Assembly (NCBI GenBank): GCA_017434555.1
Contig: JAFRFB010000010.1
Location: 1 to 36,732, forward strand
Source: Methanobrevibacter sp.
Lineage (GTDB): Archaea; Methanobacteriota; Methanobacteria; Methanobacteriales; Methanobacteriaceae
Length of the DNA stretch: 36,732 nt
Direction: 5' to 3'
The notes under the pieces are model-generated. The model was not told the origin of the DNA. It saw only the letters and a list, made by a program, of their open reading frames with translations, and made no database searches. Of the stretch, positions 1 to 36,732 are shown piece after piece; the stretch's first letter is position 1; every line of letters starts with the position of its first letter. The translations under genes were made by a program, and so were the position numbers.

Positions 1-188
1 ATCAGAATAATATCATAAAACAAAAAAAATGAACCGGTAAGACAACCGGGGATAGCTTGGATAATACTTATACTCAAAAGAGCATAACTGCCCAAGAATA
101 ATTTTACCAAATGACACAAACATTAAGTAAAAGTCTATAATCACTTAAAACATAAAAATGAATAATTAATAAAAAGGAGGTAACAAAT

Positions 189-401
189 ATGAACCCGATA
201 CTTGCAGCAATTTTGTCATTCATTATTCCTGGTTTAGGTCAGGCTATAGAAGGCGATGTTAAAAAAGGAGTAATATTTTTAATAATTTTTATAGCACTTT
301 ATGTTGTAGGAATGCTAATATTCAGAGGATGGGTTGTTTCCATAATTAGAATAATTTTCCGTATCTATGCAGCATATGACGCATATATGATGGCACAATA
401 A
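189..401 (+). CDS. Small TM2-like membrane protein
   Basis: This 70-residue protein is almost entirely hydrophobic. It has two predicted membrane segments (about residues 4-20 and 28-45) and a third amphipathic or hydrophobic stretch near 48-62. The N-terminal P-G-L-G-Q motif followed by a polar turn (E-G-D-V-K-K-G) is typical of the short TM2/'pro-x-x-P-G-L-G-Q' membrane proteins that are abundant in archaea. A very strong ribosome binding site (AAAAAGGAGGT) lies 7-8 bases before the ATG. The gene is monocistronic and a T-rich tract follows the stop. The 188 bases upstream hold no gene that I can support, only AT-rich DNA with a short GC-containing patch (CCGG twice near 34-50). The function of such proteins is unknown; a membrane location is the only safe inference. 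Confidence 0.72.
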   Translation: MNPILAAILSFIIPGLGQAIEGDVKKGVIFLIIFIALYVVGMLIFRGWVVSIIRIIFRIYAAYDAYMMAQ

Positions 402-440
402 CCATCATTATTTTTATTTTTTTAGAGAACAAATTTTTTT

Positions 441-473
441 AAAAAAAAAGTAACCTAGAGGTTTTACCTCCAG
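441..473 (-). terminator. Hairpin plus U-tract terminator of hisG
   Basis: Read on the minus strand, an 8-bp stem with one mismatch (CTGGAGGT / ACCTCTAG, plus positions 455-473, loop of three) is followed within a few bases by nine T residues (441-449). It starts 4 bases after the hisG stop codon. Archaea mainly use U-tracts for termination, so the hairpin may be extra. Confidence 0.6.
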
Positions 474-476
474 AAA

Positions 477-1466
477 TTAATAAATTAACTGTTTTAAATC
501 ATTTCTGATAATGGAAGTTGCATCAAATCCTTTAATGGCATCAACCATTTCAGGGAATTTAGCTTTAGGAATTAAAACATTAATCTGTGAAAAGTCAGAA
601 CCTGGAGTGAGTGTAGGTTCATCTGCACAGAGTTTGTTTTCAATCAGATAACTGGAAACCTCATCGATTTTAGAGTTTTCAATGTTGAATTTTACATCGA
701 AGTATTTTTTAGCGGTAATTGCACCCAATAACTGTTCATAAATCATTTTAGCTTTTTCAAGTTTATCTTCACTGCATTTTTCACTGGCATAAAGTCCTGC
801 TGAAGAATGAAGAATAGTTTCAATTTCTTTTAGGCCCGCTTTTCTTAAGCTGCTTCCTGTTTGTGTATTATCAACAATTAAATCTGCACCTTTAGCAATG
901 TAAACTTCAGTAGCACCGTCGGAGTTAATTACCTGTACCATTTCATTATCACCGTCTGTCAAACCTCTGACCTGAACAAATGGTACTGCATCGCCATAGA
1001 TTTCCTGATATGCTTCATTTTCCATGAAAAATTTTCTAGTCAAGTTTGGATATTCAGTAAAACATAAAATTGGAGTTTTTCTGTCTTTATTTGCTCTAAA
1101 AAAGTCTGACAAATTGTCATAAGGGGAATCTTTAGGAACTGCAACAATCAAACGGGTTTTTCCATAATCCAAATCCCCGAGCTTGATGGTATTTGTATCC
1201 CTTAAAACTGATTCTTCCTTAATCCAGTCTTCTCCAACAATAGCTATATCGACCATTCCCCTATTCAATTCTACAGGAGTGGATTGCGGACGAGTTAAAA
1301 AAGCAACAATACTATCATCGTTTAATATTTCAATTTCATAAGACTCATCACCAGGTTCGTATCCTTTAACCTCATAACCTGCATCAACAAATAACTGATG
1401 AGTATTTCCTCTTTTCACATTATTTAAACTTCCTTTCGGAAGTCCTAAAATTATTTTATCATTCAT
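477..1466 (-). CDS. hisG: ATP phosphoribosyltransferase, long form (HisG)
   Basis: HisG catalyses the first step of histidine synthesis, joining ATP and PRPP to make phosphoribosyl-ATP in the cytoplasm. The 329 residues start with the family motif L-G-L-P-K-G-S-L. At residues 191-206 they carry the PRPP-binding region ([16 protein letters not shown]). A C-terminal ACT-like regulatory domain (about 245-329) marks this as the long, self-sufficient HisG_L type, which is inhibited by histidine and needs no HisZ partner. The gene stands alone: no other his gene lies in the window. A TATA-like element (TTATATATA, near 1503-1513) sits about 40-45 bases before the ATG on the minus strand, and a weak AGGT precedes the start. 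Identification is firm. Confidence 0.95.
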
Positions 1467-1575
1467 ATTAATACCTAAATAAGAATTATTTATTTTAATG
1501 GTATATATAATTTTTAAAAAAAATAGAAAATTTAATCTTAAAAATAGTAATTAATAAAAGAAAATAGAAAAAAAT

Positions 1576-2055
1576 CTATTTTCCATTCAATATCTCTTCA
1601 ACAGTGAAACCAAATTTATCAGCCAACTCCTCAACAGTATATCCACTTTTAGGATCATTAGCCCACGCATTTAAAATATTAAGACAACCTTTAATCTCAC
1701 CTTTAATTTCGCCTTTAATCTCACCCCTAATCTCACCTCTAGCTTCTGCCTTATCCAAAATATTCATTCTTTCGATTTTTGCTTCTTTCAAACCAATCAT
1801 CTCCTGCAATCTTAAGATATCCTCATCAGTCTTTGCATACTTGTGAATCAAACATTGCATACAATATATCATTTCAATTTAGTAAAATCATTTTCTACGT
1901 TTATTTCAGGAAGCACTTCACAGATTCTTTCAACTGCCAACTCCTGATTATTCTTACAGCATCTTTGAAGAGTGATGAATTCAAGACATTCGGTTTTAGT
2001 GATAGTTCTTGCTGTTTAATTCTATCAACCATATTATTTAAATCATTCTAAGCCC
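1576..2055 (-). pseudogene. Remnant of an Rpn-family (PD-(D/E)XK) nuclease/transposase
   Basis: The intact 98-residue piece (1576-1872) reads like the C-terminal third of Rpn/YhgA-like recombination-promoting nucleases: a C-L-I-H-K-Y-A-K-T-D-E-D-I segment, a coil, then G-E-I-K-G repeats and a helical tail. Upstream on the same strand the coding sense continues in broken form. Around 1890-2000 one frame reads T-E-C-L-E-F-I-T-L-Q, then E-L-A-V-E-R-I-C-E-V-L-P-E-I, and ends in an in-frame TGA at about 1874-1876. The stretch before it (M-V-D-R-I-K-Q-Q-E-L-S-L-K) is in another frame, so there is at least one frameshift and one stop. The N-terminal catalytic domain is absent. I read this as a dead, truncated copy. 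The short downstream frame could still be translated, but the context argues against function. Confidence 0.7.
1689..1736 (-). repeat. Four 12-bp tandem repeats coding G-E-I-K
   Basis: Four adjacent 12-base units (plus-strand form CTTTAATCTCAC, with one to three changes per unit) encode the repeated Gly-Glu-Ile-Lys/Arg tetrapeptide of the Rpn-like remnant. Such in-frame tandem units are common in this protein family and can change copy number by slippage. There are no spacers, so this is not a CRISPR. Confidence 0.8.
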
Positions 2056-2158
2056 CATCATAAGGTAAAGAAAATGAAAAAATTTATAAATTAATAACAA
2101 TCAAAAACAAGTATTAAATAGAATTTTAAACAGATAATTAATTAAGAAGGTGATAAAA

Positions 2159-2779
2159 ATGCCTGAAACAGATTATTTAAAAATACCTCAAAACAGAGTT
2201 GGTGCTTTAATCGGTACCAATGGAGATGTCAAAAAATCCATTGAAAAATTAACGGGCACCATAATTGATATCGATAGTGATGATGGAACTGTTTATATCA
2301 CTCCCCGTGAGGATATGGAAGATCCCTTAGGTGTTTGGAATGCTAATCACATTGTAAAAGCCGTAGCACGTGGTTTTAACCCGGAAGTTGCTATGAAATT
2401 AATTCATGATGACATTTATCTCGAAATTATGAAATTGCCTTTATATATCGGCAAATCCAAAAAAGCATTGGCCAGATATAAAGGAAGAATCATCGGTAAA
2501 AATGGTAAGACCCGTGAACTCATTACTGAACTGGCCGATGTTGATATGGCCGTTTATGGAAAAACTGTTTCATTAATTGGTGAAATGGATAATGTTTTGA
2601 TTGCCAAAGAAGCTGTTGAAATGATTTTGAACGGTTCCAGACACAAATCAGTTTATGCCTTTTTGGAAAACAAAAAAGAAACACTTAAACTTAAGGAATT
2701 TAAAGATCTCGTCGGTATCCATGATGATAAAATTGAGTTCAAAGATGGAATAGACTTTGACGAAGAGACCTTGCAGTAA
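2159..2779 (+). CDS. Two-KH-domain RNA-binding protein (Dim2/Pno1-like)
   Basis: This is an archaeal relative of the ribosome-biogenesis factors Pno1/Dim2 and Krr1, which bind pre-rRNA near the 3' end of 16S/18S rRNA. The first KH domain has the GXXG loop G-T-N-G (about residues 20-23) and the second has G-K-N-G (about 110-113) within R-I-I-G-K-N-G-K-T-R. I start at ATG 2159, four bases after a GGTGAT ribosome binding site (2149-2154). A GTG nine bases upstream is in frame but lies inside that site. An acidic tail ends the protein. In several archaea the gene neighbours a RIO kinase gene; here it does not. The family is firm; the exact role in 30S maturation is inferred. Confidence 0.85.
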   Translation: MPETDYLKIPQNRVGALIGTNGDVKKSIEKLTGTIIDIDSDDGTVYITPREDMEDPLGVWNANHIVKAVARGFNPEVAMKLIHDDIYLEIMKLPLYIGKSKKALARYKGRIIGKNGKTRELITELADVDMAVYGKTVSLIGEMDNVLIAKEAVEMILNGSRHKSVYAFLENKKETLKLKEFKDLVGIHDDKIEFKDGIDFDEETLQ

Positions 2780-2808
2780 CATTATTATGTTACTGTCCTA
2801 CTTTTTTT
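2774..2808 (+). terminator. Perfect hairpin terminator after the KH gene
   Basis: A perfect 9-bp stem (CAGTAACAT / ATGTTACTG) with a TATT loop spans 2774-2795. It overlaps the KH-gene stop codon and is followed by a run of seven T (2802-2808). It looks like a bacterial-style intrinsic terminator and separates this gene from the top6 operon. Confidence 0.65.
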
Positions 2809-3092
2809 ATTATAATTTTTTACCTTACTATTAGAATATTGCTTTGAAGATAGAATATTATCGATGTTAATAGCAAAACATTATATACTTCAACCAACAT
2901 ATATAGATAACATAGTATAAATACTATATTTTTTACAATTTTTATTATTATTTTAGTGTATATTTTTCAACAAACTAGGTATGGTGCTGTAAAAATATTA
3001 CTCGTCAAATGCTCTCGGATGTTATTTATATACTTATTAAATTAATAATTTTAATTATAGAAAATTCTATAAAAATCAAAGGAGGACATAAC
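2809..3092 (+). promoter_or_regulatory. Gene-free upstream region of top6B with TATA boxes and a palindrome
   Basis: No gene is visible in this 284-base AT-rich stretch. A perfect 16-base palindrome (ATAGTAT-AA-ATACTAT, 2912-2927) contains a TATA-like core. A second TATA box (TTTATATA, 3025-3032) lies about 60 bases before the start codon and would place transcription initiation near 3055-3060, giving a short leader. The ribosome binding site AAAGGAGG (3078-3085) selects the TTG at 3093. The palindrome could be an operator or an alternative upstream promoter; this is inference. Confidence 0.45.
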
Positions 3093-4796
3093 TTGGTAGA
3101 AACAGATGCAGGACTTGATTGGCAGAAAGATTTCCAACACTTAACACCATCAGAGTTCTTTCGTAAAAATAAACAGATGTTAGGTTTTACCGGGAAAATC
3201 CGTTCATTAACTATTGTATTTCACGAATTGATTACAAACAGTTTCGATGCAGCCGAAGAATCCGGAATATTGCCTGACATTGACATTGAATTAATACGTG
3301 TTGACAAAGAACACTACATATTAAGACACAAAGATAACGGACCGGGAATTCCTGAAGACTATGTAATGCAGGTATACTGTAGTATGTTTGCAGGATCCAA
3401 ATTCAGAAACATCCAATCCAGAGGACAACAGGGTTTAGGATGTAGTGGTTGTGTATTATTATCACAAATGACTACAGGTAAACCTGCCCGTGTAATTTCA
3501 TGTTATAAAGACGGAGATGAAATTAAAGGAGTTAAAATGAAATTCCAGATGGATGTTAAAAACAATACAGGAATTTTAATGGAAAGAGAAGACTATGTTG
3601 GAGAATCAACCGGTGTCTGTATTGAATTGCAGTTTAAAGAAGTTTCCTACTCCATGGCAGAGCAAGGTGCATTCGAATACATCAGAAGAACCATGATCGG
3701 TAACCCTCACGCAAAAATCACATTCAGGGACCCTACAGGACACAAATATATCTTCAAAAGAGCAGCAGACATTGTCCCTACACTTCCAAAAGAAGTATTG
3801 CCACACCCTAAAGGTGTAAGTGCTGACGATTTAATGACAATGGCAAAAAATACTGATAAAAGAAGATATAAAAGTATGTTAACTTCTTCAATGTCCAGAA
3901 TGTCAAATAAAAGAGCAGACGAAATAGCTGAAATGACTGGAATCGACATGAACAAACGTCCTAAGGACATGACATTCCCGGAAGCAGAGGCAATCGTTCA
4001 GTGCTTCAAGAAAATGAAATTTATGGCTCCTCCAACCGACGGTCTTATACCAATCGGATCTGAGCAGATTGAAAAGGGTATGAAACAAATCCTCAAACCG
4101 GAATTTGTAACTACAATTACCAGAAAACCTGTTACCTACGCCGGTGGTGTATCATTCATTATTGAAGCAGGACTTGCTTACGGCGGAGATTCCGGTAGAA
4201 TAATCAATGAACAAAGAAAATCCGAAATCATGAGGTTTGCTAACAGAGTTCCATTAACATTCGATGCAGGAAGCTGTGCTATTACTGAAGCTTTAAAAAG
4301 TATTGACTGGAAACGTTACGGTCTTAAAGACCTTGACAACACCCCATTAACCTTATTCGTTAACATTATTTCAACACAAGTTCCTTACCTTTCAACAGGA
4401 AAACAAAGTGTTTCTCCAGAACCTGAAATCGTTCAGGAAATCAGACAGGCAACAATGAAATTGGCTCGTCAGCTCCAAAAACACTTAAGAGCAAAAAGAG
4501 CTGCAAAAGAAAAAGAAAAACGTTCCAAAGTATTTGAAGAATATGTGCCTGTAATTATTGAAGAAGCTGCTAAACTTGGTGAAACAGGTGTTCCTGAATA
4601 TCAGGAAGTCCTTGCAAAAGTAACTAAAAGAGCTCTTGCCGAATTGCTTGGTGAAAAGGTTGAGGAAGAAGTTGAAGAAGAAGAACTTGACGCAATCATT
4701 ATGGAAGAGCTTGATGAACATGGATATGCAGTTGATGAAGAGCACAGTAATCTCAATTACACTGAAGATGAAGATGAAGGAGATTTTGAAGAATAG
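3093..4796 (+). CDS. top6B: DNA topoisomerase VI subunit B
   Basis: This is the ATPase subunit of the archaeal type IIB topoisomerase, which with subunit A passes one duplex through another to relax supercoils and decatenate chromosomes. The GHKL ATPase motifs are clear: the N box [10 protein letters not shown] (about residues 45-54), D-N-G-P-G-I-P (81-87) and G-Q-Q-G-L-G (111-116). The H2TH and transducer domains follow, with the switch lysine motif T-G-K-Q-S, and then a highly acidic tail. I choose the TTG start at 3093 because GGAGG sits just upstream; the longer frame from 3009 begins with a hydrophobic run unlike the family. That gives 567 residues, a usual length. The stop codon overlaps the ribosome binding site of top6A, so the subunits are translationally coupled. 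Confidence 0.95.
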
Positions 4797-4804
4797 GTGA
4801 TTAT

Positions 4805-5902
4805 ATGGCTGAAGAAATAAATCATGAAGGTAAATCCCATAAAGAAGTAAGAAAAGAATATACTTTCAACAAGTTAAAAGGATTAGGTCAAGAAATCATT
4901 GAAGAAATTGAAAAGCAACAAGTTCCTTCAATCAGAGTTCCTTCAAGAGGTACCGGAAACATTGTATACGATGATGCAAAAAGATACTATGTTTTAGGAG
5001 ACAGATACGGTAGAAGATCTCTCGGTAACGTTAAACAAATTAGAAAATTAGGTCAGATGGTTTACGTTGCAAATTTCTGTAAAGACTTGGTTGCAAGAGA
5101 AAAAACAGCTACCATCAGGGAAATGTATTATGTTTCCGAAGGTTGGGGAATCAGTTTCAAATCACAGCAGGAATCAAACATTGTTGGAGAGGATTTGGAA
5201 GTAACTCTCGGTACAACCCGTGAAGACTTAGGATTAATGCCTGAAGAAGACGGTGCATCAGTTTACGGAGACATTACCCTTCTGGATGATGATGTTGAAA
5301 TCAATGCTGCCAAAGCCGGAAAATCAGGTTATACTATTTCTCCTACAATCGACCAGGTTGAATTCCTCGACTGCGGTGTTGAAAGAGTTATTGCAGTGGA
5401 AACCATGGGAATGTTTCACCGTATGGTGCAGGAAGATGCACACAAAAGATTCAATACATTAATTGTCGGGCTTAAAGGACAGGCTGCCCGTGCTACAAGA
5501 AGATTCATTAAAAGAGTTAATGAAGAATTGGAATTACCAGTCTATATCTGTAACGACGGAGACCCTTGGGGATTTCACATTGCACAGGTTATTATTTCTG
5601 GAAGTGCAAAATTAGCTCACGTTAATCATGATTTAGCAACTCCAAATGCAAAATTCATGGGAGTAACTGCATCTGACATTATCAAATACGATTTACCTAC
5701 TGATAAACTCAAAGATGTTGACGTCATGAGATTAAAAGAGCTTTCCAAAGACCCAAGGTACAAAAACGATTTCTGGCAAACTGAAATCAAAAAGATGCTT
5801 AAGATCGGTAAGAAAGCAGAACAGCAATCTTTCTCAAAATACGGGCTCGAGTACGTTGTTGACAACTACTTCCCTGAAAAATTAGAACAACTGGAAAATT
5901 AA
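4805..5902 (+). CDS. top6A: DNA topoisomerase VI subunit A (Spo11-like)
   Basis: This is the DNA-cleaving subunit of topoisomerase VI and the archaeal homolog of meiotic Spo11. The winged-helix (5Y-CAP) domain carries the catalytic tyrosine in R-E-M-Y-Y (Tyr108 or Tyr109). The Toprim domain shows the metal-binding Glu199 (A-V-E-T-M-G) and the D-G-D pair at 251-253 in N-D-G-D-P-W-G. The K-G-Q-A-A-R-A-T-R motif lies between them. The 365 residues match the family length. It starts 8 bases after top6B, with the AGGTGAT ribosome binding site overlapping the upstream stop codon. A long T-rich tract (about 5912-5940) follows the stop and probably terminates the operon. Confidence 0.95.
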
Positions 5903-5951
5903 ACCTAAAATTTTCCTTCTTTTTTTATTTTATTTTTTTAATCCATCGAAA

Positions 5952-5992
5952 CATTTATATATTTCAATATTCCATATACCCTAGTAGGTATA
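5952..5992 (+). promoter_or_regulatory. csoR promoter with overlapping operator
   Basis: A TATA box (TTTATATA, about 5954-5961) stands 20-30 bases before the near-palindrome TATACCC-TAGT-AGGTATA (5975-5992). The expected transcription start falls inside that palindrome, and its form resembles CsoR-type operators (TACCC...GGGTA). An almost identical palindrome precedes the ATPase gene. I infer repression by the adjacent CsoR-like protein, released by metal. Confidence 0.7.
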
Positions 5993-6005
5993 GGTTGGTG
6001 TTATT

Positions 6006-6278
6006 TTGAAAAAATGTATGGATAGCGAAAATTTACATAGAAGACTTAAAAAAATTATAGGTCAATTGAACGCAATAGACCGTATGATTGATGAAGACAT
6101 TCCATGTGAACAAATACTAATGCAAGTAAATGCATCTAAGTCTGCACTACATAAAGTTGGGCACATTATTGTAGAAGGACATTTAGAACATTGTGTTAAA
6201 GAAGCAATTGATGATGGAGATGCAGATGATGCATTAGGCGATATCTCAACAATTTTAGAGTACTATTCAAGACTCTAA
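6006..6278 (+). CDS. csoR: CsoR-family copper-sensing repressor
   Basis: This is a 90-residue all-helical metal-sensing repressor. The copper-binding triad of CsoR is complete: Cys34 on the second helix, then His59 and Cys63 in the H-x3-C arrangement (G-H-L-E-H-C). This C-H-C pattern fits Cu(I) rather than the nickel/cobalt (RcnR) or formaldehyde (FrmR) branches. The start is TTG 6006, with GGTG (5997-6000) five bases upstream; the in-frame ATG at 6018 is too far from that site. Family members bind their operator as apo-tetramers and let go on binding Cu(I). The gene heads a cassette with a P1B ATPase and a CopZ-like chaperone and has an operator-like palindrome over its own promoter, so autoregulation is likely. 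Confidence 0.88.
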   Translation: MKKCMDSENLHRRLKKIIGQLNAIDRMIDEDIPCEQILMQVNASKSALHKVGHIIVEGHLEHCVKEAIDDGDADDALGDISTILEYYSRL

Positions 6279-6297
6279 TTTTTTTTTAAAATTACAC

Positions 6298-6315
6298 TAT
6301 ACCCCATAGGGTATA
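6298..6315 (+). promoter_or_regulatory. Second CsoR-type operator, before the P1B ATPase
   Basis: The perfect 18-base palindrome TATACCC-CATA-GGGTATA sits between csoR and the ATPase gene, 22 bases before the ATPase ATG. It shares arm sequence and 4-base spacing with the site at 5975-5992. A further half-site-like TATACC-A-GGGGG follows at 6318-6329. A weak TATA-like TTTAAAA (about 6285-6291) could give the ATPase gene its own regulated promoter. Confidence 0.72.
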
Positions 6316-6337
6316 TCTATACCAGGGGGCTGTGAGA

Positions 6338-8182
6338 ATGAATTTAAAGTTTGGCAAAACTGAAAAGATAGACCTATCACTGATAGCAGTATCCGCAACC
6401 AGCCTAGTGGCAAGCTTTGTGCTTTCACTGGATTATCTGTCCTGGATTGCTGTGATATTATGTGGAATCCCAATATTTAAAGAATGTATAGAAGGATTAA
6501 TAAGTGAATTTGACATAAAAGCAGATTTGCTCGTAACAATTGCAATCATAGCTTCAATAATAATTGGAGAAGTATTTGCAGCAGGTGAAATTGCAACGAT
6601 AATGGCAATTGGAGGATTTTTAGAAGAATACACCGTATCCAAAACCCAGGGAAAAATAAAGGAACTTGCTAAATTGACACCGACAATAGCTACAAGAATC
6701 AGAAACGCTAAAGAAGAAAAGATTAATGCTGATGAAATTACGATTGGAGATACCTTAAAAGTGCTTCCAGGCGAAAGCATTGCATGTGACGGAATAATAA
6801 CTGATGGAGAAACATCCATTGACCAGGCCACATTAACCGGTGAATCAATGCCTGTTGATAAGGTAAAAGGAGATGAAGTCTACAGCGGGACGATAAATCT
6901 TTACGGATCATTTATGATGCAGGCAACTAAAAAAAGCAACGAAAGTTCACTTCAAAAGTTAATCAAACTTGTCGAGTCATCTTCACCCGAAAATTCAAAA
7001 ATCGTTAAAACTGCAGATAAATGGGCAACATTAATCGTTGCAATAGCATTTACTGCATCAATACTTGTATATCTATTAACATTTGAAATAACAAGATCAG
7101 TTACTGTTCTTGTGGTATTTTGCCCTTGCGCATTAGTACTGGCTACGCCAACTGCAATAATGGCCGCCATAGGAAATCTGACCAAATACGGAATCCTGGT
7201 TAAGGATGGCCAATCAATCGAAGAGCTGGCTCACATAAACGAATTGATATTCGATAAAACAGGCACTTTAACATACGGAACGCCTAAAGTGGTTGACCTA
7301 ATCAGTGAAGATGCGGATATGATGTATTATGTTGCATCCCTTGAGTCCAAATCCGAACATCCCATAGCAAAGGCCATCGTTAATCATTATGATGGTGAAA
7401 AGCTTGGAAATGTTGAAAATTTCAAGATGATAATAGGTAAAGGAGTTAAGGGTACTGTTGACGGCTTTGAAATAATTGCCGGAAAAAAGAGCTTGCTTGA
7501 AGATGAAAAGATAACTCCTGAAAGCTCAATTAACCTAAAAGAGAGCGAAAGTGAAATATTTGTGGTGAAAAATCGTGAAGTTATTGGAGAAATTATCCTG
7601 GCCGATGTGGTGCGTGAAAACTCAGCCGAAACAATTGATATATTAAAAAAACAGGGCATTACAACAACACTTCTGACTGGAGATAATGAAAAAACCGGCA
7701 GCTACGTTGCAGAGAAATTGAAAGTGACAAATGCAAAATTCAACTGCCTTCCTGAAGATAAAAGCGAATACATTAAAAAACAACAATTAAAAGAAAATAA
7801 AGTGGCAATGATTGGAGACGGAATAAATGATGCCCCATCCCTTAAAAAAGCAAATGTGGGAATAGCTATGGGAAGCATTGGAAGTGACGTGTCAATAGAA
7901 GCTGCAAATATTGCATTGATCAATGATAATATCGGTGATTTGCCGCATTTAATCGGAATTGCAAGAAAAACAATTAGAACAATTAGCTTAAACATAGGAT
8001 TTTCACTCACATTAAATATAATTGCAATGATTTTGGCAATATTTGGTTTGTTAAATCCTATTGAAGGTGCACTGATACACAATATAGGTTCTGTTTTAGT
8101 TATCATATATTCAGGCCTTCTTGTTAATTACAAACTTCCCAAAAAATTAGGCATAACTAAAAATTTAAATAAAATTAAATAA
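6338..8182 (+). CDS. P1B-type heavy-metal (probably copper) exporting ATPase
   Basis: This ATP-driven membrane pump moves soft metal ions out of the cell. It has the metal-site CPC (residues 262-264), T-G-E-S (167-170), the phosphorylated Asp306 in D-K-T-G-T, the P1B-specific His-Pro pair (341-342) in S-E-H-P-I-A, and T-G-D-N and G-D-G-I-N-D-A-P. I start at ATG 6338, which lies 8 bases after AGGGGG; a GTG at 6332 is too close to that site. There is no N-terminal HMA domain; the gene for a free CopZ-like chaperone is next door. CsoR and the operator point to Cu(I). However, the last two helices read L-N-I-G-F-S...L-N and H-N-I-G-S (581-585), not the N-Y/M-S-S signature of classical CopA, so the substrate is not certain. 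Confidence 0.9.
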   Translation: MNLKFGKTEKIDLSLIAVSATSLVASFVLSLDYLSWIAVILCGIPIFKECIEGLISEFDIKADLLVTIAIIASIIIGEVFAAGEIATIMAIGGFLEEYTVSKTQGKIKELAKLTPTIATRIRNAKEEKINADEITIGDTLKVLPGESIACDGIITDGETSIDQATLTGESMPVDKVKGDEVYSGTINLYGSFMMQATKKSNESSLQKLIKLVESSSPENSKIVKTADKWATLIVAIAFTASILVYLLTFEITRSVTVLVVFCPCALVLATPTAIMAAIGNLTKYGILVKDGQSIEELAHINELIFDKTGTLTYGTPKVVDLISEDADMMYYVASLESKSEHPIAKAIVNHYDGEKLGNVENFKMIIGKGVKGTVDGFEIIAGKKSLLEDEKITPESSINLKESESEIFVVKNREVIGEIILADVVRENSAETIDILKKQGITTTLLTGDNEKTGSYVAEKLKVTNAKFNCLPEDKSEYIKKQQLKENKVAMIGDGINDAPSLKKANVGIAMGSIGSDVSIEAANIALINDNIGDLPHLIGIARKTIRTISLNIGFSLTLNIIAMILAIFGLLNPIEGALIHNIGSVLVIIYSGLLVNYKLPKKLGITKNLNKIK

Positions 8183-8215
8183 AAAGTATATTTATAAAAC
8201 AATGGAGGCTAGATA

Positions 8216-8428
8216 ATGGCAATCGAAGAAAAAGAAATTAAAGTTGTAGGAATGCATTGTCCTTCCTGTGTTAACGCAGTACAATTATCATTAACCGATG
8301 TTGATGGAGTCGAAGATGCAAAAGCTGATTTGGACTCAGGAATTACAAAAGTTACCTTAGATACTGACAAAGTAAGCGATGCTGACTTATCAGAAGCTGT
8401 AGAAGAAGCAGGATTTAAAGTAGAGTAA
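8216..8428 (+). CDS. copZ: CopZ-like metal chaperone (HMA domain)
   Basis: The 70-residue protein consists of one ferredoxin-like HMA domain with the metal-binding motif G-M-H-C-P-S-C (Cys15, Cys18). Proteins of this type bind Cu(I) in the cytoplasm and pass it to P1B ATPases. The preceding ATPase lacks its own HMA domain, so this small protein probably supplies the docking and delivery function in trans. GGAGG (8204-8208) lies 7 bases before the ATG. The gene begins 33 bases after the ATPase stop. The TATA-like string at 8188-8199 is too close to the start to serve it, so co-transcription from the csoR or ATPase promoter is likely. Confidence 0.9.
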   Translation: MAIEEKEIKVVGMHCPSCVNAVQLSLTDVDGVEDAKADLDSGITKVTLDTDKVSDADLSEAVEEAGFKVE

Positions 8429-8530
8429 ATCCCCTTATTTTTTTCATTTTTTAACCAAAGCATTATTTTTTTTAAACTCGTTTTTAGATTCATTACATTT
8501 ACTATTTTGAAAAGCAAATCAAATATCAAA

Positions 8531-8590
8531 TTATATATAATTTAAAAAATAAATTTTAAAACATAGATTAAATTCTAAATTTTTAAAGGG
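8531..8590 (+). promoter_or_regulatory. Promoter and ribosome binding site of gap
   Basis: The TATA box TTATATATAA (8531-8540) would direct initiation near 8560-8565. AAAGGGA (8585-8591) precedes the ATG at 8597. The upstream 90 bases after copZ hold only AT-rich DNA with a T-run that may terminate the metal cassette. Confidence 0.55.
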
Positions 8591-8596
8591 ATTAAA

Positions 8597-9613
8597 ATGA
8601 AAACTGTTGCAATTAATGGATATGGAACCATAGGAAAAAGAGTTGCCGATGCTGTTGCAGCTCAAGATGACATGAAAGTAATTGGTGTAAGTAAAACCAG
8701 ACCAAATTACGAAGCAAGAACAGCTGTTGAAGAAAAAGGTTATCCTTTATACATTGGAATTCCTGAAAGAGAACAAATGTTTAAAGATGCAGGAATCGAA
8801 ATTGCAGGTACTGTTGAAGACATGATTAAGGAAGCTGACGTTGTTGTTGACTGTACTCCTGGAAGTATCGGTCCTCAAAACCTTGAAATGTATAAAAAAG
8901 CTGGTGTAAAAGCAATATACCAAGGTGGAGAAGACCATGACTTAACAGGCCTTTCATTTAACGCTATTTCAAATTATGACGATTCATACGGTGCAGACTA
9001 TACCAGAGTAGTTTCCTGTAACACAACAGGTCTTACCCGTACATTACATACAATCGATAAAATAGCTGATATCAAAAAAGTAAGAGCTGTAATGGTAAGA
9101 AGAGGATCAGACCCATCTGAAGTCAAGAAAGGTCCGATTAACGCAATTGTACCAAATCCTCCAAAAGTACCTTCCCACCACGGTCCTGACGTAAAAACCG
9201 TTATGGAAGGCATTGACGTTACCACAATGGCTTTGCTCGTGCCAACCACATTAATGCACCAACACAACATTATGGTTGAAATCAATAACGATGTGGAAAC
9301 CGCTGAAATTGTTGAAGCGCTGGAAAAACGTTCAAGAGTTATTGTTGTATCTGCAGAAGAAGGATTAGGTTCTACTGCTGAGTTAATGGAATACGCTAAG
9401 GAATTAGGTAGAAGCAGAAATGACCTATACGAAATTCCAGTATGGAAAGAATCCATTAACGTTGTAGGAAATGAACTCTTCTACATGCAAGCAGTGCACC
9501 AGGAATCAGATGTAATTCCTGAAAACATTGATGCAATTCGTGCACTTTTAGAAATGGAAAGTGACAACGAAAAATCAATTGCAAAAACCAATAAAGCTAT
9601 GGGAATTTTATAA
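8597..9613 (+). CDS. gap: Type II glyceraldehyde-3-phosphate dehydrogenase
   Basis: The archaeal phosphorylating GAPDH interconverts glyceraldehyde-3-phosphate and 1,3-bisphosphoglycerate with NAD(P)+. In methanogens it runs mainly in the gluconeogenic direction. The N-terminal Rossmann motif is G-Y-G-T-I-G (residues 8-13). The catalytic cysteine is Cys141 in S-C-N-T-T-G-L, and H-H-G-P-D follows at about 194-198. The 338 residues match the archaeal type II family, which is only distantly related to bacterial GAPDH. The gene is preceded by its own promoter and followed by T-rich DNA, so it is probably monocistronic. Together with ppsA further along, it fits carbon flow from pyruvate to sugars in an autotroph or acetate assimilator. 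Confidence 0.96.
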
Positions 9614-9718
9614 TTCCCTTATTTTACCCTTTTTTAATTGATTAAACTATTTACCATAATAATTAAATGAAAGAAAAATTTAGACAGTTATTGCTAAATC
9701 TTTAACATTTTTTCTAAA

Positions 9719-9746
9719 AAAATATAATTACTATTAAAATAATAGT
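9719..9746 (+). promoter_or_regulatory. Putative leaderless promoter with inverted repeat before the endonuclease IV-like gene
   Basis: A TATA-like AAATATAATTA (about 9719-9730) lies some 25-30 bases before the ATG at 9753, the distance expected between box and transcription start in archaea. There is no ribosome binding site. Transcription may therefore start at or next to the ATG. A perfect inverted repeat ACTATT-AAAAT-AATAGT (9730-9746) fills the gap and could be an operator. Confidence 0.4.
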
Positions 9747-9752
9747 ATTTCT

Positions 9753-10589
9753 ATGAAAAATAAAGTGTTTTTTGGACCTGCAGGAAGTCCCGTTAACTAT
9801 AAAGGAGCAGCATATAAAGCTCCAAAATATATTCAAAGAATTGGACTTGACTCTTATGAATACCAGTCCCCATATGGAGTTAGAATTGGTGAGAAATCCG
9901 CAAAAATATTGAAAGACGAAGCGGAAAAATTCGGTATTTTAATTTCAATGCACGGTCCGTACTATATTAACCTCTGCGCCAGGGACAGTGAAAAGATTGA
10001 TAAAAGCATTGGCCATTTAATAGCTACTGCCCGTGCCGGTGAGTGGATGGGCGCATACAGGCTGGTTTTTCATCCGGGTTTTTACACCAACCAAAAACCG
10101 GAAAAGGCTATGGAAATTTCCAAACAAACCATCAATCGTTTATTTGAAGAGCTTGAAGCTGAAGGCATTGAAGACTTTACCTTTGCTCCCGAAACTACAG
10201 GCAAACGTACCCAGCAGGGAAACATTGAAGAGATTGTTGAGCTGTGTGCCAGTTTTGATCACTTTGAGCCTACAATTGACTTTGCACATATTCATGCCCG
10301 TGGAAGAGGTTTTTTAACTAAAAAAGACGATTACAATTGCATTTTTTCAACGATTGAAAACAAATTGGATATTGACCGCCTGCACTGTCACTTTACAACC
10401 ATAGAGTTTGCAAGCCACGGCGAAGTCAAGCATCATACACTGGATGAAAGCGATGAATACGGTCCACAAATTGAAGATTTACTTTCAAACCTGATAGATA
10501 ACGGCTGGAATGCAAACATTATCTGTGAAACTCCTTTAAGGGATATTGATGCTTTAAAAATGAAAGAGATGTATGAAAGCATGCTTTAA
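9753..10589 (+). CDS. Endonuclease IV-like AP endonuclease (TIM barrel)
   Basis: This is a xylose-isomerase-fold protein related to bacterial Nfo (endonuclease IV), which cuts DNA 5' of abasic sites in base excision repair using three metal ions. The metal-ligand pattern is visible: His67 (M-H-G-P-Y), His107 (F-H-P-G-F), Glu147 (P-E-T-T-G-K), Asp176 and His179 (D-F-A-H-I), histidines around 211-213 and 227, and Glu259 (C-E-T-P). The 278 residues match Nfo length. The gene has no ribosome binding site and a close TATA box, suggesting a leaderless mRNA. Its last 4 bases overlap the end of the convergent phosphoesterase gene. Enzyme class is well supported; the precise DNA lesion range is inferred. 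Confidence 0.87.
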   Translation: MKNKVFFGPAGSPVNYKGAAYKAPKYIQRIGLDSYEYQSPYGVRIGEKSAKILKDEAEKFGILISMHGPYYINLCARDSEKIDKSIGHLIATARAGEWMGAYRLVFHPGFYTNQKPEKAMEISKQTINRLFEELEAEGIEDFTFAPETTGKRTQQGNIEEIVELCASFDHFEPTIDFAHIHARGRGFLTKKDDYNCIFSTIENKLDIDRLHCHFTTIEFASHGEVKHHTLDESDEYGPQIEDLLSNLIDNGWNANIICETPLRDIDALKMKEMYESML

Positions 10590-11653
10590 TTTTTCTTAAG
10601 TTTTAAGATGACAAGTTCTGAATCGGTTCCCCACCTCATTGGAGTGTCCATTGAGCCGACACCTGTCGTTACGTGAAGGTAATGTCCGAAACTATCCTTA
10701 AAAAGCCCCATGTTATATTTAAAGATTATATTTGCAAAGTTAAGTGCTGGGTAGAACTGTCCCCCATGAGTATGGCCTGAAAGCTGAATGTCAAAGCCCA
10801 TGCGTGAAAATTCCTTCCAATAGTATGGAACATGATAATTGATGATATTTACAAAGCCGTCCTTAACCGGTGATTCATCGAATTCAGGAATATCCTTATC
10901 ATCAAAGCTGAATCTTAAACCGTAAATGTTCAGGGATTCAAATTCCATAGATTCATTATCGAGAACTATAATTCCCGCTTTTCTGCATGCCTTAAAAACG
11001 CTTTCAATGCCCATATAGAAATCATGGTTTCCCGGAGTAAATACTACAGGCATGTTAACTTCCTTAAATGCCAAAAAGTCATCTTCTTCAACAACAGAAG
11101 ATCCGTCTGCCAAGTCACCGGAAATTATAGCTATTTCACATGTATTTTCAAGTTCCTTTAGCTTATCGACAATTTGGCGGATAATCTTTTTATGACGTAC
11201 TGAGCCGAAATGTACATCAGACATTTGGACGATATTAATATCTCTTGAGAGATTATCCAATTTTAATGTTTTCTCATTTACAACAAGATTATGAGCCTTA
11301 TAATAATTGTAGATACCTAAAATAGGAACTATGGCCAATAAACATAGGTTGACTTCAGCGGAAAGGTGAATAAAAAGAGATAACGCATAGATTATTAGAA
11401 TGTCTATTAAAAACATCACAGATGCCCACATCCAGATGCCGTCAACAGCAGCCATGAATCTTGTAAAAACTGTGGATTTTTTAGCTTCAAGAAACAACGG
11501 CACCAAACGAAGGAGGCCAATAATCACCACAAGCCCTAAAATGACCAGATTATCCAAAGGATAAAACAGCATGAAAATATACTTCAGCAGGAAAAATTCA
11601 AAAAGCATATAAAATGGGGTAATGAAAATAACTCGCCTCGTTCTAAAACTCAT
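10586..11653 (-). CDS. Membrane-anchored calcineurin-like metallophosphoesterase
   Basis: The N-terminal 120 residues contain three to four hydrophobic segments (about 10-30, 36-54, 74-96, 101-117). They are followed by a cytoplasmic-type metallophosphoesterase domain with every two-metal motif: Asp146 and His148 (S-D-V-H-F-G), Asp180 (S-G-D-L-A-D-G), Asn209-His210 (P-G-N-H-D), His274 (Y-H-V-P) and His294/His296 (S-G-H-T-H-G-G-Q). This layout is that of the YkuE/YaeI-like family. Some members act on lipids such as UDP-diacylglucosamine, but here the substrate is unknown. It is transcribed towards the endonuclease gene and their stop regions overlap by four bases. An envelope-lipid role is possible but not shown. 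Confidence 0.85.
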   Translation of the reverse strand: MSFRTRRVIFITPFYMLFEFFLLKYIFMLFYPLDNLVILGLVVIIGLLRLVPLFLEAKKSTVFTRFMAAVDGIWMWASVMFLIDILIIYALSLFIHLSAEVNLCLLAIVPILGIYNYYKAHNLVVNEKTLKLDNLSRDINIVQMSDVHFGSVRHKKIIRQIVDKLKELENTCEIAIISGDLADGSSVVEEDDFLAFKEVNMPVVFTPGNHDFYMGIESVFKACRKAGIIVLDNESMEFESLNIYGLRFSFDDKDIPEFDESPVKDGFVNIINYHVPYYWKEFSRMGFDIQLSGHTHGGQFYPALNFANIIFKYNMGLFKDSFGHYLHVTTGVGSMDTPMRWGTDSELVILKLKKN

Positions 11654-11726
11654 AACCGATGCTCCAAAATTTTAAATAATATAAAGATAATATATTTTAA
11701 AATCTATATATAACTATGGTGATTTT

Positions 11727-12848
11727 TTGAAAAACAGTTCTAAGAAAAGCGAGCCTAAAAGTCAAAGCCAAAAATCTGCAGTTTTCGCTAATGATAATAA
11801 AAATAATGCGGAATGTGTGGTTCTAAAATCCGCAGGCTATCCTTTTGACTTTGAATTAATGGAACATTCATTGGAAATAACTGATAAGAGTTTATTTGAA
11901 CAGTATGCTCGTGACCAATGGCTGGGTATGGAAGTAAACAGTGAATCCTACCTTTTTGATCAAAAAATCATCCCTGATTTTGCTTTTAAAGTGGTTTGCG
12001 TAAGGCCTGAAAACTCAATCATTTCAGAGCACACCAGAATCAAGATAATAATTGAAGAAAAGAACGACAATTCCTTAAAATCAACCAAAAGCAGCATCAA
12101 GCTTTCAGATGTTGTTGGACAAAGCAATGCCAAAAATAAAATCAAGGTCATTGAAAAGTTTCTTGTTGAACCTGAAAGTTTTGGCAGGTGGGCTCCAAGA
12201 AACGTCTTATTCTACGGACATCCAGGTACCGGTAAAACCATGCTTGTAAAGGGACTTGCCGGAGAGGTTGACGTTCCGCTCTATCTGGTTAAAGCAACAT
12301 CATTGATTGGTGAACATGTAGGTGATGCTGCATCCAAAATACATGATTTGTATGAAAAGGCTTCAAAAAACTCACCGTCAATAATATTCATTGATGAAAT
12401 TGATGCCATTGCACTTCACAGATCATTTCAATCACTAAGAGGTGACGTTTCCGAAATAGTCAACGCACTATTGACCGAAATGGACGGCATTGATGAAAAC
12501 GACTCAGTAATCACAATATGTGCCACTAACAATCCTTCATCACTTGACAGTGCCGTTAGAAGCCGTTTTGAAGAGGAAATTGAATTCAGGCTTCCAAGCG
12601 ATGATGAAAGATATGAGATTTTTGAAAAAAATATTTCCACATTGCCTTTAAAACATGACTTGGACTTGGAAAAGCTTGTTAAGGTATCAAAAAACATGTC
12701 CGGAAGAGACATTAAGGAAAAGATACTTAAAACAGCACTTCACCATGCAATAGCTAATGATAAGGACTGTGTTGATATGGAAGATATTGATTATGCCCTA
12801 AAAGCATCCAAAGTTAAAATTAGCAATGTTAAAGGAATGTTTGAATGA
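11727..12848 (+). CDS. Single-domain AAA ATPase (Cdc48/PAN-like)
   Basis: The 373-residue protein has a divergent N-terminal part with a low-complexity Ser/Lys start (1-20). A beta-rich region (30-110) could be a Cdc48-N-like substrate-binding fold. A classic AAA module follows: Walker A G-H-P-G-T-G-K-T (164-171), Walker B I-I-F-I-D-E (219-224), sensor-1 Asn268/269 and arginine fingers in A-V-R-S-R-F (278, 280). The C-terminal helical lid (about 290-370) is complete. The start is TTG 11727, three bases after GGTGAT. The stop overlaps the start of the next gene by four bases (ATGA), tying this ATPase to an integral membrane protein. It may unfold or extract proteins, perhaps from the membrane; the substrate is unknown. 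Confidence 0.83.
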   Translation: MKNSSKKSEPKSQSQKSAVFANDNKNNAECVVLKSAGYPFDFELMEHSLEITDKSLFEQYARDQWLGMEVNSESYLFDQKIIPDFAFKVVCVRPENSIISEHTRIKIIIEEKNDNSLKSTKSSIKLSDVVGQSNAKNKIKVIEKFLVEPESFGRWAPRNVLFYGHPGTGKTMLVKGLAGEVDVPLYLVKATSLIGEHVGDAASKIHDLYEKASKNSPSIIFIDEIDAIALHRSFQSLRGDVSEIVNALLTEMDGIDENDSVITICATNNPSSLDSAVRSRFEEEIEFRLPSDDERYEIFEKNISTLPLKHDLDLEKLVKVSKNMSGRDIKEKILKTALHHAIANDKDCVDMEDIDYALKASKVKISNVKGMFE

Positions 12849-13549
12849 AGTTCCGAAGCCAAATTTACGATGCCCTGAAATACACTTTAAGAGATTGGAA
12901 ACCCATTATTCTTTTGGGGCTGATCTTATGCATTTTATCAGTATTGAATAATGTAAATGAAGTAGAGACCATAATTGGAATTGCAGTATTAATTCTTACG
13001 ATTGCATTATTGTTTCTTGAAGAGGGATACCGATACAAAATTATTAAAGAAACTATTAATGGAAACAATAATCCTCCAAGTTTTGGAAATATGAAAGAAC
13101 TGATAATAGAAGGATTATTGGAAAGTTTTACAATAACCGTCTATTTTACGGCAACATACATATTTATATCTTCAGCAAATAAAATTAATCTTATAAGCCA
13201 TGTTCAATACATACACTGGTTTATTTTAGTGATAATTTCTATGGCCATCTATTTCTTATCCTTTGGAGCTGTCATAAATAAGGCACTACATGATGACAAA
13301 TTCATTTCAGCATTTAATCTTATAGAAATTGGCAGATTATACTTAAAAATAGGCCTTAAAAGAACAATACTGCTAATAATCATTGGAACAGTAAGTATTA
13401 ACTTCATTATAACTTCCGTTATCGAATTGGGAATATATGATTTTGCCCAATACCTTGATTTTATAATAAACTTCATTGTAAATCCGATTTTAATATTATT
13501 TTTAACCAGATTGAGCGGACTAATCGGAAAAGAAGTTACTTACGGTTAA
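12845..13549 (+). CDS. DUF4013-like integral membrane protein
   Basis: This 234-residue membrane protein has about six hydrophobic segments (roughly 20-35, 42-60, 95-112, 124-148, 172-190, 208-226). The G-Y-R-Y-K-I-I-K loop after the second helix resembles the DUF4013 family, which is numerous in Methanobrevibacter and related genera and has no known function. The start codon overlaps the stop of the AAA ATPase gene (ATGA), so the two are translated together and may form a functional pair. Its end overlaps the end of convergent hemA by 14 bases. I cannot assign a transport substrate. Confidence 0.68.
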   Translation: MKFRSQIYDALKYTLRDWKPIILLGLILCILSVLNNVNEVETIIGIAVLILTIALLFLEEGYRYKIIKETINGNNNPPSFGNMKELIIEGLLESFTITVYFTATYIFISSANKINLISHVQYIHWFILVIISMAIYFLSFGAVINKALHDDKFISAFNLIEIGRLYLKIGLKRTILLIIIGTVSINFIITSVIELGIYDFAQYLDFIINFIVNPILILFLTRLSGLIGKEVTYG

Positions 13550-14741
13550 AATCAAAAATATATTCTGCTGACTTTAATATTTCCTGCTTATCATCAGCAG
13601 CTGCCTGCTTTAGATTTTGTGAAATGTCGAAAAATATCTTGTTGACTATGGAATTTGTTAAATTATTTAGAATTTTACTACTGCCATCTACATCTGACAA
13701 CTTTGAAGATGCTTTTTTTGTTTCACGTTGTCTTATCTCTTCCATAGATACTCTTAAACTTGATAGTAAATCATCAACTTCCATTATTTTAAAGGATTCT
13801 TTAAGTAAATGATACTCTTCATCAATGATAATTTCCGCTTCACCGAATTCCTTCTCACGAAGCTTTGTATTGTAATCTGCAATTTCACGTAAATCATCAA
13901 TGTTAAAGAGTTTTACCCCCAAATCCCTAACGTCTTCTGAAATATCACGTGGATTTGCAATATCGACCATCATTAACTCACAATCATTAAGTCCAATATT
14001 TTCAAGCCTTTTCTTGTTTATGATTGAATGTGGTGCACTGGTTGCGCTTATGACCAAATCGGCATTAACCAGGTAATCGTCAAGCTGTGAAAATAAAATG
14101 GCAGTTCCGTTTAAATCTTCAGCAAGCTCAACTGCAACATAAAATGTTCTGTTAGCCACAAATATTGCATTCAGGTTCTTTTCAGCCAGTGCCTTAGCCA
14201 CCAGCTTTCCCATTTTACCGGCACCTACAACCAATACTGATTTGCCGGTCAAATCACCCAAATGCCTTTCGGCCAAATCAACTGCTGCTGAACCTATTGA
14301 AACAGATCCCTTGTTGATATTGGTTTTGTTTCGAACAACCTGACCTACATGAATAGCTTTTGTAAAAATCAAGTCTAAGAATTTACCGCAATGATGATTT
14401 TTAGATGCTTTGGCTTTTGCATCCTTGACTTGACCTAAAATCTGGTCTTCACCGACAATCATGGACTCCAGACCTGAGGTCATACGAAGCAGGTGCATTA
14501 CTGAGGATTCACCGTATTCTATAATGATATTTTGATTTTCATGAGAGAGGAGTTCCTCATCAAAGGAGATGTTTTCATTATGAAGATAATATTCCTTACG
14601 GTTACAGGTGGATATTTCAATATATTCGTTGATAGAATACTTTTTCTGCAATTTCCAGAAGATTTCATCTATTTCTTTTGAAATGTTCTCCATAGATTCT
14701 ATATCTGCAATTTTATGATCAACCCTTAAATTAAGTATCAT
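13536..14741 (-). CDS. hemA: Glutamyl-tRNA reductase (HemA)
   Basis: HemA reduces glutamate on glutamyl-tRNA(Glu) to glutamate-1-semialdehyde with NADPH. This is the first committed step of tetrapyrrole synthesis and here serves siroheme, F430 and corrinoids. The catalytic cysteine is Cys46 in I-S-T-C-N-R. G-L-E-S-M-I-V-G-E-D-Q-I-L-G follows, then the NADPH-binding G-A-G-K-M-G-K-L and the C-terminal dimerisation helices. I use ATG 14741; a TTG at 14744 gives one extra residue. The start overlaps the end of the SirC-like gene by 11 bases, so translation is coupled. The usual hemL/hemB partners are not in the window. The 3' end overlaps the convergent membrane-protein gene. Confidence 0.95.
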   Translation of the reverse strand: MILNLRVDHKIADIESMENISKEIDEIFWKLQKKYSINEYIEISTCNRKEYYLHNENISFDEELLSHENQNIIIEYGESSVMHLLRMTSGLESMIVGEDQILGQVKDAKAKASKNHHCGKFLDLIFTKAIHVGQVVRNKTNINKGSVSIGSAAVDLAERHLGDLTGKSVLVVGAGKMGKLVAKALAEKNLNAIFVANRTFYVAVELAEDLNGTAILFSQLDDYLVNADLVISATSAPHSIINKKRLENIGLNDCELMMVDIANPRDISEDVRDLGVKLFNIDDLREIADYNTKLREKEFGEAEIIIDEEYHLLKESFKIMEVDDLLSSLRVSMEEIRQRETKKASSKLSDVDGSSKILNNLTNSIVNKIFFDISQNLKQAAADDKQEILKSAEYIFDFNRK

Positions 14742-15360
14742 CAAAATCCCTCTTAATTAACTCATAAATAACAGCCTTTGCCTCATCCATTTCTTCTGAT
14801 TCGATTAAGCCTTTAATATTTTCATTTTCAAAAATCCTGTATAAATAATCTCGCCTGTCCTTTTGGTCAGGTACATATTCCTTTAAAAGTGAACGTGAAT
14901 AATCCTGAAGTTCAATTTCCAGGATGTCTTCTTCAGTGATTATGGATTGTATTCTTTTTCTTAATTGCCTTGCCATTAACGGACTCTTGCCGTTGGTAAA
15001 AATAGAAATTTCAATATCTCCAATATTAAAGCTTGTTGGAACAATTACATCTCCATCATTTGGAAAATCTGCACGGTTTAAAAGTTTATCTTTGGATATG
15101 TCTGCAACATGATTGGACAAATCCCTGTCGCCGCTTGCAATCACCACCAAATCTGCCCACCCGACAAGTTCATCAGCTTCATCGGTTGAATGAAGTTCAG
15201 CCCCTTTTTTTGATAATTCCTCATCAATGGAGTTTCCGGCAAGTTTTACAATCGCCCCATGGTCTAAAAATTTATTTGCTCTTCTTGTTGCAACTTCTCC
15301 CGTACCTAAAATGAATACGTTTAATCCGGAAGTTTTTAAATAAAGAGCAGTCCAATCCAT
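14731..15360 (-). CDS. Precorrin-2 dehydrogenase / siroheme synthase (SirC/Met8-like)
   Basis: Proteins of this family use NAD+ to oxidise precorrin-2 to sirohydrochlorin, and some also insert iron. Sirohydrochlorin is the branch point to siroheme, F430 and cobalamin. The N-terminal Rossmann fold has L-G-T-G-E-V-A-T-R-R-A (about 17-27). The conserved middle part is N-R-A-D-F-P-N-D-G-D-V-I-V-P-T-S-F and I-F-T-N-G-K-S-P-L-M-A-R-Q-L-R, matching the SirC/CysG dimerisation-domain signature. The 209 residues are the usual size for the stand-alone enzyme without a methyltransferase domain. It lies between the marker-9-like gene (1-base gap) and hemA (overlap), so it is part of one tetrapyrrole operon. 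Confidence 0.87.
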   Translation of the reverse strand: MDWTALYLKTSGLNVFILGTGEVATRRANKFLDHGAIVKLAGNSIDEELSKKGAELHSTDEADELVGWADLVVIASGDRDLSNHVADISKDKLLNRADFPNDGDVIVPTSFNIGDIEISIFTNGKSPLMARQLRKRIQSIITEEDILEIELQDYSRSLLKEYVPDQKDRRDYLYRIFENENIKGLIESEEMDEAKAVIYELIKRDFDDT

Positions 15361-15361
15361 T

Positions 15362-15844
15362 TTAATCAGAATCTTCTAAAGATTTTGCTTTTAAAACACT
15401 TACAGCACGTCTTAAATCATTGTCACATTCAGTCAAAACATTCATTGCTTCAAGTTTTGAAATGTTGAATGTTTCAGCAAGTGCTTCAGCTTTAGCATCA
15501 GGTTCAGGTTTTTGAACACCTGTCAACCTTTCTGAGAGTTCCTTTTTCAAATCCAAGTACTCGTCATGACTCATGCCCATATTCCTTAAAGTCATGTCTC
15601 TTAAAGGACAAGGTTTGGATGGTTTACAACACCAAATTAATGAACCGAAACAAGTACCGGCTCCCTCACCTAATCTTGTTTCCTTACCAAACTGAGTTTT
15701 AATCTCGATATACTCCCTAGGAGTTAAATTCACTTGCTCTAAAGCATTTAAAACAGGGCATGGTTTTATAGGAGGACAACAAAAAGCAAGCCCCCTCACA
15801 TCTCCACCTCTGCATATATGAGATGGTGCATCTTCCCAAGTCAT
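15362..15844 (-). CDS. Probable methanogenesis marker 9-like cysteine-rich protein
   Basis: The N-terminal half carries two similar cysteine modules: C-x10-C-C-x5-C (Cys11, 22, 23, 29, with K-P-C-P) and C-x6-C-C-x5-C (Cys65, 72, 73, 79, again K-P-C-P). Their arrangement and the opening [14 protein letters not shown] recall the methanogen-only family called methanogenesis marker 9. The C-terminal 40 residues ([15 protein letters not shown] and on) look like a UBA/TS-N helical domain. Eight clustered cysteines suggest an iron-sulfur cluster or metal. GGTGAT stands six bases before the ATG. It is the first gene of the operon with sirC-like and hemA, hinting at a role in F430 or related tetrapyrrole work; that is inference from position. 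Confidence 0.72.
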
Positions 15845-15980
15845 AATAAAATCACCATAATATAATAGTTTAATTTATCTTGATGGCAATATATAATACT
15901 TTGTAAAAAATCAATAGCCAGGATAATTTTTAACTGATTTTGCAAAAATTACTAGTATCCACGACTACATATATAATATT

Positions 15981-16418
15981 ATGAAATTATGGAATCCCGT
16001 AGCATTTTTTATCAGTTTAATAATGAGTATAGTGATGGCTTTAATATTTTCATACCCTATGGGAATGCCGGTCTGGCTATGCTTTGCGTTATGGCCTTTA
16101 AGATGGCCTGTGGCATACTTTTTTGCAAATTTCATCTGCAATCCTTTAGGATTTAAACTTGCAGTGAAAGTCTTTGATTTCAGACCGGATAAAGAATACG
16201 GCATCTGGAATCCTGTACCATTCTTCATAAGCCTTCAGATGAGTTTTATCATACCCTTAATATTCGGTTGGGGTTTTGGAGGATTACCTTTAGACATCTT
16301 CCTTTACATGTGGCCTGTCAGATGGTTTGTTGCATACTGTTTAATTAACTTCATTGTAAGGCCATTGGCATTTAAATTGGCCATTAAAGTATTTAATTTT
16401 AATCCAGAGGCACATTAA
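15981..16418 (+). CDS. Small membrane protein with internal duplication (DUF2798-like)
   Basis: The 145 residues consist of two similar halves, each starting W-N-P-V-(A/P)-F-F-I-S-L, continuing through a helix, a W-P-(L/V)-R-W motif and a second helix, and ending N-F-I-x-x-P-L-(G/A)-F-K-L-A-(V/I)-K-V-F. That predicts four membrane helices with pseudo-twofold symmetry. The pattern resembles DUF2798 proteins, whose function is unknown. The ATG at 15981 has no ribosome binding site and is preceded directly by ATATATAATATT, so the true start or mode of initiation is uncertain. The stop overlaps the next ATG by one base (TAATG). Confidence 0.68.
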   Translation: MKLWNPVAFFISLIMSIVMALIFSYPMGMPVWLCFALWPLRWPVAYFFANFICNPLGFKLAVKVFDFRPDKEYGIWNPVPFFISLQMSFIIPLIFGWGFGGLPLDIFLYMWPVRWFVAYCLINFIVRPLAFKLAIKVFNFNPEAH

Positions 16419-17083
16419 TGATAATCAACGGAATCAGTGTAGCTGTTCAAAGAAAAAATATTAAAAACATGTACCTTCGAGTCGTTCCTCCGGAAGGTGA
16501 GGTTAAAATCTCTGCACCATTATTTGTAAGTGATGACAAGATTATCGAGTTTGTCGAATCCAAGATGGACTGGATTTTAGCTAAAAAGACACAGATATCT
16601 GAAAAGAAATATCTTCCCCAACTAAAATATGTTAACGGTGAAAAGCATTATCTGTGGGGTGAGGAGTTTACTTTACAGTTAATAGCAAACAATATAAAAA
16701 CGGCCTTTGTAAAAGAGGATATTCTTTATCTGCCGGTTTCAAAAAGAAGCAAAATGAAAACAAGACAAAAGACATTGGAAGATTTCTACAGAGAGGAACT
16801 TCAAAAGGAAATTTTAGAAATCTATGACAAATGTACAGCAATAGTTGGAAAAAAACCTTCAGAGATTAAAATACGCAAAATGAAAAACTGGGGAAACTGC
16901 AAACAGAATAAGGTCATTACACTTAATTTGAATCTGGCCAAAAAGCCTAAAATATGCACACAATACGTTTTAATTCATGAACTGTGTCATCTGATTGAGT
17001 TCAATCATTCAAAAAAATTCAAAATGCTGATGGATAAGAATTGCCCGAAGTGGCAGGAAATAAAAAAAATGTTAAATGATTAA
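16418..17083 (+). CDS. YgjP/WrbS-like zinc metallopeptidase (M48-related, DUF45)
   Basis: The 221-residue protein ends in a gluzincin-type motif H-E-L-C-H-L-I-E-F-N-H (zinc ligands His187, His191 and His197, catalytic Glu188). This is typical of the YgjP-like family formerly called DUF45. The usual R-x-x-x-x-W-G-x-C segment is present as K-M-K-N-W-G-N-C. The N-terminal beta domain (1-105) also fits. The family is annotated as putative peptidases or UTP pyrophosphatases and its physiological substrate is not settled. The start codon overlaps the stop of the duplicated membrane protein by one base, so the two are translationally coupled. Confidence 0.83.
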   Translation: MIINGISVAVQRKNIKNMYLRVVPPEGEVKISAPLFVSDDKIIEFVESKMDWILAKKTQISEKKYLPQLKYVNGEKHYLWGEEFTLQLIANNIKTAFVKEDILYLPVSKRSKMKTRQKTLEDFYREELQKEILEIYDKCTAIVGKKPSEIKIRKMKNWGNCKQNKVITLNLNLAKKPKICTQYVLIHELCHLIEFNHSKKFKMLMDKNCPKWQEIKKMLND

Positions 17084-17090
17084 AAGAGAA

Positions 17091-18692
17091 TTAACCTTCT
17101 CTTTTAAGCATATCTTCTTTTTCGTCTGGCGTGAGTTGTTCAACGATATCTTCAGGAGTACCGATATCCAATAATTTTCCTCCTCTCATTAAAGCAGCTC
17201 TGTCACAGACATCTAAAACAAAGTCCATATCGTGAGAAATGATAATGAAAGTTTGTTCTAATTCTGCACGTGCTTTCAAGATTGAATCTGTAACAACTAC
17301 ACGGGTAATAGGATCCATTGTTCCTGTAGGTTCATCCAATACAATAAGTTTAGGTTCTTTAATCAATACCTGTGCAAGAGCAACCCTGTGCTTTTCTCCT
17401 ACACTTAACTCATCAGGATACTTTTCCAAAATGGATGCAGCAGTAGAATCATCAAAACCTACAGTAGTCAATGCATGAATAGCTTTGATTTTACCGAATT
17501 CTGCAGGTAAATCCAAACTGATAGCATCTGTTAAGTTACCTAAAATATCCCTATGTGGATATAAAGAGTATTCTTGGTGTAATAATCCTATATATGGCAT
17601 GATACGTCCACGGTTAAGAGGACCTACTTTTGTCATGTCAATCCATTCATCACCAAGTTTGATTTTAATGTCACCGCTACTCGGTTCGGTTAATCCCATC
17701 AACATTCTTGTTGTTGTGGTTTTACCGGATCCGCTTAAACCTACTATACCGAAGATTTCTTCTTTATTAATAGTTAATGTAACGCCGTCAACAGCTTTAA
17801 TAACTCCTCTTTCAATGGAGTAGTAATGTTTTTTAACGTCTTCCAATACAACTTCAGGTTCACCGAATTCAGGAATTTCAGGTTTTTCCGGAACAGGAAC
17901 AGTTGCCATGAAGTTATCAACGACAGTATGTGGCTCTCCTTCTTCTTTAATTTGACCGTCTTCAAGCCAGATTACCTTATCTGCAAGTTCTGTCATGACT
18001 TCCGGCCAGTGAGATGTAATGAGCATTGTGATTCCTTCATCCTTAACACCTTCTTTTAAGGTGTTGTGAAGTTTTACTGCAGTTTGTGGGTCTAAAGTAC
18101 CGGTCGGTTCATCTGCTAAAAAGAGCATTGGGTTTTTAGCGAGTTGTCTTGCAAGTACAACCCTCTGTTTTTCCCCACCACTTAAATCACGTGCGATATG
18201 AGTAATACGATGGTTCATCTGAACCATTTCCAATAATTCTAAAGATTTGTAAAGGCCTTCTTCATAAGGTAAGCGGTCACCTATAGCCCTCATTACATTT
18301 TCAATAACAGTTTCCTCATCATATAATGCGAAGTTACGTTGTAACATGATGGATATTCTTCTTCTGATAGCTGCGAATAATTTTCTATCACAGTTAAAGA
18401 AATCAACTTCCTGAACAGCCAATTCACAGCCGCAACTGCATTTTTCTCCATCGTGGGAAGGCGGTTCTATAGTCAAACAGTTAGGACATACTGCAACATT
18501 CATTAAGATTTTACCGGAATCCGGCCTATAATCTTTTGTTCCTCTGAGCATGTTGATTAAAACAGATTTTCCACTTCCACTACGTCCTAAAATACCTAAA
18601 GTCTCCCCTTCATCTATAGTTAAGTTAATATCCTTTAAAACATCCACATCATTAAAAGATTTTGTAATGTTTTTAAGAGTTATAAAATTCAT
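17091..18692 (-). CDS. atwA: Methyl-coenzyme M reductase activation component A2
   Basis: Component A2 is an ATP-binding protein required with other factors for ATP-dependent reductive activation of methyl-CoM reductase, the methane-forming enzyme. The protein has two ABC ATPase domains. The first has Walker A G-R-S-G-S-G-K-S (36-43), signature L-S-G-G-E-K-Q (170-176) and Walker B L-F-L-A-D-E-P. The second has G-L-S-G-S-G-K-T (318-325), signature L-S-V-G-E-K-H (429-435) and I-V-L-D-E-P. A cysteine cluster (Cys69, 72, 85, 87, 89) is inserted into the first domain, as in A2 proteins, and there are no membrane segments. GGTGAT stands five bases before the ATG. The 533 residues match the family. 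Confidence 0.93.
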
Positions 18693-18754
18693 TGAACATC
18701 ACCTATTGTATATTATTAATAAATATAATCTTGAGTGTTAATAATATTTTTGAT

Positions 18755-19465
18755 TTAAAAATTAGAAATGCTAAAATTTAACGTTCCGGAAATTACGGCC
18801 CTGGCTATTGAAAAGCCGAAAACACCGCATTGATACATTTTTCTTATTTTTTCTGTAGAATCGATTGAATTGTTGCCGATGACTTTAATATCAGTATTTT
18901 CACAGATATTTTCAAGTAATTTCCAGTCAGCATCGAAAACATTCGGGTCCATCGCATCGAGATGCAAGTAATCGGCACCGGCAGCTTCTATTGTTTTTGC
19001 AGTTTCAAGAGTGTCTATTCCTTCAACATTTGCCCGAATCTTTACAGACACTTCGCTTTTTGAATTATCAACAATTTGGGAGATGTAATCATGTAAATCA
19101 GGTCTTTTTAACATCTCCTGACCGCATCCGATATTGACTATTTCTTCTTGACGGCAATGACAGTTTATTTCTATAATATCCAGGTTCTTGATTTGAGAAG
19201 CTTCAATTATCGGTTCGGGAGTTGTTGATCGTACATTTGCACTGACGCGCACTTCCGGATGGGTTTTTTTAATCAGATTTACTTCATTTTCTATATGAGG
19301 AATGATTTCATCAAGTTCAAAGTGAAATTCCTTTCTTCCCCTTTCGATTATTTTTAAAGACGCTTCAATAGTCTTTTCATCAAGGCTGTATCCGCCTAAA
19401 GTAACTACATCAAATCCGTATGGAATAACTTTATTTAAAAATTCTGCATCTGTTATTCCGGCCAT
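18755..19465 (-). CDS. Dus-like TIM-barrel protein (archaeal nifR3-related)
   Basis: The sequence resembles the archaeal branch of the dihydrouridine-synthase/dihydroorotate-dehydrogenase FMN barrel: M-A-G-I-T-D at the start, I-N-C-H-C-R-Q in the middle, S-V-K-I-R-A-N and a C-terminal phosphate-binding region (V-I-G-N-N-S-I). The real N-terminus is probably longer. The codons just before this ATG read V-V-A-P, completing the Dus motif A-P-M-A-G-I-T-D, and are preceded by AAA and ATA and then a stop. No ATG, GTG or TTG is in frame there, whereas a GAGGGGG element overlapping the arfA stop sits 8-11 bases before the ATA (19483-19481). Initiation at ATA is thus possible. The substrate is unknown, since these proteins lack parts of true Dus enzymes. 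Confidence 0.75.
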   Translation of the reverse strand: MAGITDAEFLNKVIPYGFDVVTLGGYSLDEKTIEASLKIIERGRKEFHFELDEIIPHIENEVNLIKKTHPEVRVSANVRSTTPEPIIEASQIKNLDIIEINCHCRQEEIVNIGCGQEMLKRPDLHDYISQIVDNSKSEVSVKIRANVEGIDTLETAKTIEAAGADYLHLDAMDPNVFDADWKLLENICENTDIKVIGNNSIDSTEKIRKMYQCGVFGFSIARAVISGTLNFSISNF

Positions 19466-19496
19466 TGGTGCAACTACTTTTATTTAAAAAACCCCC

Positions 19497-20258
19497 TCAG
19501 TATTCTTTTTCAATAACCCATGTCCAAGGTTCGTTGTCACGGTCACGGATTTCTTCAAGACCAATATCTGCCATGTAAGCTGCATCTTCTGCATTTTTGC
19601 CTCTTCCGATTCCAGCTTTAAGGCCGATTCCGATTTCCTCATCGATTTCAACCAAAATTTCTTTGATTTCCTCTTCGCTTAATCCGTTACATGGGGACAT
19701 GAAGTTATCTCCACCGATGAAGAATAACAATGCTCCTTTTTTAATCAGTTTGGTCATCAAGTAGTGCTGAGCCTTGTTAACCATGAAACTTGTATCAAAA
19801 GCAGATTCGATATCGGTTAATGTTTCGGTTACGCTGTTGATGTCTATGTGTGCTGCCTGAACGAAACTGTCCTCTTCTGAAACCAAACTGTCAATAGCTA
19901 AAATCTCTTTTCTTTGAGATGATTGTGCTCCCCCTTCTTTTTGAAGAGCTATTGTAGCTAATCTTTGAGCTTCGTGAGGAGTTTCTGCTGCACCTACACC
20001 CATACTTATTGTGATTGGGTATCTGTTTCTGATTGATCTTTGAATTCTTAAATGGTCTTCTTCATCCAAACCATTTGAGATGGCAAGCAAATTGTCGAAT
20101 CTTGTAAAGAAAACCAAACCCTTCTTATTACCGAAGTGGTTGTTTAAGTCTGCAAATAAACTTGCCTGCAACATTTGTAAATCTGATTCTGTACGAGGTC
20201 TTGGAGTAACAGTCCAAGGACCATAATTATCAATTTGTATCAACGTCATTTGTATCAT
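19497..20258 (-). CDS. arfA: GTP cyclohydrolase III (ArfA)
   Basis: ArfA opens GTP to 2-amino-5-formylamino-6-ribosylamino-4(3H)-pyrimidinone 5'-phosphate, the first archaeal step to riboflavin and the deazaflavin F420. The protein has two nucleotide-cyclase-like ferredoxin folds. F-F-T-R-F-D-N-L (repeat 1) and F-F-I-G-G-D-N-F (repeat 2) hold metal-binding Asp residues. S-M-G-V-G and K-A-G-I-G-R-G close each half. I start at ATG 20258 (253 residues, [13 protein letters not shown]) because GGCGGT lies six bases upstream and the family begins there; a longer frame to 20288 runs into cofD. Neighbours cofD and cofE act later in the same F420 pathway. Confidence 0.94.
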
Positions 20259-20271
20259 TACATTACCGCCT

Positions 20272-21180
20272 TCATTGTAGGATGCCATCTAAAATTATTT
20301 CGGCTAAATTAATTTTGGCATCTAGATTATTCATAATAGTATTTGTAATTATTACTTTATTAATAATTTTGCCTAAATCTTTTTCTAAATTTTCATCTTT
20401 ATCATCGATTACCATGATATCCAGGAAATCCTTATACAATTCTGCAACTCCAAGGGAGGAGACTTCAATTCCCAAAGCCTTCATAAACTTGGATGCCGGT
20501 CCTGAAACGGAATCGTTTCCGATTATTGGAGAAACTGCAATCACACAGGTATCTTTTAAGGCCTCTTTTACGCCTTCAAGTGAAATTATAGGTAGTATTG
20601 ATGTTATCGGATTTGAAGGTCCGATTATTACTGCATCTGATTTTTTAATAGTATCGATTACGCCTTCTGCAGGTGAAACCTCTGAAAATACAACATCTAA
20701 AACTTCAGGTTCTGAGGCATGCTTTATTAAAAAATCATGAAAATCCAACTCACCGATATCTGTGATGATTTTAATCTCTGAATTTTCATTGCTCATCGGA
20801 ATGATTTTGGATTCGATTCCCATTTGTCTTCTTTGAATGTCAACACTTTCCTCAAGTGAATAATCCTGCATCAGCATAGTTTTCTGTATTTTGGTGGCTC
20901 TGTCGATATCTCCAATTCTTAAAAGCTCCGGAGATGATAATTCAGCAAGCCTTTCATTGGTAACGAAGGTATCGTTTTTAACGCCGTACCATGTCTCGTC
21001 ATTTATCATGTCAGCCATGGTGTATAGGACTGTATCGATGTCTGCAGATACATAAACACCTGAAAAATAATCGTTTTCTAAAGTATTGACAATAATAGAC
21101 AAATCCTTTGAATCAACAATCTCTTTTATTCCCTGAAGTAGTTTTGGAGTACCTGTGCCTCCGGATAAAACAGTAATCAT
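20272..21180 (-). CDS. cofD: 2-phospho-L-lactate transferase (CofD)
   Basis: CofD transfers a phospholactyl group from lactyl-2-diphospho-5'-guanosine to the deazaflavin Fo, producing F420-0. The N-terminal nucleotide motif [13 protein letters not shown] (5-17), D-T-V-L-Y-T, R-L-A-E-L-S (residue ~75) and G-P-S-N-P-I-T-S-I (about 194-202) are all family hallmarks. The 302 residues match archaeal CofD. It lies five bases downstream of the cofE stop, and a GGAAATAG stretch overlapping that stop may serve as its ribosome binding site. It probably shares a transcript with cofE and arfA. Confidence 0.95.
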
Positions 21181-21185
21181 AATAT

Positions 21186-21950
21186 CTATTTCCTAAATAC
21201 ATCAAATTCTTTCGGCATAAGCAATGGCTTAATGCTTGAATCCTTATCTCTAAGCTGTGTAAAAGCAGCGAATCCTGAAACTATTACAACCGGAAGGCCT
21301 TCATCAGCCTGACCCATAATGAGTGAAGCGGCACTTGCCATTTCATCTGCAGTTGCAATTTCTGTGGTTTCAAGTTCACGGCCATACAAGTCCATTTCAC
21401 CGACCCGAGTCCATAATGGGGAAATTCCACTGCATCCTATTGCAGTTCCAATAGCACCGAATCTGAAAGCTCTGCCCTGTGTGTCAGTTATTATAACTGC
21501 CAGATCTTTTTCAAATTCAGATTCCAAAAATTCCCTGATATTTTTTGCAGATTCATCAGGATTTTCAGGAACAGGAGTTGCAAGACCATCTTCAACATTG
21601 GATTCATCAATAGCTGCGTTTGCAGTGACAAAACCATGTTTGGTTTCCGTAATTATAAAATTAGGGCCGATTCTTACAACCTCATTTGAATTTTGTAAAA
21701 TTACTTCAACAAGTTTAGGGTCCTTTTTACAGATTTGAGCTATTTCAATTGCTTCATCGGAGGGCTCGACATCATCTAGTCTGATAATGTTACCTTCGGC
21801 CTTTGAAATCAATGTCTCGGCGATTAATATAATGTCACCATCATTTAAATCATAATCTGAGTTTAAAACAGCCTCTTTAATAATATTTCCAATGTCATCT
21901 CCCGCTTTAACTAAAGGAATACCCTTTAAGCCAATTAATTTAATTTCCAT
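21186..21950 (-). CDS. cofE: Coenzyme F420-0:L-glutamate ligase (CofE)
   Basis: CofE adds one or more glutamates to F420-0 using GTP and a divalent metal, giving F420-1 and F420-2. Diagnostic segments are [11 protein letters not shown] (44-54), the [16 protein letters not shown] region, [17 protein letters not shown] (about 156-172) and the later A-D-E-M-A-S-A-A. At 254 residues it is the archaeal single-domain form, without the nitroreductase-like C-terminal domain of actinobacterial FbiB. The gene sits immediately before cofD, so the last two steps of F420 synthesis are coupled. Confidence 0.95.
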
Positions 21951-21975
21951 AGTATCATCTTAAAAAATAAAAAAA

Positions 21976-22602
21976 TTATGGATTATAGACATCTATTGTC
22001 CATTCTCCATCAAAAACAGTAGCACAAGAAGTTACCGGTTTTTCATAATCGGCAAAAGTGCCCTCATCAAAAATAAATTTCGCAGCTTCACTTGAAGTTT
22101 TAGCGTCAAAATCAACCGGATCAGGTACCTGACTACCGTATGTTGATATGAAAGCCGCTTCTCCATAAGGCACTTCTTCAACCAGCAATTTTTTATCACT
22201 GACAATTCCAATGAAACACTCGTATTCATCCTCTTTATCTGAAGACGTTACAACACCAGCAATTCTTGGAGTATTATAATCATCTTTTTCATAATCCATT
22301 GTAAGCAATGAATATGCCAACGCATCTTTAATGTTCATTCCCAAAGCGATTTTATCGGCAATCACATCGGTATGAGAACCGTTTGATATGATTGCTGTAT
22401 CGCCAACAATCTGAAGACTGTTATATGCGATATAGGTATTTTTATAAATATCCTTTTCAAAACCTTCCTTTGGAACAACGGCCGCTCTGGTATCGAATCC
22501 CTGACATTGCCTGTTTGGAAATGACCTGCTTGATACCCTGTATGCAGCAAATGGCTTTCCATCACTATTCATTCCAACTGATAATATCCTCCCAGTATAC
22601 AT
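21976..22602 (-). CDS. purO: Archaeal IMP cyclohydrolase (PurO)
   Basis: PurO closes the ring of FAICAR to form IMP, the last step of purine synthesis in many methanogens, replacing the bacterial PurH cyclohydrolase domain. The N-terminus [10 protein letters not shown], then [19 protein letters not shown] and T-P-R-I-A-G-V are typical, and the 208 residues match the family. The gene lies 25 bases before cofE in the direction of transcription and after exbD, so it probably belongs to a long minus-strand transcript. GTP from this pathway feeds arfA next door. Confidence 0.94.
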
Positions 22603-22617
22603 ACAATCTCTCCTAAA

Positions 22618-23028
22618 TTAGGTTTTTGGACGTTGAACAGCTTTATCCGGACTAATGCCATCAGGAGTAACGATAACAATCTCTCCCGGCCTAATCGATA
22701 CTTGTCCTTCATCCATAACTCGCGCCTGAACTCCTATAGCACCGTTTGCAATGGCGTCTGATCTGTCGACACCGTTAACGGTTACCTTGTGGAGATTGGC
22801 AACAGGCACAATATAATACTCGGCGTTACCTGAAGTGTCAGTCACATTCGGCTTACCTGTAGCGCCACTGTCTGTAGCGTCCATCGGTGAGTCGACAGCT
22901 GAAAAATTACTGGTAACGACTAGAAAAATCATTATTGTAAATAAAATATCAATAAATGGAACTAGATTAATGTTCGGTTTCTGGTCATGCAAAAACCTTT
23001 TTTTATATGATTTAACGTCAATTGCCAT
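22618..23028 (-). CDS. ExbD/TolR-family proton-channel subunit
   Basis: The protein has the ExbD plan: a short cytoplasmic N-terminus, one membrane helix with the essential proton-carrying aspartate (V-P-F-I-D-I-L-F-T-I-M-I-F-L-V-V, about residues 23-38) and an external domain of about 95 residues. The outer part starts with a Ser/Thr/Asp-rich linker and shows V-T-V-N-G-V and V-S-I-R-P-G-E-I-V-I-V strands like ExbD. I start at ATG 23028, which has a weak GTGGT before it; a GTG abutting the exbB stop (23037) would add three residues. It is paired with exbB. No TonB-like or Tol-Pal gene is in the window, and Methanobacteriales lack an outer membrane, so the partner that receives the force is unknown. 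Confidence 0.86.
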   Translation of the reverse strand: MAIDVKSYKKRFLHDQKPNINLVPFIDILFTIMIFLVVTSNFSAVDSPMDATDSGATGKPNVTDTSGNAEYYIVPVANLHKVTVNGVDRSDAIANGAIGVQARVMDEGQVSIRPGEIVIVTPDGISPDKAVQRPKT

Positions 23029-23037
23029 ATTAACCAC

Positions 23038-23877
23038 TTATTGTCTTAATTTACTCTCTGTAATTTCTGCATTCACATTACATTTCTCTAAAATAATGTT
23101 GGAAATACTTTTGTCCAACATACTCGGTTTAAACGAAACCTTGATATTTGCATAAGGGTCTGAAATCAGTCTTGTATTTACAACACCCTCCGCTTCCTGA
23201 AGTGCCGCAACAGCACATTCAACATTAGCTTCCACTCTCACTTTTACAACAGCGAATCCCCAGTTGGTCATTTTTGTAGCAAGTTCGATTTTATCCATTT
23301 CCACTTCAATAAGTCCTTGAATATAAGTATAAATTGGTAAAAGAACAATAACAACAAGAAGACCCATGATTGTAGTGGTAAGTGCTACATAAATACCTTC
23401 AGCCATTGCAGCTGAATTAGGATTAACACCTAATGACTTGAATGTCATCCAGATACCGATAACGGTACCGATTAATCCAATAAAAGGAGCAAGTTCAGTA
23501 ATAGTTTTGATGGTGTTTAAACCTTTAGTCATTTTAGCGACTTCAACAATGAAAATCTGTTCCATACTTTCCTCAACTTCTGTCTTGTTTTTATAACCTA
23601 TCTTTAAAGTTTCAGAAATAATACGGGAAACAGGATTTTTAAATCGGTTGATCTGTTTTAAAGCTTCAACAGCACCTCCCCTTTCCATAGAGGCGGTTAC
23701 GACACCGAAAATCTCGGTGGTATCAACACGACTAATTTTTCTAAGATATGCAATCTTTCTTAGGGCAATAATAAGACCATAGATACCTATGAAAAGAATT
23801 ATATAAGTGATAACTCCTCCTTGGGTAAAAAGGTCCATTATCCCATCGAAGAATGGCGAAATATACTCTATAATCAT
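23038..23877 (-). CDS. MotA/TolQ/ExbB-family proton channel with extra C-terminal domain
   Basis: ExbB-type proteins form a pentamer around ExbD and turn proton flow into mechanical movement. Here the first helix is at about 15-37. After a cytoplasmic loop come the two conserved helices: A-P-F-I-G-L-I-G-T-V-I-G-I-W-M-T-F (about 129-145) and A-L-T-T-T-I-M-G-L-L-V-V-I (about 164-180). The typical family ends soon after, but this protein continues for about 80 residues in a predicted beta-alpha-beta-beta-alpha-beta pattern (V-V-K-V-R-V, helix, V-V-N-T-R-L, I-K-V-S-F, helix, V-N-A-E-I). I start at ATG 23877, with GAGGAT four bases upstream; an ATG at 23889 has no site. It abuts exbD. Confidence 0.87.
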   Translation of the reverse strand: MIIEYISPFFDGIMDLFTQGGVITYIILFIGIYGLIIALRKIAYLRKISRVDTTEIFGVVTASMERGGAVEALKQINRFKNPVSRIISETLKIGYKNKTEVEESMEQIFIVEVAKMTKGLNTIKTITELAPFIGLIGTVIGIWMTFKSLGVNPNSAAMAEGIYVALTTTIMGLLVVIVLLPIYTYIQGLIEVEMDKIELATKMTNWGFAVVKVRVEANVECAVAALQEAEGVVNTRLISDPYANIKVSFKPSMLDKSISNIILEKCNVNAEITESKLRQ

Positions 23878-24007
23878 ATTTATCCTCATTTAATTTATAT
23901 AAAATAATCTTTTATAAGATTAATATATTTGTTCATATACTTAAAAATAGCTATTTTGAATATCAAATAAGAGAAGTTAAATTATTTGATTTTTATATGA
24001 TAAAAAA

Positions 24008-24643
24008 TCAGATTAAAGTTGTCTGAACATCTTTCAGTTTTGCAACTGTTGACCAGGATTTTCGAACAAAACCGGGCATTTCATTGTATGTATAGTTTGA
24101 GAGGAATTTTTTGGTTGTAGGATCAGACGGATAACCTGAACCTATTCCCCCGACATCTTCAAAATATTTGTTGATTTCAGCTATTGCTTCATCTCTGGTA
24201 TGCTTTGCAATAATTGAAGCTGCACTTACTTCAATGTATTTGTCATCTGCCTTATGTTCGGCGGTAACGTCACATCCTGTTGCCCTTTTAAGTCTGTCCT
24301 CAAACCTTTGTGGCTTGACGTCAACTGCATCGACGATGGCCTTGTCAAAATCAAGCTTTTCCAAAAGTTCCTGCATTCCCTTGCGCTCGATTTCATTTAA
24401 ATTGACACCCTTTGCTCTAAGCTCGTCAATGTCCTGGGCGGAGTATATCACCGTGTCATAATCAAACATTTTCTTGAGTTTGCGGGATAGGACTTCTCTT
24501 CTTTTTGGGGTTAATTTCTTTGAGTCCTTAACACCCATATTATCTAAAACAGCTTCTTTTCGTTTGTCAATAACAACGCCGGCAATAACTAGTGGGCCTA
24601 AAACAGAACCTCGCCCTGCCTCATCAATGCCTAAAATATTCAT
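24008..24643 (-). CDS. rnhB: Ribonuclease HII
   Basis: RNase HII cuts the RNA strand of RNA-DNA hybrids, removing misincorporated ribonucleotides and primers. The catalytic carboxylates are in place: Asp7 and Glu8 (G-I-D-E-A-G-R-G), the Asp in V-D-A-V-D-V and the Asp of A-D-D-K-Y-I-E-V-S-A-A-S-I-I-A-K. The tyrosine of the G-S-G-Y-P-S-D-P motif follows. I place the start at ATG 24643; a TTG nine bases upstream is possible, and neither has a clear ribosome binding site. The protein has 211 residues, typical for archaeal RNase HII. It lies between the exbB and mreB-like genes in the same direction, with 130 AT-rich bases before exbB. Confidence 0.95.
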   Translation of the reverse strand: MNILGIDEAGRGSVLGPLVIAGVVIDKRKEAVLDNMGVKDSKKLTPKRREVLSRKLKKMFDYDTVIYSAQDIDELRAKGVNLNEIERKGMQELLEKLDFDKAIVDAVDVKPQRFEDRLKRATGCDVTAEHKADDKYIEVSAASIIAKHTRDEAIAEINKYFEDVGGIGSGYPSDPTTKKFLSNYTYNEMPGFVRKSWSTVAKLKDVQTTLI

Positions 24644-24684
24644 ATTTATCAAAAAAAATTAAAAAAAGAAATAATTAATTAAAA

Positions 24685-25758
24685 TTATTTCATAGCTCTT
24701 AAACGTACTTCCGGTTCTAATGCAAGTGGTTCTGCTGCAACGATAGCAGTTCCTTTTGCAACAACGGTCATTGGATCGTCTGAGATTTCAATTGGAATGC
24801 CGATTTCATCGAAGATTCTTTCTTTAATACCTCTGAGTCTTGAACTTCCTCCAACTGCAACAGCGTTGTTGTATACACCCATCATTAATTCCGGAGATAA
24901 TCTTTCCAATATTACGTTTAAACCGTCAACAATGTCCTGCATGAACGGTTCAACTGCGTCTGCTACAAGCATAGAGTCGATTACTACTTTTTTAGGTCTG
25001 TTAGTTTCTAGGGATTTTCCGATTACTTCAACACTTAAGTTTTCAAGCTGTTCTGAACAGTGGACCATACCAACTTCCATTTTTGCAGATTCTGCATCAT
25101 GAATACCAATTGCTACATCGTATTTTTCTGCTACGAGCTCTACTATTTTATTGTCGATGTCATCTCCACCGCATCTTACGGTTTCGATATCATTAATACC
25201 TCCAAGAGAAATGATTACAATATCAGTTGAACCTGCTCCGATATCAACAACCATTGTACCGTTTGGTTCAGCTATAGGAAGTCCAGCACCGATAGCTGCT
25301 GCGAGACCTTCACTGATTACAAGAATATTTTGTGCACCTGCTTTTCTTCCGATTTCTTCAGCAGCGTTTTTTTCTACTTCAGATGCATCACCAGGAATAC
25401 CAATAACGATTCTTCCAACGCTTTCTCCTTCATTGATACCAATTTGCATTGCTTTAATGAGTAAAGCCTGTGCCTGTACAACGTTTTCAATTACACCTTT
25501 TTTAAGTGGTCTTACTGCAAGAATATCTTCAGGAGTTCTTCCTAACATTTTTTTAGCTTCTTCACCGACAGCTAAAACTTCACTTGGATCGTCTTTTTTA
25601 ACTGCAACGACAGATGGAATTTGGTATAAATCAAATTTGTCACCTGACGGTTTGGCTATAACCGTGTTTAAAGTTCCTAAATCTATCCCTAAACTATTAC
25701 TAATAACTCTGGTATCGACAATTTCTTGTTCTTCCTCATCATTTCCGAAAATATTCAT
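24685..25758 (-). CDS. MreB-like actin-fold protein
   Basis: MreB is the actin homolog that guides wall growth in rod-shaped bacteria, and Methanobacteriales are among the few archaea carrying MreB-like proteins. The ATPase motifs are clear: phosphate-1 G-I-D-L-G-T-L-N-T (24-32), phosphate-2 V-V-D-I-G-A-G-S-T-D-I (170-180) and the adenosine motif A-V-G-G-S-S-R-L-R-G (about 300-309). MreB-specific blocks are also present (A-V-G-E-E-A-K-K-M-L-G-R-T-P, R-P-L-K-K-G-V-I, A-A-A-I-G-A-G-L-P-I). An acidic N-terminal tail (residues 5-15) replaces the amphipathic membrane helix of many bacterial MreBs. It is directly downstream of an unknown gene with a two-base gap. No MreC, MreD or RodA gene is here. 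Confidence 0.88.
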   Translation of the reverse strand: MNIFGNDEEEQEIVDTRVISNSLGIDLGTLNTVIAKPSGDKFDLYQIPSVVAVKKDDPSEVLAVGEEAKKMLGRTPEDILAVRPLKKGVIENVVQAQALLIKAMQIGINEGESVGRIVIGIPGDASEVEKNAAEEIGRKAGAQNILVISEGLAAAIGAGLPIAEPNGTMVVDIGAGSTDIVIISLGGINDIETVRCGGDDIDNKIVELVAEKYDVAIGIHDAESAKMEVGMVHCSEQLENLSVEVIGKSLETNRPKKVVIDSMLVADAVEPFMQDIVDGLNVILERLSPELMMGVYNNAVAVGGSSRLRGIKERIFDEIGIPIEISDDPMTVVAKGTAIVAAEPLALEPEVRLRAMK

Positions 25759-25760
25759 GA

Positions 25761-26399
25761 CTAATCCTCCGTTATAATATCTTTAAAATCTATAACAAAT
25801 ATTTTATTAGATGTAGCAATACTTTGAACCTTTTCAACGTCTTCATCATTTTCCACTGAAATGAGTATGGTTGACAAAACAACCTCATTTGCATTGTAAA
25901 ATGGTTTTAAAGCGGACTTAACGAAACGTGGCAGTTTAACATCATCATTAATTTCCACATCAATGAATCCCGTGGTCTGTGATTCCTGTAAAATCGCAAA
26001 TGGAATTCTTGATTTTTCAATGATGGAGACTGAGTCTCTTATTACATCATCGGGAGCGACAAACACCATCAATTTTGATCCTTCGTTAATGTAGAAGTGG
26101 GAAACTTTAATGTATGCCCCGCCTCTGGAAAGGCTGGTTCTTCCGAATTCCTCGATTCGTCTTGAATTACCATACAACATGATGAAATCAAATTTTTTGG
26201 ATAATTTGCCTTCAGTTAATGAAACATGTTCACGAAATAGAATTTTTACACTGTTCTTGGAGGCTATAGCCTTATAGGCTACATCGTCGATTAAATCGAC
26301 GTTACCTGCAATTATGCACCAAATATCATCATCGATTGACTTATCGTCTGAATTTATTCGTGCGGCCTGTCTAAGCATTCGTATATTATCTTCTATCAT
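25761..26399 (-). CDS. Unrecognised alpha/beta protein co-transcribed with the MreB-like gene
   Basis: I do not recognise this 212-residue protein. It is soluble, charged, without membrane helix or signal peptide, and alternates predicted strands and helices in two or three similar-looking stretches: I-W-C-I-I-A-G-N-V; F-D-F-I-M-L-Y-G-N; L-M-V-F-V-A-P-D-D; V-L-S-T-I-L-I-S-V; and I-F-V-I-D-F near the end. This suggests a Rossmann-like or phospholipase-D-like sandwich, but no catalytic motif is evident; a single R-R-I-E-E-F-G-R-T-S-L-S-R-G-G segment in the middle stands out as basic. Its stop is two bases from the mreB-like ATG, so the products are probably made together and may interact. A sensor, regulator or filament partner is conceivable. 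Confidence 0.7.
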   Translation of the reverse strand: MIEDNIRMLRQAARINSDDKSIDDDIWCIIAGNVDLIDDVAYKAIASKNSVKILFREHVSLTEGKLSKKFDFIMLYGNSRRIEEFGRTSLSRGGAYIKVSHFYINEGSKLMVFVAPDDVIRDSVSIIEKSRIPFAILQESQTTGFIDVEINDDVKLPRFVKSALKPFYNANEVVLSTILISVENDEDVEKVQSIATSNKIFVIDFKDIITED

Positions 26400-26830
26400 T
26401 TAACTACTCACAATTTCATTAATATAAGTTTCAAATACATTTAATTAATAGTTAAATTAATTAAAAACCCCAAATTAGCTTTAAAATTATCGCTGAAATA
26501 AGGCACTATTAATTAAGGTCTAACAATATTAAATTACTTTAAATTATTATATATATTTTGTCTTTAATCAAAAAGAATTTATTTTAGAAAGCAATTTTTA
26601 CCACCTAAAGCAATTTTTTTAACCTATTAAAAAATTCTTATTTTAGAAAAAATAACCTCATAAGATTTAAAATTTAATAAATAAGTAATTATAATCTTTT
26701 ATATAAGTTAAACTTAATAATGAAGATGTTAATAGTAATATTAAAGCTTTTTAGAAATTTTTTAAAAAACTTTTCTAAGTCTTTGCTTTTAGCGACACTT
26801 AGAATCAAAAAAAGTTAGTGAGGCTTTATT
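26400..26830. promoter_or_regulatory. Divergent intergenic region between the MreB operon and the sortase operon
   Basis: This 431-base, very AT-rich stretch holds no gene I can support. On the plus side, a TATA box (TTTTATATAAG, about 26697-26707) would start transcription near 26730 and give a leader of about 100 bases. That leader has an imperfect inverted repeat (TTAGAAA...TTTCTAA, 26751-26778) around a TTTTTTAAAAAA core. The ribosome binding site GTGAGG precedes ATG 26831. On the minus side, TATATATAAT (about 26541-26551) and a nearer TTATATTAA (about 26419-26427) could each serve the MreB operon. Confidence 0.45.
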
Positions 26831-27994
26831 ATGAAAAAAGAAAATAAACCGTCCTACCCGAAAGGATTTGGTGAACTGAATGACTTAAAAAATCAAGAAA
26901 TTCCAAGACCGAAACTGAAAGAAAAAGAAGAATTGACTCCCATTGAAAAATTTAATGAGAAATTAAGAACATTATTTAAAGACAAAGGTAACTATAGCGT
27001 CAATGATGAGAAAAAAAGAAAAATCGGAAAAATTATCATGACAATAATCGTCCTGACACTTATCATTTCAGCATACTACTTCCTTATTTATGAACCTGCA
27101 CAGCAGGAGCTGAACGAGGCAAAAACCGCAAAGCTCAATGAACTTCATGGCCTTTACAAAGGACCGATGGCCGATGCAGGGTCTGTTTTTAAAATTGAAG
27201 GCGAAATAAATGATGCAAAAAGCCTTTATGATGTTGAATCCATCAACGTTGAAAAGCAGGCCACCGCAGACTGGAAGAAGTTTCACATTAATGCAATACA
27301 CAGAAACACCGACCAGTTCAACCGGACAATGGAAGTTTATGAAAACAACTCAAGAAACATTATAATGCCCGCTTCAGAAGCAATAGATTTTGTAAACGGA
27401 AATACTGCACATAAACTCTGTGAAGTGACATTTGAAAAGCCGAATACAGTTTCAGTTCCGATACTCGTTTCACGTCTTCAGGCAGGAGCCGGACTTGTAA
27501 ATGTCGGAAGCATTGTGGATATCTATAAAAACAACAACAATAGCTATTTCAATGATTCGGCCGACTTGAATAAAAGTGAAGCCGACGTCAGCGGATGTAC
27601 GGTTTTATCCATCATGAGATATGAGGACAATGGAGAAATTGAATCAGAATATACTAAAGGAAATACAATTGTTCAGGGAAATAACACGAATCCCAATGAA
27701 AACTCACAGACATTTTCCTCAAACGTTCTTGAAATGCTTAAGGGAGCCATAATAAACGGCTATGATGAAAAATCAACCGTGGACATGCTCAACAGCTACG
27801 GAGTTAAGCTGTCAAATTATGAAAGGCAAATCAATTTAGGTGATCTGGATGCTGAATATATGCTTTTGCTTGAAGTGCCGCAGGACAAGGTCAATTTTAT
27901 CATAACAAATATGGACAGCATTGTTCTGACGATTCCAACCACAAAGGCACCATCATGGATGGCAGGTGAAATATCATCAACATATACAGGATAG
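26831..27994 (+). CDS. Membrane-anchored extracytoplasmic protein (DUF515/SAF-like)
   Basis: The 387-residue protein begins with a charged, proline- and lysine-rich cytoplasmic tail of about 62 residues. One membrane helix follows (about 66-87), then a large outside domain with a coiled segment (90-175). At about 205-232 the string V-S-V-P-I-L-V-S-R-L-Q-A-G-A-G-L-V-N-V-G-S-I-V-D-I-Y (given here as single letters of one strand-loop-strand unit) resembles the SAF/CpaB-like part of pilus-assembly proteins. I think it belongs to the methanogen family DUF515. It heads an operon with a sortase 36 bases downstream. A structural or assembly role in surface appendages or the wall is plausible but not demonstrated. 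Confidence 0.7.
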   Translation: MKKENKPSYPKGFGELNDLKNQEIPRPKLKEKEELTPIEKFNEKLRTLFKDKGNYSVNDEKKRKIGKIIMTIIVLTLIISAYYFLIYEPAQQELNEAKTAKLNELHGLYKGPMADAGSVFKIEGEINDAKSLYDVESINVEKQATADWKKFHINAIHRNTDQFNRTMEVYENNSRNIIMPASEAIDFVNGNTAHKLCEVTFEKPNTVSVPILVSRLQAGAGLVNVGSIVDIYKNNNNSYFNDSADLNKSEADVSGCTVLSIMRYEDNGEIESEYTKGNTIVQGNNTNPNENSQTFSSNVLEMLKGAIINGYDEKSTVDMLNSYGVKLSNYERQINLGDLDAEYMLLLEVPQDKVNFIITNMDSIVLTIPTTKAPSWMAGEISSTYTG

Positions 27995-28030
27995 AAAAGT
28001 TATATTAATTATATAAACAAAAATGATACC

Positions 28031-28753
28031 ATGAATAAATCAATTATTTCAACAGCTATTGTAATCATTTGTATTGTAATAATAGGTTTATATGCCGCAG
28101 GAGAGGTAAATTACTTTTCTCACAAAACAGTGACCGAGAAAAACATCACATCTCCGGTAGTAATTATTGATAAAGTCGGAATCAATGAAAAAATCAATAA
28201 TGAAAGCCTATCTTTAGGAGTAATGACTGATGAAAGGTCATCAACCCCTACACATGGGGACGTGGTTCTTTTTGGACACAGGACCCTTCAGGGCTCACCA
28301 TTCCTAAGGCTTAATGAACTTGCAGAGGGAGACACAATTACTCTTGAATGGCCTGAAATCGGTGAGGTAAACTATACTGTTACAAATCAAAAGATAGTGC
28401 CTGCAACATATAAACTGAATTTAAATGAAAGCGGAAATCATATTATGCTTATTACCTGTGACCCAATCGGTTCAACCGCAAACAGACTGATTATTGAAGG
28501 TGAACAGAGTAATGTCAGCGGAATAAATGAAAAGATAGTTCACGACAATCCGAAAGCATCATATGCATGGATTATAAGTGCAGCATTTTTAATTATCGGT
28601 CTGGCAGTTGCATTCATTTATCCGAAAGAGTCAAGAATATATATTCTTGCTAGCGTTTTGATAATATCTGCAATTCTTTTTTACTTCTGTTTCAATCCGA
28701 TATCTTCGCAGATAATCTATGACAACATCATATTCCTGAATGGAGGACTTTAA
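28031..28753 (+). CDS. Archaeal sortase-family transpeptidase
   Basis: Sortases cut a C-terminal signal of surface proteins and join them to the wall or to each other. This 240-residue protein has an N-terminal membrane helix (5-24) and an outside sortase beta-barrel with the full catalytic triad: His83 (L-F-G-H-R-T), Cys143 (L-I-T-C-D-P) and Arg152 (T-A-N-R-L-I). The C-terminus has two more membrane helices (about 176-198 and 202-224), as in class D/E-like archaeal and some bacterial sortases. It follows the DUF515/SAF-like gene, its likely partner or substrate. Its stop abuts the ATG of mptD. The natural substrates are unknown; the DUF11 protein at the end of the window is a candidate. Confidence 0.9.
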   Translation: MNKSIISTAIVIICIVIIGLYAAGEVNYFSHKTVTEKNITSPVVIIDKVGINEKINNESLSLGVMTDERSSTPTHGDVVLFGHRTLQGSPFLRLNELAEGDTITLEWPEIGEVNYTVTNQKIVPATYKLNLNESGNHIMLITCDPIGSTANRLIIEGEQSNVSGINEKIVHDNPKASYAWIISAAFLIIGLAVAFIYPKESRIYILASVLIISAILFYFCFNPISSQIIYDNIIFLNGGL

Positions 28754-29107
28754 ATGGACGTTAATGAAAAATATTTCTCAAACATAACTCCCCGTGAACG
28801 TGCAATATTTGAAGGAGGAATCAGTATGGGCGCCCTCTTTCACCAGTTTGTTGGAACTCCTGTCAATGCCCAGACAAAAGAAGGCCTTGAACGCACAATC
28901 GAGGAATCATTTAAACTTCAGCCTGCAATTGAGGACGTTGAGGTTAAAATCAATTTAACCGACAACACTGAATTCGACTACATTTCACTTTCAGGAGATA
29001 TGCTTGACGTGAGGATTCACACAGTGGTTGATGATGTGCGAGCGGTAATTAGAATAGAGTTTATTGAAGAGCTTAACTATCCTTTGATGTATGTTGAGGA
29101 AATCTAA
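28754..29107 (+). CDS. mptD: Archaeal dihydroneopterin aldolase (MptD)
   Basis: MptD converts 7,8-dihydroneopterin to 6-hydroxymethyl-7,8-dihydropterin and glycolaldehyde, a step to tetrahydromethanopterin, the C1 carrier of methanogens. The 117 residues show the family features [19 protein letters not shown], the [17 protein letters not shown] stretch and the C-terminal E-L-N-Y-P-L-M-Y-V. The ATG follows the sortase stop without a gap. GGAGG (28742-28746) lies within the sortase end, so translation is coupled although the functions look unrelated. The last four bases overlap the end of convergent mfnA, another coenzyme gene. Confidence 0.82.
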
Positions 29108-30264
29108 TATAAGCTCTTTAAATCATTTAAAAATTCTTTCAAGTGAGTTTTGGTTACATGGTTCATGAGGACAATTCTTATTGCCTTAGGACAGTTTGCA
29201 ACTGAAACTTTCCACCCATTTATTTTTTCCAATTCATTAGATAATTTTTCAGGACTTTTTTCAGGATGGTTGAACGCCACAATGTTAAGTTCCGGTTCAA
29301 CGATTACTTCATAACCAATTTCTTTTAGAGAATCCCTTAAAAAGTAAGTGTTTTCCATCAGCTCTCGAGCCATTTTTGAATAACCTGATTTTCCGAAATA
29401 CTTTAAAAGAGCATAAGTTGCAACTGTTGAAGCGCCGAGACGTGTTCCGACGATTGTTGACTGTGTCTTTACAGTCAGGTATGGTGAGTCAACAGCCATT
29501 ACTTCAAGATATTCCTTTTTCCTAAATATTATTCCCCCTGCAGGAATAGGTGCAAGGCCCATCTTGTGAGGATCAACGGTTATTGATGAAACTCCATCAA
29601 GCTTAAAATCAAATTCAGGATATTCATATCCGATATTTTTTAGAAACGGTATTGAAAAACCTCCGAATGCCGCATCAACATGGAAAAATATATTGTTTTC
29701 ATAAGCTATTTTTGATATCTCTTCAATCGGGTCTATTAATCCCAGTTCAGTTGTTCCGGCAATTGCAACGATTGCGACCGTTTTATCAGTAATTTTCTTT
29801 TTGATTGAATCCACATCGATTTTATAGTTTTCGTCCAAATCGGCTTCTATGATTTTGAGATTCATCATGTCGGCTGCCTTTTTAAATGAAAAATGAGCGG
29901 AGCGAGGAAGTATTATTTCACCATCTTTAATGCCTTTATAGTTTCTTGCATGGTTTCTTGCAGCCCTTATGGCCATGATATTTGCTTCAGTTCCTCCGGT
30001 TACGATATTACCATAGGCTTTATCCAGATTCAGTAATTTACCAATGATTTGAATTGTCTTATCTTCAGTGGCTTTTGTTCCTTTAAATAATCCGGGGTCC
30101 CCCAGGTTGCTGTCAAGAAACTTTGTATAGACTTTCTTTGCAAAGGGATGTGCTTCTGTACACATTGAGCCTAAGATACGGCCGCTTGAGTATTTTAAAT
30201 CTTCACTTTGAATTGCATCCAATTCCTTTAAAATTTCTTCTTCATCTATTGGTAAATCATTCAT
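29104..30264 (-). CDS. mfnA: L-tyrosine/L-aspartate decarboxylase (MfnA)
   Basis: MfnA is a PLP enzyme that makes tyramine for methanofuran; related archaeal proteins decarboxylate aspartate to beta-alanine for coenzyme A. The PLP lysine is Lys234 in V-D-P-H-K-M-G. The aspartate contacting the pyridine nitrogen is Asp197 in [15 protein letters not shown] (89-95) binds the phosphate. The 386 residues fit the archaeal group II decarboxylase family. The gene is divergent in role from its convergent neighbour mptD, but both supply C1 carriers of methanogenesis. The dual substrate question cannot be settled from sequence alone. Confidence 0.93.
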
Positions 30265-30291
30265 AAAATCATCTGATAACGTTAAAATATT

Positions 30292-30316
30292 AAAAAAAAA
30301 GAAAAAAAGAAAAAAT
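30292..30316 (-). terminator. U-tract terminator of ppsA
   Basis: Read on the minus strand, the ppsA stop is followed at once by AT-rich DNA with three T-runs (TTTTTT-C-TTTTTTT-C-TTTTTTTTT). This is the poly-U pattern that archaeal RNA polymerase uses for termination. No hairpin is present. Confidence 0.6.
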
Positions 30317-32593
30317 TTATTCTAGACGCTTACGGGCAGCTTCTAAAATAATTTTTTGCTCAGCTCTAGCTACAGTTTTTCTAACTTCAGCTATTGCATC
30401 TGCATTGGAACTGACTGAGGTAATTCCAAATTTAACGAGTTTTTCAACGATATGTGGGACACTACCTGCCTGACCGCAGATACTGCATGTAACACCTGCT
30501 TCAGCACATTTTTTAATTGTTCTTTCAATCAATTTCATTACTGCAGGGTGTTCTTCAGTGTAGTGTTTTGCTACAAATTCATTGTTTCTGTCAACTGCAA
30601 GAGTGTATTGGGTTAAATCGTTGGTTCCTAAACTTACAAAGTCAACACCGATTTTTAAGTACTCGTCAATTATGATTGCAGCTGCAGGGATTTCCACCAT
30701 CATACCGAAGTCAACGTCTTTATGTGGTATGAATCCTACTTCAGCACATAACTCCTTAGCCTTAACGAGTTCAGCAGGAGACTGTGATAATGGAATCATG
30801 ATACCAATGTTGGTGTATCCTTTTTCGTGTAATTTTTTAATAGCTTTGAATTCACATTTAAGGATTTCAGGTTGGTCAAGTTCTCTTCTGATACCTCTCC
30901 AACCGAGCATTGGGTTATGTTCACGAGGTTCGTTTTCTCCACCTTCAAGAGTAATGAATTCATCAGTAGGTGCATCGAGGGTTCTGTACCATACAGGTTT
31001 TGGATAGAATGCATCAGCTACAATTTGAACGTTATCAGCAATTGTATCGATTAATTCATCTTCTCTGCCGTCAGCGATGAATTTTCCAGGGTGAATTCCT
31101 GCGGTTAACATTAAGTGTTCGGTTCTTAAAAGACCTACACCGTCTGCACCGGTTGCGGCAGCTCTTTCTGCTGCTTCAGGCATACTTACATTAGCTTTAA
31201 CTTCAGTTACAGTTAAAATTGGTGCTTCAGCTGCTACAGCCTGAGCTTGAGGAGCTTCTTCGCTAACTTCTGTAATACCTTCAAATACTAAACCTTTTTT
31301 ACCGTCTAAGGTAACACCGGTATCTTCTTTTAATGTTTTAGTAGCGTCTCCGGTTCCTACAACACAAGGAATACCTAATTCACGGGAAATGATTGAAGCG
31401 TGACAGGTTACTCCACCTTCATCGGTTACAATACCGCTTGCTCTTCTCATAGCCGGTACCATATCAGGAGTGGTCATTGTTGTAACCATAACGTCTCCGT
31501 CTTCGATTTTATCCAATTCATCGATGTCTAAAACTATTTTAACCAAACCGGTTGCAATACCAGGGCTTGCGCCTAAACCTCTTACCAATACTTCACCGTC
31601 GACACTTGCATCGTCGTCGCCGGCAGGTTCAGCATCTCCCAAGGTTGTGATTGGTCTTGCCTGGAGAAGGAAGAGGTTGTCTCTTTCAAATGCCCATTCG
31701 GTATCCATAGGTTCGCCATAGTGAGCCTGTACTCTTTTACCCATTTCGGTCAATTCTATGAGTTCCTCATCAGACAATACTCTTTCCATTCTTAAGTTTT
31801 CAGGAACGTTTACTTTAATACTGGTTCCGCTTTCGTCGTTGGTATACATTACCTTTTTATCGGAAATTGTAACGTTAATTACTTCGTTGTTTGCTTTGTC
31901 AACCTGATAGTTGTCCGGAGTTACGTCACCGGATACAACTGCTTCACCAAGACCCCAGGATCCTTCAATCAAAGCAATTTCTTCACCGGTTGATGGGTTT
32001 ACGGTAAACATTACACCAGCTTTATCAGCGATTGCCATTTTTTGAACAACAACAGCAATCAATACTTTTGAGTGTTCGAAGTCGTTTTCTTCACGATAGA
32101 AAATTGCTCTTGCTTCGAAAAGGGAAGCCCAACATTTTCTTACGTATTCGATTACTTCTTCATCTCCGCTTACGTGCAAGAAAGTGTCTTGCTGACCTGC
32201 AAAGGAAGCTTCAGGCAAGTCTTCAGCAGTAGCGGATGATCTGATAGCTACATCAGTGTCATCTTCGCCCACTCTTTGACATAACTGATTGTAAGCCTCT
32301 TTAATAAACATGATCATGTCATCAGGAATAGGAGTTTCGATGATAATTGACTTAATTTCTTCAGCAGCTGCTTGAAGAGCTTTAGTATCGTTAATATCAA
32401 TTTTATCTAAAATGTCTAAAACCTTATCATTAATTCCGGTATCTTCCATGAATTTTTGATAAGTTTCTGCAGTTACTACAAAACCTGGCGGTACAGGAAT
32501 ACCTGCTTGTGTTAATTCGCCCAAATTAGCACCTTTACCACCTGCAATTGCAATATCAGATTTGTTTAAATCCTCAAATTTTTGAACATACAT
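30317..32593 (-). CDS. ppsA: Phosphoenolpyruvate synthase (PpsA)
   Basis: PpsA makes phosphoenolpyruvate, AMP and phosphate from pyruvate, ATP and water, the entry to gluconeogenesis. The N-terminal ATP-grasp domain has [10 protein letters not shown] (18-27) and [11 protein letters not shown]. The phosphohistidine domain carries the transferred phosphate on His398 in G-G-V-T-C-H-A-S. The C-terminal pyruvate-binding barrel contains [14 protein letters not shown] and S-I-C-G-Q-A-G. Residues around 438-452 form an Ala/Glu/Pro-rich linker. At 758 residues the protein is of normal length. GAGGTT stands about seven bases before the ATG. It works with gap in the same gluconeogenic direction. Confidence 0.96.
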
Positions 32594-33253
32594 GAATAAT
32601 AACCTCTTGGTTTTTAAAAATTGAAAAAGTAAAAAACTTAGTCAATAATACTATTATTTTTAAATTCTATATTTAAAATACTTTTTCATGATGATTTTTT
32701 ATTCGTGAAGAGCAATGTGAAAAGCTATTGAATTCTTAAAGAAATGGTTAATAATTTGAGTGATGTTTATATAATATTGCATTTAATTAAAGTTAAAATT
32801 AAGTAAAAAAATTGTTTAGTGAAAAAAGAAAAAAATGCTTTAGGTGATGTAGATGAATACTTAGTTAAAATATACTATCTTTTAACTTCATCAATCATCT
32901 TATCCAAATCAGCCAATACTTCTTATCTTGAATTCAGATATAAATTTATCTTAGTTTTTCTTGATGATTTTATTTTGTAAACTATATTATTATTGATTCT
33001 AAATATAATTGCATCAAAATTATAGCATATTTAATGTTTTAAGCCCTTTTTAGAGTTTAGTGAATATTTTTCACAAAACTTTATATTTCCCCAAAATAAT
33101 TTTTTAAAAGACATACTGACTTCTTTTTTTCAAATTAACATTCACAATAATATTGGAGAAATTCTTTGATAATTAGTCTGCCTAATCAAAAAATAAGATG
33201 TTAAAAAATTTATTAAATGTGGTTTTGATGATTCGGTTAAAAATACTTGGTTT
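32594..33253. other. Gene-poor AT-rich intergenic region upstream of ppsA
   Basis: No intact gene is visible in this stretch. The part next to ppsA should carry its minus-strand promoter; a TATA-like TTTAAATATAGA lies near 32663-32674. An attractive ribosome binding site (TAGGTGATG, 32841-32849) is followed by an ATG whose frame stops after three codons. A possible minus-strand gene fragment at 32875-33030 is listed separately. The rest is AT-rich DNA in which I see nothing. Confidence 0.5.
32875..33030 (-). pseudogene. Possible C-terminal fragment of a lost gene
   Basis: On the minus strand a frame of about 50 codons reads like protein: F-D-A-I-I-F-R-I-N-N-N-I-V-Y-K-I-K, then L-Y-L-N-S-R, one TAA, then E-V-L-A-D-L-D-K-M-I-D-E-V-K-R and a TAG. 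Apart from the single internal stop it has the charge pattern of a normal C-terminal helix. I do not recognise the family. It could be chance in AT-rich DNA. Confidence 0.25.
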
Positions 33254-33288
33254 TGAAAAAAAGTTAAAAGTGAGGGCATTAAGCCCCC
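33254..33288 (-). terminator. Hairpin terminator after the adhesin gene
   Basis: On the minus strand a 6-bp GC-rich stem (GGGGGC / GCCCTC, one G-T pair, five-base loop TTAAT; plus positions 33272-33288) is followed by TTTTAAC and a run of seven T. It lies 18 bases after the adhesin stop codon and stands out in otherwise AT-rich DNA. Confidence 0.65.
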
Positions 33289-33305
33289 TAATTAAAGTTT
33301 TAATT

Positions 33306-36300
33306 TTAGTGTTTACGTCTTCTTAAAGGCACGAGTGCAAAGATAATCAATAACAACATGAATATTGGGTTACCTGTAGCTTTAGTGTCGATAGGGACTT
33401 GTTCAGGCTCTTCAGGCACAACAGGTTCAACGTGAGTTTCATTAATTGAAACACTTGCGTTAGCACTTACGTTTCCTGTCATGTTGGATCCTGCAATAAC
33501 AACATTAGTAACATTTGCAGCTTTAGTAGCGTTACATACAATAGTAAAGCTTACGCTTTCACCAGCAGCGAGAGTGCCGGAGTATATGTATCTATTGCCG
33601 TCTTTAGTCCATCCGTTACCATTGAAACTAATGAATTCCAATGCATCCGGAAGTTCATCTATAACAAAGATGTCTCCAAGAGTACAGTCACCAGTGTTTC
33701 TTACAGTTATAGTGAATACAACTGCATCACCGATGTTGACTGATGCTTTGTCAACGACTTTAGTTACATCGATGCCCGGGACAATTACGACAGTAGTATT
33801 GTTTGAATAAGCTCTTGCAGTAGCATTACTAGTTAAGTTGGATCCTGCAACTACTTCAGGTACAAAGGTACCTCCTCTGGTAGTATCGAAGTATAAAGTG
33901 TAATTTGCAGATTCACCAGGAGCTAATGAAACACCGTATAAGAATCTGTTACCTTCTTTAGTCCACAAGTCACCAGTAAATTCTGTGTATGTTAAACCTT
34001 CAGGGAAGAAGTTATCCACATGGACTGCACCTAATAAACAGTCACCGTCATTTGTAACAACGACAGTGAAACTTACAGGTTGTCCTACGATAACACTAGG
34101 AGTATTAGATATTATACGAACAGTTAAGTTCGGAGTGTAAACTAATACGCTGTCCTGTGCGGTTTTATTTGCTACACCATCGGCACCAGCGGTTATTACA
34201 TTTGTGAAATTGCCTGACACGGTAGTGTTTACGACAACTATTAATTGAACACTTTCACCAACAGCTAAAGAACCGTTATAATAGAACTTGGTTCCATTTA
34301 CAGTCCAGTTAGAGCCGATGAAACTGTCATAAACTAATCCTTCAGGAATTATTTCATCAATGAACAATTCGTTGAGCTCGATATCACCGGTATTTGTAAC
34401 GTTAATTACAAAGCTTGTCTGATTACCGGAGTAAACAAATTCGTCTAAAGCGGTTTTTACAACAGATAAATCCGGACGATTTACGATAACACTTACATTG
34501 CTTTGTTTAACTACAGTTTCTTCTGTACAGTTTACTGTAGCAGTATTGACAAAAGTACCGTTAGTTAAAGCTTCAACAACAATCCATACAGTGTATGATT
34601 CGTTATCAGCAATACAGTCAATATTCCATACTAATTTGTCGCCATCCATAGTGAAAGCTTCACTGTAATCTTTTACTTCAAATGCGGAAGTATCTAAGAT
34701 ATCGCTAATTATAACACCGGTAGCATCTGATATACCATGGTTATAAACGACAATTGTGAAGTTTATAAGTTTTCCAACGATTGTGGAATTGACATCAGAG
34801 ACTTTTATGATTTTTAAATCTGGGTTATATACATCAACTGTAGCATTAGCGGATTTTTCAGTGCTGTTTTCATAACAGGATACGTATACGACATTTGTGA
34901 AATGACTTGACCTGAGTGTTCTAGCTTTGATAGTGAAATCAAATGACTCGTTGATTCCTAAGAACGGAATTACGTAAGTCAAATTACCTTCAACTAATTC
35001 TAAACCTTCAGGAAGAACATCCCTAATTGTAACGTTAGTAGCATTGGAAGGACCTTTATTAGTAACTGTAATGTTAAATGTAGCTATATCACCTATTCCA
35101 TAATCATCTCCATCTACGACTTTAACGACATCCAAATTAACCTCATAATGTGCTTCAACAGTATCGTTACTGTGTTGATTTGTAGGTTCTTCTGTACAGT
35201 TTACAGAAGCGACATTGTCAAATGTACCGTTGGTTTTGACTCTGACTTGTACCCAAGTACTGTAGCTTTGCTCGGAAGCTAAATTGCCAACATACCAAAT
35301 GATGTTTTGACCGTTGCGTACGTAATTACCGCCAGCAGCGATAAATTCGAATGCATCATCCAATACATCTGTAATGTTAACATTTGTTGCTTGAGCTTTA
35401 CCGTGGTTTCTGATATCCACAGTGAAGTTGACTAAATCATTGACGAGCACTGAATGTACATCAGCAGTCTTGTTGATTTTAATATCAGTCGTGAATACTC
35501 CAACTGTAGCGTTTGCAGATTTAACTGTGCTGTTTTCATAACAGGATACGGATACTTCATTTGTGAAGTAGCCTAAACTTGTGGTTTTAGCTTTAACTGT
35601 GAATGTGTAAGTTTCGCCAGGAGCTAATGAAATAACTTGGCTCAAATTACCTTCAACTAATTCTAAACCATCAGGTAATACATCCTCAATAGTAACGTTG
35701 GTAGCATTGGACCTGCCGTTATTGGTAACATCAATAGTGAAAGTCACTTCATCACCAACAATGGTATCAGCAAAGTCAACGACTTTTGTAATGTCTAGGA
35801 CAACGTCATATACAGCTTCAACGGAATCGTTATCTTCCTGTAATGTAGGTTCTTCACTACAGTTTACATAAGCAATGTTATCAAATGTACCGTTAGCTTT
35901 AACTCTGACCTGTACCCAAGTAGTGTAGGTCTGCTCAGGAGCTAAAGATCCGACATTCCAGATGATTTCCTGGCCGTTACGTACGTAATTGCCTCCAGCT
36001 GCAACAAACTCGAATGCATCATCTAAAGTATCATAGATTCTGACATTAGTAGCGCGAAGACCACCGTGATCACGAATAACTATAGTAAAGTTAACCAAAT
36101 CGTTAACGAGTACTGAATTAACGTCAGCGGTCTTGTTGATTTTAATATCAGTTACGAATACTCTGACAGTTGCATTATCTGTTTTGACAGTGTCATTTTC
36201 ATAACATTTTACTGAAACGACATTTGTGAAGTTACCTAACCTTGTGGTTTTAGCTTTAACTGTGAATGTGTAATTAGCGCCACTTTCTAAGAGTTTGAGA

Positions 36301-36732
36301 ACGTGGGTTAAATTACCTTCAACTAAAGTTAAACCTTCCGGAAGGACATCTTCAATTACGACATTTGTAGCGTTGGACGGACCATTATTAGTAACTGTAA
36401 TAGTGAAAGTCACTTCATCACCAACAATAGCGTCATCATAATCAACTACTTTTGTAATGTCTAAATTCAAGAGATATTTAGCTTCAACAGTGTCATTGTC
36501 CTCTACAACAGTTGTGTTTTCACTGCAGTTAACACCAGCAATGTTTTCGAAAGTACCATTGGTTTTAACTCTAACCTGAACCCAAGTAGTGTAGGTTTCG
36601 TTAGCAGCCAATTCCTTAATGTTCCAAACGATTTTTTGACCATCTCTGGTGTAGTTGCCTCCAGCATTGACAATTTCAAATGCATTTACTAACTCATCAG
36701 CAATAATAACGTCAGTAGCACGAACAATACCG
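33306..36732 (-). CDS. Adhesin-like surface protein with DUF11 repeats (5' end cut by window)
   Basis: The reading frame is open from the window edge to the stop at 33306: 1141 residues without the N-terminus. The protein is a chain of roughly ten immunoglobulin-like DUF11 units of about 100-115 residues, each with D-(I/L)-x-(I/V)-x-K-x-x-D, V-G-D-x-V-T-F-T-I-x-V-T-N-x-G, A-T-N-V and (L/V)-P-(E/D)-G-L signatures. Two unit types alternate in the first half. It is very rich in Asn-x-Ser/Thr sequons and poor in lysine clusters, fitting a glycosylated outside protein. The C-terminus has a P-E-E-P-E spacer, T-G-N-P, a hydrophobic helix and R-R-R-K-H, a likely anchoring or sorting signal. The TTG/Leu at 36611 is internal, not the start. 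Such proteins are abundant in Methanobrevibacter and thought to mediate adhesion. Confidence 0.9.
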   Translation of the reverse strand, partial: GIVRATDVIIADELVNAFEIVNAGGNYTRDGQKIVWNIKELAANETYTTWVQVRVKTNGTFENIAGVNCSENTTVVEDNDTVEAKYLLNLDITKVVDYDDAIVGDEVTFTITVTNNGPSNATNVVIEDVLPEGLTLVEGNLTHVLKLLESGANYTFTVKAKTTRLGNFTNVVSVKCYENDTVKTDNATVRVFVTDIKINKTADVNSVLVNDLVNFTIVIRDHGGLRATNVRIYDTLDDAFEFVAAGGNYVRNGQEIIWNVGSLAPEQTYTTWVQVRVKANGTFDNIAYVNCSEEPTLQEDNDSVEAVYDVVLDITKVVDFADTIVGDEVTFTIDVTNNGRSNATNVTIEDVLPDGLELVEGNLSQVISLAPGETYTFTVKAKTTSLGYFTNEVSVSCYENSTVKSANATVGVFTTDIKINKTADVHSVLVNDLVNFTVDIRNHGKAQATNVNITDVLDDAFEFIAAGGNYVRNGQNIIWYVGNLASEQSYSTWVQVRVKTNGTFDNVASVNCTEEPTNQHSNDTVEAHYEVNLDVVKVVDGDDYGIGDIATFNITVTNKGPSNATNVTIRDVLPEGLELVEGNLTYVIPFLGINESFDFTIKARTLRSSHFTNVVYVSCYENSTEKSANATVDVYNPDLKIIKVSDVNSTIVGKLINFTIVVYNHGISDATGVIISDILDTSAFEVKDYSEAFTMDGDKLVWNIDCIADNESYTVWIVVEALTNGTFVNTATVNCTEETVVKQSNVSVIVNRPDLSVVKTALDEFVYSGNQTSFVINVTNTGDIELNELFIDEIIPEGLVYDSFIGSNWTVNGTKFYYNGSLAVGESVQLIVVVNTTVSGNFTNVITAGADGVANKTAQDSVLVYTPNLTVRIISNTPSVIVGQPVSFTVVVTNDGDCLLGAVHVDNFFPEGLTYTEFTGDLWTKEGNRFLYGVSLAPGESANYTLYFDTTRGGTFVPEVVAGSNLTSNATARAYSNNTTVVIVPGIDVTKVVDKASVNIGDAVVFTITVRNTGDCTLGDIFVIDELPDALEFISFNGNGWTKDGNRYIYSGTLAAGESVSFTIVCNATKAANVTNVVIAGSNMTGNVSANASVSINETHVEPVVPEEPEQVPIDTKATGNPIFMLLLIIFALVPLRRRKH
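34844..36732 (-). repeat. Tandem ~666-bp (222-codon) repeats in the adhesin gene
   Basis: The tryptophan codon of the W-V-Q-V-R-V-K segment recurs at 36582-36584, 35916-35918 and 35253-35255, giving periods of 666 and 663 bases. Each period holds one A-type and one B-type DUF11 unit and is strongly similar at DNA level. The last copy diverges in its B unit. The array continues beyond the window edge. Confidence 0.85.

Follow-up and report, generated by a model that had tools for sequence, protein, structure and literature searches.

The window, a stretch of 36,732 nucleotides, belongs to a 3.15-Mb Methanobrevibacter genome that is 99.5% complete. Searches with Pfam and NCBIfam profiles recovered all of the genes listed in the original prediction at their predicted places, and the reading frames of the locus genes were clean (Table 1). 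The neighbourhood extends past its first description, to purO-cofE-cofD on one side and to DHNA-mfnA on the other. The gene beside mreB is referred to here as the partner gene. Minus-strand genes were separated by 0 bp (exbB-exbD), 2 bp (partner-mreB), 15 bp (exbD-purO), 32 bp (mreB-rnhB) and 118 bp (rnhB-exbB), and plus-strand genes by 36 bp (DUF515-sortase) and 0 bp (sortase-DHNA). The called starts of exbD (GTG), exbB (TTG) and rnhB (TTG) may lie a few codons too early; alignments favoured internal ATGs as the starts of exbD and exbB. The nearest relatives of the window genome in the named GTDB collection were uncultured Methanobrevibacter.

Table 1. Features of the locus, with positions in the window
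Feature	Position	Strand	Description
purO, IMP cyclohydrolase	21976..22602	-	Housekeeping neighbour
exbD	22618..23037	-	Canonical N-terminal TM segment with invariant Asp30; outer part unlike the ExbD/TolR domain
exbB, TolQ/ExbB/MotA-type proton-channel subunit	23038..23889	-	Extra C-terminal domain, ~residues 212-282
rnhB, RNase HII	24008..24652	-	Housekeeping gene within the neighbourhood; 181 bits
mreB, 357 aa	24685..25758	-	True MreB; the closest solved structures are those of Caulobacter and Thermotoga MreB
Partner gene, 212 aa	25761..26399	-	No family match; structure predicted as an N-terminal helix, a flexible linker and a pair of ferredoxin-like alpha/beta units
Intergenic region, 431 bp	26400..26830		Divergent, between the partner gene and DUF515
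DUF515 protein (PF04415)	26831..27994	+	Single membrane span at the N-terminus; extracytoplasmic part resembling CpaB/RcpC
Sortase (PF04203)	28031..28753	+	Catalytic H83, C143, R152
DHNA (PF04038), dihydroneopterin aldolase-type	28754..29107	+	Housekeeping neighbour

Proteins encoded at the locus

MreB matched PF06723 with 323.8 bits against a cut-off of 27, and Caulobacter MreB (4czf) aligned with it, nucleotide motifs DLGTLNT and DIGAGSTD included, at 201.6 bits, compared with 57.8 bits for the best DnaK. Its scores lay below the cut-offs of the stricter NCBIfam bacterial subfamilies (263 vs 365.75; 277.6 vs 293). The system resembles the bacterial elongasome (MreBCD-RodZ-RodA-PBP2) in having a true MreB, by both Pfam and PDB sequence matches, together with a wall polymer. 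It differs in that MreC was not found in the five genomes searched, no RodA/FtsW exceeded the cut-off in the genomes searched, and a lineage-specific partner stands beside mreB. The MreC and RodA result agrees with a published review, according to which the role of archaeal MreB is still to be examined (PMC7613921). A correlation between MreB and elongated shape in archaea is already in the literature.

The partner matched no family in Pfam or NCBIfam and no PDB entry by sequence. Its predicted model (pLDDT 81.5, with a weak linker between the helix and the two alpha/beta units) gave two-ACT-domain proteins as the best fold matches, at low full-length TM scores of 0.26-0.38. Conservation is strong over the first 13 residues, and the N-terminal helix is moderately amphipathic (shuffle p 0.02-0.28, with low power, the moments of known membrane-targeting controls being erratic). 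SepF is the membrane anchor of FtsZ in Methanobrevibacter smithii. The predicted partner is similar to SepF in layout, with a short N-terminal helix, a linker and an alpha/beta domain encoded beside a cytoskeletal protein; it differs in having two alpha/beta units in place of one. Profile comparison gave no signal between the two halves of the partner, and an internal duplication was rejected; kinship with the C-terminal domain of ExbB was discarded on the same grounds. A candidate distant homologue in genus g5 (G033/G024, 594 aa) lay inside a GlmS-type glutamine-fructose-6-phosphate transaminase and was taken as a chance match. Among named GTDB genomes the partner was recovered in Methanobacteriales only, with search patterns that did not reach Methanopyrus.

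ExbB matched PF01618 with 95.3 bits (cut-off 22.9), and its channel region matched the structures of TolQ, ExbB and MotA. A C-terminal extra domain of beta-alpha-beta-beta-alpha-beta order was predicted, with moderate model confidence, to be ferredoxin-like. ExbD (139 aa) matched PF02472 with 30.3 bits (cut-off 25.4) over residues 18-49 only, corresponding to profile positions 3-34 of 128. This was its sole match: NCBIfam equivalogs scored far below cut-off, and neither the canonical periplasmic ExbD/TolR domain nor the OmpA-like peptidoglycan-binding domain that marks the MotB subunit of flagellar stators was found on the protein. ExbD has the single TM segment with a proton-carrying Asp, D30 being invariant in 17 sequences, and alignments showed the proton-path residues to be conserved in both ExbB and ExbD. 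The pair is therefore comparable with TolQ-TolR, ExbB-ExbD and MotA-MotB in its channel region and its invariant TM Asp; it departs from them in the predicted ferredoxin-like C-terminus of ExbB, the short non-standard ectodomain of ExbD and the host, pseudomurein archaea having a single membrane. In the literature searched, no paper was found that joins ExbB/ExbD with Methanobacteriales.

The DUF515 protein matched PF04415 with 58.9 bits (cut-off 29). Its earlier description as SAF-like held in relatives only, where a DUF515 protein from the Methanothermobacter family matched RcpC/CpaB (PF16976, E = 5e-7). Sortase residues H83, C143 and R152 (protein numbering) were invariant in nine aligned sequences. 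Candidate sortase substrates with a TGNP tail comprised four distinct tails in genome G000, four places in M. ruminantium (one probably a chance match) and one in M. smithii; no TGNP tail was found in two genomes of genus g3 (Methanosphaera, see below), nor in the sortase-bearing M. thermautotrophicus. The relation of these tails to the presence of sortase is suggestive at most. Of 42 adhesin-like proteins in M. stadtmanae, 39 are anchored once, at the N-terminus, and in M. smithii 11 are anchored at both ends (PMC11532034), a contrast that fits loss of C-terminal sorting.

Gene order and gene loss

Presence and absence were surveyed in 150 genomes of the order Methanobacteriales, 20 of them from genus g3. 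G020 of this genus (1,767,403 bp) was taken as M. stadtmanae and g3 was read as Methanosphaera; G008, G017 and G025 were taken as M. smithii PS, M. thermautotrophicus Delta-H and M. ruminantium M1.

Gene order, proposed as a check on the original prediction, is conserved well beyond close relatives and throughout Methanobacteriales. The arrangement purO-exbD-exbB-rnhB-mreB-partner / ptrans-DUF515-sortase-DHNA was kept out to the Methanothermobacter families (20 loci, many genera), with local rearrangements: purO-exbBD is inverted in L071 and L072, and the partner-mreB block is relocated in L073. The ptrans gene, for a CDP-alcohol phosphatidyltransferase, sits between the partner and DUF515 in most relatives, and a phosphatidylserine decarboxylase gene also occupies this spot in some; neither gene lies there in the window or in L064, which is closely related to it. 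The housekeeping genes rnhB, purO, cofE, cofD and a GTP-cyclohydrolase-III-type gene keep the same order, and synteny is therefore weak evidence of joint function; the pattern of gain and loss is more informative.

The same genes in the same bidirectional layout were described by Lupo et al. (2025) as cluster C, comprising MreB (OG0000094), a coiled-coil protein (OG0001176), RcpC/CpaB (OG0001177) and sortase E (OG0001178) (PMC11915815); OG0001176 is equivalent to the partner and OG0001177 to DUF515. Cluster C was kept in all five pseudomurein species used, Methanopyrus included, with mreB always following OG0001176, and was judged probably unrelated to the pseudomurein wall (PMC11915815). The main text on cluster C covers neither Methanosphaera, ExbBD nor the structure of the partner (PMC11915815). 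The clean co-loss in a coccoid genus, the predicted fold of the partner and the uncoupling of ExbBD are new beyond that description.

MreB and its unrecognised neighbour proved to be a real tight pair, as first proposed. The two genes are linked in every family sampled and adjoin in nearly all contiguous loci examined, from Methanobrevibacter through Methanothermobacter to G150. Outside g3 the partner was present in 116 of 130 genomes and a true mreB in 117 of 130; the shortfall is confined to incomplete assemblies. Several of these lack the locus entirely (e.g., G101, G118, G086), and in G056 and G117 it is broken between contigs.

In g3, mreB, the partner and sortase were found in none of the 20 genomes, the best mreB matches being only at DnaK level (~1e-14), and exbB and DUF515 were present in all 20. 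Ten g3 loci showed two clean excisions with the remaining order intact: ptrans adjoins rnhB where mreB-partner is gone, and DUF515 adjoins DHNA where sortase is gone. The rnhB gene, next to mreB, was retained. DUF515 and sortase are thus separable. The absence of sortase from M. stadtmanae was already known, since a published sortase table gives zero for this species. Four g3 genomes tested contained 6-8 Mur-ligase-domain matches each, and the wall synthesis pathway therefore remains.

Methanosphaera, a genus of cocci, branches from among the rod-shaped Methanobacterium, and clade C of Methanobrevibacter includes cocci or coccoid rods (PMC13135261). The expected co-occurrence with cell shape was borne out by the coccoid g3 but not by the coccoid-rod Methanobrevibacter of clade C, which retain mreB and the partner; the pair is therefore not simply a marker of rods. 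The loss of mreB, partner and sortase in g3 happened once in evolution, which leaves the correlation with shape at n = 1.

ExbBD and MreB were found to dissociate in both directions. All 20 g3 genomes have exbB without MreB. Conversely, the complete genome G150 (1,243,342 bp, the size of Methanothermus fervidus; same class, other order) has partner-mreB-rnhB adjacent and lacks exbB, and in genus g13 this exbB was present in 0 of 6 genomes and the partner and mreB together in 4 of 6. This rules out an obligate ExbBD-MreB machine in the lineages concerned. Independent scattering of homologues, named at the outset as counter-evidence, accordingly applies to ExbBD, within a gene order that is otherwise conserved. 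Evolutionary-rate ratios in g3 after MreB loss were 1.67 for ExbB and 1.80 for ExbD, compared with 1.07-1.64 for most neighbours and 3.70 for gcIII.

Interpretation of the neighbourhood

The locus is probably made up of three units, independent of one another and set among stably arranged housekeeping genes: a partner-mreB elongation module, an ExbBD motor and a DUF515-sortase surface unit. Partner-mreB is most likely a functional unit, a cell-elongation module lacking MreC and RodA, because the two genes were lost together in g3 and occur as a pair without exbB in G150 and g13. MreB filaments near the membrane would presumably orient pseudomurein synthesis. The 212-aa partner may act as a dedicated cytoplasmic MreB cofactor in place of the absent bacterial elongasome parts, and its conserved N-terminal helix would perhaps tie the filaments to the membrane. 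What we infer from these data is a role in cell shape, physical contact of MreB with the partner, and the tie to the membrane. ExbB/ExbD would work as a motor driven by protons, akin to TolQR and ExbBD, with the extra ExbB domain in the cytoplasm; it would serve a wall or surface task independent of MreB, and DUF515-sortase would be a surface-protein attachment unit.

The absence of any functional link, with gene-order inertia holding even MreB and the partner together and the Methanosphaera loss incidental to genome change in that lineage, is unlikely. The whole block is syntenic, housekeeping genes included, and the loss is one event, as such a reading expects; however, the partner and mreB were co-lost, have moved together in L073 and are still adjacent in the distant G150 without exbBD, and g3 kept rnhB, the next gene, while losing mreB and the partner.

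Bacterial MreB has side roles in chromosome segregation, polarity and gene regulation, and the nearest folds of the partner are ACT-type regulatory domains. Both points count for the decidedly improbable alternative that one of these roles, rather than wall growth, is what MreB and the partner serve. Two possibilities for MreB, cell shape and gene regulation, were considered by Lupo et al. (PMC11915815). Shape fits better with the restriction of the pair, so far, to pseudomurein lineages and with its loss in a coccus, and the persistence of wall ligases in g3 also argues against a role apart from the wall.

A single envelope machine, as originally predicted, in which ExbB/ExbD would use the proton gradient to power, jointly with the partner, DUF515 and sortase, either growth of the wall under MreB guidance or the assembly of surface proteins, is very improbable: its genes are co-located through Methanobacteriales, every protein class acts at the envelope and the proton path is conserved, but the two-way dissociation of ExbBD and MreB largely refutes it as an obligate machine, rnhB, purO, cofE and cofD are equally conserved in order, and ExbB and ExbD are not clearly faster-evolving than their neighbours after MreB loss.

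With partner-mreB taken as an elongation module, the partner might, tentatively, be a new kind of archaeal MreB cofactor, acting either as a membrane tie or, via its ACT-like fold, as a sensor of wall precursors or metabolites. Pseudomurein archaea would then be elongated by a two-protein module unrelated to MreC, MreD, RodZ or RodA. The idea that the adjacent ExbB/ExbD must drive the MreB process is corrected. For the question of how MreB shapes pseudomurein archaea without the other bacterial elongation proteins, a specific two-gene candidate is now offered, and the loss in Methanosphaera provides a natural knock-out for comparison.

Gene order in related genomes

The interval between DUF515 and the sortase gene encodes a no-family protein of 306-323 aa in three loci from Methanobacterium- and Methanothermobacter-type genomes; this protein was not found between the two genes in Methanobrevibacter. 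At the spot matching window 26400-26830, relatives have a CDP-alcohol phosphatidyltransferase (archaetidylserine-synthase-like) gene, which is absent at that spot in the window and in locus L064. The no-family partner gene of mreB lies ∼7 kb from mreB in Methanobrevibacter curvatus (L076) and is ∼7 kb off in genome G147, where two mreB copies stand in tandem. The named record matching the G147 locus (L096) is Candidatus Methanoflexus mossambicus (L148).

Coordinates of compared features
Feature	Coordinates	Genome or contig	Detail
No-family protein between DUF515 and sortase	L080:10712-11662
No-family protein between DUF515 and sortase	L074:12450-13370
No-family protein between DUF515 and sortase	L082:11115-12086
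Tandem mreB pair	L096:10784-13118	G147
Adhesin-like repeat protein	window 33306-36611		C-terminal TGNP, hydrophobic stretch, RRRKH
ExbB-like gene and neighbours, first extra locus	L167:1657-3374	G000 (window's genome), contig C81
ExbB-like gene and neighbours, second extra locus	L168:1933-3531	G000, contig C65

Surface-protein tails and additional ExbB-like genes

The C-terminal end of the window adhesin resembles a sorting signal in sequence. Further TGNP-type tails were located in the same genome, M. ruminantium and M. smithii, with none in the two Methanosphaera-type genomes searched.

Both extra ExbB-like proteins of G000 (214-215 aa) lack the C-terminal domain. Each gene comes after genes for a membrane protein with several spans and for a large protein that looks secreted, and is followed by one for a short ExbD-like protein (99-112 aa), presumably DUF2149-like. 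These gene sets possibly constitute a separate surface-protein motor system.
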